Shown in pieces: positions 1 through 64,000 of a stretch of 64,000 nucleotides of DNA. Positions within the stretch are counted from its first letter, which is position 1; every line of letters starts with the position of its first letter. A program made the position numbers and the translations under genes. The DNA is from Desulfobacterales bacterium RIFOXYA12_FULL_46_15 (GTDB lineage: Bacteria > Desulfobacterota > Desulfobacteria > Desulfobacterales > Desulfobacteraceae), in assembly GCA_001799395.1 (NCBI GenBank), contig MGTJ01000233.1:24425-88424 (forward strand), read 5' to 3'. A model generated the notes under the pieces. That model searched no databases. It was not told the DNA's origin and saw only the letters and a program-made list of their open reading frames with translations.

Positions 1-1
1 T

Positions 2-532
2 GCATCCAGGGCCATTTCAAAAATGCAGCTCGGCCGTATTGACAAGGAAACCACCTGCAATATAGGCACCATCAGGGGCGGGGTAGCCACGAATATAGTT
101 CCTGAATTTGTTGAAATTCATGGGGAAGCCAGAAGCCATGATATTGAAAAATTAAAATCCGTCACCCGAAATATGATCAGTGCATTCCAGGAAGCTGCAG
201 ATGAATTTAAAACCGCAGAGATGAATCCAAGGGTTGAGATTCTTGTAGATGATGATTTTCCTCTGACTCATATCTCCGAAAACCACAGGGTCATCCGGCT
301 TGCAAGAAAAGCAGCGTTTAATCTTGGAATTAACCTGGCCGGCAGAACCATAGGCGGCGGGGCCGATGCCAATATCTTTTACGGCAAAGGCATTATGGCC
401 GGGGTCTTGGGAACCGGTATGACCGATGTTCATACCCTGAATGAATCCATTTGCATCAAGGACATGGAAAATTCGGCAAGGCTTGTGTTGGAAATTTTGA
501 AAGTGCATGCAGCCGGGGATATTGAATCGTGA
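2..532 (+). CDS. M20-family metallopeptidase / peptidase T-like, C-terminal part (5' truncated by window edge)
   Basis: Open reading frame enters from the window edge (ASRAISKMQLGRIDKETTCNIGTIRGGVATNIVPEFVEIHGEARSHD...), with M20 dimerisation and catalytic domain-like motifs (GGGADANIFYGKGI). Confidence 0.75.
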   Translation, partial: ASRAISKMQLGRIDKETTCNIGTIRGGVATNIVPEFVEIHGEARSHDIEKLKSVTRNMISAFQEAADEFKTAEMNPRVEILVDDDFPLTHISENHRVIRLARKAAFNLGINLAGRTIGGGADANIFYGKGIMAGVLGTGMTDVHTLNESICIKDMENSARLVLEILKVHAAGDIES

Positions 533-1719
533 TTCTGTATGTTGACATGTTTTCCGGCATCAGTGGAGACATGATGCTGGGGGCGTTTATAGACCTTGGG
601 GTGCCGGTGGATTGGCTCTCGGAAAAACTGTCTCATGTATTTAAAGGATTCAGATTAAGGGCAACGGATGTTTACCGGCATCATCTGAAAGCCGTAGACC
701 TTGTCGTGGAAACCGATGAGGGCAGGGGAATATCAAGAAATTACAAAGATATCAGAGCATTGATCGAAAATGCGGTATTGTCTGAAAAGGTCAAACAGAA
801 CAGCCTTAAGACATTTCAAAAAATAGCTGAGGCTGAGTCCGGTATTCACGGGCATGATATTGAGACTGTTCATTTCCATGAAATCGGCGGTATCGATTCC
901 ATGGTGGATATTGTGGGGTCCTTTCTATGTGTGGACTATCTGGGCATTGACACGGTATATGCCTCTGTTGTTCCTCTTGGATCAGGGACTATCACCTGTT
1001 CCCACGGTGTGCTGCCTGTTCCTGTTCCGGCCGTCCTGGCCATATTAAAGAATATCCCGGTCACATCTTCGGATGCAAAGACTGAGATTGTAACCCCCAC
1101 AGGTGCTGCTATAATAACAACGCTTGCATCTTCTTTCGGCCCTATGCCTGAAATGCGGATAAAAAAAACAGGGTATGGCGGTGGAAAACGAAAGACCGGC
1201 TCATCCCTTCCCAATCTTCTCAGGGTTATTCTGGGTGAAAAAACAGATGATGATACTAAGGCTGCCGTCCTGAAAGAAGCCATTCATGTGATTAAAACCA
1301 ATATTGATGATATGAGTCCTGAAATCTCAGGCTATCTCATGGAAACCCTTCTGGAAAATAAGGCCCTGGATGTATCCTACACACCGGCCCAGATGAAGAA
1401 AAACAGGCCGGGTCTTCAGGTTGAGGTTTTGTGCAGAAAACATGACCTTCATTCCATTATCCGTCTTCTCCTGTCAGAGACATCGTCTATTGGCGTCAGG
1501 GTGCATGAATGTGACCGATTCTTTCTTTTTCGGGAGTTATCTGAAATTCAGACTTCATTTGGCAAGCTACAAGTAAAAAAAATTATCGATCCGGACAACC
1601 GGGTGCGGTTTGTCCCTGAATATGAAGCAGTCAAAAAAACGGCAAAGGAACATCAGCTTCCCTTCAAAGAGGTTTACAATAGTGTGCTTTGCGATATCAA
1701 CAAGCTTGACAGGGAATGA
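529..1719 (+). CDS. larC: Nickel pincer cofactor biosynthesis protein LarC (DUF111)
   Basis: MILYVDMFSGISGDMMLGAFIDLG N-terminus, HFHEIGGIDSMVDIVG, SYTPAQMKKNRPG; GTG start overlapping the upstream stop. Confidence 0.9.
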   Translation: MILYVDMFSGISGDMMLGAFIDLGVPVDWLSEKLSHVFKGFRLRATDVYRHHLKAVDLVVETDEGRGISRNYKDIRALIENAVLSEKVKQNSLKTFQKIAEAESGIHGHDIETVHFHEIGGIDSMVDIVGSFLCVDYLGIDTVYASVVPLGSGTITCSHGVLPVPVPAVLAILKNIPVTSSDAKTEIVTPTGAAIITTLASSFGPMPEMRIKKTGYGGGKRKTGSSLPNLLRVILGEKTDDDTKAAVLKEAIHVIKTNIDDMSPEISGYLMETLLENKALDVSYTPAQMKKNRPGLQVEVLCRKHDLHSIIRLLLSETSSIGVRVHECDRFFLFRELSEIQTSFGKLQVKKIIDPDNRVRFVPEYEAVKKTAKEHQLPFKEVYNSVLCDINKLDRE

Positions 1720-1740
1720 TTCAGAAGATAGATAGGCTAA

Positions 1741-2205
1741 ATGACTTTTTTCCAGAAAATTCTTATGTTTTTAGCCACAGGCTTTTTTTCCGGCAGGTCT
1801 CCTGTTGCCCCTGGAACCTTTGGAACCCTTGCTGCCGTTCCCTTTGCAATTGTGTTTAAGATTATTCCAGCACCGTTTCATGTTGTTTACAGCGTAGGGG
1901 TTATCCTTATTGCTATTTTTTTAGCAGACAAAGCCGCTGGCATATTATGTGAAAAAGATCCCGGCTGCATTGTGATTGATGAAATGGCAGGATATGTGGT
2001 AGCCCTTTCCCTGGTTCCGGTTCAGGCATCCACCCTTGTTGCCGGATTTTGTATCTTCAGGTTTTTTGATATTGTGAAACCCGGGCCTGTGAGATATTTT
2101 GAAGAGAATTTTCCAGGAGGGGCAGGCATTGTGCTGGACGATGTCATGGCAGGCATATTGACTGCATTTGTTTTGAAAATCATATATTTATCAGGGGTAT
2201 TTTAG
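1741..2205 (+). CDS. pgpA: Phosphatidylglycerophosphatase A
   Basis: [60 protein letters not shown] motifs. Confidence 0.9.
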
Positions 2206-2215
2206 GAGAAAAAGG

Positions 2216-3250
2216 ATGGAAAAAAATTCTGAAAAAGACAAGGCTGTGCAGACAGCCATGAATCAGATTGAAAAGCAGTTCGGAAAGGGATCAATCATGA
2301 AACTGGGCGGCAGACCCATTGAAGCTGTGCCTGTTATCAGGACCGGGTCCCTGGCCCTGGATAAGGCCCTGGGGGTTGGCGGGTATCCAAGGGGCCGGGT
2401 GATTGAAATCTATGGCCCTGAATCTTCCGGAAAGACAACCCTGGCCCTCCATGCCGTGGCTGAAGCCCAGCGGAACGGCGGCATAGCCGCTTTTATCGAT
2501 GCCGAACATGCCCTTGATGTGGCCTATGCCAAACGGCTGGGTGTGGATTGTGATGAACTCCTGATATCCCAGCCCGACACCGGAGAACAGGCCCTTGAGA
2601 TTGCTGACATGCTCGTCCGGAGCGGCGGGATCGATATCATGGTCGTGGATTCCGTGGCAGCCCTAGTACCAAGATCGGAGATTGAAGGTGAAATGGGGGA
2701 TTCCCACATGGGTCTTCAGGCAAGGCTCATGTCTCAGGCCTTACGAAAACTCACCGCCACCATTGGAAAAACCAGCACCACCATAATTTTTATTAACCAG
2801 ATCCGTATGAAAATAGGGGTCGTCTACGGGAACCCGGAAACCACCACCGGCGGCAATGCCCTCAAATTTTATGCCTCCATGCGGCTTGAAATCCGGCGGG
2901 CAGCCCCCATCAAAGAAGGTGAGAACATTGTCGGGAACCGGACCAAGGTTAAGGTTGTGAAAAATAAACTTGCACCCCCATTCAAGGATGTGGAATTTGA
3001 CCTCATGTACGGAGAAGGAATTTCAAGAACCGGGGATCTCCTGGATATGGGAGTTGATTTCGGAATTGTGGATAAAAGCGGGTCATGGTATTCATTCGGC
3101 GGGGAGAGAATCGGCCAGGGAAGAGAAAATGTAAAGGTTTTTCTTGTGAATAACCCGGATATATTTGCAAAAATCGAAGCCGGTGTCCGTGATAAACTAG
3201 GCATGACGATACCGGCTAAAAAAGACAAAAACGGCGACGTTAAAGCATAA
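2216..3250 (+). CDS. recA: Recombinase RecA
   Basis: [19 protein letters not shown] Walker [39 protein letters not shown]. Confidence 0.98.
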
Positions 3251-3276
3251 CGGATAAGTGAATGAGGAGCAGCAGC

Positions 3277-5913
3277 ATGACAGGCAATGATGCCAGAAAA
3301 ATATTTATAGATTATTTTAAAAAACAGGGTCACCACCTGGTTCGGTCTTCCTCCCTGGTCCCTCAGGATGATAAAACCCTCATGTTTGTAAATGCAGGGA
3401 TGGTCCAGTTTAAACGTGTATTCACCGGGGATGAGAAAAGGGGGTATTCAACTGCGGTGACGGCCCAGAAATGTGTCCGGGCCGGCGGAAAACACAATGA
3501 CCTTGAAAATGTAGGATATACTGCAAGGCATCACACCTTTTTTGAAATGCTGGGAAATTTTTCCTTTGGCGATTATTTTAAGGAAAAGGCCATTAAATTC
3601 GGTTGGGACCTTCTGACCAACGGATATGGGTTTGATAAAAATAAACTCTGGGTGTCTGTGTTTCACGAAGACGATGAAGCATTCAACATCTGGCGGGACA
3701 AGGTAGGTGTGCCTGAAGAACGCATCATCCGGCTGGGTGAAAAAGATAATTTCTGGGCCATGGGGGACACGGGCCCCTGCGGTCCCTGCAGCGAGATCCA
3801 TATTGACCGGGGTATTGAATTCGGTTGTGGAAACAAGGATTGTGCCGTGGGCTGTGACTGTGACCGGTGGCTGGAATTATGGAATCTTGTTTTTATGCAG
3901 TTTGAAAAAGATGATCAAGGCAATCTTCATCCTTTGCCAAAACCCAGCATTGATACTGGCATGGGCCTTGAGCGGGTGATCTCCGTTCTCCAGGGCGTGC
4001 CCACTAATTATGATACTGATTTGTTTATTCCCATTATGGAAAAAGTCGGGGAGCTTTCCGGCAGGAAACGTCATGAGTCTAATGAAGTTGAAGTGGCCAT
4101 GAAGGTTATTGCCGATCATTCCCGGGCATCGGCCTTTCTGATCTGCGACGGGGTTCTGCCCTCCAATGAAGGCCGTGGATATGTGCTCCGGCGCATCATG
4201 AGACGGGCCATCCGCTACGGCAGAAGCATTGGTCTTGTCAAACCCTTTATGCATGAAACGGTTCAAACGGTTTTTGCCATCATGGACGAGGCCTACCCGG
4301 AGCTTAAAGAATCTTCCGCCTTTATCCTGAACGTTGTGAAAAATGAAGAGGAAAAATTTCTTGAAACCCTGGAAACCGGTATGAAACTACTGGAAGCCAC
4401 CATTCAAGAGATAACCCAAGGAAATGCCGGGTCGCAAAAGAAATCCGTAATTCCCGGCAATATCATTTTTAAGCTCTATGATACTTTCGGGTTTCCTGTG
4501 GACATTATCGCCGATCATGTCAAGGAAATGAATATCAGCCTGGATATGGACGGCTTTCACCAGGCCATGGAAGAGCAGAAAGCAAGATCCAGGTCCATCA
4601 AAAAATTTGCAGGGATCGGCGAAGCCTATAAAGCCCTGACATCGGAAGGGGTGAAAACCTCTTTTACAGGCTATGGCGCCATAGAAGGGAAATCAAAAGT
4701 CCTGATCCTTGTCAAAGAGGATAAGGAAATCAAAACTGCCGGATCAGGCGATCATGTGGAAATTGTAACGGATACAACGGTTTTTTATGGAGAATCCGGG
4801 GGTCAGGCAGGGGATTCGGGCAGGTTTGAAAATGACAATTGTATCATTCATATTTTAGATACGGTTAAAAATCCGTCAGGGCTTATCATCCATAAAGGAG
4901 TAGTCCAAAAAGGCGAAGCCAAAAAAGGAAATTTTTTTGTCCTTAAGGTGGATGAGAAAAAAAGACAGGCCATTGCCGCTAATCATACCGCCACCCATAT
5001 CCTGCAGTCAGCCTTAAGAAAAGTTCTAGGGGATCATGTCAAACAGTCCGGCTCCCTTGTGACGGACACAAGACTCAGATTTGATTTTACACATTTTGCA
5101 TTCATTCCAGTTGAAGAACTTCTGGCAATTGAAAATGAAGTGAATCTGCGGATCAGGGAAAATCATCCGGTGGAAACAAAGGAAATGAACATGGATGAGG
5201 CAGTCCGGGCCGGAGCCACTGCACTTTTTGAAGAAAAATACGGGGATGTGGTCAGGGTCGTGTCTCAAGGGAAATTCTCCAGCGAGCTTTGCGGCGGAAC
5301 CCATACGAAGCGGTCCGGTGATATTGGATTGTTCAAAATCCAGTCTGAAGCCGGGATTGCATCGGGTGTCCGGAGGATAGAAGCTGCAACTGGCCAGGTG
5401 GCCCTGGATCATGTCCACAGGGAAGAGGCCCTTATCGAGTCAACAGCCGGTCTTTTAAAAGGTGCAAAAGAAGATGTGGCAGCCAAAGTGGAAGCTTTAT
5501 TAAAGGATAAGAAAAATCTTGAAAAAGAACTGGAATCCCTGAAAGCAAAGATGGCCTCCAAATCCGTTGAAAATCTGGCGGATGAAATCAAAATGATCAA
5601 CGGTATCAAGGTGATTGCAAAACGGGTGGATATTGAAAATCCTTCCCAGTTAAGAGATCTGGCAGACAAATTCAAGACAAAGATCGGTTCCGGGGTCATT
5701 CTGTTAGGCGCGGTATCTGATGGAAAAGCCCTGTTGATCTCTGTTGTAACAGAAGACCTGACCAAAAAATTTAAAGCCGGTGATATTGTAAAGGCTGCGG
5801 CCAAAATCGTCGGCGGCGGAGGCGGCGGACGCCCTGATATGGCCCAGGCCGGCGGCACAAAGCCTGAACATCTTGATAAGGCGCTGGAATCGGTTTATCA
5901 GACCATGTCATGA
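3277..5913 (+). CDS. alaS: Alanine--tRNA ligase
   Basis: RSSSLVPQDDKTLMFVNAGMVQFK, GDTGPCGPCSEIH, NHTATHILQSALRKVLGDHVKQSGSLV, CGGTH; ORF track starts at 3262 but the ATG at 3277 is better placed behind gaggagcagc. Confidence 0.97.
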   Translation: MTGNDARKIFIDYFKKQGHHLVRSSSLVPQDDKTLMFVNAGMVQFKRVFTGDEKRGYSTAVTAQKCVRAGGKHNDLENVGYTARHHTFFEMLGNFSFGDYFKEKAIKFGWDLLTNGYGFDKNKLWVSVFHEDDEAFNIWRDKVGVPEERIIRLGEKDNFWAMGDTGPCGPCSEIHIDRGIEFGCGNKDCAVGCDCDRWLELWNLVFMQFEKDDQGNLHPLPKPSIDTGMGLERVISVLQGVPTNYDTDLFIPIMEKVGELSGRKRHESNEVEVAMKVIADHSRASAFLICDGVLPSNEGRGYVLRRIMRRAIRYGRSIGLVKPFMHETVQTVFAIMDEAYPELKESSAFILNVVKNEEEKFLETLETGMKLLEATIQEITQGNAGSQKKSVIPGNIIFKLYDTFGFPVDIIADHVKEMNISLDMDGFHQAMEEQKARSRSIKKFAGIGEAYKALTSEGVKTSFTGYGAIEGKSKVLILVKEDKEIKTAGSGDHVEIVTDTTVFYGESGGQAGDSGRFENDNCIIHILDTVKNPSGLIIHKGVVQKGEAKKGNFFVLKVDEKKRQAIAANHTATHILQSALRKVLGDHVKQSGSLVTDTRLRFDFTHFAFIPVEELLAIENEVNLRIRENHPVETKEMNMDEAVRAGATALFEEKYGDVVRVVSQGKFSSELCGGTHTKRSGDIGLFKIQSEAGIASGVRRIEAATGQVALDHVHREEALIESTAGLLKGAKEDVAAKVEALLKDKKNLEKELESLKAKMASKSVENLADEIKMINGIKVIAKRVDIENPSQLRDLADKFKTKIGSGVILLGAVSDGKALLISVVTEDLTKKFKAGDIVKAAAKIVGGGGGGRPDMAQAGGTKPEHLDKALESVYQTMS

Positions 5914-6944
5914 CCGCTTATTTCATAAGACGATTGCTCCTGGTGATACCGACTTTTATCGGTATCACCATCATGGTGTTTACCATCACTCGTTTTGTGC
6001 CGGGCGGTCCCATTGAAAGAATCATTTCCGATACACGGGCCATGCAGACAGGCCATGGCGGCTCATCTTCCGGTATATCAGCAGGTTCAGGCTCAAGCCA
6101 GCCCCTTTCCGAAGAACAGATTCAAAAACTCAAAGCCTATTACGGGTTTGACAAACCTCTGCTCACAAGCTATTTCGTCTGGCTCTCAAAGGTGATCAGG
6201 GGAGATCTAGGTATATCCACAAGGTATCAGGACCCGGTCTGGGATATGATCAGGGAAAAAATTCCTGTGTCCCTTTATTTTGGTATCCTGAGCCTTTTCA
6301 TGATCTACGGGGTATGCATTCCTCTTGGCATGGCAAAGGCGGTCCGGCACAAAACAGGGTTTGACAATATTACATCCATGATCATTTTCACTGGTTATGC
6401 CATCCCGGGGTGGGTGGCCGGGGTTTTCATGCTGGTCCTTTTTTCATCCCGGTTTGATGTATTTCCCCTGGGCGGGCTTGTATCAGAATCCTTTAATGAT
6501 ATAACCCTGTTTGAAAAAATCACGGACATCCTTTGGCACACCCTTCTTCCTCTTATTTCCTATGTGATCGGCTCCTTTACCGTGATGACGCTTCTAATGA
6601 AAAATACCCTCATGGACCATCTGTCATCCGATTATGTCAGAACCGCCCTGGCCAAAGGACTTTCTTTTGAAAATGCCATCTTAAAGCATGCTCTGCAAAA
6701 CAGCCTTATCCCCATTGCCACCAGTTTTGGAAACAATATTTCCATTCTTCTGACCGGGTCTTTTCTTATTGAAAAAGTGTTTAATATCAACGGCATGGGG
6801 CTCCTGGGATATGAATCCATCCTGGACCGGGACTACCCTGTAGTCATGGGAATTCTTGTGATTTCATCCCTGCTTTTTCTTCTGGGAAATATTCTTTCCG
6901 ACCTCTGTGTCGCCCTTGTGGATCCCCGGGTGAGGTTTAAATAA
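5910..6944 (+). CDS. ABC transporter permease, oligopeptide/microcin C type (YejB-like)
   Basis: MTAYFIRRLLLVIPTFIGITIMVFTITRFVPGGP; DppB/OppB family permease motifs. Confidence 0.85.
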   Translation: MTAYFIRRLLLVIPTFIGITIMVFTITRFVPGGPIERIISDTRAMQTGHGGSSSGISAGSGSSQPLSEEQIQKLKAYYGFDKPLLTSYFVWLSKVIRGDLGISTRYQDPVWDMIREKIPVSLYFGILSLFMIYGVCIPLGMAKAVRHKTGFDNITSMIIFTGYAIPGWVAGVFMLVLFSSRFDVFPLGGLVSESFNDITLFEKITDILWHTLLPLISYVIGSFTVMTLLMKNTLMDHLSSDYVRTALAKGLSFENAILKHALQNSLIPIATSFGNNISILLTGSFLIEKVFNINGMGLLGYESILDRDYPVVMGILVISSLLFLLGNILSDLCVALVDPRVRFK

Positions 6945-7987
6945 TGCTGATCAGTCCCGCCACCCGAAAAAAAATCCAGAGATTCAGGTCAGTGAAAAGA
7001 GGATATCAGTCTTTTTTGATCCTTTTATGTATGGTCATGATTTCCCTTTTTGCCGAAGTCTTTATCAATTCAAGGGCTCTTTTGGTGTATCATAACGGCA
7101 GGCTCTATTTTCCCACCTATTCAAAGATGATCAAAGGCTCTGAATTAGGGCTTGGATATGAATATGAAACCGATTACCGGGGTCTGAAACAAAAATTTCA
7201 AAACGAAAACAACCGGGATTTTGTGATCCTGCCCCTGGTTCCATATAACCCTTATGAAAACGATCTGAAAACTAATGCCTATCCGCCCTTTGCCCCTTCC
7301 TTCAAAGAGAGGCATTTTTTCGGGACTGATAATGTGGGACGGGACATTCTGGCGCGTCTCGTTTACGGGTTTAGAACGGCCATTGTGTTTTCCCTTGTCC
7401 TTTTGATCCTGAACTATACGATCGGCATCAGTCTTGGGTGTGCCATGGGATATTTCGGGGGGAAGTTTGATCTTTTTTTCCAGCGGGTCATCGAAATCTG
7501 GAACAATATCCCGTTTTTATATGTGATCATGATCATGGCCTCCGTCGTGGTTCCAAATTTTATGATCCTTTTGCTGATCATGGCGTTTTTCGGGTGGATC
7601 GGCATTACCTGGGTTATGAGAACCATGACCTATAAGGAAAAACAAAAAGAATACATACTGGCGGTCCGGTCTTTGGGGGCCTCCCATACAAGGATTATTT
7701 TCCGGCATATTATTCCCAATACCCTTTCCGTTATAGTGACCTATGCACCCTTTGCGGTTTCAGGGGGGATCGTGGCGCTGACTTCCCTGGATTATCTCGG
7801 GTTCGGGCTGCCGGCACCGACGCCGTCCTGGGGGGAACTGTTATCCCAGGGCTGGCAGAACATGGAAGCCTGGTGGATTGCAGCCTCTGTTGTGGCAGCC
7901 CTTGTCATTACCCTCATGTGCGTCACCTTTACCGGGGAAGGCATCCGGGAGGCATTTGATCCGAGACAGCATACCACCTATGAATAA
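6944..7987 (+). CDS. ABC transporter permease, oligopeptide/microcin C type (YejE-like)
   Basis: FGTDNVGRDILARLVYGFRTAIVFSLVL, RSLGASHTRIIFRHIIPNTL, LDYLGFGLPAPTPSWGELL; overlaps the preceding stop by 1 nt. Confidence 0.87.
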   Translation: MLISPATRKKIQRFRSVKRGYQSFLILLCMVMISLFAEVFINSRALLVYHNGRLYFPTYSKMIKGSELGLGYEYETDYRGLKQKFQNENNRDFVILPLVPYNPYENDLKTNAYPPFAPSFKERHFFGTDNVGRDILARLVYGFRTAIVFSLVLLILNYTIGISLGCAMGYFGGKFDLFFQRVIEIWNNIPFLYVIMIMASVVVPNFMILLLIMAFFGWIGITWVMRTMTYKEKQKEYILAVRSLGASHTRIIFRHIIPNTLSVIVTYAPFAVSGGIVALTSLDYLGFGLPAPTPSWGELLSQGWQNMEAWWIAASVVAALVITLMCVTFTGEGIREAFDPRQHTTYE

Positions 7988-7996
7988 TGCCTTTCG

Positions 7997-8863
7997 TTAA
8001 TACACCTTCCGGGTGGAAAAACCCTTACCAAGAACGTTGAAGGTGTTCTCCGTGATCAGGAAGGCATCCGGATCAATATTAAATACAATTTCTTCAACCC
8101 GTTTGATCTGGTAATTGTTGACCACTGTCAGGATTATTTCTTTTTTCTCTCCGGTATACCCCCCGGAACCTTTTATCAAGGTTGCTCCACGTTTTAGTTT
8201 TGCAATAATTCCATTCACTATTGCCTGCGGATTTTTGGAAATAATGAAGATCATTTTTCTCTGGTTGAACAAGGTCATGAAATATTCCAGTACTTGGGAG
8301 GTAATATAGCTCATGGCAATGGAATACAGGATCATATCGATTTCCAAGAGGCCGAAGCTGAAGAAAAACAAGGCAAAATTAAAGGAAAAATTATAGGTTC
8401 CGATGCGGATACCATATTTCTGGTTCAGGATGATGGAAATGATATCATTGCCGCCGGCAGATCCAAGGGACCGAAAGATAATCCCTGCACCGGCTCCAAT
8501 GACGGTCCCTCCGGCAATGGCGGCCAGCATCATGTCTTTAACCGGCATTTTAAAGGGGATCAAATCAATGACAAGGGTCAGGATAATGGTTCCGTAAAGG
8601 CTGTAGAATAAAAACCTGCGGCTTATAAAAATCCATCCTGCAATAAATACCGGGATATTCAGGATAAAATACCAGATACCCGGGGTCAGGGATTTGGTGT
8701 AATAATAAATCAGGAGCCCTGTTCCTGCAAAGCCGCCGGTGATCATCCCATGGGGGATGACAATGGCTTTAAGGCCGATACCGATGATGACACTGCCAAG
8801 GGTGATTAAAAATAAATTCCAGGGGATTGAATAGCTTATCTTCTTAAAATTCATGGGGAACAC
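7997..8863 (-). CDS. YitT family membrane protein (DUF161/DUF2179)
   Basis: GSVIIGIGLKAIVIPHGMITGGFAGTGLL, GGTVIGAGAGIIFRSLGSAGGNDII; C-terminal DUF2179-like domain. Confidence 0.85.
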   Translation of the reverse strand: MFPMNFKKISYSIPWNLFLITLGSVIIGIGLKAIVIPHGMITGGFAGTGLLIYYYTKSLTPGIWYFILNIPVFIAGWIFISRRFLFYSLYGTIILTLVIDLIPFKMPVKDMMLAAIAGGTVIGAGAGIIFRSLGSAGGNDIISIILNQKYGIRIGTYNFSFNFALFFFSFGLLEIDMILYSIAMSYITSQVLEYFMTLFNQRKMIFIISKNPQAIVNGIIAKLKRGATLIKGSGGYTGEKKEIILTVVNNYQIKRVEEIVFNIDPDAFLITENTFNVLGKGFSTRKVY

Positions 8864-9027
8864 CTCAATTTTTAAAAAGTTCCAGATAATATAAAATGGA
8901 TATTAATGCAAAACTTTTTTAAAAGCGATTAAAAATAATTCTATTCCATATTCTGTTTTCCATGCTATCATTGTGTTAATATCCAACCGATCATTAAAAA
9001 AATAATTTTTAAAAAAAAGGAAAGACC

Positions 9028-9573
9028 ATGGGTAATAAAGATTTTAGTTTTTACAGCGGCGGGCTTAAAGGCGCAGAAGAAGCATTTGGGATATGTGCTG
9101 AAAAATTCGGGATGAATGAGATCAATTTTTCTTTTGAAGGCCACTCGCTTTCCAGAAATAAGAATGTCACACTGCTCAGCGATGAGGAACTCAATAAAGG
9201 CAATATCAGCATGGAGATTGTATCGGCAAGGATGGGGAGGCGGTATGCCCAGGCTGATAAGATCCGCAAAGTATTTCAGACCATTTTCCATATGGTCAAT
9301 AAAGGGTATCAGGTATTTGCCGTGGGGTTTATTCAGGCAGACGGAACAGTTAAAGGCGGGACCGGCTGGGGAGTTGAGCTTGCTAAATTTTTTAACAGAC
9401 CGGTCAGTGTTTTTGATCAGGATACAAATCAGTGGTATGCATGGAAATCCAATGAATGGATCGAAGAAATTCCTTCAATTACCCATAAGACCTTTTGTGG
9501 TACAGGCACCAGACATCTTTCAGATCAGGGTAAAAAAGCCATTGAAGATCTTTTCAACCGGTCGTTTTCATAA
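9028..9573 (+). CDS. Putative SLOG-superfamily (cpYpsA-related) Rossmann-like protein
   Basis: FYSGGLKGAEEAFG, GGTGWGVELAKFFNRPVSVFDQDTNQWYAW and FCGTGTRHLSDQGKKAI resemble SLOG-type nucleotide-binding motifs. Confidence 0.55.
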   Translation: MGNKDFSFYSGGLKGAEEAFGICAEKFGMNEINFSFEGHSLSRNKNVTLLSDEELNKGNISMEIVSARMGRRYAQADKIRKVFQTIFHMVNKGYQVFAVGFIQADGTVKGGTGWGVELAKFFNRPVSVFDQDTNQWYAWKSNEWIEEIPSITHKTFCGTGTRHLSDQGKKAIEDLFNRSFS

Positions 9574-9594
9574 ATGCATTGTTGATTTTTTTTA

Positions 9595-9636
9595 GCCTCT
9601 CCATGAAAATACCATGGAGAGGCGTCTTCTTTTTCC
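9595..9636 (+). terminator. Rho-independent terminator candidate
   Basis: GCCTCTCCATG-aaaatac-CATGGAGAGGC (11-bp stem) followed by gtcttcttttt. Confidence 0.8.
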
Positions 9637-9867
9637 CATGGAAACAGGGCTGTTGCAATTCTCAACGTCATGTTTTTAACTTGCAATACCGGTCTAACTT
9701 GTTGTGATTAAATAATATTTATAATTTTATTCTGCATTGCATTTCAAATTGAAACAGGATTGGCAGGTTTCAACTGAATCCGTCGTCTTCAGGCCTGTTT
9801 CCGAAAATTTTCTGTCAGGCCATGCTTGTAAATGGTTTTGGCCTCTTTGAGTCTCTTTTTATCCGGG

Positions 9868-9884
9868 TTGGTATGGTATATGCT
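9868..9884 (+). promoter_or_regulatory. Sigma54-type -24/-12 promoter candidate
   Basis: TTGGTATGGTATATGCT has GG-N10-GC spacing, close to TTGGCACGNNNNTTGCT; 47 nt upstream of the ATG at 9931. Confidence 0.6.
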
Positions 9885-9930
9885 AATCCATAGTTCAGAA
9901 CCTTCTACAAAGACTAAAAAGGAGAGAAAC

Positions 9931-10110
9931 ATGAAGACCGGACTGTTAAGAACATTGGAAAATCTTATGGTTGCAGTAACCTTTGCTGAAAAGAATGATC
10001 ATGAATATGCCATCCGGGTGATGAATCCGGAGACGGAAAGAAAAAATCAGAAATATCAAAAAAAAGACCTTAACCGTCAAAGAGAAAACAGACCCAGGAT
10101 TCAATTATAA
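9931..10110 (+). CDS. Small conserved-looking protein (59 aa) upstream of a USP-like gene
   Basis: aaaaggagagaaac RBS then MKTGLLRTLENLMVAVTFAEKNDHEYAIRVMNPE...; resembles the N-terminal segment of the protein at 13084. Confidence 0.6.
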   Translation: MKTGLLRTLENLMVAVTFAEKNDHEYAIRVMNPETERKNQKYQKKDLNRQRENRPRIQL

Positions 10111-10136
10111 TTGTCTATGAATAAAGGGCATAAAAA

Positions 10137-10640
10137 ATGAAACAAGTCCTGCTTGCAATTGATGGTGATATCCCCACTGATTCTGTTTTTCAGTATGCTG
10201 TGGGGCTTTGCAGAAGAATCCAGGCGCAATTGAATATTCTGCAGTTTGTTAAGAAGAAAAGCCTTACCCAATGCATTTCTTCAACAAAAAAAAAGGTGGG
10301 GCAACTGGGCAAACTTCTTGAAGACTCTTTTGCAGGAGTTGCATTTGCAGAAGAAGGAGTACCCCATCTGGCAGACGAATTCCTGCCAGATGTATCGGAT
10401 TCTTTAAGAGAAATGATCAAAGGCGACCATGCCGGGATATCGCTTGAAGTGATTGTAAGCAGCGGCAGTCCTGAAAAAGAATTGTCAAATTATATTGATG
10501 ACCATCAGGATATCGTGTTGACGATTTTTGATCCATCCAGGGACAAACCGATCAAGGCCGGACGTTCGCGTTTGACCATCGAAGCCATAAAAAAGAAATT
10601 GAGTGTTCCCCTTGTGGTCGTGAAGGCTTCCCAAGGATGA
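10137..10640 (+). CDS. Universal stress protein-like protein
   Basis: MKQVLLAIDGDIPTDSVFQYAVGLCRRIQAQLNIL N-terminus, SRLTIEAIKKKLSVPLVVVK C-terminus (UspA-like fold signature). Confidence 0.65.
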   Translation: MKQVLLAIDGDIPTDSVFQYAVGLCRRIQAQLNILQFVKKKSLTQCISSTKKKVGQLGKLLEDSFAGVAFAEEGVPHLADEFLPDVSDSLREMIKGDHAGISLEVIVSSGSPEKELSNYIDDHQDIVLTIFDPSRDKPIKAGRSRLTIEAIKKKLSVPLVVVKASQG

Positions 10641-10692
10641 TGGAAAAGCATTCTTTTGCATATATATACCGCCAGTACCGGGCTCATATCTT

Positions 10693-12702
10693 TCAAATTT
10701 CTTTCAGAGCCAGGCATAGGATTTCATCCAGTTCGCCGGCCGTGATGATATGAATATCTTTTTTAAGATCTTCAGGAAGGGTTGAAAGTTCCCCTTTGTT
10801 TTTTAAAGGGAAAATGACGGTCTTGATACCGGCCATTTTTGCAGCCAGAAGTTTTTCCTTGATACCGCCCACCGGAAGAATCCTACCGCTCAAGGTCAAT
10901 TCCCCGGTCATGGCAATATCTCTTCTGCAAGGTATAGCCTTGAGCAATGACAAGAGCGCAATCGCAATGGTGAGACCTGCCGATGGGCCGTCTTTGGGGA
11001 TGGCCCCGGCCGGGACATGGATGTGAATATCCTGCTGATGGAAGAAATCCCGGGCAAGCCCAAAGGCCTCTGTATTGCTCCGGATATAACTCAAGGCTGC
11101 CTGGGCTGATTCTTTCATGACATCCCCGAGGGACCCTGTCAGGATAAGCCGGTTGGTACCCATCATTTTTGTTGCCTCGACAAAGATGATTTCACCCCCG
11201 GTTTCCGTCCAGGCAAGACCTGTTGAGCATCCTATCCTGTCTTTAGCGCCTGCAATTTCAAAATGATACTGGCTTGGACCCAGAAGGTCTTCCACGATTT
11301 TTTCAGTGATATCCAGAGAATCTGGAGCAATAGTGTTTTTGCCTATCTTTCGGGTAATTTTTCTGCAGATGGAAAATATTTTTCTTTCAAGTTCCCTGAG
11401 TCCTGCCTCCCGGGTATGTTCCAGGATCATCTTTCTAAGTGCTTTTTCGGTAAATTTAAGGGAAAACCGGCTCAGGCCGGAATCCTCTATTGCCGTTGGG
11501 ATCAAATGTCTTTCTGCAATATGGACTTTTTCATCAACTGTATATCCGGACATGGAAATGACCTCGAACCGGTCGAGAAGGGGACGAGGGATTTGGCTGA
11601 CGGTATTGGCTGTTGCAATGAACATGACTCTGGAAAGATCAAAGGGAACATCCAGATAATGATCAATGAACTGGGAGTTCTGCTGGGGGTCAAGCACTTC
11701 AAGAAGAGCTGATGCCGGGTCCCCTTTAAAATCCTGGCCGATTTTATCGATTTCATCCAGCATAAAAACCGGGTTGCTTGATTCCACGCGTCGTATTCCC
11801 TGGATGATCCTGCCGGAAAGCGCCCCGACATAAGATCGCCGATGGCCCCGGATATCGGCTTCATCCTTCATCCCTGCAAGGGATATCCGGACAAATTTAC
11901 GTTCCAGGCTCCTGGCAATGGATTGCCCAAGGGAAGTTTTTCCAATTCCGGGAGGCCCGGTAAAGCAGATGACCGGGCTTTTTGAATGGATCACCCCGGT
12001 CTTTTTCGATAGAGCACTTTTGACGGTTGATCGGATTTCATCCAGTTTCAGGGGTTTGGCAATAAAATGGAAAGATCCTCTTTTAATTGCATCAACCGCT
12101 GTCATAACCGTTGCATAACCGGTTATGATAATGACTTCAGTGCCAGGGCTGTTTCTTTTAATCATATCGAGAAGCATCAGGCCATCCACCTTATCCATTT
12201 TAAGATCTGTAACAACAAGATCAAAATGCTTTTTTGTTAGTCTTTCCAAAGCATCGCTGCCGCTTGAGTCCATTTCAACTTCATAGCCTTCCTTTGAAAG
12301 GACGTGGGACAGATTCATCCGGGTCATTTTTTCATCATCCACAACCAGGATGGTATTTTTTTGGGACAGCTTCATCTGTCGCACAGCCAGATGTTCCAGA
12401 ATTCTTTCCTTAATCTCGTCCAGGCCGTAATGTGCTTTGTTGAGGATGGCTTCCGCCCGGTCTATGTCCAGGTTGTCGTCGGTGAAACGGTTCCATGGAA
12501 GGGTGGTCAGATAATCAATATAATTGATACCGATGGTATATTCGGCTGAAGAAGGGCTGATTTTAAAAAGACGGTCCACTTCCTTGAGAATAATAGTTTC
12601 AACGGGTTCAGGCATGTTGATATCCAGGACAGTCTGTCTTAATTCATCAATTTCGCCGGTTTGGTCTTCCTGTTCGGATTCTTTTTTAAAGAAACGTTTC
12701 AT
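10693..12702 (-). CDS. Lon-type (S16) AAA+ protease with inserted response-regulator receiver domain, lacking the N-terminal LON/PUA-like domain
   Basis: Lon helical segment, then REC (TILVVDDE...VVTDLKM...IITGYAT...AKPLKLDE), then GPPGIGKTSLGQSIARSL...RGHRRSYVGALSGRIIQGI...PVFMLDEIDKIG...; catalytic PKDGPSAG and GGIKEKLLAAKMAG. Confidence 0.93.
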   Translation of the reverse strand: MKRFFKKESEQEDQTGEIDELRQTVLDINMPEPVETIILKEVDRLFKISPSSAEYTIGINYIDYLTTLPWNRFTDDNLDIDRAEAILNKAHYGLDEIKERILEHLAVRQMKLSQKNTILVVDDEKMTRMNLSHVLSKEGYEVEMDSSGSDALERLTKKHFDLVVTDLKMDKVDGLMLLDMIKRNSPGTEVIIITGYATVMTAVDAIKRGSFHFIAKPLKLDEIRSTVKSALSKKTGVIHSKSPVICFTGPPGIGKTSLGQSIARSLERKFVRISLAGMKDEADIRGHRRSYVGALSGRIIQGIRRVESSNPVFMLDEIDKIGQDFKGDPASALLEVLDPQQNSQFIDHYLDVPFDLSRVMFIATANTVSQIPRPLLDRFEVISMSGYTVDEKVHIAERHLIPTAIEDSGLSRFSLKFTEKALRKMILEHTREAGLRELERKIFSICRKITRKIGKNTIAPDSLDITEKIVEDLLGPSQYHFEIAGAKDRIGCSTGLAWTETGGEIIFVEATKMMGTNRLILTGSLGDVMKESAQAALSYIRSNTEAFGLARDFFHQQDIHIHVPAGAIPKDGPSAGLTIAIALLSLLKAIPCRRDIAMTGELTLSGRILPVGGIKEKLLAAKMAGIKTVIFPLKNKGELSTLPEDLKKDIHIITAGELDEILCLALKEI
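12004..12357 (-). other. Receiver (REC) domain inserted within the Lon-like protein
   Basis: Residues about 116-233; acidic pocket VVDDE, phosphoacceptor Asp about residue 166 (codon 12205-12207), T/S in IITGYAT, conserved K in AKP. Confidence 0.9.
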
Positions 12703-13010
12703 CGGGTTTGCCTCATATTATAATTGCCGGATATCTACTCCGGGTGATTTGTGAAGTCAAGAAAAAACCAGGGGCTTTTTATAAGTCAAGAATTGATAAT
12801 CCGTTGAAATTATAGCAAAAAAATTAAAATTCGTTGCAAATCGTAACATTGCATTGTCAAGTGCAATATCGTCTAACTCCCTATTGTTAAAGACAAATTT
12901 ATCATATTTAGTATTAAGGTTGCATTGTGAAACAAAACTGAGGTTCAATTGAATGCCTGTTTTTTGATGAATCAAATCTGATGACCTGTGTTTCTTAGGC
13001 GTTCAGGATC

Positions 13011-13027
13011 TTGGTATGCATTTTGCT
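13011..13027 (+). promoter_or_regulatory. Sigma54-type -24/-12 promoter candidate
   Basis: TTGGTATGCATTTTGCT: GG-N10-GC and TTGC -12 element; 57 nt upstream of the ATG at 13084. Confidence 0.65.
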
Positions 13028-13083
13028 CAATGTTCAATATGAAACGGGAAATGCAATTATTAACGTTTAAAAAAGGAAGCATT

Positions 13084-13641
13084 ATGGCATTTTTAAATTC
13101 ATTAAAAACAAAATTACAGATATTTAATAAAAAAGTGGATGATTATCAGGAAGCCATCACTTTTTCAGAAGCCGGTATAAACACCTCCAACCAGGGAGTG
13201 CAGACCCTGACCTGTGCAGAGAACAAAGGCCGTAATATATTGGTTGCCACCCATGAGAGCAGGTTTTCTGATGATATGGTTTCCTATGCCCTTGAAATGG
13301 CCGGCCGGATGAATTACGGTATCATCGCAGTGAATGCCGCCAATATCACCCATGACCTTACCGAGTTTTTTTCAACCACCCATGATAAATTGTTTGCAGA
13401 TTTCAAAGAGATTTCTGACAGGAATGTCGAAGTGTTTCGTGCCAAAGCCATTGGTCAGGGTCTTAAATTTGCCCATACCGTTCATTTTTCAAATATGGAT
13501 CATGCCCTTATCGATATTGCAAAAGAATGTGGTGAAATCGAGTTTATCATTTCCGAAAACAAGGAACCGGCAAAAGCCAGGGGAGTGGTTGGAAATGAAA
13601 AACGGATTGCCCAGCGTCTATGTGTCTATTCCATGAATTAA
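13084..13641 (+). CDS. USP-like protein with N-terminal helical extension
   Basis: aaaaggaagcatt RBS before MAFLNSLKTKLQIFNKKVDDYQEAITFSEAG...; GRNILVATHESRFSDDMVSYALEMAGRMNYGIIAVN is USP-like; ORF track start at 12988 lies inside the promoter region. Confidence 0.6.
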   Translation: MAFLNSLKTKLQIFNKKVDDYQEAITFSEAGINTSNQGVQTLTCAENKGRNILVATHESRFSDDMVSYALEMAGRMNYGIIAVNAANITHDLTEFFSTTHDKLFADFKEISDRNVEVFRAKAIGQGLKFAHTVHFSNMDHALIDIAKECGEIEFIISENKEPAKARGVVGNEKRIAQRLCVYSMN

Positions 13642-13650
13642 GGAGTGATG

Positions 13651-13737
13651 ATGAATACCCAGTTTATTTTAGGAATTGTGTTGATTATTGCGGTTTCAGT
13701 GCTTTGTTATGTTTTTAGAAATGAAAACAAAAAATAA
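13651..13737 (+). CDS. Small single-TM protein (28 aa) between USP gene and anion transporter
   Basis: taaggagtgatg RBS then MNTQFILGIVLIIAVSVLCYVFRNENKK*; below the length cut-off of the supplied ORF track. Confidence 0.6.
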   Translation: MNTQFILGIVLIIAVSVLCYVFRNENKK

Positions 13738-13780
13738 GGAAGGAAAATTGATAATGACTATTGAATGGAGAATATTGTAA

Positions 13781-15595
13781 ATGACACCTGAAATGATGAT
13801 GACAATGATTGTCCTTGTTTTTGTTATCTGTTTATTTATTTTTGAATGGGTCAGGGTGGATGTGGTGGGGATCATGATGATGGTGCTTTTGCCCATATTA
13901 GGCCTTGTCAGCCCTAAAGAAGCTTTTTCAGGTCTTGCAGGCAATGCAGTCTGTTCCATCATTGCCGTAATTATCATTGGCGCAGGCCTTGATAAAACCG
14001 GAGTGATGAACAAGGTGGCAAAGCCCATCATGGCCCTGGCCGGCAATAGCGAAAGCAAGGTGATTCTTTTGATTGCCGGAGCCGTGGGCACCATATCCAG
14101 CATGATGCAGAATATAGGTGCAGCAGCCTTGTTTATGCCTGTGACCCAGAGAATATCCAAACGCCTGGGAATCCCTACATCAAGGGTTCTCATGCCCATG
14201 GGATTCTGTGCCATTATCGGCGGTACCATCACCCTGGTTGGGGCCAGTCCCACCATTATTCTAAATGATCTGATGGTGGTGGGCGGGCAGAAACTGGAAC
14301 CCTTCGGCCTTTTTACCCAAACGCCCATCGGTATCTGCCTAACGCTGTCTGCACTTGTTTATTTTGTGGTTTTCGGCAAATTGATCCTTCCGGCCAATAC
14401 CGGCCAGTTTAATAAGGGGGCTTCCGAACTTTTAATCAAGGAATACCAGGGGGTCAATAATATTATCGAACTTCATGTGCCGGAAGGAAAAGGGATTACA
14501 GGACTCCTGGATGATCTGAATATCCGGCCTAAATTCCTGGTGACGGTGATCGGCATCAGTTCTCCTTCCAACAGGACTACCAATCATGTTCCCCACAGTT
14601 ATGAGTCGATTTGTCCCAATGATGATGTTGCCGTGGTCGGCAAAAGGGAAAACATCGAACAACTGGCCAGGGAATATAGCTGGATAATTAAAGATACCCT
14701 TGAAACTTTTGCAGACTCCCTGGCCAACACTAATGCTGGCATGGCCGAAGTAGTTGTTTCACCCAGATCCGAACTTATCGGCAAAACATTGAATGAAGTG
14801 GATTTTAAAGAACTTTTCGGGTTAAATCCCCTGGTTCTGTTTAAAGATAATAAAAAATATTATAGCGGGCTGACCAATATCCGGTTGAGTATGGGAGACA
14901 CACTCCTGCTTCAGGGACCATGGGAAAAATTTCATATTCTGAAAAACAGGCCCCAGCCAAGGGCTCTGATTTTTGCATCCCCTCTGGAAGGAGAAATCCT
15001 TCGTCCTCAAAAAGCGGTTCTTGCCGTAGCCTGGTTTGCCGTTGCCCTGTTTCAGGTTATTTGCTTTGATACCACCTTATCCGTAGCCCTGATGTCAGGC
15101 GCTCTGGGTATGATCATCACTGGAGTTTTGACCATTGACGAGGCCTATGGGGCAGTGGACTGGATGACGGTTTTTCTATTGGCAGGCTTGATTCCCCTGG
15201 GCATTGCCTTTGAAAAAAGCGGGACAGCGGCATTCATTGCCCAGACCGTTCTTGGTTTTATCGGAACACCGTCCCCCATTCTTCTGCTTACGGTGATTGG
15301 AATCATGACCACCTTTTTCACCCTGGTGATTTCCAATGTCGGCGCTACTGTTCTTCTGGTTCCTCTGTGCATGAACATGGCCATCATGGCAGGCGGTGAT
15401 CCGAGAATGGCAGCGCTGGTGGTGGGCCTTTCCGCTTCCAACAGCTTTGTTCTGCCCACCCATCAGGTCAATGCCCTTGTCATGCGGCCCGGCGGGTACA
15501 GGACAGTAGATTATGCAAAAGCAGGATCCATCATGACGATTCTTTTCCTTTTTGTGGAACTGACCATGATTTATTTCTTTTATGGAATTAAATAA
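13781..15595 (+). CDS. SLC13/DASS-family anion permease with internal TrkA-C (RCK_C) domain
   Basis: Hydrophobic DASS halves (GGTITLVGASPTIILNDLM; NVGATVLLVPLCMNMAIMAGGDPRMAALVVGLSASNSFVLPTHQVNAL) flanking hydrophilic RCK_C-like segments (RLSMGDTLLLQGPWEKF). Confidence 0.85.
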   Translation: MTPEMMMTMIVLVFVICLFIFEWVRVDVVGIMMMVLLPILGLVSPKEAFSGLAGNAVCSIIAVIIIGAGLDKTGVMNKVAKPIMALAGNSESKVILLIAGAVGTISSMMQNIGAAALFMPVTQRISKRLGIPTSRVLMPMGFCAIIGGTITLVGASPTIILNDLMVVGGQKLEPFGLFTQTPIGICLTLSALVYFVVFGKLILPANTGQFNKGASELLIKEYQGVNNIIELHVPEGKGITGLLDDLNIRPKFLVTVIGISSPSNRTTNHVPHSYESICPNDDVAVVGKRENIEQLAREYSWIIKDTLETFADSLANTNAGMAEVVVSPRSELIGKTLNEVDFKELFGLNPLVLFKDNKKYYSGLTNIRLSMGDTLLLQGPWEKFHILKNRPQPRALIFASPLEGEILRPQKAVLAVAWFAVALFQVICFDTTLSVALMSGALGMIITGVLTIDEAYGAVDWMTVFLLAGLIPLGIAFEKSGTAAFIAQTVLGFIGTPSPILLLTVIGIMTTFFTLVISNVGATVLLVPLCMNMAIMAGGDPRMAALVVGLSASNSFVLPTHQVNALVMRPGGYRTVDYAKAGSIMTILFLFVELTMIYFFYGIK

Positions 15596-15618
15596 GGACT
15601 GTCTTTAAAATACAAACC

Positions 15619-15661
15619 ATTGACGGCGTTATCGGTTTACAAAGCTAATAACGCCGTCAAT
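15619..15661. repeat. Perfect 14-bp inverted repeat
   Basis: ATTGACGGCGTTAT-(15 nt)-ATAACGCCGTCAAT between transporter and histidine kinase; no following T-tract. Confidence 0.9.
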
Positions 15662-15726
15662 GCTTCCTGTGATCCCTTGAACAATAAAAAAAAAGAATTT
15701 CGAAAAATTGTACTTGTTGAGGATGG

Positions 15727-17181
15727 ATGATTAACGATACAATACCCCCCATGAAATTTAACCTCAGACAGAAAATTTTTCTTCATTTCCTTATTTTTAT
15801 GGTGGTGAACTGCGCCATATGGTTTTTCAGCTATTTCAGCAATTCAACCATCAACCAGAAATTAAATATTATTGAGAAAAAAAAAGAGCTTCTGGATACG
15901 GTGCTTGAGGCCCGGCGGTATGAAAAGAATTTCTTTTTAAGAAACAGCAAAAGCGATCTTCAACTGGCGATTTCATATATTGAAAAAACTGCAGAAAAAC
16001 AAAATATCATTGAGAGTAATTTTTCAGAGCTTCTGGAAGATAAAGAATCGGTCAGAAAAAGAACTGAAATCATTCACAATTATAAAAATAACCTGGAAAA
16101 ATTATATGATGCCTATTCCAATGCGGAAATAAGTGGGGAAAACTCACTTCAATCAGAGGAAATCCATTTCTTACAGGAGGCGGTAACAGAAATCGGGCGG
16201 GTACTGACAACAGATATCGAAGAAGTGGAAAGACGTGAACGGGAAAGGGTTTTAAACCTGCTCAACAGATCGAGAATCTATCTTATTACTTCACTCTTAT
16301 CTCTTTTTGTATTGTCGATTCTGACAGCTTTTTTCCTTGTCAAAAATGTGAATCGCCCGTTGAAATCCATTGAAAAGAGCATACAGCAGATTGTCAGCGG
16401 AGATTTTAATAAGATTCCTAAAATAAAGACCGGTGACGAGTTTGAATCTCTTGCCGACAGCCTTAATGATATGATCGAAGAATTGGGCAGAAGGAAGGAT
16501 CAGCTTGTCCAGGCGGAAAAGATGTCTTCACTCGGTACCCTGACATCGGGAGTGGCCCATGAACTCAATAACCCCTTGAATAATATTTCAACCTCCATCC
16601 AGATTATCAGGGAAGAACTGGATGATCCGGATATGGCATTTAAAAGAACTCTGCTGTTAGAGGCTGAAGAGCAGATCGACAGGGCAAGGGATATCATCAG
16701 GGCATTGCTGGAATTTTCAAGACAGAGCGATTTTCTGATTGAAAAGGTAATTTTTAAAAACCTTGTCCAGAGCACCATGCATCTAATCAGCGGGGAAATC
16801 CCTTCCAATATTGAAGTAACCATTGACGTGCCGGACACCCTCAGCGGGAAGATGGACCCCAGAAGGGTTCAGCAGGTTTTGCTGAACCTGATTATCAATG
16901 CGGTTTATGCCATGGAAAGGGGCGGAAGCTTAATACTTTCGGCGTTTAAGGATGAAGAAAAGGCTCTCTTTGTTTTTAAAGTAGCGGATACTGGTGAGGG
17001 AATTCCAAAGGAAAACCTTGTCAGAATATTTGATCCGTTTTTTACAACCCGGGAAGTCAGCAAAGGATCCGGGCTGGGCCTGTCCATCAGCCACGGTATC
17101 ATTGAGCAGCATGGCGGAACGATTCATGTGGACAGTTTGGTTGGGAAAGGGACCGTTTTTACGGTCAGTCTGCCGGATTGA
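15727..17181 (+). CDS. Membrane sensor histidine kinase (HAMP, HisKA, HATPase_c)
   Basis: SSLGTLTSGVAHELNNPLNNI H-box, NLIINAVYAM N-box, DTGEGIP and GSGLGLSISHGIIEQHGG G-boxes. Confidence 0.95.
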   Translation: MINDTIPPMKFNLRQKIFLHFLIFMVVNCAIWFFSYFSNSTINQKLNIIEKKKELLDTVLEARRYEKNFFLRNSKSDLQLAISYIEKTAEKQNIIESNFSELLEDKESVRKRTEIIHNYKNNLEKLYDAYSNAEISGENSLQSEEIHFLQEAVTEIGRVLTTDIEEVERRERERVLNLLNRSRIYLITSLLSLFVLSILTAFFLVKNVNRPLKSIEKSIQQIVSGDFNKIPKIKTGDEFESLADSLNDMIEELGRRKDQLVQAEKMSSLGTLTSGVAHELNNPLNNISTSIQIIREELDDPDMAFKRTLLLEAEEQIDRARDIIRALLEFSRQSDFLIEKVIFKNLVQSTMHLISGEIPSNIEVTIDVPDTLSGKMDPRRVQQVLLNLIINAVYAMERGGSLILSAFKDEEKALFVFKVADTGEGIPKENLVRIFDPFFTTREVSKGSGLGLSISHGIIEQHGGTIHVDSLVGKGTVFTVSLPD

Positions 17182-17199
17182 CGGCTGAAAAGGTATTTT

Positions 17200-18552
17200 A
17201 TGAAAAAACAGATTCTGATTATTGAAGATGAAGAAATCGCCCGCAGAAACCTTGAACATATTCTTGAGAAAGAGGGCTATAACGTCATTGCCGTGGATAG
17301 CGGCACCAAAGGACTGACCCTGGTCAAATCCAGAAGCTTTGATCTGATTATTACCGATTATAAAATGAAAAAAATAGACGGCCTCCAGGTTTTGGAGCAA
17401 AGCCGTAAACTTCAACCATATACCGAAGTGATCCTGATTACGGGATATGCAACGGTTGACAGTGCTGTCACCGCCATGAGAGAAGGGGCATACCATTATA
17501 TCGCAAAACCGTATAAAATCGATGAGGTCCGGCGGATTATCCGGGAAGCACTTTTAAAAAGATCCCTTCAACTGGAAAATCTTGCTCTCAAAGATGCCAT
17601 GAAAAAAGAAGTTCAACCGCCCTTCATCATCGGCAACAGCCCGGCCATGAATGAAGTTAAAAAAAGTATTACGCGGATTGCAAAAACCGATATCAGTGTT
17701 TTGATACTGGGCGAAAGCGGAACCGGCAAGGAACTGGTGGCCAAATCCATCCACAACCAGAGCAATCGGAGCGGCTATGAACTGGTGGCCTTCAATTGCG
17801 GGTCTTTTTCCGAAGAACTTATGGCCAATGAGCTGTTCGGTCATGAAAAAGAGGCGTTTACAGGAGCGGGCAAGACCAAGAAAGGGCTTTTTGAGTTTGC
17901 GGATAAGGGAACGGTTTTTTTTGATGAAATCGGTGACATGCCTCTGACCATGCAAGTCAAACTTTTAAGGGTATTACAGGAAAAAGAACTCATGAGAGTA
18001 GGGGGTACAAGCACCATTCCCGTGGATTTAAGATTCATCGCCGCCACCCACAGGGATCTCAGGCACGAGGTGGAAAAGGGAACATTCCGGCAGGACCTTT
18101 ATTACAGACTGAACGTGGTGGCCATTCAACTGCCTCCGCTGACGGAACGGCATGGAGATATTCCATTGCTGGCTTATCATTTTCTTGGAAAAAAAAGCCG
18201 GGAGATGGGCAAGGATATTAAAGAAATCGATCGTGCGGCCATGGATTATCTCATTCAATACAGTTGGCCCGGCAATGTCAGGGAGCTTGAAAACGTCATT
18301 GAAAGGGCGGTTGCCATGGGAACCGGTGATGTGATCCATCCGGAATCGCTTCCGGATCATATTACCCAGCTTGCCATTGAAACTTACCGGGTAACCCCTG
18401 ACGGTAAGATTCCCACCTTAAAGGAACAGGAAAAAAAATACATACAATGGGTTCTTGAAAAAACAAACTGGAACAGATCCAAAGCTGCCGATATCATGGA
18501 GATCGACCGCGTTTCGCTCTGGAGAAAAATAAAGGCGTTTGAACTGGAATAA
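17200..18552 (+). CDS. Sigma54-dependent NtrC/AtoC-family response regulator
   Basis: REC domain (IIEDEEIARRNL...ITDYKM), AAA+ GESGTGKELVAKSIH, NELFGHEKEAFTGA (GAFTGA-type), C-terminal Fis-like HTH (NRSKAADIMEIDRVSLWRKIKAF). Confidence 0.96.
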   Translation: MKKQILIIEDEEIARRNLEHILEKEGYNVIAVDSGTKGLTLVKSRSFDLIITDYKMKKIDGLQVLEQSRKLQPYTEVILITGYATVDSAVTAMREGAYHYIAKPYKIDEVRRIIREALLKRSLQLENLALKDAMKKEVQPPFIIGNSPAMNEVKKSITRIAKTDISVLILGESGTGKELVAKSIHNQSNRSGYELVAFNCGSFSEELMANELFGHEKEAFTGAGKTKKGLFEFADKGTVFFDEIGDMPLTMQVKLLRVLQEKELMRVGGTSTIPVDLRFIAATHRDLRHEVEKGTFRQDLYYRLNVVAIQLPPLTERHGDIPLLAYHFLGKKSREMGKDIKEIDRAAMDYLIQYSWPGNVRELENVIERAVAMGTGDVIHPESLPDHITQLAIETYRVTPDGKIPTLKEQEKKYIQWVLEKTNWNRSKAADIMEIDRVSLWRKIKAFELE

Positions 18553-18603
18553 TGCTAAAATTATAAAGAATATAACAATCGGATAATATAAAGGATCTGC
18601 AAA

Positions 18604-19062
18604 ATGAATCATACAGAAAAGAAAGCACAGGAACTGTTTACCTCCGGCTTTTTTTGTGCGGAAAGCGTTTTAAAGGCGGTTGCCTTTGAAAATGGCGTGG
18701 ATTCTGCCATGCTCCCGGCCATTGCCACAGGATTTTGCGGCGGGATGAGCCGCCATGCAGAAATGTGCGGGGCCGTTACCGGCGGTATCATGGGGCTGGG
18801 TCTTATATTCGGCCGCAATACGGTTGAAAATACTACTCAAACCTGTTATGAGGCAGTCACAAAATTTTTAAAGATGTTCAAATCGCTTAATGGGTCTTTG
18901 AACTGCAAGGATCTGATTGGGTATGATTTGGGTGTTGCAGAAGAACTGGAACAATTTCGAAAGGAAAATCCAGGATATGAAAAATGCCTCCGGTTTTCAA
19001 TGGATGCCGCATTCATGGTCCAGGAAATTATTGATCACAAAAATAATATCTTAAAACAGTGA
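18604..19062 (+). CDS. C_GCAxxG_C_C family protein
   Basis: ATGFCGGMSRHAEMCGAVTGGIMGLGLIFGR motif plus downstream Cys residues. Confidence 0.85.
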   Translation: MNHTEKKAQELFTSGFFCAESVLKAVAFENGVDSAMLPAIATGFCGGMSRHAEMCGAVTGGIMGLGLIFGRNTVENTTQTCYEAVTKFLKMFKSLNGSLNCKDLIGYDLGVAEELEQFRKENPGYEKCLRFSMDAAFMVQEIIDHKNNILKQ

Positions 19063-19101
19063 GCATCCACATAAGAAAGATATCCTTTGATAGATAAAGG
19101 T

Positions 19102-19467
19102 ATGATGAAGAAAACTATTGTATTGCTGGTATTGACTGTTCTTTTTTTGGGTGCTTCTTCCCCGCAAAATATCGTCGGAAGATGGGAGAATTCTGAAAAA
19201 TTAATTGATGCACAACCCGGTGAGATCCAACTTCTTTTGAAAAAAGATGGAACCGGAGAGCTGATTCTGGATAAAGAGCGGTATTTCTGGGTGGCGGATA
19301 AATTTTTTTATAAAATCCTGGGAAATCAGATTGAAGTGGTTTTCATTTATGACGATGGCGGAAAAACAGACCCAGGGCGCCTTGATATCATCAAAATAAG
19401 TGCCCTGGAACTGGTTCTTGGTTTTAAAAAAGCCGGTTTAAAACTTGCTTTCAGGAAAATAAAATAA
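19102..19467 (+). CDS. Small secreted hypothetical protein
   Basis: MMKKTIVLLVLTVLFLGASSPQ signal peptide followed by beta-rich sequence; RBS ataaagg. Confidence 0.6.
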   Translation: MMKKTIVLLVLTVLFLGASSPQNIVGRWENSEKLIDAQPGEIQLLLKKDGTGELILDKERYFWVADKFFYKILGNQIEVVFIYDDGGKTDPGRLDIIKISALELVLGFKKAGLKLAFRKIK

Positions 19468-19638
19468 ATATAATACTAAAATTTATATTTTAGATTGGAC
19501 GAATCTAAATATTCTGTGTTATTTATTATTTAATTGAAGCGTTATCTTTAATTTCTCTTAGTCCACTCTCTGACGGAAGAATACAGGTCGTACGATGTTA
19601 TAGCATTAATATTTTTAATACTATGAGGAGGGGCAACC

Positions 19639-21360
19639 ATGAATATCCGGAAAAAAATAATGATAACATCCTTTGTCGGAATGATTTTGCTTGGAATCAT
19701 TATGTTTTTTATTGCTTCGTCTTCCATAAAAAATATGGGGATGAAAGAGCTGTATGATTTGAAAGCAACCTTGATGGAAGAAAAAAAGCAGAAGCTCAGG
19801 AATATAGTTGAAATGGGGGTCAGTCAAATCGAGGGGATATTTCTATCCAAAAATTATGATGATGCAGGAAAAATGGAATTGATTTTTAAACTCATCCAGG
19901 ACATGAAATATGATCAGAACAAAGGATATATATGGATCAATGACATGACACCGGCCATGGTATATCACCCGGTCAACCCGGCTTTGAACGGAAAAAATAT
20001 GTCGGACTACAAAGATCCGGATGGAAAACATCTGTTTATTGAAATGGTTGAGGTTTGCAAAAAAGAGGGTGAAGGCGTAGTGAACTATAAATGGGAAAAA
20101 CCGGGATTTAAAGAACCTGTTGATAAACTGTCCTATGTCAAACTCTTTAAGCCGCTGAACTGGGTCATTGGATCAGGTATTTATATTGATGATGTCAATG
20201 CGGCGATCATGGAAAAAGAAAAAATTGTCAAAGCCGGTATGGCCAGGCAGAGAAATCTTTTACTGGCTGCTATTTTTATTTCTCTCATCTTAAGTTTGGT
20301 TTTAACATACATGGTGGCCGGAAAAATATCAGGCCCGCTCCGTAATGCCTGTGGCATGGTCAAGGATATTGCGGAAGGCGAGGGGGATCTGACAGTCCGC
20401 CTCAAGATTGATTCAACGGATGAAGTGGGTGAATTGTCAAATGGATTCAATACGTTTGTCGGAAAACTCCAGGATATAATCAAAAAGATATCCAACAGTT
20501 CAAGGGATGTTGACGTGTCGTCAAGCGATCTTTCCGAAATTTCAAGATTTCTGTCTGCAGAAGTCGAAGATACTGCTAAACGTTCCATTAATGTGGCAGC
20601 CTCCACAAAACAGATGGATGCCAATATTTCCAATGTTGCTGCGGCCATGGAACAGTCTACGACCAATTTGAATCTTGTTGTGGCAGCTGCAGAAGAGATG
20701 ACGTCCACTATAGAAGAGATTGCCCGTAATGTGGAAAAAGCAAAAGATATTTCCGAAGGTGCGGTTTCACAGGCTTCAAGTGCATCGGTTAAAATGAACA
20801 TCCTGGAAAAAACAGCAAAGGAAATCGGTAAGGTCACAGATGCCATCAGTGATATTTCAGAACAGACCAATCTTTTGGCCCTGAATGCCACCATTGAGGC
20901 AGCAAGGGCCGGGGAAGCAGGCAAAGGGTTTGCCGTTGTTGCCAACGAGATAAAAGATCTTGCAATTCAGACAGCAAATTCAACACGGGATATTAAAAAA
21001 CAGATCGACGCCATTCAATCAACAACCGCTCTGGCAGTCAGTGAAATCGACGCGATTTCAAAGGTTATCACGAATATTAATGAGATTGTTGCCTCCATTG
21101 CATCGGCAGTGGAAGAACAATCCGTCGTGACCAAGGAAATCTCCGGGAACATTGCCCAGGCAAGCCAGGGTATTGCCCTTGTAAACGAGAATATTAATCA
21201 GAGCTCAAGTGTATCCAATGAAATTGCAAAGGATATAGGCGGGGTCAGTCAGGCAACGGATAAAATTGCAGAAAGCAGCAGAAAAGTTGAGACAAGCTCC
21301 CGGCATCTGAAAGATATGGCTTCGGAACTGAAGGTGATCCTTGATGGGTTCAGGGTATGA
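19639..21360 (+). CDS. Methyl-accepting chemotaxis protein with Cache-type sensor
   Basis: YIWINDMTPAMVYHPVNPALNGKNMSDYKDPDG (sCache_2), HAMP, EISEQTNLLALNATIEAARAGEAGKGFAVVANEI signalling tip. Confidence 0.95.
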   Translation: MNIRKKIMITSFVGMILLGIIMFFIASSSIKNMGMKELYDLKATLMEEKKQKLRNIVEMGVSQIEGIFLSKNYDDAGKMELIFKLIQDMKYDQNKGYIWINDMTPAMVYHPVNPALNGKNMSDYKDPDGKHLFIEMVEVCKKEGEGVVNYKWEKPGFKEPVDKLSYVKLFKPLNWVIGSGIYIDDVNAAIMEKEKIVKAGMARQRNLLLAAIFISLILSLVLTYMVAGKISGPLRNACGMVKDIAEGEGDLTVRLKIDSTDEVGELSNGFNTFVGKLQDIIKKISNSSRDVDVSSSDLSEISRFLSAEVEDTAKRSINVAASTKQMDANISNVAAAMEQSTTNLNLVVAAAEEMTSTIEEIARNVEKAKDISEGAVSQASSASVKMNILEKTAKEIGKVTDAISDISEQTNLLALNATIEAARAGEAGKGFAVVANEIKDLAIQTANSTRDIKKQIDAIQSTTALAVSEIDAISKVITNINEIVASIASAVEEQSVVTKEISGNIAQASQGIALVNENINQSSSVSNEIAKDIGGVSQATDKIAESSRKVETSSRHLKDMASELKVILDGFRV

Positions 21361-21396
21361 ATTCAGGGAAGACAGGTTTTGAAGGGGGTTAAGTCC

Positions 21397-24084
21397 TTAA
21401 AGAACCCGGATGAGTCTTAAAGCGTCAAGCCTTGGCCGGGCCGAACCCAGATGCTCTATAAGGGATGTTTCCTGAATCCGGAAGGAATTGATTTCAGCTT
21501 CACGGATATCCGGATTTATTTTCTGAAGATCCAGAAGCCTTGTGATCTCCCGGCCCAACATCTCAGCGATGTTCGTCTTTACTTTTTCCATGATGTCAAT
21601 GGACAGTGTTTCTGCAATGGAAATGCTTTTCTGAATCATGGAAGGGATGATTTCCTGCCGGATGGGATCGATATCTTTAAACCAGTTTTTTTCTTCTTCG
21701 GTCATATTTTTTAAAAAATCTGTAAAATCAAATCGTTCCGTGACATTGTGTCCTTCATGGTCCACCACAAGGTGAATGGGGTCACAGGTCAGATACCGGT
21801 TCATTTCAAGGTATGGCGGAGCCATACATTCCAGGATAAATATGGTTTCAAGAAAAAGCCCCTTGACTTTGTCTTGATGAAGTCTTGCTAATGCACAGGA
21901 CCCGGTATTGTTTGTGATGAAATATTCAAAGGCCTGATGGACAAAGGGGTGATCCCAGGATAAAAAATCCAGGTCATCTCTCAGTCCGGCAAGGCTTCTT
22001 TTAAAGGTCAAGATGTCGGAAAGCCTTGTGGAAGCGGGAAAGTTTTGATCAGTCACATTACTGAAGTTCAATTTAAAGACAGAATCATTAATAAAATCGG
22101 TCTCAATCCCGTAATGCGAAAAAACTTTGATCAGGATGTTTTCAAGATGCTTATCCTCCTCAAAAGTTTCAACAGCCTGGATGGTTTTTTGTGCAGGCCC
22201 TGGTTTAAAGGAATTCATCTCAAGAAGGACGTTTTTCCCCTGGGCGAGTTTTTTTTCAGTTTCCGTTCGAAAAGCCCTTGTCCCTGAGATTAATTTTTGA
22301 AGCTTTTGTTCATCTATGATTTCATCTGCCTTTGTCCGGGTAAACAATTCCTTAAGGTCAGTTTCAAATTTTTTGTAAATTAGATGAAGGCCATTTGTAT
22401 TCCGTGCAAAGAGGTTTAACCCGTCCATATACCACCGGGCCAGGATTTCAAAAACACTTCCCCGGATATAGGGTACATGAATCCGGATATCGTTTTTCTG
22501 TCCGATCCTGTCAAGCCGCCCGATCCTCTGTTCCAAAAGTTCAGGATTCAAGGGCAGGTCAAACAAAAATAGGTGATGCACAAACTGGAAATTTCTTCCT
22601 TCACTGCCGATTTCCGAAGAGATCAATACCTTTGCCCCGTCTTCCCTTAAGAAAAAGGCTGCATTCCTGTCCCGTTGGAGAAGGGTCATGCTTTCATCAA
22701 ACCTTGCCATCTCGATCGTGATGTGATTTGCAACGGCAGCTTCAATGGACAAGGCTTTCTGCCGTGATGAGGAAATTACAAGAATTTTTTCCTTTTGCCG
22801 GATCAGGTCGATAAGATAAAGGATTCTCGGGTCTTGGCTAAATTCATAACAGCTTTGATTTTCAGGATCAAAAAATTCCTCATTAACGGATCTGATTTTG
22901 GAAGGCTCGGCATCAAGCGCCTTTACATGAGGTACTCGCATGGGAAACCCTTGGATGACATTCCTCTGGTTTCTGAATATCACCCGGCCCGGTCCATAGG
23001 AATCCAGAAAGGCATCAATGTTTTCCCCTTTTTCCAAAAGGATTTTGGCGGTTTCAATGGTTTTTTCATAAAGAGCTGTTTTTTCAAGATAGGCAGCAAA
23101 ATCAAAATACCGCCGGGGGTCCAGGAGGTTTAAATGAAGAAAATGGTTTTTTATTCCCATCTGTTCCGGTGTGGCCGTCAACAACATCAATCCGGGTGCG
23201 GCTTTGGAAAGCTGACGGATAAAAGCATGGGTTTTTTCGTTATCTGCAATATGATGGGCTTCATCTACCACCACCATATCCCACCCTGATTCCATAATTT
23301 TTGAATGCCACCGGATCGTATCGAGAAAATTAAAACCGACAATGGCCAATTGGTGTTCGAGAAAAGGGTTGAGGCCTTTCCCCCTGCGGTCAAGATTTCT
23401 GCAATAGGCCTCGTTAAGGATCATAAAGGACAGGCTGAACCTTTTGTATAATTCAATAAACCATTGATGGGTCAAGGATTCCGGAACAATAATGAGGACT
23501 CTCTGGATTCTGTGGCTGATGACAAGCTTATGAAGAATAAGGCAGGCCTCGATGGTTTTGCCAAGACCGGTTTCATCGGAAAGCAGCACCCTTGGCACAT
23601 GCCGGGAGGCAACTGCATCGGCAATGAAAAACTGGTGGGGGATGAGTTCTATTTTGCCCCCGAGAAACCCTTTTACCGGAGATGCATCATAAAGCGCCTT
23701 TGATTTAAGCAATTTCCGGCGTAGATCAAAGGCCTGGTTTGATTCTGTGATCCCTGCAAAAAGCCGGTCCTGAGGCATGGAAAACGAGATGGTGTCTGAG
23801 AGGTCATTTTCACAAACCACCTCATTTCCCCCGGAATAATACATTAAGCCGTCTGATTCTGTTACGGTTGCAATTATCATTTTTTTACCGGCTTTTGACT
23901 GAATCTCATCACCGGGTTTAAAGATGATCCGTTTCAGGGGGGCGGAGGAAAGGGAATACCTCCTTTCACATCCACATGATTCAAACCGTACGACCATGGT
24001 TTTCGGTTCGATACAGGCCAGCAGCCCAAGCCCGAGTTCCGGTTCTGCTTCGCTGATCCATCTTTGCCCCGCAACCGGTCTCAT
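21397..24084 (-). CDS. rapA: RapA-type SWI2/SNF2 ATPase (RNA polymerase-associated)
   Basis: N-terminal QRWISEAEPELGLGLL, DETGLGKTIEACLILHKL, VVDEAHH, LLTATPEQMG, LFDLPLNPELLEQRIGRLDRIGQ. Confidence 0.85.
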   Translation of the reverse strand: MRPVAGQRWISEAEPELGLGLLACIEPKTMVVRFESCGCERRYSLSSAPLKRIIFKPGDEIQSKAGKKMIIATVTESDGLMYYSGGNEVVCENDLSDTISFSMPQDRLFAGITESNQAFDLRRKLLKSKALYDASPVKGFLGGKIELIPHQFFIADAVASRHVPRVLLSDETGLGKTIEACLILHKLVISHRIQRVLIIVPESLTHQWFIELYKRFSLSFMILNEAYCRNLDRRGKGLNPFLEHQLAIVGFNFLDTIRWHSKIMESGWDMVVVDEAHHIADNEKTHAFIRQLSKAAPGLMLLTATPEQMGIKNHFLHLNLLDPRRYFDFAAYLEKTALYEKTIETAKILLEKGENIDAFLDSYGPGRVIFRNQRNVIQGFPMRVPHVKALDAEPSKIRSVNEEFFDPENQSCYEFSQDPRILYLIDLIRQKEKILVISSSRQKALSIEAAVANHITIEMARFDESMTLLQRDRNAAFFLREDGAKVLISSEIGSEGRNFQFVHHLFLFDLPLNPELLEQRIGRLDRIGQKNDIRIHVPYIRGSVFEILARWYMDGLNLFARNTNGLHLIYKKFETDLKELFTRTKADEIIDEQKLQKLISGTRAFRTETEKKLAQGKNVLLEMNSFKPGPAQKTIQAVETFEEDKHLENILIKVFSHYGIETDFINDSVFKLNFSNVTDQNFPASTRLSDILTFKRSLAGLRDDLDFLSWDHPFVHQAFEYFITNNTGSCALARLHQDKVKGLFLETIFILECMAPPYLEMNRYLTCDPIHLVVDHEGHNVTERFDFTDFLKNMTEEEKNWFKDIDPIRQEIIPSMIQKSISIAETLSIDIMEKVKTNIAEMLGREITRLLDLQKINPDIREAEINSFRIQETSLIEHLGSARPRLDALRLIRVL

Positions 24085-24095
24085 GGTTACTGATT

Positions 24096-24650
24096 TTATC
24101 TGTCCTTCAGGGCCGAATCAATAACCATACGTGAAAATGGCCTGGATATCTTGTTCGGGCTGCCGGAGAGAGAATTGCCTTTAAGTTTGTGGGCGCTGCC
24201 GCTGAAAGTGGCGGTTTCCTGATTGCCAAACCGGATCTGATAACTGGGTCTGACTCCTTTGCCGGTAATATCAAAGCAGACACTGGCGTTTAAATCCTTT
24301 TGCATATTAGCGGATACTTTTTTCAAAAACGAAGGTGAAAGTTGTTTGATACGGTCTTCATTCCATTCAACAGGGATAACTTCATTTTTACCGGCACCTG
24401 AAGCAGGAATCTTTTTGACCTTTATTTTATTGATAAGGGATATTAGATGTTTGATTTTCAATCCCAGGTTTTTTACCGACCGCTGCTGGATTTCATCATC
24501 GGCCAGCGGGATGAGCAGGTCAAGCTGTGCTTGGGCTTTCTGACAGCATTCCCGTGAAGCGTCCACGGCATTCTGTTCAATTAATAAACTCAGGTTTTCG
24601 CATAATCGGTTTATTGCATGCCGGGACTCTCTAAATTTGTCAGGTTCCAT
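24096..24650 (-). CDS. Hypothetical protein upstream of rapA
   Basis: 184-aa ORF, 11-nt gap to rapA on the same strand, cctcctctct-type RBS; no family recognised. Confidence 0.6.
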   Translation of the reverse strand: MEPDKFRESRHAINRLCENLSLLIEQNAVDASRECCQKAQAQLDLLIPLADDEIQQRSVKNLGLKIKHLISLINKIKVKKIPASGAGKNEVIPVEWNEDRIKQLSPSFLKKVSANMQKDLNASVCFDITGKGVRPSYQIRFGNQETATFSGSAHKLKGNSLSGSPNKISRPFSRMVIDSALKDR

Positions 24651-24794
24651 CTCTCCTCCTGTTATACTTGTTGATACAGTCTTTAATCGTCTAGCAGGCG
24701 AGAAATTTTTAAGTTTCAGATTTTGTCCTGCATGTCATGAGACTTATGAGATGATGGTACACTTCCCGGACATGGAATACAAGTCTTTTAAAAA

Positions 24795-24810
24795 CTTGAT
24801 CTGAATCAAG
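24795..24810. promoter_or_regulatory. FNR/CRP-type palindrome
   Basis: CTTGATCTGAATCAAG: exact TTGAT-N4-ATCAA, 29 nt upstream of the napH-like ATG. Confidence 0.6.
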
Positions 24811-24838
24811 GTAATCTCCTTTCTCAAGTCCTATAATC

Positions 24839-25888
24839 ATGAAAAATAATGCGGAGATTAATGGGATGGTATTTCTAAACCGGTTCAGCAAGTACACAAA
24901 ATCTCAAATCATCAGAAGATGGGTACAGTTGTTATTCCTTGCCGTCATCTGTTTTATCGGGTTCATGTTTATCCGGTTTGCAGGCAGTCTTGAAAACGGG
25001 ATACTGCCAAAGGTTGAGCGACCGGCAGGGGTTGAGGCATTTTTGCCGATCAGCGCTCTTGTCAGTCTTAAATATTTTGTTTTGACTGGCATCGTCAACG
25101 ATGTCCATCCTTCAGCCCTGGTAATTTTTCTGATTATTTGTGCCACAACAGTGTTTGTCAGAAAGGGATTTTGCGCCTATATCTGCCCCTTTGGCCTGTT
25201 GTCGGAATATCTTTATTTTCTTCATTGTAAGATATTCAAGAATGAAATCAGGCTTCCGGCTTTATTCGACGCTATCTTACGCTCCATAAAATATGGTCTT
25301 GCAGGTGTTTTCATTTATTTAATTTTTTTTCGCATGCCTGTCCCGGTTATTGAAGAGTTTATACACAGCCCCTACCATATCCTTGCAGATATCAACATGT
25401 ATCGGTTTTTTACCGATATATCTCCAACAGCCTTATCCGTCATTTCCGGTATCGGTTTAATGTCGGTTCTGATCAGAAATTTCTGGTGCCGTTATCTATG
25501 TCCCTATGGTGCATTGCTTGGCATTTTAAGTGTTATCAGTCTTGGCAGGATTCAATTGAACCGGTCCTGCTGCAAAGACTGTGGAAAATGTGAAAAAGTC
25601 TGTCCCGGACAGATTCATATCCGGCAGGGACAGGCTGCCTTTTCTTTTGAGTGTAGTGCCTGCCTACAATGTGTTCATGCCTGTCCTGAAAAAGGGGCAC
25701 TTAAATATTTTTTTCCTGTTAAACGGTCTTCTATCGGGAGTATGGGGATCGCACTGATCTTTCTGGCTATGTTTACCACCGGTATCACCTTTGCAAAATT
25801 AACCGATCATTGGAAAAGCAGGATTTCAAATGAAATTTATTTTTATCACATGATGACTGAAGGCATGTTAAAAAAAACATACAGATAA
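24839..25888 (+). CDS. NapH-like membrane 4Fe-4S ferredoxin protein
   Basis: CAYICPFGLLSEYLYF and CRYLCPYGALLGIL membrane motifs plus CCKDCGKCEKVCP and CSACLQCVHACP clusters. Confidence 0.85.
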   Translation: MKNNAEINGMVFLNRFSKYTKSQIIRRWVQLLFLAVICFIGFMFIRFAGSLENGILPKVERPAGVEAFLPISALVSLKYFVLTGIVNDVHPSALVIFLIICATTVFVRKGFCAYICPFGLLSEYLYFLHCKIFKNEIRLPALFDAILRSIKYGLAGVFIYLIFFRMPVPVIEEFIHSPYHILADINMYRFFTDISPTALSVISGIGLMSVLIRNFWCRYLCPYGALLGILSVISLGRIQLNRSCCKDCGKCEKVCPGQIHIRQGQAAFSFECSACLQCVHACPEKGALKYFFPVKRSSIGSMGIALIFLAMFTTGITFAKLTDHWKSRISNEIYFYHMMTEGMLKKTYR

Positions 25889-25917
25889 AAAAAATAAAAC
25901 AAGGTTCTGAACGAATT

Positions 25918-26409
25918 TCAGCCTTTTGCCAAGGTTAAAAGAAAATCAGCCAGAACGTCCACATCAGATCTTTGAAAAACAGGAAGATTGATTTTGCCAA
26001 TTGAATCTTCCGACACGACGGCTCTCATGTTATGAAGTCCGGTAAATAACGGAGGCCTTCCAATGGCTTCCCTGAAAACTTCTATTTTTTGAAACGGGCC
26101 GCTGATCCATCCTTCGATCAAGACAAGATCCACTTTTGAATAATAGGTTTCAATGATCATTTCAGGAGAGGTATCCGGGGTTCTCGGCAGATAGATGACG
26201 TTCATTTCTTCCGTTACGACCGTTACAGGAGCCGCGCCTGCCGTCCTGTGCCGGAATGAATCCTTGCCCGGCTTGTCCAGTTCGTGGACATGGGCGCTGT
26301 GTTTCAGTGTGCCGACAATGATATTTTTTTTGACAAAGTTTTTCACAAGGTCAACAATCAATGTGGTCTTTCCACAACCAGCATGCCCGACAATATGGAT
26401 GGGTGTCAT
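25918..26409 (-). CDS. mobB: Molybdopterin-guanine dinucleotide biosynthesis protein MobB
   Basis: IHIVGHAGCGKTTLIVDLVKNF, GTLKHSAHVHELDKPGKDSFRHRTAGAAPV, VLIEGWI. Confidence 0.92.
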   Translation of the reverse strand: MTPIHIVGHAGCGKTTLIVDLVKNFVKKNIIVGTLKHSAHVHELDKPGKDSFRHRTAGAAPVTVVTEEMNVIYLPRTPDTSPEMIIETYYSKVDLVLIEGWISGPFQKIEVFREAIGRPPLFTGLHNMRAVVSEDSIGKINLPVFQRSDVDVLADFLLTLAKG

Positions 26410-26459
26410 TTTTAATGTCCTTATATAAGGGTTAATGATTCAATTTAAATGGTGTACAA

Positions 26460-26483
26460 TGATTTGAGAAATATTTCAAATCA
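26460..26483. promoter_or_regulatory. 24-bp palindromic operator candidate upstream of napD
   Basis: TGATTTGA-GAAATATT-TCAAATCA, 8-bp perfect arms, 56 nt upstream of napD. Confidence 0.45.
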
Positions 26484-26539
26484 GGGTTAAAATAATAAAG
26501 GGGTTTGAACGACTTATAAAAATTATAACAGGAGATACT

Positions 26540-26767
26540 ATGCCGATATTCAGTTTTCTGGCGTTTCCAAAAACAGACATGAAGGACAGGCTCATTGCCG
26601 ATCTTTCAGCCATGGCTTATTGTGAAATAAAACCGTCCGGAAACAAGGATGTCCTGATCCTTCTGACAGATACCCCGGATGAAGAAGCCAATAAAAACCT
26701 GATCGATGCCATAAAGGCGCTCAACTCTTTGCAATCATTGAGCATGGCTTTTGGGCATACGGATTAA
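26540..26767 (+). CDS. napD: NapD-like chaperone
   Basis: 75 aa, ferredoxin-like size and pattern, directly upstream of napA. Confidence 0.65.
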   Translation: MPIFSFLAFPKTDMKDRLIADLSAMAYCEIKPSGNKDVLILLTDTPDEEANKNLIDAIKALNSLQSLSMAFGHTD

Positions 26768-26803
26768 CAAAATATTTTATACTATCGATAAAAGGAGAGG
26801 CAT

Positions 26804-29119
26804 ATGACATTCACAAGACGAGATTTCATCAAGAACATGGCTTTGAAAAGTGCTGCAGTGGCTGCTGCAACCATGTTTCCCGGCATTAGTTTTTCCGGCT
26901 GGAACCCGGCTGATCTTTCAGCCGATTCCATTGTCTGGAGCAAGACACCCTGTCGCTTCTGCGGGACTGGCTGCGGGCTTCTTGTGGGTGTATCAGGAGA
27001 AAAAGCCGTTGCCGTTAAGGGTGATCCCAATTCATCCGTTAACAAAGGTCTTTGCTGTGTCAAAGGATATCATTCCATACAGATTCTGTATGGTAAGGAC
27101 AGGTTTGTCACAGCCTATGTCAGAAAAGACGGAAATCTTGTCCCCACACCCATTCAAGAGGCCCTGGATCTGGTTGCAGCCCGGATGAAATCATCCATTG
27201 AAAAAAACGGAAAGAATTCCGTTGCCATCTATGGATCAGGGCAATGGTCAATTCCGGACGGTTATACAGCCTCGAAATTTTTTAAGGGATGCATCGGCAC
27301 CAATAATGTGGAAGCTAATGCAAGACTCTGTATGGCCAGCGCCGTTACCGGGTGTCTGACCACTTTCGGCCTGGATGAACCCATGGGTTGCTATGAAGAT
27401 ATTGATAATGCTGATGTTTTTGTCACCTGGGGGAACAACATGGCGGAAATGCACCCTGTGCTGTTCTCAAGAATGCTGGCCAATAAAAAATCAAAAACCC
27501 ATGTCCAAATCATTGATCTTACCACCCGGTTTACCCGGTCAAGCCAGGCTGCAGACAAATCCATCCTATTTAATCCCCAGTCTGATCTGGCCATTGCAAA
27601 TGCCATTTGTTATGAGATTATTAAAAATAATGAGGTAAACCAGGAATTTATATCCAGCCATGTTTCCTTTCATAAAGGAAAAACCAATATCGGATATGGA
27701 ACCGAGGATCATTTCGCCTTTTCCGACACGGCAGAATCCGTTGATTTTGAAGCCTATAAGACATTCCTTAAGGATTATACTCCTGAAGCGGCTGAGAAGA
27801 TTTCAGGCGTCCCGGCTGCAGATATCAAATACCTTGCGTCACTGTATGGCGATCCGGATAAAAAAGTGACTTCATTCTGGACCATGGGCATGAACCAGCA
27901 CACCCGGGGGACCTGGATTAATAACCTGGTTTATAATATTCATCTTCTGACCGGCAAAATTTGTGAACCAGGCAACAGTCCTTTTTCCCTAACAGGCCAG
28001 CCCAGCGCATGCGGCACGGTCAGGGAAGTCGGAACAATGACCCATAAACTGCCCCATGGCGTAGTAACCGAGGAGGCTGACCGGAAAATGGCGGCAAAAA
28101 TCTGGGATGTTCCTGAATCCAATATCGACCCCAAACCCACCTATCATACCGTAGAAATGTTTCGTGCCCTGGATCGGGGAGAGATTACCTTTATGTGGAT
28201 ACAGGTAACCAATCCCATGGTCACCATGCCCAATCTGAGGCGTTACCGGGATGGCGCCAAAAAAGAAGGTCGGTTTATCGTGGTATCTGAAATTTATCCA
28301 ACCCCTACCTCAGATGTGGCTGATGTCATCCTGCCTTCAGCTCTCTGGGTGGAAAGAGAAGGCTTTTTCGGTAATTCCGAACGAAGAACCCAGCACAATG
28401 CACAACTGGTACCTAAACCTGGTGAGGCCATGTGCAACACCTGGCAGTTGATTCAGGTCGCAAGACGCATGGGGTTTGAAAAACAGTTTCCCTGGACTCA
28501 GGAAACCTATATCGAGGATATCTGGAATGAATATATCCGGTTTCATGACAGTCCCAAACATCGCATGGCTCCTTACAAGCTTTTAAAAGAAAGGTCCGGG
28601 GTACAATGGCCTTTTGTGGACGGCAAAGAAACAAGGTGGCGGTATAATGGCAAATATGACCCGGCCTGCGGCAGCAATACCTTTGATTTTTACGGTAAAC
28701 CGGATCACAGGGCATGGATCTGGCTGCGCCCGTACGAGCCGGCTGCTGAATCACCGGACAAGGAATATCCTTTCTGGCTGAATACCGGCAGGGTCCTGGA
28801 ACACTGGCACACAGGGTCCATGACAAGGCGAATCCCCATCCTGCATAAAGCCGTTCCAGAATCCTATGTAGAGATTCACCCTGAAGATGCAAAGCTTCTG
28901 GGTGTTGTAAACGAAAGCAAAGTGAACATAATCTCAAAAAGAGGCTCTGTGGTCATGAAAGCCTGCATCAACGGCAGGGGAAATCCCCCCAGGGGCATGG
29001 TATTTGTACCCTTCTTTGATGAGAACTACCTGATCAACGAAGTTACCCTGGATGCATTCTGCCCCATATCCAAACAACCGGATTATAAAAAATGTGCCGT
29101 AAGATTGGAGAAAGCCTGA
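26804..29119 (+). CDS. napA: Periplasmic nitrate reductase catalytic subunit NapA
   Basis: Tat signal TRRDFIKNMALKSAAVAA; CRFCGTGCGLLVGV 4Fe-4S; NARLCMASAVTGCLTTFGLDEPMGCYEDIDNADVFVTWGNNMAEMHPVLFSR including the Mo-ligand Cys. Confidence 0.93.
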   Translation: MTFTRRDFIKNMALKSAAVAAATMFPGISFSGWNPADLSADSIVWSKTPCRFCGTGCGLLVGVSGEKAVAVKGDPNSSVNKGLCCVKGYHSIQILYGKDRFVTAYVRKDGNLVPTPIQEALDLVAARMKSSIEKNGKNSVAIYGSGQWSIPDGYTASKFFKGCIGTNNVEANARLCMASAVTGCLTTFGLDEPMGCYEDIDNADVFVTWGNNMAEMHPVLFSRMLANKKSKTHVQIIDLTTRFTRSSQAADKSILFNPQSDLAIANAICYEIIKNNEVNQEFISSHVSFHKGKTNIGYGTEDHFAFSDTAESVDFEAYKTFLKDYTPEAAEKISGVPAADIKYLASLYGDPDKKVTSFWTMGMNQHTRGTWINNLVYNIHLLTGKICEPGNSPFSLTGQPSACGTVREVGTMTHKLPHGVVTEEADRKMAAKIWDVPESNIDPKPTYHTVEMFRALDRGEITFMWIQVTNPMVTMPNLRRYRDGAKKEGRFIVVSEIYPTPTSDVADVILPSALWVEREGFFGNSERRTQHNAQLVPKPGEAMCNTWQLIQVARRMGFEKQFPWTQETYIEDIWNEYIRFHDSPKHRMAPYKLLKERSGVQWPFVDGKETRWRYNGKYDPACGSNTFDFYGKPDHRAWIWLRPYEPAAESPDKEYPFWLNTGRVLEHWHTGSMTRRIPILHKAVPESYVEIHPEDAKLLGVVNESKVNIISKRGSVVMKACINGRGNPPRGMVFVPFFDENYLINEVTLDAFCPISKQPDYKKCAVRLEKA

Positions 29120-29796
29120 TGGGAAAAGAAAATCAAAGAACAGGAAAATTTTTATTTATGTTTGCAGTGACAATCACCATAGTTTTATCGGTCATCATTT
29201 TTCAGGCGTTTTCCGTGAATACAAAAGAAATGCTTGCAAAAGTCAACAATACACCGGTTTTTGATTTTGATCACAATGCAAAACAATTTTTTGAAACATA
29301 CAATGAAACTACAGCCGCCTATATGAATGGAAACTCAACTGATCGAACCCTGGAATACTATTATTCTCTGCGCCAGTATCCCGGATCTCCTCCCTATATT
29401 CCCCATGATCTGGCAGATAAAAAGGGCTATGAATATCAATGCCTGTCCTGTCATGAGCGCGGGGGATTTGTTGAAGCCATGAACCGCTTTACCCCGGTCA
29501 CCCCTCATCCCCAGTATGTATCTTGCAGGCAATGCCATATGAAAAAGGTGACTGAAACTCTTTTCAAGGAAAATGGCCATGTCAGCGTTCAAACGCCAAA
29601 ACTGGGAAGATCGGCCTTGCCCGGATCGCCTCCGCCGATTGTGCACTCCCTTCAAATGAGGGAAAACTGTATTGCCTGCCATGTGGGACCTGGAACCGTT
29701 GTCCCCATAAGGGTGGAACATCCCATGAGGGGCAATTGCAGGCAGTGTCATGTGCCAGAGGAAACCAAAACACTCTTTACCAGAAATCCCATGTGA
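29119..29796 (+). CDS. Membrane-anchored tetrahaem cytochrome c, NapB-related
   Basis: Four CXXCH (CLSCH, CRQCH, CIACH, CRQCH); PGSPPPIVHSLQMRENCIACHVGPG is NapB-like; ATGA overlap with napA. Confidence 0.8.
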   Translation: MGKENQRTGKFLFMFAVTITIVLSVIIFQAFSVNTKEMLAKVNNTPVFDFDHNAKQFFETYNETTAAYMNGNSTDRTLEYYYSLRQYPGSPPYIPHDLADKKGYEYQCLSCHERGGFVEAMNRFTPVTPHPQYVSCRQCHMKKVTETLFKENGHVSVQTPKLGRSALPGSPPPIVHSLQMRENCIACHVGPGTVVPIRVEHPMRGNCRQCHVPEETKTLFTRNPM

Positions 29797-29816
29797 TGGG
29801 TCAAAAAAGGAGTGGT

Positions 29817-30452
29817 ATGAGCAAACCAGAGATTAATAAATGTCTGTATCCTATATTCCTGTCATGTATAATTCTTGGGCTTTTTATCTTTTCCTTTTTA
29901 TCAACCGCTTTTTCAAACCAGGAAGGAGTGACAAAGCAGTATAAAAAAGCCGTTCAAAAGATGGACAGGGCAGGGCAGGTAAATGCAGAAACGCAGGTTC
30001 CCAAAAATATTGTCAGAGTATTGGATGAGGATCAGGGTGGCCATTTTTTTACCGAAGCACGCAAAAGTGAAATCAAACGGTTCAGATGCAGTTCCTGCCA
30101 TAACGATAAAATGGTCTCTATTCAAGGCGCAGCCGATCTTTCCCATGCAGATATCAAGGTTGTGCATGGAGGAAAAGAAAAACCGCTTTCCTGCAATACC
30201 TGTCACAGCACTGAAGACCGGGATTTTCTGACAACCGGCAAGGACACAAGGATTGATCCTGATCATGTGTATCAGATGTGCGGACAGTGTCATTTCCGCC
30301 AGAAAAAAGACTGGATCGGAGGAGCTCACGGAAAACGCATCATCTTCTGGTCAGGTGAAAGAGTGGTCATGAACTGTACCTCCTGTCATAATCCTCATTC
30401 CCCGAGGTTTGCAGAACGATGGCCGAAAACTTATTCTGTTCCGCTTAAATAG
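29817..30452 (+). CDS. Membrane-anchored tetrahaem cytochrome c
   Basis: Four CXXCH (CSSCH, CNTCH, CGQCH, CTSCH), N-terminal TM, RBS aaaaggagtggt. Confidence 0.85.
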   Translation: MSKPEINKCLYPIFLSCIILGLFIFSFLSTAFSNQEGVTKQYKKAVQKMDRAGQVNAETQVPKNIVRVLDEDQGGHFFTEARKSEIKRFRCSSCHNDKMVSIQGAADLSHADIKVVHGGKEKPLSCNTCHSTEDRDFLTTGKDTRIDPDHVYQMCGQCHFRQKKDWIGGAHGKRIIFWSGERVVMNCTSCHNPHSPRFAERWPKTYSVPLK

Positions 30453-30465
30453 ATAGGAAAATTTC

Positions 30466-31398
30466 ATGGATTCTAAAAAAAAGAACACTATCAGCCGAAG
30501 GGCCTTTCTTACAGGGGCTGTATCTGCCGCTGTCACTGGCGGGGCATTAGTCACAACAGGTTGTAAAGGGAAAAATCTTTTAGAGAGTTCCGAAGCCTTT
30601 GCCCTTGAATTTCAGGAATATTTCAAAAAACATTACCGGCTTATGAATGAAATGGAAAGAGAGAAAACCGTATCACGGCTGGAAAGGCTTTCAAAACAAA
30701 AACAGGGTATCACAGTGGACATTGATACCACAGGACCTTTGGAAAATGTTCTTTACGGTTATGCATTTAATGTCACCCGGTGTGAAGGATATATGGAGTG
30801 TGTGGCCGCCTGTGTCAGGGAAAACAACCTGGATCGAAGGTCCAATATGCAATATATCCGGATTTTTGAAATGGAACACGGGCAGATGTCGCCGGATCAG
30901 GGAGATGGCAAATATTTCCATATGGTGCCAAGAGAAGGACATTTTTATATGGGGGTCCAGTGTTTTCACTGTGATAACCCGCCCTGTGTAAAAGCATGCC
31001 CTACCAAGGCAACATGGCGGGAACCAGACGGCATCGTGGTTGTGGATTATGACTGGTGTATCGGATGCCGGTACTGCATGGCAGCCTGTCCATATTATGG
31101 CCGGCGCTTTAACTGGAACCAGCCTGAAATCCCAAAGGAAGAGATTACAAAAAAACAGCATTACCTGGGCAATCGAAAGCGGGTCAGGGGGATGATGGAA
31201 AAATGTACGTTCTGCATCCAGCGAAGCCGGAAAGGCAAGCTTACTGCATGTGTTGAGGCCTGCCCAACCGGTGCCAGGGTTTTTGGAAACCTTCTGGATC
31301 CGGACAGCGAAATCCGGTTTGTGCTGGAAAATAAAAAGGTCTATCGGCTGAAGGAAGATCTGGGCACTGATCCCAAGTTCTGGTATTTTATAGATTAA
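30466..31398 (+). CDS. Tat-exported 4x[4Fe-4S] ferredoxin subunit (HybA/DsrO/NrfC-type)
   Basis: SRRAFLTGAVSAAVTGGALVTTGC signal; CFHCDNPPCVKACPTKA, CIGCRYCMAACPYYGRRFNW, CTFCIQRS...CVEACPTGA. Confidence 0.9.
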   Translation: MDSKKKNTISRRAFLTGAVSAAVTGGALVTTGCKGKNLLESSEAFALEFQEYFKKHYRLMNEMEREKTVSRLERLSKQKQGITVDIDTTGPLENVLYGYAFNVTRCEGYMECVAACVRENNLDRRSNMQYIRIFEMEHGQMSPDQGDGKYFHMVPREGHFYMGVQCFHCDNPPCVKACPTKATWREPDGIVVVDYDWCIGCRYCMAACPYYGRRFNWNQPEIPKEEITKKQHYLGNRKRVRGMMEKCTFCIQRSRKGKLTACVEACPTGARVFGNLLDPDSEIRFVLENKKVYRLKEDLGTDPKFWYFID

Positions 31399-31420
31399 TC
31401 AGTCCTTAAGGATATATCAT

Positions 31421-32680
31421 ATGAAAAATGACAAGGCTTCAAAAGGTTTGGTTTCATTTGTCAGGGATGTGGTGTTATGGAATCTGTCCGGTTCCTTTTT
31501 ATACCGTATTTATATGGGCATTCTCATCTGCCTCATGCTGACAGGGGTTTACGGCTATCTTGTCCAGTTCAGAACAGGACTTGCCGCCACCCATATGTCC
31601 GATATCGTGTCCTGGGGGTTTTATATTTCCAATTTTACTTTTCTGGTTGGGGTTGCGGCTGCCGCAGTCATGCTGATCCTGCCCTCCTATGTGTTTAATG
31701 ACAAGGATCTGCATAAAGTGGTGATTATCGGCGAAGTTGTGGCGGTCGGGGCTCTGGTCATGTGCATGGCCTTTGTTTTTGTCGACCTGGGCAGGCCTCT
31801 CCAGTTCTGGCACCTGATCCCAGGCATTGGACAGCTTAATTTTCCTTCATCACTTTTGTCCTGGGATATTCTTGTGTTAAACGGCTATCTTGCTCTCAAT
31901 GCCCTTGTTCCGGCCTATATCGTTTATTGCCATTACCTTTCGAAAGAACCAGTGGGTAAATATTATAAGCCTTTTGTGTTTATCTCCATCGGCTGGGCCG
32001 TTGCCATTCATATGGTAACCGCATTTCTCTACCAGGGGCTTCCGGCAAGACCTTTTTGGAATAATCCGCTCATGGGCCCAAGATTTCTGGCGTCCGCCTT
32101 TGCAGCAGGCCCTGCCATTATTTCCCTCGTACTCCACATAGTGAATACGGCCACAGATTACAAAATTGCCAATACCATTTTTAACAAGCTTCGGATCATC
32201 ATCCTATCTGCTGCCGTGATCAATCTTCTCATGCTGTTTTCAGAAATTTTCAAGGAATTTTATTTTCCCACCCATCACAGCCAATCAGCAGTTTATCTGT
32301 TTTTCGGTCTTGAAGGCCATGATTCCCTTGTGCCCTGGATCTGGACCGCCATATCCATCAATGTAACCGGGACATTAATCCTGGCATTCAATCCGGTCCG
32401 GGAGAGGCCAATTTTTCTTATGCCTGCCCTTGTCCTGCTGATTGCAGGAATTTGGATAGAAAAAGGCATCGGCTTGATTGTACCGGGTCTGGTGCCTTCT
32501 CCCATGGGTGAAATTGTCAGTTATTCCCCCAGCAGTGTCGAGATGTTTATTACTGCCGGGGTAGTCGGTCTCGGGATATTCGTTATGACCATCCTCTTAA
32601 AGCCTGCCCTGATAATTGAAAAGCGATATGAGGAAAACCGAACCGGTTTCTGCCAGAGTGTTCATGTAAAAAATGAATGA
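31421..32680 (+). CDS. NrfD/DsrP-family integral membrane quinone-interacting subunit
   Basis: About 10 TM helices, FVFVDLGRPLQFWHL, AVIMVTAFLYQGLPARPFWN-like motifs; directly downstream of the FeS subunit. Confidence 0.88.
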   Translation: MKNDKASKGLVSFVRDVVLWNLSGSFLYRIYMGILICLMLTGVYGYLVQFRTGLAATHMSDIVSWGFYISNFTFLVGVAAAAVMLILPSYVFNDKDLHKVVIIGEVVAVGALVMCMAFVFVDLGRPLQFWHLIPGIGQLNFPSSLLSWDILVLNGYLALNALVPAYIVYCHYLSKEPVGKYYKPFVFISIGWAVAIHMVTAFLYQGLPARPFWNNPLMGPRFLASAFAAGPAIISLVLHIVNTATDYKIANTIFNKLRIIILSAAVINLLMLFSEIFKEFYFPTHHSQSAVYLFFGLEGHDSLVPWIWTAISINVTGTLILAFNPVRERPIFLMPALVLLIAGIWIEKGIGLIVPGLVPSPMGEIVSYSPSSVEMFITAGVVGLGIFVMTILLKPALIIEKRYEENRTGFCQSVHVKNE

Positions 32681-32682
32681 TA

Positions 32683-32711
32683 TCTAACTCCTGAACTCAG
32701 GATGCAATAGA
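32683..32711 (-). promoter_or_regulatory. Candidate bacterial SECIS hairpin
   Basis: TCTA-TTGCA-TCCTG-[AGTT]-CAGGA-GT-TAGA on the minus strand; loop begins 21 nt after the UGA and has G at loop position 2. Confidence 0.6.
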
Positions 32712-33662
32712 GCCGCTTCAGGTGAAACCTGTGCCGGCTGTGCAGGTATAACAGTGATTGCCAACGGCAATGGGGTCTTTATCAAAGGAAGAAACCCTGA
32801 TCTGAGAAATATGGGTTTTTTCAAATGCCTTATAGACTCCTGCAGCAAGATTAAAATCGCAGTCAAACAGATACCCGTCAAAAGACACAGATATCTGGTT
32901 CCGGCACATGAGGCCGGGAAGGGTGCATGGATTGAAACTTTTATACAAAAGAGTAAGATAATCGTCATAATTACCTGACTGCTGAAGCCAGGCTTCAAAC
33001 CGGCCCAGCGGAACATTTGCAAAAGTATAGGCATTATTGAAATTAATTCCCCATTTTTTTTTCAGGATTTCCCGGTACCTTTTTTCCAATGCTTTCTGGG
33101 AAGAAGGAAGAAAGGCACCGGACGGGTTTGAAACAAGGTTGAGCAGAAAACCGGTGCCATCCATGCCATAGCCCTGACGGTTCAACAGCATGAGGGCCTC
33201 AATACTTTTCTCGAAAACGCCGATTCCTCTCTGCGAATCAGTCTGGGCAGGATTCAGGGAAGGGAAGGAGGATACAAGGATGACTCTGTTTTTTTTCAGT
33301 ACAGGAATCAGTTGGTCATGGGAATAATCCAGAAGCGCGCTGAGATTGGAGCGGAGCATGACCTGATCTGCAACAGAAGATATGGTTTCAATGAGATAGG
33401 GCAGATCAGGATTCATTTCAGGCGCACCACCGGTGATATCCACGGCTTTAAACTTGCATCGCTGAGCAAAATCAATCACCTCGTCCATGGTATTACGGTT
33501 CATGATATCCCTTTTGTGCGGACCGGCGGAAAGATGACAGTGTTTACATGCCTGGTTGCATAACCGGCCCAGGTTAATCTGGAGAATCTCGGCAGGTTTT
33601 CTCTTAAGGACAAGTCCATGCTGCTTAAGGGTTTCAAAAAAACTTGGAAAAGAATCAGCCAT
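32697..33662 (-). CDS. arsS: Arsenosugar biosynthesis radical SAM (seleno)protein ArsS; in-frame UGA at 32718-32720 proposed to encode selenocysteine
   Basis: INLGRLCNQACKHCHLSAGPHK radical SAM motif, CYTCTAG C-terminal signature; the frame continues after TGA as S-G-S-I-A-S then TGA, matching the expected small C-terminal tail. Confidence 0.8.
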
Positions 33663-33674
33663 CAGAATCGCTTT

Positions 33675-34007
33675 CTATATGGAGAGTTTTTCTGCAACAT
33701 TTCTCATCTGCACCCCGTGAACCAGTGAGGCGCCACCCCGGATTGCCGTTACCACATGAAGGGCTTCCGTCATTTCGGCAAGATTGGACCCTTTTTCCAG
33801 ACAGGCCTTTGTATAGGCATCAATGCAGTACGGGCATTGAATAGTATGAGCTACGGCAAGAGCGATAAGGGATTTTTCCCTTTCGGAAAGCTCTCCTTCC
33901 AAAAAAACAGCACCATAATATTCAAAAAATTTTTTAGCCAGCTCGGGCACATCTTTGCCGATATTGTTAAATTTCAGCAAATCTGCAGGATTGTAATAGG
34001 TTTCCAT
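33675..34007 (-). CDS. Arsenosugar biosynthesis-associated AhpD/carboxymuconolactone decarboxylase-like protein
   Basis: SLIALAVAHTIQCPYCIDAYTKACLEKG (CxxC..H AhpD motif); adjacent to arsS. Confidence 0.85.
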   Translation of the reverse strand: METYYNPADLLKFNNIGKDVPELAKKFFEYYGAVFLEGELSEREKSLIALAVAHTIQCPYCIDAYTKACLEKGSNLAEMTEALHVVTAIRGGASLVHGVQMRNVAEKLSI

Positions 34008-34080
34008 GTTTCCGGCTCCTTTGGTAATTGGTTTTGATATGTTTAAAATTTATCGGATTTCTTTACATGGATCAATTCAT

Positions 34081-34659
34081 TTATTCGGAATCAAGAAAAA
34101 TGCCCTGGGTGAATATCCGGGCAAAGGTCTGGGCCAGTTCCTGGGTGGACAGGTCGCCTGAAGGGTTAAACCAGCGATAGGCCCAACTGACCATTCCGAA
34201 AAAGGCAAAAGCGCAGACTTTGGGGTTAAAATCATGCATCTGGCCGCTGTTTTTCAAGGCTTCGAAAACCATTGTCAATTCAGCCAGGTATTCTTTCTGT
34301 TTTGTTTTTAAAGCTTCTTTATGAATGGGCTCTAGACAGTTTTGTTCATGAACCAGAAGTTTCATCTTATCAAAATTAATGGCGTTCAGTGTATGGACAT
34401 GGAGGATTTCAATCAGTTGTTCTTTAAGATTTGAATCGCTTTTTTCAATGCCCCGGATCAGTTTTAACCCTGTAGTCATGGTGTCTTCCAGGATCTGATA
34501 AAGAAGATCTTCTTTGCTGTCAAAATAATAATATATGGAAGCCGCACTGATTTGGCCTTCCTGAGCGATGCCACGTATCGTTGTCCTCTCAAATCCGTTT
34601 TTTGCAAATACTTTGGCTGCTATCTCACGGATACGATCCCGCCTTAACTCTTTTTCCAA
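34081..34659 (-). CDS. TetR/AcrR family transcriptional regulator
   Basis: RIREIAAKVFAKNGFERTTIRGIAQEGQISAASIYYYFDSKEDLLYQIL HTH; TTG start at 34659 proposed because the upstream ORF extension is not TetR-like. Confidence 0.85.
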   Translation of the reverse strand: MEKELRRDRIREIAAKVFAKNGFERTTIRGIAQEGQISAASIYYYFDSKEDLLYQILEDTMTTGLKLIRGIEKSDSNLKEQLIEILHVHTLNAINFDKMKLLVHEQNCLEPIHKEALKTKQKEYLAELTMVFEALKNSGQMHDFNPKVCAFAFFGMVSWAYRWFNPSGDLSTQELAQTFARIFTQGIFLDSE

Positions 34660-34819
34660 GTTAAACCCCTGTGTAAAAAAATAATATATCAAAAATAAGA
34701 GACCACAATCGGCTGCAATATGCAAGAAAAAGAACATTCCTTTCCGATCTGCAGTTTTATAAGGGTTTGATCAAGAAAATATCCGGTTGACAGCATTTAA
34801 AATTTTTGATTGTATGATC

Positions 34820-34846
34820 TGAACAATTGTTCAAACCAAATGTTCA
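34820..34846. promoter_or_regulatory. TetR-type operator candidate
   Basis: Perfect 14-bp palindrome TGAACAATTGTTCA (34820-34833) plus third half-site TGTTCA (34841-34846) in the tetR/xdh divergent intergenic region. Confidence 0.6.
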
Positions 34847-34915
34847 TTTTTTTTGATCTCAGTTGTAAGATTTTTATAGAAGACAGATGAGAAAAAACAA
34901 AGACAGGAATAACAA

Positions 34916-36028
34916 ATGTCTAGACAAAAAATTCATGCACAGGTTATCAGAATCGGCAATCCCCCTTTTTGCCTGAAATCATACCGGCAATGCCGGGGTT
35001 GTTTCGGATGGCGCAATATGATCCGGGCTGCCCGGTCGAAGGCAGCCTGGCAGGATCGCCCGATTAAATGCCTGCTAACCGGGCTGACGTTAAAAATTGG
35101 AGGCATTCCGGAAGACACAGATCTGATAACCGGTGGGAACACAGACGCTATCCAATTGAAATCAAGGGGTTTTCACAAGCCTGGAACCATTGAAGAGACC
35201 ATTGATCTTTTGGTGAAATACCAGAGGGATGCTTGTCTTATTGCAGGCGGGACAGATATCCTGCCCCGGCACCAGGGAGATGGTAACAGGTTAACGGCAG
35301 GACATCTGATTGACATTTCAGGATTAGGGCTTGATTATATTCAAAATACAGATGCCGGAATCCATATCGGGGCGGCAACAAGAATCAATGACCTTATCTC
35401 TTCTCCTGTTTTTTCTTCAGAACCCTATGGTGTCCTGGCAGAAGCTGCCCGGGTCCATTCCACTCATACCATCAGAAACAGAGCCACCATTGGCGGAAAT
35501 CTCTGCAATGCCTCTCCGTGTGCAGACCTTGCCCTGCCTTTGCTGGCCTTGGACGCATATCTTGTGATCCTAGGGCCCAATGGTAAGCACTTGATTGACT
35601 TGGAATCCTTTTTTCAAGGCCCTAACTGTACGATTCTGGAACCTGACCAGATGATGCAGGAAATTTTGATTCCCTTTACAAATCATTTGGCTTTATCCGG
35701 GTTTTTAAAACTCGGGCGACACCAGACCAAAATCGATACGGCAATTGTCAATGTTGCAACACGCCTTTCATTTAAAGAGAATGACTGCATTGATGCACGG
35801 ATTGTCATAGGGTCGGCAGGCCCCATGGTGTTCAGGGCAAAAAAAGCCGAAGCCCTGATCAAAACAGGGATATTGGATGATGATGCGATTAACCTTGCCG
35901 CCGGGACTGCAATGCAGGAAGCCTCTCCCCTGGATGATATCAGGGCATCTGCAGCCTATAGAAAAGAAATGGTAGCCGAGCTGGTCAAAGAATCTCTTAA
36001 AATCATCATGAAAAGGAGCCTGTCGTGA
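34916..36028 (+). CDS. Xanthine dehydrogenase family FAD-binding subunit (start uncertain)
   Basis: HKPGTIEETIDLLVKYQRDACLIAGGTDILP, ATIGGNLCNASPCADLALPLLALDA; first ~78 residues look non-homologous. Confidence 0.82.
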   Translation: MSRQKIHAQVIRIGNPPFCLKSYRQCRGCFGWRNMIRAARSKAAWQDRPIKCLLTGLTLKIGGIPEDTDLITGGNTDAIQLKSRGFHKPGTIEETIDLLVKYQRDACLIAGGTDILPRHQGDGNRLTAGHLIDISGLGLDYIQNTDAGIHIGAATRINDLISSPVFSSEPYGVLAEAARVHSTHTIRNRATIGGNLCNASPCADLALPLLALDAYLVILGPNGKHLIDLESFFQGPNCTILEPDQMMQEILIPFTNHLALSGFLKLGRHQTKIDTAIVNVATRLSFKENDCIDARIVIGSAGPMVFRAKKAEALIKTGILDDDAINLAAGTAMQEASPLDDIRASAAYRKEMVAELVKESLKIIMKRSLS

Positions 36029-36504
36029 AAACCATACGGATAAACATCAATGGGGAATGGAAAAAACTTAAAGTAAACCCCCAGGACCGGTTAATCGATA
36101 CCTTAAGGGGCCAGCTTGGCCTGACCGGCACCAAGGAAGGCTGCGGTGAAGGCGAATGCGGGGCCTGCACCATCAATTTAAACGGAAAGGCGGTTCTTGC
36201 CTGTCTTATATTATCAGTCCAGACTGATGAAAGCCGTATTCTGACCATTGAGGGCCTTCAAAAAGGTCTTGAGCTTCACCCGCTTCAAACTGCATTTTTA
36301 AACGAATCTGCGGTTCAATGCGGCTTTTGCACGCCAGGGATGATCATGGCCGCTCATGCATTCATCCGGGAAAATCCTGAGCCTGACATGCAAATGGTCA
36401 AGGAATGCCTTGCCAATAATCTTTGCAGGTGCACGGGGTATGAAAAACCTGTAAAAGCGGTCCTCGCTGCAGCCTGTTCAATGAGGGAAACCAATCATGA
36501 CTGA
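36025..36504 (+). CDS. Xanthine dehydrogenase family [2Fe-2S] subunit
   Basis: GCGEGECGACTINLNGKAVLACL, AVQCGFCTPGMIMAAHAFI, LANNLCRCTGYEKPVKAV. Confidence 0.93.
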   Translation: MKTIRININGEWKKLKVNPQDRLIDTLRGQLGLTGTKEGCGEGECGACTINLNGKAVLACLILSVQTDESRILTIEGLQKGLELHPLQTAFLNESAVQCGFCTPGMIMAAHAFIRENPEPDMQMVKECLANNLCRCTGYEKPVKAVLAAACSMRETNHD

Positions 36505-38761
36505 AGCATATACCAGTGTGGGAAAATCTTTTCAAAGAATAGACGGTGTGGATAAGGTTACTGGGTCGGCAAAATTTGCGACAGATCTATCATTTGCTAA
36601 TATGCTGCATGCACGGTTGCTTCGCAGCCCTCACGCCCATGCCGTTGTCAGGCACATTGATACGTCGGATGCTGAAAAATTAAACGGAGTCAAGGCATTT
36701 GCAACGATTTTTGAAGTTCCCAAAGTGATTCAATACTGGTTCTTTCTGAGAAACGAAAAAAAGAAACAGCAGATGTTTCTATGCGACAATATTGTCCGTT
36801 TTATTGGTGATCCGATTCTTGCCATCGCTGCCACGGATCAGGAAATATTGGAGAACGCCCTTGCCCTTGTAAAAGTGGAATATGAACCCCTTAAAGCCAT
36901 TCATGATCCTCTGGATGCCTTGAAGGAAACCGGGGTAACCATCCACAAACAGGGGAATATCGCTTTTAAGGTGAAAAAAGAATTCGGCAATATAAATGCC
37001 GGATTTGAGACTGCCGATGTAATTGTTGAGAATACCTATCACACTTCAAAGCAGAAACATGCAAGTATAGAGCCCATTGGCACCTGTGTGGCCGATTTTC
37101 AATCCAACGGCAGGCTGACTCTGTATTCTTCCACCCAACTGCCGCACTGGAGTCAACATTATCTTGCAGAAATACACGGCCTCTCCCTGAACGCCGTCAG
37201 GGTGATAAAACCGTACACAGGAGGTGCTTTCGGCGGCAGATGCGGCCTCATCCACGGCCTGGAAGCCATGTGCAGTGTTCTTTCCCGCAAAACCTTAAGA
37301 CCAGTTAAGATGTCATTTTCCAGGACGGAAGATTTTTCTGCCACGGAGAGCCGTCATCCCATGACTATCCGTATGAAAACCGGAGCAACAAAAGAGGGTA
37401 TCCTGGTGGCCAATGAAGTAGATATCCTTTCTGATACAGGGGCTTATGGTACTCACTACATCGGCGTGATAGCAGATTGCCTGTCAACAGGGGTAGGCTT
37501 GTATAAAATCCCCCATTACAGTTTTCAAGGCACGGTTGTATACACAAACAAATCCATGAGTGGTGCGCTTCGGGGATATGGAAACCCACAGATGAATTTT
37601 GCCCAGGAATCACAAATGGATATCATTGCTCAAAAAATCAATCTGGACCCAATGGAATTCAGGCTCAAAAATTACCGCCCGGCAGGTGAAATGGACCCTG
37701 TATTAAACGGGATGATCCTGAGCAACGGGCTTGAAGAATGCCTTAAAAAAGGGGCAGCCTCTTCAGGATGGAAAGAAAAAAGAGTCCGGCCTCCCGGTCA
37801 CGGCCCCCTGAAAAAGGGTATCGGTCTTTCCATCATGCTTCACGGTACAGGCGCTGCAAGGGCCTTGCCTGATCCAGGTTCTGCAACCATTATGATCCAT
37901 TCGGACGGTACGGCATGCCTTATGACAGCGGCTGCCGACGAAGGGCAGGGGAGCCGAACCGTGCTGGCCCAGGTTGCATCCCAGATCCTTGGTATTGATT
38001 TTAAAGACATCCGGGTTTCAGACACAGATACGGATATCACCCCCCTTGACTGTGGCACCCACGGCAGCCGACAGGCCTATTGCGGCGGTCTGGCAGTCCG
38101 GGATGCAGCCGTTCAGGCCCGGGAAAAGATTCTGGTCCATGCCGGGAATATTCTTAAAACAAAAAGCAATCAGCTTAGGATTGAAAGCGGGATCATCTTT
38201 GATGCATTCAACCTGGACAACAAAATATCCATGAAAGACCTGATGCAGAAAATTCAAATCCAGGATATGGGAATATGCGCCCAGATTATTGGTTCAGCCA
38301 GCGGTATCGCTCCAGCCATGCCCGGGTATTACGGTGCGGTTTTTGCAGAAGTGGAGGTCAATATCAGAACCGGTGAAGTAAAAGTCTTAAGATTGACCAG
38401 TGCCTATGATGTCGGCAAAGCCATAAACCCTGAGCTGGTAAGAGGGCAGATTGTCGGCGGAGGGGTCATGGGGATTGGGTTTGCCCTGACCGAAGGGCTT
38501 CTGCTTGATAAGGGTCACATCGTTAATCCGGGGTTTTCAGACTACCGCCTGCTGAGAGCCTGTGATGTGCCTCCCGTGATACCGATTATAGTGGAATCAA
38601 ATGAACCCACAGGCCCGTTCGGCGCCAAAGGAATAGGGGAGGGTGCAATGGTCAATGTCGCCTCTGCCGTTGCCAACGCAATATATCATGCGGTAGGGGT
38701 AAGGCTGACCGATTTGTGCATGACCTCTGAAAAAATACTTGGAGAATTACAAAAACACTGA
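36497..38761 (+). CDS. Xanthine dehydrogenase family molybdopterin-binding subunit
   Basis: VTGSAKFATDLSFANMLHARLLRSPHAHA, GGAFGGRCGLIHGLEAMCSVLSRKT, GTHGSRQAYCGGLAV, GPFGAKGIGEGAMV. Confidence 0.93.
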   Translation: MTEAYTSVGKSFQRIDGVDKVTGSAKFATDLSFANMLHARLLRSPHAHAVVRHIDTSDAEKLNGVKAFATIFEVPKVIQYWFFLRNEKKKQQMFLCDNIVRFIGDPILAIAATDQEILENALALVKVEYEPLKAIHDPLDALKETGVTIHKQGNIAFKVKKEFGNINAGFETADVIVENTYHTSKQKHASIEPIGTCVADFQSNGRLTLYSSTQLPHWSQHYLAEIHGLSLNAVRVIKPYTGGAFGGRCGLIHGLEAMCSVLSRKTLRPVKMSFSRTEDFSATESRHPMTIRMKTGATKEGILVANEVDILSDTGAYGTHYIGVIADCLSTGVGLYKIPHYSFQGTVVYTNKSMSGALRGYGNPQMNFAQESQMDIIAQKINLDPMEFRLKNYRPAGEMDPVLNGMILSNGLEECLKKGAASSGWKEKRVRPPGHGPLKKGIGLSIMLHGTGAARALPDPGSATIMIHSDGTACLMTAAADEGQGSRTVLAQVASQILGIDFKDIRVSDTDTDITPLDCGTHGSRQAYCGGLAVRDAAVQAREKILVHAGNILKTKSNQLRIESGIIFDAFNLDNKISMKDLMQKIQIQDMGICAQIIGSASGIAPAMPGYYGAVFAEVEVNIRTGEVKVLRLTSAYDVGKAINPELVRGQIVGGGVMGIGFALTEGLLLDKGHIVNPGFSDYRLLRACDVPPVIPIIVESNEPTGPFGAKGIGEGAMVNVASAVANAIYHAVGVRLTDLCMTSEKILGELQKH

Positions 38762-38773
38762 TAGATCAGGGAA

Positions 38774-40483
38774 ATGATAAAGACACGTATCGCATTTGAA
38801 CTTGAAGTTTTATTTAAATATGATTTTTTTTCAGATTTGGATTATTTTTCAGCAAAATCCATGGCTGCTGCCTTTAATGAAAAAGATCCTGTTGTAATTG
38901 CCTCCAGCGCCCTTATTTCCAGATCATTGTTTGAGGGACATATTTGTCTTGAAATTTTTTCCCTGGCAGGCCTGCAAAAGCCTTTGAGCGATGACGGCCG
39001 TATCGGTTTTGAATACCCTAAAGCCGATGCCTGGATAAACTCACTAAAAAATTCTTCAATGGTTTCAAATGATTGTCACACCCCCCTGGTTCTGGATTCA
39101 GGCTCTAAACTGTATTTTGCAAGATATTTTGATTTTCAAAATCGTTTGGTAGACAATATTGCCCAACGGGTTTCTTTCCCTGTTCCCTTGAGGGAAAAAC
39201 CTCTGATAAATGAAATCCTTGAGGAATTTTTCCCATATGAGGATGAACATTGCCGGCCCCAGAAAATAGCAGTGGAAAATGCCCTGTTAAAACCATTCAC
39301 GATTATTTCAGGAGGGCCTGGCACTGGAAAGACTTTTGTCATCAGTATTATCAGAAAAGCATTATCCCTATATGCAAAGAAAAAGGGGTTGGCTGAGCAA
39401 CGTGTCATTTGTTTGGCTCCCACCGGAAAAGCCTCATCCAAACTGGATGAGGGGAGCACGATTCATTCGGCATTAAAGCCGATGCCAAACAGCCCCGGTT
39501 TCCATCATAATAAAATGAATCCCATGAATAAAGATATCGTGATTATTGATGAAGCATCCATGATCGATCTTCCTTTGCTTGTCAGATTGCTGGAAGCTGT
39601 CCCGTTAAAGGCCGGAGTCATTTTGACGGGAGATAAACATCAATTGGCCTCCATACAGGCAGGAGCTGTATTCAGTGATCTATGTTCCGTGAATGGATTA
39701 TCCCCTAATACGGTTTTATTAGAGTATAATTTCAGATCCAGGGGTAAAACCGGAATTGAAAAGCTGTCAAAAGCAATCAATGAGAGGGATATTCAAGGTT
39801 TTGAATCCCTTCTGCTATCCGGCGGATTCCCTGATCTTATTTTTGAAGGGTATAACAGCAAAGGATCTGTCATGGACATCCTTCAAAAATATATTACAAA
39901 GGAATACAGGCCTTTTGGGGAAGCGCAAGAGACGGCGGATGCCATCGGCAAACTGGATGAATTCAGAATACTCTGTGCACATAATAAAGGGGAATACGGA
40001 ACATTACAAATTAATCATATTTGTGAAAAGATTTTGCGGTCATCCAATAATTCTGGTATAGAGGGAAAACCCTTTGTAAAGCCGGTCATGGTGACTGTAA
40101 ATGACTATAAAAAAGGATTGTTCAATGGTGATACCGGTGTCGCAGTTGGAAAAAACGGGAGTATTACGGCATTTTTTAAAGGTCTGGATAATAGAATAAA
40201 AACATACCGGTATTCAGATCTGCCCTCCCATGATACGGCGTTTGCAATCACCATTCACAAAAGCCAGGGATCGGAATTTGAAACTATTTTGATGGTTATT
40301 CCGGATAGATTTTCCCCTGTTGTTACAAGACAATTGTTATACACAGGCGTGACAAGGGCAAAAAAAAAAGTGATTCTTATCGGAGATCTTGATCTTATGA
40401 AAGCTGCGATCCGCATGAATGTTAAACGGCATTCAGGTATTGAAGAATACCTGGAAAAGAAATTAAGAAAGAAAATATATTGA
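38774..40483 (+). CDS. recD: RecD-like exodeoxyribonuclease V alpha-type helicase
   Basis: IISGGPGTGKTFVISII Walker A, VIIDEASMIDLPLLVRLLEA, LTGDKHQLASIQAGAVFSDL, FAITIHKSQGSEFETILMVIP. Confidence 0.85.
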   Translation: MIKTRIAFELEVLFKYDFFSDLDYFSAKSMAAAFNEKDPVVIASSALISRSLFEGHICLEIFSLAGLQKPLSDDGRIGFEYPKADAWINSLKNSSMVSNDCHTPLVLDSGSKLYFARYFDFQNRLVDNIAQRVSFPVPLREKPLINEILEEFFPYEDEHCRPQKIAVENALLKPFTIISGGPGTGKTFVISIIRKALSLYAKKKGLAEQRVICLAPTGKASSKLDEGSTIHSALKPMPNSPGFHHNKMNPMNKDIVIIDEASMIDLPLLVRLLEAVPLKAGVILTGDKHQLASIQAGAVFSDLCSVNGLSPNTVLLEYNFRSRGKTGIEKLSKAINERDIQGFESLLLSGGFPDLIFEGYNSKGSVMDILQKYITKEYRPFGEAQETADAIGKLDEFRILCAHNKGEYGTLQINHICEKILRSSNNSGIEGKPFVKPVMVTVNDYKKGLFNGDTGVAVGKNGSITAFFKGLDNRIKTYRYSDLPSHDTAFAITIHKSQGSEFETILMVIPDRFSPVVTRQLLYTGVTRAKKKVILIGDLDLMKAAIRMNVKRHSGIEEYLEKKLRKKIY

Positions 40484-41838
40484 AAAAAAATCAAACCATA
40501 CCTGAAAAAATCTGGCAATTTTTTTGTTCTGCCCGGCTTGCGGTTTGTACGCTCGTTCTCCTTGCACTGACATCAATAATCGGAACCGTTATCCTGCAGA
40601 ATGGGACCCGGGATGAATATATCAAATTTTATGGTCATGGCTGGTACAACCTGATCCGGGCCTTTGATTTTGATGATATGTATCATGCCTGGTGGTTTTT
40701 AAGCCTGATTGCTGTTTTATGTATCAATATAGTTGTATGCTCAATTGAGAGGCTTTCAATTACATGGAAGATTATTTTTCCTAAAAAAATAACATTCAAT
40801 CCTGACAGGTTCAGAAAACTGAAAAATTTTGAAATACTTTCGGTTGAAAAAACATTGTCTCAGTTGACCCTTGAATCTGAAAAATTATTATCAAAGACAA
40901 TTGGCCCGGTAATAAAAGAAGATACTGGAAAAACCATCCTGCTTTATGCAGAAAAAGGAAGATGGACCCGTTTGGGGGTTTATGTGGTTCATGCCAGCCT
41001 GCTTTTGCTTTTATTGGGTGCCCTGATCGGATCTTTGTTCGGTTTCAAAGCCAATTTAAACCTTGATGAAGGCAAAACCTCGGATACAGCGGTTCTTATT
41101 GAAACCAAAAAACCTGTAAAGCTTGGTTTTTCAATTCGGTGTAATGATTTTAACGTAAAATTTTACGATACTGGTGTGCCGGAAGAATTCAGATCAAACC
41201 TTACCATCATTGAAGACGGCAAAGAAACATTGACAAAGGATATTCTCGTTAACCACCCGCTGAGATACAAAGGCATAAATATTTTCCAGTCTTCCTACGG
41301 GTCGGCTCAGCCGGATGGTGTAAGCCTTGAAATCATTGATCAACAGGATAAAACAACAGAGATAAGGAAAATTAAAATCGGGGAAGAATTTCAACTTCCA
41401 GATGGAGAAACCCTGTTTAAACTAGAAGGATTTCTGCCACATTTTGATTTCAGCGGCAATGACCTTGGACAGGCTTTTATCGGCAGGATCAGTGAAAAGG
41501 ACGGTAAACATTTTCAGATCGGGTTGCCTTTGAAATTCCCTACATTTGATAAAATGCGAAAAGGGTCCTTTGCGTTCGTAATCAAGGGCGCCGACCAGAA
41601 ACAGTATACAGGACTTCATATCACAAAAGACCCGGGTATCTGGTATGTATATACCGGATTCATGCTGATGATCATTGGGTGCTGGATCACTTTTTTCATG
41701 GCCCATGAGTCCTATTTTATTGAAATTGAACCCACCGGAGAACTATCTTCAACTCTTTCCATTTCAGGAACCGCAAATCGTAACAGCCATGGGCTCAAAT
41801 TTAAAATTAAAAAAATGTTTCATACAATCAAAGGATAA
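40480..41838 (+). CDS. Cytochrome c biogenesis protein ResB (System II)
   Basis: WQFFCSARLAVCTLVLLALTSIIGTVI, GRWTRLGVYVVHASLLLLLLGALIGSLFG, PLRYKGINIFQSSYG. Confidence 0.9.
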   Translation: MKKNQTIPEKIWQFFCSARLAVCTLVLLALTSIIGTVILQNGTRDEYIKFYGHGWYNLIRAFDFDDMYHAWWFLSLIAVLCINIVVCSIERLSITWKIIFPKKITFNPDRFRKLKNFEILSVEKTLSQLTLESEKLLSKTIGPVIKEDTGKTILLYAEKGRWTRLGVYVVHASLLLLLLGALIGSLFGFKANLNLDEGKTSDTAVLIETKKPVKLGFSIRCNDFNVKFYDTGVPEEFRSNLTIIEDGKETLTKDILVNHPLRYKGINIFQSSYGSAQPDGVSLEIIDQQDKTTEIRKIKIGEEFQLPDGETLFKLEGFLPHFDFSGNDLGQAFIGRISEKDGKHFQIGLPLKFPTFDKMRKGSFAFVIKGADQKQYTGLHITKDPGIWYVYTGFMLMIIGCWITFFMAHESYFIEIEPTGELSSTLSISGTANRNSHGLKFKIKKMFHTIKG

Positions 41839-41847
41839 TTATTTTTT

Positions 41848-42681
41848 ATGAACAGCTCATTTCTATTGTCTTCAACAACATTTATTTATGCCCTGGCGTC
41901 AGTTTTCTATATTGGGTCCTTTGCATTTAAAAAGAATATATTTTCAAAAATCGGATTTATTGTGCTTGTGGCCGGTTTTACGGACAATACGGCCGGAATT
42001 ATCATGCGCTGGGTTGAATCTTATCAGATGGGATACGGCCATGCACCGTTTTCCAATATGTATGAATCCCTGGTGTTTTTTTCCTGGACAGTTGCCATCC
42101 TTTATATTTTTGTGGAGCTTAAATACAAGGAAAGCATTATCGGCGTGTTTGCTTCCCCTTTAATTTTTCTGGCAATTGCTTATGCCTCTTTTGACCCGAA
42201 TACCAGCAGCAGGATTTCACCTTTGCTGCCTGCGCTGAAAAGCAACTGGCTCATTGCCCATGTGATCACCTGTTTCCTTGGCTATGCCGGCTTTGCTGTG
42301 GCTTTTGGGTTCAGTATCATGTATTTTGTAAGACCCTGTGATAACCAATCGGAATCCATTTTTGCAAAACTCCCGTCATTGGACCTCATTGATGAATTAA
42401 CCTATCAGATGGTGGTATTCGGATTTCTTTTCCTCACCATTGGTATTATTACAGGAGCAGTCTGGGCTAATTCGGCATGGGGAAAATACTGGACCTGGGA
42501 CCCTAAAGAAACCTGGTCTTTGATCACCTGGCTGATTTATGCCATTTTCATGCATCTAAGAATCATGAGAGGATGGTCTGGAAAATCCCTTGCCTATATC
42601 TCCGTCATTGGTTTTTTAGCAGTTCTTTTTACTTATTTCGGTGTAAATTATTTTTTAAGCGGACTTCACAGTTACGCCTAA
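41848..42681 (+). CDS. ccsA: Cytochrome c biogenesis protein CcsA (System II)
   Basis: YGHAPFSNMYESLVFFSW, WANSAWGKYWTWDPKETWSLITWLIYAIFMHLR (WWD domain). Confidence 0.93.
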   Translation: MNSSFLLSSTTFIYALASVFYIGSFAFKKNIFSKIGFIVLVAGFTDNTAGIIMRWVESYQMGYGHAPFSNMYESLVFFSWTVAILYIFVELKYKESIIGVFASPLIFLAIAYASFDPNTSSRISPLLPALKSNWLIAHVITCFLGYAGFAVAFGFSIMYFVRPCDNQSESIFAKLPSLDLIDELTYQMVVFGFLFLTIGIITGAVWANSAWGKYWTWDPKETWSLITWLIYAIFMHLRIMRGWSGKSLAYISVIGFLAVLFTYFGVNYFLSGLHSYA

Positions 42682-42723
42682 CCAAAGCCTTTTCCTAGCT
42701 TTAAGCCCTCATCTTAATTTGTC

Positions 42724-42752
42724 TTGACAAGAAAACCAGATGTTAATATAGA
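42724..42752 (+). promoter_or_regulatory. Sigma70-type promoter candidate for qrc
   Basis: TTGACA-17 nt-TATAGA; palindrome GTTAAT-atag-ATTAAC (42742-42757) overlaps the -10. Confidence 0.6.
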
Positions 42753-42877
42753 TTAACGCTAATTAAGGACGCTGTTGCAAGGCAGTTGTTTGCTGTCTGC
42801 AAAAAAAATAGTCTGGGCTCCCGGCTTGGACAAAACAGGTTAATCTAACATCAACATTATAAATTGATGGAGTTTTC

Positions 42878-43549
42878 ATGAGCAAGAAAGAAAACAAAAA
42901 TGAAAGTGGTTCCGCGGAAAGTGCAGGGGAATGCACCGCCGGTGACACAAAAGATGACAAAGGGCTGGGACTCGGTGTCATCTTTTTTATTTTAGCATTT
43001 GTCATATGCTTTTTATCCGGTACGCTGCTGTTCCCCAAATTGCTCTATTCAAAAAAAGAGCAGCCTTTTAATTTTAATCACGAGCTTCATGTCGGTGAAA
43101 CAGGTGATTGCGAATCATGTCATGCCATAAGGGAAGATGGCAGTTTTAATGGTATTCCGAAACTTGCAAAATGCCAGGAATGCCATACTGAAACTCCCCT
43201 GGGTGAGACAGAGGATGAAGCTGTGTTTACTGAGATGTATGTTGCCAAAGAAAAAGAAGTTCCCTGGTATGTTTATTCAAGACAACCGGACTGTGTCTTT
43301 TTCTCCCATGCCGCACATACCAAGACTGAAGGAATGGATTGCGTAACATGTCATGGTCCTATTGGAACATCCACAAATTTAAAACCCTATGAAGAGAACA
43401 GGATTACCGGCTACAGCCGTGAGATCTGGGGTCAAAATATCTGGGGAATTAAAAAGCATTCCTGGGATCGAATGAAGATGGATGACTGCGCAGAGTGCCA
43501 CAAAAAGGAAACAGGCCATCAGGGATATTGTTTCCAGTGTCACAAATAA
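42878..43549 (+). CDS. qrcA: QrcA multihaem cytochrome c (menaquinone reductase)
   Basis: N-terminal TM, five CXXCH (CESCH, CQECH, CVTCH, CAECH, CFQCH), FSHAAH; followed by qrcBCD. Confidence 0.85.
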   Translation: MSKKENKNESGSAESAGECTAGDTKDDKGLGLGVIFFILAFVICFLSGTLLFPKLLYSKKEQPFNFNHELHVGETGDCESCHAIREDGSFNGIPKLAKCQECHTETPLGETEDEAVFTEMYVAKEKEVPWYVYSRQPDCVFFSHAAHTKTEGMDCVTCHGPIGTSTNLKPYEENRITGYSREIWGQNIWGIKKHSWDRMKMDDCAECHKKETGHQGYCFQCHK

Positions 43550-43594
43550 AAACCTGAAAAACAAGAATTCAAAAACTTTATAGAGGAATAATTT

Positions 43595-45724
43595 ATGAAA
43601 GTTGATCGAAGAAGCTTCTTGGGATTGGGACTTGGTGCAGTTGCAGGTTTTTCAGTTTCTCCTGTTTTATTGAAACTGACAGATGATTCTTCCATCTGGA
43701 CCCAGAACTGGCCATGGACACCTGTCCCTGTCGACGGAGAAGTAAGCTATGAAAATTCGGTCTGTAGTCTTTGCCCTGGAAGCTGTGGTATAAGCGTCAG
43801 GAAAATCGATGACAGACCGGTTAAAATTGAAGGACTTGACGAATACCCCATCAATAATGGGGGTGCCTGCCTTCACGGGATTTCCGGTCTTCAGTATTTA
43901 TATGATCCTGCAAGGGTTAAATCGCCTTTGAAAAAAAATGGTGATAAATTCGAAGAAATTTCTTGGGATGATGCCATCTCCGTGATTGCAGGAAAACTTA
44001 ACGATATCAGAACCGCAGGATCTCCTGAGAAATTTGTCTGCATTGCAGACAAAGACCGGGGATCGGTTCCGGAACTGTTTAAAAGATTCTTGAAGACTTT
44101 TGGTTCCTCCAATTTTTATACAATGCCGGGATTTGAATCCTATCTCAAATTGACAGCTGAAGCCATGCACGGCAAAGGCATGACCATTGGATTTGATCTT
44201 GAAAACTCTGATTTTGTATTAAGTTTCGGAGCCGGTATTATTGAAGGCTGGGGATCTCCCGTGAGTTGTTTTAAAGCCAACGCATCCAGAAAGGAAAGGG
44301 AGGCAAAGCTTTATCAGATTGAACCCAGGCTTTCCAATACAGCCGCAGGCGCTGATAAATGGTTGCCGATCAAACCGGGAACAGAAGCAGATCTTGCCTT
44401 GGGAATATGTTCTTTCATTCTGAAACATAATCTATATGCCGCAACTGCTGCAGTAAGGTTTAAAGGCGGGTTGAACAAATTTGCAGCTCAGCTTCAGAAC
44501 GATTATTCTCTTTCAAAAACATCTGAAATTACCGGTATAAAAGAGTCTGAAATTGAAGAAATCGCCACCTTGTTTGCAAAAGCGAAAATGCCGATTGCTG
44601 TTTTCGGCAAGGGTAAAGGGGACGCCTCCCAGAGTCTGAAGGAATTTATTGCCGTTCAAACGTTGAACTGCCTTATGGACAATATCAATAAAAAAGGCGG
44701 GGTTTTTATTCAACCGGTCAAGACATATCTTGAATTTCCTGAAGAAACCCTGGACGATGTTGCAAAAGAAGGAAATGAAAAACCCCGGTTAGGTCAATAT
44801 GTCCATGATCTGTTTGAAAAGATCAATACATCTTCCCAGCCGGTTGTGGACACCCTGTTTGTGTACCAGTCAAACCCCTGTTATGCACTACATGATACCA
44901 AAACCATCAAACAGGCCGTTGGGAAGATACCCTTTGTTGTCAGTTTTTCATCCTTTCTGGATGAAACTGCTAAAGAAGCGGATATTATCCTGCCGGTTCA
45001 TACATTTATTGAACGGCTCGAAGATGTACCATCCGGTGCAGGGCTCTCAAAAACAGTGGTGGGGCTTTCAAAACCGGTTGTCAAACCGGTGTTCAACACA
45101 AAACTTCCCGGGGATATTCTCCTTCTCCTGGCAAAAGCGCTTGATGGCACTGTTGCTGAAAATTTTGCATGGGAGTCCTATGACGAATGTCTTGAAACAG
45201 TGGCCAAAAATATCTGGGATTCCCTGTTTCAGGACGGTTATGCAATTCTGGAAGAAGGCGTCCCTGAAGAATCAGTTGAAGTAAATGTAGCCTTTCTGAC
45301 CGGGAATCCCTCATCCATTCAGGCAACCGGTGACGGGGAACTTATGTTGATCCCTATTGATAATATGAGATTACCTAGTGCTGCACCGGCTGCATCTCCT
45401 TTTTCAATAAAAACGGTTTCCGATGAAGTATTAAAAGGCAGGGATACGGTTGTTGAAATCAACCCCAAGACTGCCAAAGGCCTAAAAAACTATGACTATG
45501 TAGCCTTAACGACCCCTGTGGGAACTGCAAAGGTCATGATCCATCTCAATGAAGGCATCATGCCCGGCGTAGTTGGGATGGTTAAAGGCCTGGGGCATAG
45601 TTTTGATAATAAATATGTATCAAACAAGGGTGTCAATATCAATGAGTTGATCGGCCCGGTAATTGAACCCGGATCAGGACTGGATGCTGCCTTTGGGGTA
45701 AAAGCAAAAATTTCCAAGGCTTGA
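43595..45724 (+). CDS. qrcB: QrcB molybdopterin oxidoreductase-family subunit
   Basis: Tat DRRSFLGLGLGAVAGFSV; CSLCPGSCGISVRKIDDRPVKIEG; operon context. Confidence 0.88.
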   Translation: MKVDRRSFLGLGLGAVAGFSVSPVLLKLTDDSSIWTQNWPWTPVPVDGEVSYENSVCSLCPGSCGISVRKIDDRPVKIEGLDEYPINNGGACLHGISGLQYLYDPARVKSPLKKNGDKFEEISWDDAISVIAGKLNDIRTAGSPEKFVCIADKDRGSVPELFKRFLKTFGSSNFYTMPGFESYLKLTAEAMHGKGMTIGFDLENSDFVLSFGAGIIEGWGSPVSCFKANASRKEREAKLYQIEPRLSNTAAGADKWLPIKPGTEADLALGICSFILKHNLYAATAAVRFKGGLNKFAAQLQNDYSLSKTSEITGIKESEIEEIATLFAKAKMPIAVFGKGKGDASQSLKEFIAVQTLNCLMDNINKKGGVFIQPVKTYLEFPEETLDDVAKEGNEKPRLGQYVHDLFEKINTSSQPVVDTLFVYQSNPCYALHDTKTIKQAVGKIPFVVSFSSFLDETAKEADIILPVHTFIERLEDVPSGAGLSKTVVGLSKPVVKPVFNTKLPGDILLLLAKALDGTVAENFAWESYDECLETVAKNIWDSLFQDGYAILEEGVPEESVEVNVAFLTGNPSSIQATGDGELMLIPIDNMRLPSAAPAASPFSIKTVSDEVLKGRDTVVEINPKTAKGLKNYDYVALTTPVGTAKVMIHLNEGIMPGVVGMVKGLGHSFDNKYVSNKGVNINELIGPVIEPGSGLDAAFGVKAKISKA

Positions 45725-45755
45725 TATTCAAGGATAAATTCTAAAGAGGTTCTTA

Positions 45756-46616
45756 ATGAATAAAATAGAGAATAAAGCACATAAATTCGGAATGGTGATA
45801 GATCTGGATAAATGCACAGGGTGCGGTTCCTGCATGGTTTCGTGCATGTCTGAGAATAATGTCCCATTCAAGGAGGATGAGTCCAATAAAAAGGATAGTA
45901 TCACCTGGATGCGTGTTTATAAATTAACCAATGGTAAATCCTTTCCTGACACTGAAATCGTATATCTGCCAAGACCTTGCCAGCATTGCGGGGGAAAAGG
46001 GGATCATGGTCATTCGCCCTGCGTTTCAGTTTGTCCTGCAACAGCAACGGATTATGGATATGATACAGGAATTGTCAGCCAGATCTACACACGCTGTTTT
46101 GGATGCAGGTATTGCATGGGAGCCTGTCCCTACCATGCACGCTATTTTAACTGGTGGGATCCGAAATGGCCGGAAGGCATGGAAAAATACCTGAGCCCGG
46201 ATGTATCCCCCAGAATGAGAGGGGTGGTGGAAAAATGCAGTTTTTGCTTTCACCGGTACCAGGCTGCAAAAGATAAAGCCTATTATGACGGACGGGATGA
46301 TATTGAAGAAGATGAATATCAGACTGCCTGCACAACTGCCTGTCCTTCCGGTGCCATTGTGTTCGGGGATCTGAATAACCCGGCCCATAGGGTGCATGAG
46401 ATTGTAAAACCAGATCCCCATCCATGGCCCAATAATCCGAATGTGGTTGGAAAATCAAGGAACCCTAATGTTTTCAGGCTTCTTGAAAGGCTTGGAACCA
46501 ATCCCAAGGTCTATTATCTTTCCGAACGTGAATGGGTCAGAAAGGCAGGAGATAATTATCTCGACGGTGAATGGGACAAAATTAAGAATCATCATGGGTC
46601 CGAGTCTCATGGTTAA
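45756..46616 (+). CDS. qrcC: QrcC iron-sulfur subunit
   Basis: CTGCGSCMVSCMSENN, CQHCGGKGDHGHSPCVSVCP, CFGCRYCMGACPYHARYFNW, CTTACPSGAIVFGDL. Confidence 0.9.
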   Translation: MNKIENKAHKFGMVIDLDKCTGCGSCMVSCMSENNVPFKEDESNKKDSITWMRVYKLTNGKSFPDTEIVYLPRPCQHCGGKGDHGHSPCVSVCPATATDYGYDTGIVSQIYTRCFGCRYCMGACPYHARYFNWWDPKWPEGMEKYLSPDVSPRMRGVVEKCSFCFHRYQAAKDKAYYDGRDDIEEDEYQTACTTACPSGAIVFGDLNNPAHRVHEIVKPDPHPWPNNPNVVGKSRNPNVFRLLERLGTNPKVYYLSEREWVRKAGDNYLDGEWDKIKNHHGSESHG

Positions 46617-46649
46617 CATATCCAAAACCTTTGTTAGGAGTGAATAAAT

Positions 46650-47906
46650 ATGGATTCTGCATTAATACCTGAAGGTGCAAAACGCTGTGCTTTTCCAAAA
46701 TTTGCTGTTGGAATTGCCATCGTGGGTGCCGTGGTTCTCTGGGGCGTTTATGCCATGCTGCTTTGCTGGTTTAAAGGTCTTAACCAGACCAATATGAACG
46801 ATAATTATGGGTTTGCCCTATGGATCTGGGCCGATCTTGCCGTTATTGCAGTTGGTGGTGGCGCGTTTTTTACAGGATTATTAAAATATATTTTTAAAGT
46901 GGACGAACTGAAAAACATCATCAATTTTGCCGTTATCATCGGATTTATCTGCTATAGTTCTGCATTATTGATCCTTGCCATTGATATCGGCCAACCCTTG
47001 CGTGGCTGGTTCATTTTCTGGCATGCCAATGTCCATTCCATGCTAACGGAAGTGGCTTTTTGCCTGTCCTGCTATTTTGCAGTACTGACCATTGAGTTTA
47101 TCCCCAATATTCTTGAAAACAGACAAGCCAATAAAATACCATTTTTTCATCACCTTGCCCATAACATGCATGGTGTGATGGCTATTTTTGCCGCAACCGG
47201 TGCTTTCCTTTCATTCTTCCACCAGGGATCACTTGGTGGTGTGGCAGGCGTTATGTACGGTCGTCCGTTTGCTGTGAGGGAAGGGCTTTTGATCTGGCCC
47301 TGGACCTTCTTTTTGTTCACCTGGTCTGCGGCGGCATTTGGCCCCTGCTTTACCCTCCTGGTGACGAAAATCACGGAAACCATTACCGGTAAAAAGCTTG
47401 TTAAGGATAATGTTGTTCATCTTCTGGCAAAAATATCCGGGTGGATGATCTTCACCTATATCATTGCTAAAATTATTGATACCATTTACTGGGCAATGGT
47501 TACCGCACCCGGTCTTGGGTTTGATATCAGCCGTTTCTATTCCGACAACAGCTTCTATGGATATTGGATACTGCTTACTGAGATTGTGATCTGTGGCGTT
47601 ATCCCGGGTCTTCTCCTCATAATGAAATCCACCCGTGAAAACCCGGCATTGCGTCTTGTTGCCATTATCCTGGGCGTGATCGGTGTCTGCTTGAACAGAT
47701 GGGTCATGGTTCTTCAAATCATGGCAATCCCGGTAATGAGTTTTGATACCTGGGCACTCTATATCCCAAGCTGGCAGGAAGTGGCGACAACTGTTCTGCC
47801 CGTAGCTTATGGAATTATTCTGATTGCGGTCACTTACCGGTATCTTCCTGTATTTCCGCAGGAGAAAGAGCTTAATTCGGTTGAACCGGCAGCAGAAACG
47901 AAATAA
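46650..47906 (+). CDS. qrcD: QrcD NrfD-family membrane subunit
   Basis: About 10 TM; GFALWIWADLAVIAVGGGAFFTGLLKYIF, DIGQPLRGWFIFWHANVHSMLTEVAFCLS. Confidence 0.9.
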   Translation: MDSALIPEGAKRCAFPKFAVGIAIVGAVVLWGVYAMLLCWFKGLNQTNMNDNYGFALWIWADLAVIAVGGGAFFTGLLKYIFKVDELKNIINFAVIIGFICYSSALLILAIDIGQPLRGWFIFWHANVHSMLTEVAFCLSCYFAVLTIEFIPNILENRQANKIPFFHHLAHNMHGVMAIFAATGAFLSFFHQGSLGGVAGVMYGRPFAVREGLLIWPWTFFLFTWSAAAFGPCFTLLVTKITETITGKKLVKDNVVHLLAKISGWMIFTYIIAKIIDTIYWAMVTAPGLGFDISRFYSDNSFYGYWILLTEIVICGVIPGLLLIMKSTRENPALRLVAIILGVIGVCLNRWVMVLQIMAIPVMSFDTWALYIPSWQEVATTVLPVAYGIILIAVTYRYLPVFPQEKELNSVEPAAETK

Positions 47907-47926
47907 TTATCAGGAGGAGTAAGATT

Positions 47927-48085
47927 ATGTTTCCATTTAATTTTGAATGGGCTTGGGATATTGGGCACGCGATTTTTTTCGGCGGATTCTGGTATGCTAT
48001 TTCCATCCTGGGCGCCGGTATGACCTATTGTGTCTTAAAAGCAGCCTATGACACGCTGAAAGACGGCGGAGGGTCTCATCATTAG
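47927..48085 (+). CDS. Small membrane protein (52 aa) at the 3' end of the qrc operon
   Basis: caggaggagtaagatt RBS; MFPFNFEWAWDIGHAIFFGGFWYAISILGAGMTYCVLKAAYDTLKDGGGSHH*; absent from the ORF track because of length. Confidence 0.75.
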   Translation: MFPFNFEWAWDIGHAIFFGGFWYAISILGAGMTYCVLKAAYDTLKDGGGSHH

Positions 48086-48113
48086 GAAATGATTTTTATC
48101 CTATAGCATTTAT

Positions 48114-48168
48114 CTAAAATAAAACGCATTCCATGGTTTTAAAAAGCCAAGGTTGCGTTTTATTTTAG
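48114..48168. terminator. Bidirectional terminator candidate between qrc operon and convergent hydrolase
   Basis: CTAAAATAAAACGCA ... TGCGTTTTATTTTAG perfect 15-bp stem with A/T-rich flanks. Confidence 0.75.
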
Positions 48169-48177
48169 CTGCTTTCC

Positions 48178-49008
48178 CTACTTTTTCTGAATTTTACACG
48201 GGCTTAAATGAATCGTTTCATTAATGAACCTTGTTATGATGGCCAGGACTTTTTCAGATTGCTCAATGTGGGGAGAATGCCGACAATCCTCAATGATACG
48301 AATTGTGGCATTGCCGGCTCGTTGTTTGACGGATTCTAATTGTTTCAATGAACCATATTGATCTTGATTCCCCTGAATCGCAAGCATTGGGATTTTGATT
48401 TTAGGTAAATATTTTTCAATATTCCAGTGGATAAATTGAGGATTCAGCCAGACATCATTCCAACCCCTGAAAGCATTTTCCGTGTTTTTGCCATGATATT
48501 TTTCAAGTTTTTTCCTGAGATCACAGTATTCATAATTGATGTTTGCCTGATAGATGCTTTTTAATGTGATTTCTTCGCAAAATACATGGGCGGCCATTGT
48601 GATCAAGGCTTTCAAGCCTTTGGCATATGGGCTTCCGGCATATATGATACTGATGGAACCGCCGTCGGAATGGCCGATCAGAATATGGTCCCTGATTTTT
48701 GCCTCTTTCATGAGGGCAGGTAAAAAATACAATCCCTCTTTGTGCATGAAGTTTATTTTCCATGGTATCGGGCTTGGATCAGATGCACCATACCCCAATC
48801 GTGAAAAGACAAGGGATGGGCATCCTGTTTTTTGTGATAAAAGAGATGGGAAATCCTTCCACATTTCTGTACATCCAAGGCCTTCGTGGAGAAAAATGAG
48901 TGTGGGGTATCCGTTTTCCTCTTGCCGGTGCCACTGAATTTCAATCTGTTCTGATCCGATTTTTAAAAATTTTGCCACTGTTAGTTTCCTTTTATGAATT
49001 AAGGGCAT
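48178..49008 (-). CDS. Alpha/beta hydrolase
   Basis: LIFLHEGLGCTEMWKDFPSLL, LIGHSDGGSISIIYAG nucleophile elbow, DCRHSPHIEQ. Confidence 0.85.
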   Translation of the reverse strand: MPLIHKRKLTVAKFLKIGSEQIEIQWHRQEENGYPTLIFLHEGLGCTEMWKDFPSLLSQKTGCPSLVFSRLGYGASDPSPIPWKINFMHKEGLYFLPALMKEAKIRDHILIGHSDGGSISIIYAGSPYAKGLKALITMAAHVFCEEITLKSIYQANINYEYCDLRKKLEKYHGKNTENAFRGWNDVWLNPQFIHWNIEKYLPKIKIPMLAIQGNQDQYGSLKQLESVKQRAGNATIRIIEDCRHSPHIEQSEKVLAIITRFINETIHLSPCKIQKK

Positions 49009-49015
49009 TTGTTGC

Positions 49016-49492
49016 CTATGATTTCATAAGAGTGTCATAAGCCTTCTGGATTTCAAGGAATTTTTCATTGGCAAGACTGGAAAATTCCTCCCCTAAATGG
49101 GAGAGTTTATCCGGGTGATATTTTTTTACCGCTTCCTTATATGCAGCCGTGATTTCTTTTTTCGAAGCCCCGGGCTTGATGTCAAGAATAACATAGGGCG
49201 TTTTGGCCGTGTTTTGTTCCGAAGTATTTTCCTTTTTACCAGAGCCGGATTTCCTGGTCCTGGATTTTGAATGATTAAATTTCTGCTCTGCGTAGTTTTT
49301 AAAAGGTTTTTTCTTTTTGAAAAGAAAAGGAGGCAGGGTGCCATATCTGATCAGATAATACATAAAGGTGATGATTATACCGTCATCAATAAACCCGATG
49401 AATGGAATCATGAAATCCGGTATGACGTCTACCGGGCTGACGAGGTAGGCAATGCTAAGGAGGATCAGGATGATTCTGAAATACAGATTCAA
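49016..49492 (-). CDS. DUF1232 membrane domain plus C-terminal J domain protein
   Basis: YLVSPVDVIPDFMIPFIGFIDDGIIITFM (DUF1232) and YVILDIKPGASKKEITAAYKEAVKKYHPDKLSHLG (J domain, HPD). Confidence 0.85.
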   Translation of the reverse strand: MNLYFRIILILLSIAYLVSPVDVIPDFMIPFIGFIDDGIIITFMYYLIRYGTLPPFLFKKKKPFKNYAEQKFNHSKSRTRKSGSGKKENTSEQNTAKTPYVILDIKPGASKKEITAAYKEAVKKYHPDKLSHLGEEFSSLANEKFLEIQKAYDTLMKS

Positions 49493-49496
49493 ATGG

Positions 49497-50330
49497 CTAT
49501 TTCCCGTTTAAGACATCTATCATGGTATAGAGTTTCCTGGTTTTATCAGGGTTATCAAGTTTGTCCTTTAAAAACAGTACGGCATCAAAAGTCCCGCTGA
49601 CATAAATATCCCTGCCGTTGATATTGTGCTTGAATTCAAACAAGGCTGATCCGTCTTCTGCCGTGAGGGTATAGGTATGCCACCCATGACCGCCCAAATG
49701 CTCTCTTGGGATATTCCATTCTTTTTCCTGAATCTCAGGGTCCCGGATCATTTTTATATGATCCACATCAAAATCGACTCCCAGTTTATTAAAATAATTG
49801 ACCATGGCCCTTGCCGTGCCCGATGTGTCTGCCTTTCCTTTCTGGTGGCTTTCTACCACCTGAAGGGTATATCCCTTGAAAAGCCCGGGAAAAGTATCTG
49901 CTGCATATTCCATCATGGCCTGGAACCCGACGATCTGTTTGGCCATATTAGGTGCTATGACCGCAGGTGTTGAAGCGTTTTTAACAGTCTCCTCCAGTTG
50001 TTTCCTGTCGCCGCCAGTGGTTCCCATAATAAAAGGAATTTTATTTTTCACATAATAGAGGGCATTGGCATTCACTGCGTTGGGATGTGTATAATCAATG
50101 CTGATAAAAGAAGGATACACAGATTTGATATGGGTTGTTTTTATATCCCTGGAATCCGGTTTGACAAGCTCAAAGGTCACATTATCAATAACAACTGTTT
50201 TTTCTTCAATATCCAGGCCGGTCAGGGAGAAAGGAATAACATTGAATTTTTCATCTGAAACGGCAAACCGAGCCATTTTTTTTGCTACATTCCCTGGTAA
50301 TCCATTGATCATAATATTAATTTTTTCCAT
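49497..50330 (-). CDS. dapB: 4-hydroxy-tetrahydrodipicolinate reductase
   Basis: INIMINGLPGNVAKKMARFAV, FIMGTTGGDRKQLEE, APNMAKQIVGFQAMME, VVESHQKGKADTSGTARAM. Confidence 0.87.
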   Translation of the reverse strand: MEKINIMINGLPGNVAKKMARFAVSDEKFNVIPFSLTGLDIEEKTVVIDNVTFELVKPDSRDIKTTHIKSVYPSFISIDYTHPNAVNANALYYVKNKIPFIMGTTGGDRKQLEETVKNASTPAVIAPNMAKQIVGFQAMMEYAADTFPGLFKGYTLQVVESHQKGKADTSGTARAMVNYFNKLGVDFDVDHIKMIRDPEIQEKEWNIPREHLGGHGWHTYTLTAEDGSALFEFKHNINGRDIYVSGTFDAVLFLKDKLDNPDKTRKLYTMIDVLNGK

Positions 50331-50344
50331 GGCAGCCTTCTCCT

Positions 50345-51991
50345 TTAAATCCTTTGAATCAATTTGGCAAGTTTCTGAATATTATCGTCATTCAACCTGA
50401 TGATGTTGTTTTTTAACAAGCTTACAGCAAAAGGGATATATTGTTCAAATCCATTTTTCTTTTTTATCCGGCATAAATAACCGAAAGCACCTAAAAATTG
50501 AAGATTTCGAGTCAGACAGCAGAATTGATAGTTTTTTATAAATGCTTCTTTTTGCAAGGGGTCCAGATCTAATTTGTCCGTAGTATATTGTAAAAGTGTC
50601 TCTTTTATAGTGTCGTTCAAGCCGACATAAGGATCGATAAGAAGAGAGGCAAGATCATATTGCAAAGGCCCGATTCTGGCAGATTGAAAATCAATAAAAA
50701 AAGGCTGCCCGTTAAACATCATGATATTTCTGGATTGACAGTCCCGGTGCATAAGGCCTGTAACCCCGTTTTCCAAAGCATGATCTGCAATATAACTAAA
50801 TTCATCTTGATAATCTTGGCAGGATAAATTCATATTCAAATAGCCGTTAATAAAAGCGTCCATGAAATAGCGGCATTCTTTTTCAAGGATGAGTGCTTTT
50901 GAATAGGTTTCTGTCTGACAGGTCCATTTTGTACAAAATCCTTCAGCCCCCTTGATTGAAAAATCAATAAGCAGATCGATCACGTTTTGATATAATTTCA
51001 GCAAGGATTCAGGATTATTCTGCTGTTTCACAAGGGCCTCAAGATGAATATCACCGAGATCTTCCATGATGACCATACCGGAGACTGTGTCATAATTAAG
51101 AATTTCAGGTACTGGAATACCTTTTAAAAAAAGGTGACGTCCGATAAGAATAAAGGCATTGAGCTGATCCCGGGACTCAGTATCCGGAAGGCATATTCCA
51201 TGATCACCCACAATAAGGGATTGATTTTCATGGGAAATTCTGTACCATAACCTGTCTGATCCGTCACCGGCAAGTTTGTGGACCCCAATATATTTTATTT
51301 TTTCCTGTTTCAGTCCCAATTGTGATGCTGCAAGCTCAAGAAGGGATGTCATTGAATAGGATTCATTTATACCGATGTCGGCCCAGTAAATTTCTTTTTC
51401 CACAAATGCTTTCACTTTTTTTTGGTGAACCAGCCCTTGATAAACCGTTATGCTTGAAAATATTTTTTGATTTGGGAAATAGTCAAATATTTCAGGGGAT
51501 AAAACTTGTATTCCGGTAAAGGCAAGGCTGTTTGTTTTTGAATTAAAATCCCGGATATAGCCCTCAGTATCAACAAAGACTTTATTGAATTTTTTACAAT
51601 CGTGAAGAACCAGTGTGGCAAGGCAATCGGATTCCAGATGAGAACTGTATACACGGGCAAGATCAACATTAGAAATAATATCGGAATTGATTACAAAAAA
51701 AGGGGCATGTTCAAGAAACCTTCTTGCATTGGCAATGGCCCCGCCGGTATCTAGGATAACAGGCTCATAAATGGTATGAACAATATCAGGGAATGTATCT
51801 GCAAAAGCTTCTATCTGTTTGTGAAGGTGATGGGTATTGATGAAAATTTCATCACAACCGTTTTCAATCAATTGGTTTACCAGATGCGCCAAAATGGGTC
51901 TGGAATTTAATGTAAACAAAGGTTTTGGAATTTTCAGGGTATGGGGTAAAAGCCTTGTGCCGTATCCTGCCGCCAGAATCAATGCTTTCAT
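50345..51991 (-). CDS. Fused sugar-1-P nucleotidyltransferase (MurU-like) and aminoglycoside-phosphotransferase-family sugar kinase (AmgK-like)
   Basis: MKALILAAGYGTRLLPHTLKIPKPLFTLNSRPI at N-terminus; GLMHRDCQSRNIMMFNGQPFFIDFQSARIGPLQYDLASLL at C-terminus. Confidence 0.85.
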   Translation of the reverse strand: MKALILAAGYGTRLLPHTLKIPKPLFTLNSRPILAHLVNQLIENGCDEIFINTHHLHKQIEAFADTFPDIVHTIYEPVILDTGGAIANARRFLEHAPFFVINSDIISNVDLARVYSSHLESDCLATLVLHDCKKFNKVFVDTEGYIRDFNSKTNSLAFTGIQVLSPEIFDYFPNQKIFSSITVYQGLVHQKKVKAFVEKEIYWADIGINESYSMTSLLELAASQLGLKQEKIKYIGVHKLAGDGSDRLWYRISHENQSLIVGDHGICLPDTESRDQLNAFILIGRHLFLKGIPVPEILNYDTVSGMVIMEDLGDIHLEALVKQQNNPESLLKLYQNVIDLLIDFSIKGAEGFCTKWTCQTETYSKALILEKECRYFMDAFINGYLNMNLSCQDYQDEFSYIADHALENGVTGLMHRDCQSRNIMMFNGQPFFIDFQSARIGPLQYDLASLLIDPYVGLNDTIKETLLQYTTDKLDLDPLQKEAFIKNYQFCCLTRNLQFLGAFGYLCRIKKKNGFEQYIPFAVSLLKNNIIRLNDDNIQKLAKLIQRI

Positions 51992-51995
51992 GATA

Positions 51996-54641
51996 TCAGG
52001 CTTCGATAAGACGGGTCAGCCGGTCCAGGATATTTTTGTAAAATTCTATCTGAACATTATCCCCGGACCCTTTAATGCCGTTCTTTGTAAAATAATGAAC
52101 GGCATTTTTATACGTAACCTGTGACAAGGATTCTTTCAGACTGATCAGTTTCCCTTTATAGAGCTTTGTTCCAATGGAATGGATTTTTTTAATCCTTTCT
52201 TTTTCATCATGTTTATCAGGTTCATATTTTTCAAAATATTGGAGGGTGGTGAGATAAGATTCAAAAAAAGGCAAAAGAAAAACAGCAAACCATTTCAATT
52301 TTTTTAATCCCTGGGATGTAATCTGAAACAGGTCTGAATCCGGCATGTCCGGTACAAGAATGCCTTCATTAAGGAATCCTTTGATACAAATAGAGATGTT
52401 TTGTTCACAGGTAAGGTCTTCATCAAAGAAAAATTCATCCATAAACAATTTTTCCAGGAATTTATACCGGACAATAAGATCGGAAAAAGAAAATTGAAAC
52501 CTGTCCATTTCAAGAATAGCCATAGCCGTATAGGCATATCTGATGAAAAAGGAAATAACGGAGTTTTTATAATAATCCAGGACAGCCCTTTTATTGTCCT
52601 TAACAATAAAAATCGTATTTTCAGTGATATCCTTATCATCTTCATCAGCCAGTTCGATAAAATCCCGTGATATAAAATTATTGATAACCGAGTTCAATGT
52701 ATTATCCGGGTCAATCCGGAGTGTATCTGAAAGTTCGGCGTCCATGAAGACCAGGAGGGTCATATAGGTATTCACCCTTGATGTCATCTGCTTTTTAGTA
52801 AAGCTGTTTTTTGAACAGCTCAATACAGCGCTTGCGATAATTCCGTGTGGAGTGGCAACGGTATTCCTGTTAATGGCATTAATCAGTTTATAACCGAAAC
52901 TTTTTATAAATTTCATATGGTCCTGGCTTGAAGCTCTTGAAAGATCAATGCCTTTTTCTTCAATATACTCTTTGATGGATATGGGCTCATTGAATTTCAT
53001 ATAGACCTTGCCGTATTTTTTCTTTAAAAATTTTCTGGCGCTGATGAGGCCTTTCAATGTTTCAGGATTTTTTTTCCCTCCTTCAATCTCTTTTAAATAG
53101 GCATCTTCCTCCAGAACACGGTCATAACCGATATAAATCGGAACAAAGTACAGATTATCACAGGCCTTGTTTCTGTAAGCATCGATCAGCATGGCAATGC
53201 CGCCCGGTCGGGGTGATAAAAGCTTTCCTGTGCGGCTCCTGCCGCCTTCAATAAAGATTTTGATATTAAAGCCTTCATAGAGAAGTTTTTCCAGATAAGC
53301 TGCAAAGATTTTTGCATAGAGTGGAACTCCTTTGAATGTCCTTCTGAGAAAAAAGGCGCCGGCACCCCTGAATAATGGCCCCAGCGGCCAGAAAGAAAGG
53401 TTCTTGCCCGCTGCAATGTGAGGGCAGGGCATGTTGTTTCTGTACATGACATAAGGCAACAGAAGATAATCCAGATGACTTTTATGGCATGGAACAAGTA
53501 TCAACGGCGCTTCTGTCGATTTTTCCCTCATGCGGTTGATTTCTTCCTGGTCTAACACCAGGTCTTCAAAAATATTTTTAAACATCCAGGTTAACAGCCA
53601 ATTTGCAAAATTGATAATCTGAAGATTATAGTTAGCTGCAATTTCTTTTATGTAAAGGGCTGCTTTTTTATGTGTTTTGCTTAAGGGAAGATTATTTTCT
53701 GATGAATATTGGGCAAGGAATTCACGCAGGGATTTTTGGGTTAAAATATCTTCAGTAATCTCCTGGCGTGATTTTAAAACCGGGCCTGTTATGCTTTTCC
53801 GCTGACGGTTCAGGATATCAACCAGGTATTTCCGAAGTCTGTGGGTTTGGAATTCCGAATCAAGCCGTTGTATTTCAGGCCTGTTGATAAATTCTTTAAG
53901 ATTAACCGGCCTGGCCAGTTCAACCCGTATCTTCTCAGGGTATCTTAAAATAGTAAAAAACCGTTTGATCAACCCGGGTTTTTCATGGGTCCCGAAAAGT
54001 ATATCAGTAAGGGCCGGGTCCTTTCTCATGGGTTTTGTAACATAGATGATATCCTCGGGGATAATCATAACGGCTGTATTTGTGCTTTTTTGAAGTTCTA
54101 TCAAAAGAAAGAGAGGGTCCGGGGTTGATTTGATAAATCTTTTATAGAAGTCTTCTTCTTCAATCAGGCAGACAAATCCTGCTTTGCCGTTGGATAATTC
54201 CTTTGTCGCATACCCTGTCGTATAAGCATCCTTGAAGCGGAAATGGTGTAAAAAATAATCCATATGAGAGATAAAAATCTGAACCAGGCGTTTGACAGGC
54301 AGAAGCAGAAAGAATCTGAAATCGAAACCGATTTCAGGGTAAGGCAGGCCCATGGATTTGAGCTTGATATGATAGTATAAAAAATCAAGGATCCTTTTAT
54401 TTTTACTTGCATAAACAACAATGCTGTCCGGGTCTATATTTTTGATTTTTTCAATATTATGTTCGTCAAAATTGATTTTATTTATCAGCCGTCTGATCAG
54501 TCTCAGGATAAGATAACCAGAGTCCCCGGGATAATAGCAGAGAAAATAATCAGATGAGTTATCCAGCATATGGTTGACCAATTTACGAAGCTTAAGCCCT
54601 GATTCTGTGATACGGCTTTTAAGCCTTTGATATAATGTCAT
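51996..54641 (-). CDS. plsB: Glycerol-3-phosphate 1-O-acyltransferase PlsB-type
   Basis: LVPCHKSHLDYLLLPYVMYRNNMPCPHIAAGKNLSFWPLGPLFRGAGAFFLRRTF, FIEGGRSRTGKLLSPRPG. Confidence 0.88.
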   Translation of the reverse strand: MTLYQRLKSRITESGLKLRKLVNHMLDNSSDYFLCYYPGDSGYLILRLIRRLINKINFDEHNIEKIKNIDPDSIVVYASKNKRILDFLYYHIKLKSMGLPYPEIGFDFRFFLLLPVKRLVQIFISHMDYFLHHFRFKDAYTTGYATKELSNGKAGFVCLIEEEDFYKRFIKSTPDPLFLLIELQKSTNTAVMIIPEDIIYVTKPMRKDPALTDILFGTHEKPGLIKRFFTILRYPEKIRVELARPVNLKEFINRPEIQRLDSEFQTHRLRKYLVDILNRQRKSITGPVLKSRQEITEDILTQKSLREFLAQYSSENNLPLSKTHKKAALYIKEIAANYNLQIINFANWLLTWMFKNIFEDLVLDQEEINRMREKSTEAPLILVPCHKSHLDYLLLPYVMYRNNMPCPHIAAGKNLSFWPLGPLFRGAGAFFLRRTFKGVPLYAKIFAAYLEKLLYEGFNIKIFIEGGRSRTGKLLSPRPGGIAMLIDAYRNKACDNLYFVPIYIGYDRVLEEDAYLKEIEGGKKNPETLKGLISARKFLKKKYGKVYMKFNEPISIKEYIEEKGIDLSRASSQDHMKFIKSFGYKLINAINRNTVATPHGIIASAVLSCSKNSFTKKQMTSRVNTYMTLLVFMDAELSDTLRIDPDNTLNSVINNFISRDFIELADEDDKDITENTIFIVKDNKRAVLDYYKNSVISFFIRYAYTAMAILEMDRFQFSFSDLIVRYKFLEKLFMDEFFFDEDLTCEQNISICIKGFLNEGILVPDMPDSDLFQITSQGLKKLKWFAVFLLPFFESYLTTLQYFEKYEPDKHDEKERIKKIHSIGTKLYKGKLISLKESLSQVTYKNAVHYFTKNGIKGSGDNVQIEFYKNILDRLTRLIEA

Positions 54642-54845
54642 TATTGTTCCTTTAAAAGGATGTCTTTATGCCCCATGTAAACCTGTATTAATTATCATTG
54701 GTTGGCTTGAATGGCAATCTTAAAATAGTCTTGTCAAAAGCAATGCCGTGTGCTATTTTCACCGATGTCTTTATATTGATAATTTCCATAAATGTTTATT
54801 GTAAACGAATGCTTAATATTTAATTTTTTTTAGGAGGACCTCAGT

Positions 54846-55055
54846 ATGAAAACATTAATTGGTGGCGCTATTGCTGTGCTTCTGGGCTTTGTGGGTTTAG
54901 CTGTTTTTTTTAATCAATTTGTAGATCTGATTTTGGGTTGTGTCCCCCCTGTTCTTCTATTAGGAGGCGGTCTTGCACTCTATCTTGGATTTGATGAACT
55001 CAAAGATACATGGAAGAATGAAAAGGGAAAAGATACGGAAGATTCCAAAGACTGA
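54846..55055 (+). CDS. Small two-TM hypothetical protein
   Basis: aggaggacctcagt RBS; MKTLIGGAIAVLLGFVGLAVFFNQFVDLILGCVPPVLLLGGGLALYLGFDELKDTWKNE. Confidence 0.7.
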   Translation: MKTLIGGAIAVLLGFVGLAVFFNQFVDLILGCVPPVLLLGGGLALYLGFDELKDTWKNEKGKDTEDSKD

Positions 55056-55084
55056 TTCTACCATCTGATAAAAAAAGCGATAAT

Positions 55085-55114
55085 AAAGGCCTGTTTTATT
55101 TCAGGCCTTTTTTT
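55085..55114 (+). terminator. Terminator whose stem overlaps the 3' end of convergent rnhA
   Basis: AAAGGCCTG-ttttatt-tCAGGCCTTTTTTT. Confidence 0.85.
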
Positions 55115-55767
55115 ATGGCAGATGTGGCCAGGAAATCGGCCACCTCATTTTCTTTGATGCCGGAATGGCCTTTTACTTTAATAAAGGCGAGATCGGAAAA
55201 ATTTTTCATTAAAGATCGTATTTCAAAGACAAGCTCTTGATTTGCTTTTGCTTTCCATCCTTTTGTCAGAAGACCGACAGCATAGCTTGAATCAGAGAAA
55301 ATACGAACAGGCAAATCAAATCGTTTGAGTTTTTCAAGACCGGCTTTAATTGCCGCCAGCTCAGCAATATTATTGGTTGCACTGCCGATAAAAGAAGAGA
55401 TCTCTTTTTTTTTATCCCCATAAATCAAAACAACACCGATTCCTGCAGGACCCGGGTTGCCTGAAGATGCACCATCAGTATAAATTTTGATGCAATGATC
55501 CGGCAGTTTTTCTGCAATATCTTTTTGTGTTGTGGAAACCTTTTTTGCAGTCTTGGAAGTTGTTTTTTTACCGGCCGGAACTGCCTGATCTTCGGGAAAC
55601 AGATTTTCTATTTTGGCTTTATATTCATAATCCTGTTGTAAATTATATTTGACCCTCACCATTCCATTTTCAGCCTTGAGGTTTCCGTCGGCATTGATTT
55701 CGACCCAGACTTTATTGCCCTTAAAGCTCATTCTTTTCCAGGATCCTACCGGTTGATTCTTAGTCAT
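55096..55767 (-). CDS. rnhA: Ribonuclease HI with N-terminal extension
   Basis: KIYTDGASSGNPGPAGIGVVL, NIAELAAIKAGLE, IFSDSSYAVGLL, KVKGHSGIKENEVADFLA; ATG at 55767 preferred. Confidence 0.92.
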   Translation of the reverse strand: MTKNQPVGSWKRMSFKGNKVWVEINADGNLKAENGMVRVKYNLQQDYEYKAKIENLFPEDQAVPAGKKTTSKTAKKVSTTQKDIAEKLPDHCIKIYTDGASSGNPGPAGIGVVLIYGDKKKEISSFIGSATNNIAELAAIKAGLEKLKRFDLPVRIFSDSSYAVGLLTKGWKAKANQELVFEIRSLMKNFSDLAFIKVKGHSGIKENEVADFLATSAIKKGLK

Positions 55768-56935
55768 AAAGATAATATTTTCTTGAAAGAGATTGAAATT
55801 GATCCTGTTCATCCTTCCACTGTTCTGACAATCGGATCGGATTTTCCATTGCAACAAGCTTTTCGCAAAGGGTCTTGCTTCCCAATATCAAATCCATGGG
55901 CAGCCTTTCAAATTCATATTCATAGGGAGGTTCTTTAAATTTAAATTCATGGGAATGATTCTTAAGGATCAATTGCATCAGGATAAGGGATGTGAGATAG
56001 GAATTAAATTCTTTTTTTGAAGTAATATGAATCTGAAACCCTTTGCAGACTTGTCCATGCCATTTCCCGGAGGTCGGCTCAAAGTGAACCTGGCGCAGAA
56101 CGGCACCTTTGATGATCTTGTCGGCATCCCTTTTTATAGTTTGGATATCAAGAAATGGTGAGCCGAATTGTTCAAAAGGCAGGGTTGTACCGCGGCCTTC
56201 GGAAATATTGGTGCCTTCAAAAATGACCTGCCCGGGGTAAACCATGCAGGATTGGGGTGTGGGAAGATTCGGGGAGGGGGAAACCCACGGAAGCCCGGTA
56301 TCCTGCCAGTACATTTGTCTTCTCCAATTTTTCATGGGGATAATAGTGAGATCAGCGTGAATCCCAAATTCCTGGTTGAATAGCCGTGAAATTTCTCCAA
56401 CGGTCAACCCGTGGCGCATGGGAATGGGAAACCTGCCTACAAATGAAGTGCAGTCATCTGACAGAATATTGCCTTCAATCTGCAATCCGCCGATGGGGTT
56501 GGGACGATCCAGGATTACCACCTGTTTATTGCATCGTTTTGCAGTTTCAAGGCAGTAAGAGATAGTATAAATAAATGTATATACCCGGGTCCCGACATCC
56601 TGAATATCTATGAGAAGAACGTCGATCTCATCAAACATTTCCTTTGTCGGGATCCTTGTTTCATTGTAAAGGCTGAAGACTGGAATATTCAAATCTGATT
56701 CCATAAAATGACGGGACTCAATCATATTGTCTTGTTTTTCTGCATAAAACCCATGTTGGGGCGAGAATAAAGCCTTCAACTGTCCGGGGAAAAAGGTGTG
56801 AACCAGATCTTTTGCATGTCTGAAATGGCTGTGGATGGATGCGGGATTAGATAATAACCCCAACCGTTTCCCGAGTAAATAGCCGGGCGGGTTTTCAATA
56901 AGGTTTTCAAGTCCGGTTATGATTTTATGGTTCAT
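55760..56935 (-). CDS. DUF1343 / NamZ-like exo-beta-N-acetylmuramidase
   Basis: GKRLGLLSNPASIHSHFRHAKDLV, LFSPQHGFYAEKQDNM, DVLLIDIQDVGTRVYTFIYTI, ILDRPNPIGG, YPGQVIFEGTNISEGRGTTLPFEQFGSPFL. Confidence 0.88.
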   Translation of the reverse strand: MNHKIITGLENLIENPPGYLLGKRLGLLSNPASIHSHFRHAKDLVHTFFPGQLKALFSPQHGFYAEKQDNMIESRHFMESDLNIPVFSLYNETRIPTKEMFDEIDVLLIDIQDVGTRVYTFIYTISYCLETAKRCNKQVVILDRPNPIGGLQIEGNILSDDCTSFVGRFPIPMRHGLTVGEISRLFNQEFGIHADLTIIPMKNWRRQMYWQDTGLPWVSPSPNLPTPQSCMVYPGQVIFEGTNISEGRGTTLPFEQFGSPFLDIQTIKRDADKIIKGAVLRQVHFEPTSGKWHGQVCKGFQIHITSKKEFNSYLTSLILMQLILKNHSHEFKFKEPPYEYEFERLPMDLILGSKTLCEKLVAMENPIRLSEQWKDEQDQFQSLSRKYYLYD

Positions 56936-57042
56936 GGGAATCCCTTTGTTTTATCTATTGAGTGCTTCTAAATATCATAACCATTGACAAAATTACAAAT
57001 CCTAACTATTCATTATTTTTTTATTATAAGGAGCGAGGCGAC

Positions 57043-58134
57043 ATGAAATTTAAAACCAGTGAAACAATATCAACCATCAAAGCTTATGAAGCAGGCAAAC
57101 CGCTCAAGGAAGTCGAAAGAGATTATGGAATCACAAATATCATCAAGCTTGCTTCCAATGAAAACCCTCTAGGATTTTCCCCAAAGGTTTTTGATGCCGT
57201 CAACGCACATATAAAGGATATGAACCGTTATCCGGAATCATCAGGGTATTTGCTAAACCGGAAACTATCCCGCAAATTTAACGTTTCCTCTGAAAATATT
57301 GTGCTTGGCAACGGATCAGATGATATTATTGCATTGCTTTCCCATGGGTTTTTGAATCCAGGGGATGAGGCACTGATGCCGCTTCCGTCCTTTTTGATGT
57401 ATGAAATCAGTGTCAAGACTGCCAAGGGGAATCCGGTTATGGTGCCGTTGGTGAATTTTTCCACAAACCTGAAAGGGGTTGTTGAACGGATTTCTCCAAA
57501 AACCCGGATGATTTTTATTACAAATCCCTTTAATCCTACCGGCAGTACGATTTCATTCAGTGAGTTCAACGATTTTGTATCACTGGTACCTGAAAATATA
57601 ATCATTATAGTGGATGAGGCTTATATCGAATTTGTAAGGGATGAAACGGTTTATGATTCGCTTAAAAATCCGTTGGCCGATCCCAGGATTGTAACCCTGA
57701 GGACTTTTTCCAAGGTATATGGACTTGCCGGATTCAGGGTGGGATATGGCATCATGGATTCTGAAATTGCCGAAGTATTGAACAAAATCCGGCAACCATT
57801 CAATGTAAACACACTTGCTCAGGTCGCAGCCGTTGCCGGGCTTGAAGATGAAGCATTTTACAGACAAACCGTCAAAACCGTACATGAAGGACTTGACTAT
57901 CTTTTTGTTGAGCTTGATAGGCTTGGATTAAGATGCCTGCCAACTCAATCCAATTTTTTAATGGTTGATCTGAAAACGGATGCAACCAAGGTTTTCGAGG
58001 AAATGTTAAAACTTGGCGTTATCGTAAGGTCAATGAAATCTTATGGATTTAATACCTTTTTAAGAATTACCGCAGGCACTAAAGAAGAAAATATAATATT
58101 AATTGATACGCTGAAAAAGGTAATCCAAAGATAA
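57043..58134 (+). CDS. hisC: Histidinol-phosphate aminotransferase
   Basis: IIKLASNENPLGFSPKV, NIVLGNGSDDIIALL, FITNPFNPTGSTIS, VDEAYIEF, TFSKVYGLAGFRVGYGI. Confidence 0.94.
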   Translation: MKFKTSETISTIKAYEAGKPLKEVERDYGITNIIKLASNENPLGFSPKVFDAVNAHIKDMNRYPESSGYLLNRKLSRKFNVSSENIVLGNGSDDIIALLSHGFLNPGDEALMPLPSFLMYEISVKTAKGNPVMVPLVNFSTNLKGVVERISPKTRMIFITNPFNPTGSTISFSEFNDFVSLVPENIIIIVDEAYIEFVRDETVYDSLKNPLADPRIVTLRTFSKVYGLAGFRVGYGIMDSEIAEVLNKIRQPFNVNTLAQVAAVAGLEDEAFYRQTVKTVHEGLDYLFVELDRLGLRCLPTQSNFLMVDLKTDATKVFEEMLKLGVIVRSMKSYGFNTFLRITAGTKEENIILIDTLKKVIQR

Positions 58135-58147
58135 TAAGGACTCTTCT

Positions 58148-58807
58148 GTGAATACAAGGATCATAACCATTGACGGACCTGCGGGAGCAGGCAAAACGAC
58201 TGTCAGCAAGCTTTTGTCACAAAAGCTGGGATGCATTTATGTGGATACCGGGGCTCTTTACAGGGGAGTTGCATATGAAATCCTGAATCAGAAGATCAAA
58301 TGGGAAAATGACGACATCCTTGAAAAATTTTTAAAAAATCTTGATCTGAATTTTTTAATGAAAGAGACAAATTTGATTCTGATGTCTTCCGGCCGGGATA
58401 TCACCGCATATATCAGAACGCCTGAGATATCCATGCTGGCCTCTTCTTCTTCAGCCCGGCCCCAGGTTAGAGCAGCTCTGCTTGATATTCAAAGAAATAT
58501 CGCCCGGACAAAAGATGCTGTTTTTGAAGGAAGAGATATGGGAACTGTTGTTTTCCCTCACGCTTCCTTTAAATTTTTCCTTTATGCAGATTTAACCGTC
58601 AGAGCAAAAAGACGTTTTGATGAAATGAAGGAAGTGACAAAGGATTTATCAAATATCCAAAAAGATATCGAGACACGAGATAAAAACGATTCCAACAGAA
58701 TATCTGCACCCCTTAAACCGGCAAAAGATGCCGTCAAAATCAATTCTAGTTTTCTGACCATTGAAGAGGTCATAGAAAAGATGCTGGGATATATTGAAAA
58801 AGCTTGA
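58148..58807 (+). CDS. cmk: Cytidylate kinase
   Basis: IITIDGPAGAGKTTVSKLLSQKLGCIYVDTGALYRGVAYE, FEGRDMGTVVFPHASFKFFLYA. Confidence 0.96.
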   Translation: MNTRIITIDGPAGAGKTTVSKLLSQKLGCIYVDTGALYRGVAYEILNQKIKWENDDILEKFLKNLDLNFLMKETNLILMSSGRDITAYIRTPEISMLASSSSARPQVRAALLDIQRNIARTKDAVFEGRDMGTVVFPHASFKFFLYADLTVRAKRRFDEMKEVTKDLSNIQKDIETRDKNDSNRISAPLKPAKDAVKINSSFLTIEEVIEKMLGYIEKA

Positions 58808-58925
58808 TAAGCTTAACAATCCTGTTGATTTTTTGTTTTTTACTTGGTATAAAGACCAATTGTACTTGCCCATAATCCCGCTATTATGATCAGGTGCAAA
58901 AATACGTTTAGGGGGAATATTATTA

Positions 58926-60725
58926 ATGAACAATAATTCTAAAGAAAATCAAAGCCAAAAAATGAATTCTGAAACAGAAGAAAAATTAGAGAAAAAAGAT
59001 GTTTCTTTATCTGAAATTACAGGCGAAGAAACCATGGGAGAACTCTTAGATATCTATGAGTCAAGCCTTAAAAAATTTGAAGAAGGCCAGGTTGTTACCG
59101 GAACCGTTATTTCCATAGGGAGAGATACGGTCCTTGTGGATGTCGGGTATAAATCTGAGGGACAAATCTCCATTCATGAATTCATTGACGAAAAAGGTAA
59201 TGTAAATGTCCATGTCGGTGATCAGGTAGAAGTGATGATAGAACTCTGGGATGAAGAAGAGGAAACTGTTCTTTTATCCCATGAGAAAGCGAAAAAAGTC
59301 AAAGTATGGGATGCCATTAAAGACATTTACGACGCTGATGGAACCATTAAGGGCGTTATTACCAGCCGCGTGAAAGGCGGTTTCTCCGTAGATATAGGAT
59401 TGATCGGTTTTTTGCCTGGTTCTCAGGCAGACTTAAGACCCATCCGCAACATGGATGAGATGGTAAATCGGACCTATACATTCAAAATTCTGAAATATAA
59501 TAAAAAAAGAAACAATATCGTTCTTTCAAGACGCGTCCTTCTTGAAGCAGAAAGAGATAAATTAAGAACCACGACTCTGGATGCCATTGAAGACGGCAAG
59601 GTGATGGAAGGTATTGTTAAAAATATTACGGAATACGGTATTTTCGTCGATCTTGGCGGTGTAGACGGCCTCCTTCATATTACCGATATTTCATGGGGTA
59701 GGGTGAAACACCCGTCAGAGCTTTTCTCAGTAGGTGATAAAATCAATGTAAAGATCCTTTCCTATGATTTTGAAAAGGAAAGAGTTTCACTGGGCATGAA
59801 ACAACTTACTCCTGATCCCTGGACAACCGCAATTAATAAATATCCTGTTGGTTCAAAGGTTTCCGGCAGGGTTGTCAGCCTGACGGATTATGGCGCATTT
59901 ATCGAGCTCGAAGAGGGTGTTGAAGGTCTAATCCATGTATCTGAAATGTCATGGACAAGAAAAATCCGTCATCCATCCCAGATGGTCACAGTGGGCGAAG
60001 AAGTTGAAGCTGTTGTGCTTGATCTGAAACCGGAAAACAGAAGAATCTCTCTCGGCATTAAACAGACAGTGGACAATCCATGGGAAATTATTTCTCAAAA
60101 ATACCCGGTCGGTACCATCATTGAAGGGAAAATTAAAAATATCACAGAATTCGGTCTTTTTATAGGGATTGATGATGATATTGATGGTCTTGTCCATATT
60201 TCTGATATTTCATGGACAAAAAGAATCAAGCATCCGTCTGAAGTTTATAAGAAAAACGATACGATTCAGGCTGTTGTTCTTGATATTGATAAAGCCAATG
60301 AGAGATTTTCCCTTGGTATCAAACAGACCCAGAAAGATCCATGGGACACTGTAACCCAACGCTATGAAGTAGGTAAGGAAATTTCCGGTGTGATTACCAA
60401 TCTGACCGACTTCGGCGTGTTTGTAGAGCTTGAAGAAGGGATAGAAGGTCTTGTTCATGTCTCTGAAATCAGCAAAGAAAATGTGAAGAGTCCAAAGGAA
60501 CATTATACTATCGGTGATACCATTACAGCAAAAGTAATGAATATTAATAGCGATGAGAGAAGAATCGGTCTTTCCATCAAACGTCTTGAAGATGATGATG
60601 ATGGAAAATATCTCGAGGAGTTTGCAAAAAATATGAAACCTGCTACTTCGTCTTTTGGTGAGATCCTGAGAACCAATATCAAGGAGCAGATCGAAGCAAA
60701 CAGGACTCAGAACGCAAAAAAATAA
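58926..60725 (+). CDS. rpsA: 30S ribosomal protein S1
   Basis: Multiple S1 repeats (VEGLIHVSEMSW, IDGLVHISDISWTKRIKHPSEV); cmk-rpsA order. Confidence 0.96.
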   Translation: MNNNSKENQSQKMNSETEEKLEKKDVSLSEITGEETMGELLDIYESSLKKFEEGQVVTGTVISIGRDTVLVDVGYKSEGQISIHEFIDEKGNVNVHVGDQVEVMIELWDEEEETVLLSHEKAKKVKVWDAIKDIYDADGTIKGVITSRVKGGFSVDIGLIGFLPGSQADLRPIRNMDEMVNRTYTFKILKYNKKRNNIVLSRRVLLEAERDKLRTTTLDAIEDGKVMEGIVKNITEYGIFVDLGGVDGLLHITDISWGRVKHPSELFSVGDKINVKILSYDFEKERVSLGMKQLTPDPWTTAINKYPVGSKVSGRVVSLTDYGAFIELEEGVEGLIHVSEMSWTRKIRHPSQMVTVGEEVEAVVLDLKPENRRISLGIKQTVDNPWEIISQKYPVGTIIEGKIKNITEFGLFIGIDDDIDGLVHISDISWTKRIKHPSEVYKKNDTIQAVVLDIDKANERFSLGIKQTQKDPWDTVTQRYEVGKEISGVITNLTDFGVFVELEEGIEGLVHVSEISKENVKSPKEHYTIGDTITAKVMNINSDERRIGLSIKRLEDDDDGKYLEEFAKNMKPATSSFGEILRTNIKEQIEANRTQNAKK

Positions 60726-60734
60726 GGGAATAAA

Positions 60735-60836
60735 GATATTGTGAGATCCGGAATTATACATTCAGGCCTCACAATATCACTTTGGTCCCATATTAATTTA
60801 TAAAGGCCGGATAACCTCAGGTTATTCCGGCCTTTA
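60735..60836 (+). terminator. Two consecutive hairpins between rpsA and sppA
   Basis: GATATTGTGAG...CTCACAATATC (60735-60778) and TAAAGGCCGGATAACC-tca-GGTTATTCCGGCCTTTA (60801-60836). Confidence 0.7.
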
Positions 60837-60876
60837 ATTTTACTTGTTTTGTTTAATAGATGAATAGGAAATCAAC

Positions 60877-61782
60877 ATGTTTTCAAGACGGCATCCGTTT
60901 CTGTTTTTTTTAATGGTTATCACATCCTGTGTCACTTTGATGTTTGTCACTATTATGGCTTTTGTATTTTCAGGTACAAAAATTATCAATGCTTCATTTC
61001 AGGATGGGCATGGTGTTTCCGAAGGGAATATAGGCATTGTCGAAATTAATGGGATGATCCTTTCTTCAAAAGAGATCATTAAAGATATTGATGCATTCCG
61101 GAACAATACTGACATTAAAGCCATTATCTTGAGAATTGAATCTCCCGGAGGCGGTATCGGCCCTTCTCAGGAAATTTTTCGTGAAATCAGAAAGAAAACA
61201 AAATCCAATAAGACAATCATTGCTTCAATGGGATCAGTGGCAGCTTCAGGCGGATATTATATCGCTTCGGCAACAGACGGTATTATTGCAAACCCCGGCA
61301 CGATTACCGGCAGCATTGGTGTAATCATGGAATATGCAAATTTAATGGAAATTGCAAAAAAAATCGGCATATCTCCAGTGGTAATAAAAAGCGGTGAATT
61401 TAAGGATATGGGCTCTCCGTTGAGGGATCTTGAAGAATCGGAAAAGAAGCTTTTCCAGGAACTTGTTGACGATCTCCACCTTCAATTTGTTTCCGATGTG
61501 GCAAATGCCCGCAAAATGGATATCCAGACCATTGCTTCTCTTGCGGACGGTAGGGTTTATACGGGACAGAAAGCCTTTGCCCTGAAATTAATAGACCGGA
61601 TCGGCAACTTGGATGATGCTGTCCAATGGGCAGGCGAGATAGCCCAGGTGGAGGGTGAACTAAAACCGGTATATCCAAGAGAAGATAAAATGTCTTTTTT
61701 TAAAAAACTTGCCGAAACTTTATTCAAAGATATCAATATTTCCGGCACCATGACGGATAATTTCAGGTATATCATCAATTAA
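60877..61782 (+). CDS. sppA: Signal peptide peptidase SppA
   Basis: RIESPGGGIGPSQEIF, IIASMGSVAASGGYYIASATDGIIANPGTITGSIGVI. Confidence 0.95.
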   Translation: MFSRRHPFLFFLMVITSCVTLMFVTIMAFVFSGTKIINASFQDGHGVSEGNIGIVEINGMILSSKEIIKDIDAFRNNTDIKAIILRIESPGGGIGPSQEIFREIRKKTKSNKTIIASMGSVAASGGYYIASATDGIIANPGTITGSIGVIMEYANLMEIAKKIGISPVVIKSGEFKDMGSPLRDLEESEKKLFQELVDDLHLQFVSDVANARKMDIQTIASLADGRVYTGQKAFALKLIDRIGNLDDAVQWAGEIAQVEGELKPVYPREDKMSFFKKLAETLFKDINISGTMTDNFRYIIN

Positions 61783-62328
61783 AGAAATCACGCTGGATGG
61801 TGATCCGGGAACAGGTCCGCCATCGATTACTGCATCAACGGTTTTAATAAAATGATCATGAAGCAGTGAGGGATCATCAAAAATTTTACCATCAGGACCC
61901 GAAGCACTGGTTGACAGAATGGGGTTTCCAAGCTGATGTGCGATAGCCAGGGCAATCTTGTTGTCCGGAACCCGGATGCCTGCAGTTTTCCTTTTAGTCA
62001 GCATGATTTTCGGTACCATTTTTGAACCGGTCAGAATAAATGTAAACGGACCAGGCAATAGTCTTTTCATGTTTCTATAGGCAAAATTAGAAACTTTGGC
62101 ATATTTTGAAATATCTTTCAGATCAGGGCAAATAAAACTAAAGGGTTTATTCTTATCCCGCTGCTTTATGGTATAAATTTTTTCAATGGCTTTCTTATTC
62201 ATAATATCACAGCCGATACCATAATAAGTATCGGTGGGGTAGGCGATGATCCCTCCTTTTCTGAGGATATTGACCACAATCGAAATCTGTCTTTCACCGG
62301 GATTTTGCGGATTGATCTCCAACAGCAT
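61720..62328 (-). CDS. L-threonylcarbamoyladenylate synthase (Sua5/YrdC/TsaC family)
   Basis: GGIIAYPTDTYYGIGCDIMNKKAIEKIYTIKQRDKNKPFSFIC, GIRVPDNKIALAIAHQLGNPILSTSA. Confidence 0.93.
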   Translation of the reverse strand: MLLEINPQNPGERQISIVVNILRKGGIIAYPTDTYYGIGCDIMNKKAIEKIYTIKQRDKNKPFSFICPDLKDISKYAKVSNFAYRNMKRLLPGPFTFILTGSKMVPKIMLTKRKTAGIRVPDNKIALAIAHQLGNPILSTSASGPDGKIFDDPSLLHDHFIKTVDAVIDGGPVPGSPSSVISLIDDIPEIIRHGAGNIDIFE

Positions 62329-62594
62329 ATAGGTTATTTTCTCATTATTATCTATTTTTAGCCCATATCAACATGTCGGCAGGGCTTAACACGAGACAAA
62401 TTATAAAGAAAAATCACTTCTGTCAATGAAATCTCATGTGAGTGTCTGATAGAACTTGCCAAAAAATGCTATTTTTGTTAAAAGTCAGTGTTTATATACT
62501 GATTTGGTTTCAATCCTTAGCTGATTGTTTCCCCTATATTAGATTGACAACCAAAAAGTATCTATAAACATTTTCCTTTCCTGGAGGTTAATTT

Positions 62595-64000
62595 ATGTCA
62601 GATTTAGTATTTGAGGAGGGATTGTCGTTTGATGATGTTCTTCTTATGCCCGAGTATTCATCTATTTTGCCGGATGAAGTAGAAACCCATACCCGTTTAA
62701 CCAAAACGCTTGAATTGAATATCCCTGTTGTCAGTGCGGCAATGGATACGGTTACAGAAGCATTGACCGCTATCAGCATGGCAAGAGCCGGTGGTTTAGG
62801 ATTTATTCATCGTAACCTGAGCATAGAAGAGCAGGTGATAGAAGTGGACCGTGTGAAAAAATCAGAAAGCGGAATGATCGTTGACCCGGTTACGGTTCAC
62901 CCTGATGTAACAATTTCAGAAATCCTGAAGATTATGGCAAAATACAGGATCTCAGGGATTCCGGTGACTGAAGGAGATAAACTTGTCGGTATTGTTACCA
63001 ACAGGGATTTACGATTTGAAACCCAGTTGGAAAAGAAAGCCAGAGAGGTCATGACCAGTGAAAATCTGGTTACGGTTCCTGAAAAATGCACTCTTGAAGA
63101 GTCAAAAGTTATGCTGCACAAGCACAGAATAGAAAAATTGCTGGTTGTGGATAAGGAAGGCAAACTCAAAGGACTGATTACCATCAAGGATATTGAGAAA
63201 ATAAAAAAATACCCCAATGCATGTAAGGATTCCTACGGCAGATTAAGGGTAGGGGGCGCCATAGGAGTCGGTTCGGATATGATGCCGAGGGTTGAAGCCC
63301 TGTTAAAGGCCGGAACGGATGCCCTTGTCATTGACACATCCCATGGGCATTCAAAAAATGTTATCAACGCCATTTTAGCCATAAAACACGCATATCCGGA
63401 TTGTCAACTGATTGCCGGTAATGTGGCAACCGAGGCAGGTGCCAAAGCCCTGATCGATGCCGGAGTAGATGCTGTAAAAATAGGGATCGGTCCGGGTTCC
63501 ATCTGTACTACAAGAATTGTTGCTGGTGTGGGCGTTCCGCAATTGACCGCCATATTGAATTGCAGAGAGATTTCAAAATCAACAGGAGTTCCTATTATTG
63601 CAGACGGCGGGATCAAATTTTCCGGGGATATGGCCAAGGCCCTTGGAGCTGGTGCTGATGCCGTTATGTTGGGAAGCCTTCTTGCAGGCACCACGGAAAG
63701 CCCTGGTGAAATTGTAATTTTTCAGGGTCGTTCCTATAAGACCTACAGGGGTATGGGATCTGTGGAAGCTATGCGCAAAGGCAGTTCAGACCGCTATTAT
63801 CAGAAAGATATAGATGAAGATGACGAGCTTGTTCCCGAAGGTATTGTCGGCAGGATTCCCTTCAGGGGGACCGTCAGGGAAAACCTGGTTCAGATGATCG
63901 GCGGCTTGAAAGCCGGTATGGGGTATATCGGGGCTTCAACCATTGCCGAGCTTCATAAAAAAGCAAGGTTTGTCAGAATTAGTGCAGCAGGACTCCGGGA
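62595..64000 (+). CDS. guaB: IMP dehydrogenase (3' truncated by window edge; not in the ORF track)
   Basis: ggaggttaattt [40 protein letters not shown]..., two CBS domains, [24 protein letters not shown]. Confidence 0.97.

Follow-up and report, generated by a model that had tools for sequence, protein, structure and literature searches.

The locus raises the question of what a receiver (REC) domain is doing inside a Lon-type protease, and whether a kinase could act through it. The window, by which we mean the whole 64,000-nucleotide stretch of DNA from Desulfobacterales bacterium RIFOXYA12_FULL_46_15 analysed here, contains one ORF (REC-Lon) in which the initial annotation had recognised a Lon helical segment, a REC domain at about residues 116-233, an AAA+ module and a protease domain, with the N-terminal LON domain missing. 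The features on which we rely are collected in Table 1.

Table 1. Coordinates of REC-Lon, its domains and key residues, and its neighbourhood in the window
Feature	Position	Strand	Basis
REC-Lon gene	10693-12702	-	intact ORF, 669 aa + stop; Pfam, NCBIfam; full-length homologues in order
Residues 1-114, Lon three-helix segment and helix preceding AAA+ strand 1	12361-12702	-	phmmer to 3m6a 2-106; five helices in model
Residues 115-240, inserted REC domain	11983-12360	-	Pfam Response_reg; insertion relative to 3m6a; (beta-alpha)5 in model
Asp166, predicted phospho-acceptor, codon GAT	12205-12207	-	invariant in 70/70 REC-Lon receivers
Residues 241-464, AAA+ large and lid domains	11311-11982	-	Pfam AAA and Lon_lid
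Walker A, residues 249-257	11932-11958	-	within AAA+ domain
Residues 465-669, Lon S16 protease domain	10696-11310	-	Pfam Lon_C, 6.6e-83
Ser574	10981-10983	-	invariant
Lys617	10852-10854	-	invariant
Second small, putatively Usp-like protein, REC-Lon 3' side	10137-10640	+	homologues at REC-Lon loci L073, L096, L124, L173
Three imperfect inverted repeats, RTTGY-N5-GMAAY	12833-12847, 12853-12867, 12919-12933	.	footprint in 12 aligned intergenic regions
Predicted sigma54-type promoter, TGGTATGCATTTTGCT	13012-13027	+	faces Usp-transporter genes
Usp-like protein	13084-13641	+	Pfam Usp 1.2e-4, slightly below curated cut-off; recurs at related loci
CitMHS/DASS-type anion transporter with TrkA_C	13781-15595	+	Pfam; also present at REC-Lon loci in other families
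Partner sensor histidine kinase, HAMP-HisKA-HATPase	15727-17181	+	Pfam; full-length homologues beside distant REC-Lons
Partner sigma54-dependent response regulator, REC-AAA-HTH_8	17200-18552	+	Pfam; REC nearest to REC-Lon's genome-wide

Architecture and conservation of REC-Lon

Profile searches, alignment and modelling bear out this reading of the ORF. Pfam places Response_reg at residues 118-227 (E 1e-27), AAA at 245-383, Lon_lid at 407-456 and Lon_C at 465-667, and NCBIfam scores the protein as endopeptidase La at 721 bits against a cut-off of 608. With phmmer, residues 10-114 and 241-666 align to residues 2-106 and 107-530 of B. subtilis Lon (3m6a). Because the two halves of this alignment abut, the REC domain is a pure insertion of 126 residues (115-240) with no Lon residues lost, which corrects the earlier view that it replaces a linker; compared with Thermus Lon, a few linker residues differ. 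Relative to the B. subtilis enzyme, REC directly precedes AAA+ strand 1 and Walker A. The helix immediately before it, HYGLDEIKERILEHLAV, is one that we take to be the AAA+ Box II helix, and the insertion therefore falls within the AAA+ module. An AlphaFold2 monomer model of moderate confidence (mean pLDDT 77.8, pTM 0.65), which carries no information on gating, has a complete (beta-alpha)5 receiver at residues 117-238, between a pre-AAA helix (95-113) and AAA+ strand 1 (244-248). In Foldseek the whole model aligns to Lon chains, with TM-scores by target of up to 0.87.

REC-Lon shares with LonA (TIGR00763; 3m6a, E. coli 6u5z, Thermus 7p6u) the three-helix segment, the AAA+, lid and S16 domains and the Ser-Lys dyad, at about 50-60% identity over residues 240-667. 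It differs in the REC domain inserted ahead of AAA+ strand 1 and in having no LON N-domain, for which Pfam gave no match in REC-Lon or 33 homologues (34 proteins scanned), as the initial annotation had it. Judged by its sequence, REC-Lon is a Lon core and not a typical LonA. In placing a receiver ahead of an AAA+ module it also resembles NtrC-family sigma54 regulators (NtrC1, 1ny5), and its REC is of the NtrC type; however, its AAA+ is that of Lon rather than a sigma54-activating one, the REC lies within Lon, and its output is proteolytic instead of DNA-binding.

Both sets of catalytic residues are complete, again as first annotated. All 70 aligned REC-Lon receivers have D122, D166 and K216, position 194 (Thr194 here) is Thr or Ser in every one, and D123 is kept in 69 and replaced by Glu in the remaining one, giving the full response-regulator set of acidic pocket, phospho-Asp, Thr/Ser and Lys. 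The LonA S16 set of Walker A and B, sensor residues and Ser-Lys dyad is likewise present, with G249-G252, G254-S257, D316, E317, N366, R378, R436, S574 and K617 invariant across 34 aligned full proteins.

The N-domain is the main substrate-recognition part of LonA. Its absence from all 34 scanned members, with REC always there, would fit a receiver that acts mainly as a substrate-recognition or delivery module replacing the lost N-domain, such that phosphorylation would pick the substrate and the motor would not be switched. RssB offers a precedent: this receiver protein delivers sigmaS to the AAA+ protease ClpXP (PMC7226468). In both systems a receiver domain controls, or is predicted to control, an AAA+ protease, but RssB is a separate adaptor, whereas REC-Lon is a single chain and its protease is Lon. 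On our analysis such a delivery role is unlikely, since the REC domain sits inside the AAA+ module just ahead of Walker A, a position suiting coupling to the ATPase or to assembly.

Spread and descent of the fusion

The initial annotation had recommended a check of domains, fold and phyletic spread. Beyond the Pfam and Foldseek evidence for a REC domain inside an S16 architecture, the fusion was found in many genomes. Full-length or near full-length REC-Lons occur in at least 78 of the 389 genomes of the order, several of them complete, and in at least 48 of 395 genomes sampled phylum-wide, both counts being lower bounds owing to the E-value threshold. Ten more rows of the phylum sample (E about 1e-171 to 1e-177) align over residues 241-667 only and are ordinary Lons. 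A contig scan of named genomes found REC-Lon in Desulfobacula, Desulfobacter, Syntrophobacteraceae, Desulfovibrionaceae, Desulfomicrobiaceae and Nitrospirota MAGs, and it is this one scan, together with Rajeev 2011, that extends the family beyond Desulfobacterota. The Desulfovibrionaceae homologues L082, L084 and L088 are 49-53% identical to REC-Lon over the full length. The host genome also encodes four ordinary Lon-type proteins of 783-811 aa (G000:C95, C49, C78, C5; L002-L005).

The same junctions recur in numerous independent genomes, several complete, and dN/dS, calculated against two relatives, is about 0.07-0.15 throughout the segments that allowed a calculation. These observations refute faulty assembly, faulty annotation or gene decay as the origin of the fusion, explanations for which a frame break near residue 555 in a close relative (G013) and one stop each in two other relatives might have spoken; we give these explanations practically no credence. 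The observations also dispose of the concern, raised at the outset, that homologues without REC and a frame break at this point would mark an artefact. In G013 itself (G013:C183:75602-77606, L011) the REC-Lon frame changes between residues 554 and 563, through sequencing error or recent decay.

In a tree built without the REC columns, REC-Lons lie on one side of a branch separating them from the sampled ordinary Lons (SH-aLRT 99), a sample that left out the ordinary Lons scoring closest in the phylum-wide search. A single origin of REC-Lon is likely on this sequence evidence.

A linked kinase and sigma54 regulator

A comparable gene set is known from Desulfovibrio vulgaris Hildenborough, in which DVU3303 is a response regulator "containing a lon protease" that forms a three-component system with the histidine kinase DVU3304 and the sigma54 regulator DVU3305 (Rajeev 2011, PMC3333781). 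The REC-Lon locus belongs to this family, known from sulfate-reducing bacteria since 2011; the novelty implied by the initial annotation finds no support. That annotation was right about the architecture at this locus; it left the strand unstated (REC-Lon is on the minus strand) and overlooked the partner kinase and regulator, which lie 3-6 kb from REC-Lon. We liken REC-Lon to DVU3303 by its published description, not by sequence: each is a Lon-bearing response regulator with a linked kinase and sigma54 regulator, and the same three-gene set occurs at loci of Desulfovibrionaceae and Desulfomicrobiaceae. The arrangement differs, in that DVU3303-3305 are consecutive, whereas in the window REC-Lon and the kinase-regulator pair are divergently oriented with some 3 kb between them, and the pair follows the transporter. 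Among the targets of DVU3305 are an anion transporter and Usp-type proteins, and both kinds of gene stand under a predicted sigma54 promoter in the window, where the transporter is likely the DVU3299 counterpart. The ORF on the REC-Lon 3' side has no Pfam match and is presumably Usp-like. A putative redox protein of the C_GCAxxG_C_C family (18604-19062) directly follows the sigma54 regulator.

In the regions compared, the linkage is specific to REC-Lon. Scored as a full kinase plus a regulator of more than 45% identity, the pair lies within about 10 kb at 17/20 named REC-Lon loci and at 12 of 20 other REC-Lon regions drawn from different genomes and many families, one locus (L075 = L173) being common to both sets. 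Around ordinary Lons it was found within about 10 kb in none of 20 regions (12/20 vs 0/20, one-sided Fisher about 2e-5).

The receivers themselves are related. The partner regulator's REC is the closest in the whole genome to that of REC-Lon (118 bits vs 98 for the next), and in a REC tree REC-Lon receivers and most partner receivers are adjacent groups within a larger set (SH-aLRT 94, from few columns). Receiver helix 1 is the main kinase-docking helix. Same-locus REC pairs are 50% identical overall and 59% in helix 1, the corresponding figures with other RECs being 37% and 38%. This kinship, and the helix 1 identity above all, fits a shared kinase, and we infer that one kinase probably serves the receivers of both REC-Lon and the sigma54 regulator.

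Two kindred receivers that probably share one kinase could also belong to a feedback device, in which REC-Lon would degrade the phosphorylated partner regulator or kinase, or drain phosphate from the kinase, and so end the response. One paper treating Lon at length reportedly describes feedback within a two-component system by a protein with a receiver domain, and this favours such a role. We nonetheless consider it improbable. In D. vulgaris grown with chlorate, DVU3303-3305 are detrimental and show pairwise cofitness >0.9 (Trotter 2023, PMC10102598); a negative regulator would be expected to have fitness of the opposite sign to its partners, although the cofitness may partly reflect polarity because the three genes appear to form one operon, which weakens the point. 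A pure phosphate sink, moreover, would have no need of the invariant protease dyad.

A 381-bp intergenic region separates REC-Lon from the Usp-like gene, whose ORF is open from 12988 with an ATG at 13084, and from the transporter, kinase and regulator. The -24/-12 element TGGTATGCATTTTGCT was seen once, against 0.019 expected per shuffle of the region. A sigma54-type element lies at the equivalent place in Desulfobacula and Desulfobacter, and TGGCACGCAACTTGCT, nearer consensus, is found in other families. The three conserved inverted repeats are candidate sites for binding by the partner regulator; together with the promoter they are probably regulatory sites of this neighbouring sigma54 regulator. 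A whole-genome search with the paired repeat pattern, which excluded the GTAAC variant of the window's first site, gave no match. Desulfobacter has a second sigma54-type element, AGGCATGGTAATTGCT, 70-115 bp ahead of REC-Lon; a scan of the window found no such second element upstream of REC-Lon.

A proposed model for phosphorylation-controlled proteolysis

These data allow us to propose that REC-Lon provides the proteolytic output of a three-component system of the DVU3303-3304-3305 type, switched by a kinase through Asp166, a model that we consider probable. In this scheme the membrane histidine kinase would phosphorylate both the sigma54 regulator and Asp166 of REC-Lon. The phosphorylated regulator would drive the transporter and Usp genes. 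Phospho-Asp166 would alter how the receiver, which immediately precedes strand 1 and Walker A, is seated on the AAA+ ring. This rearrangement would switch the assembly, or the ATP-driven proteolysis, of a dedicated Lon lacking the N-domain. We hypothesise that phosphorylation more likely activates than inhibits; the structural mechanism and the substrates are hypothetical in the same way. More tentatively, though it is a serious prospect, the receiver in the AAA+ module may be an in-line phospho-clutch that directly gates ring assembly or the ATPase and, by way of a single kinase, ties proteolysis to sigma54 transcription.

Indirect support for phospho-control of the Lon machine comes from the invariant phospho-site, the REC kinship and the linked kinase-regulator pair, and gating of proteolysis by phosphorylation is our best hypothesis. 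Against the scheme, in chlorate loss of DVU3303-3305 helps, whereas loss of the target transporter DVU3299, which is important under that condition (Trotter 2023, PMC10102598), hurts, a misfit with simple activation of DVU3299. Our literature search found no phosphotransfer, ATPase or protease assay on REC-Lon, and in the literature searched direct phospho-gating of ring assembly or ATPase has been demonstrated for no Lon. Control of a Lon-type response regulator by phosphorylation is itself a published hypothesis, a need for phosphorylation in DVU3303 activity having been suggested earlier (Rajeev 2011, PMC3333781). New here are the quantified spread, the strict conservation of the phospho-site, the kinship of the receiver with that of the partner regulator, the absence of the linkage at ordinary Lon loci and the conserved sigma54-type promoter.

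Together these data point to a predicted phospho-switch built into the protease chain itself, whereas proteolysis is usually regulated by means of tags or separate adaptors. REC-Lon is widespread in sulfate-reducing lineages, including the genetically tractable Desulfovibrio, so that direct phospho-control of an AAA+ protease is open to experimental test.
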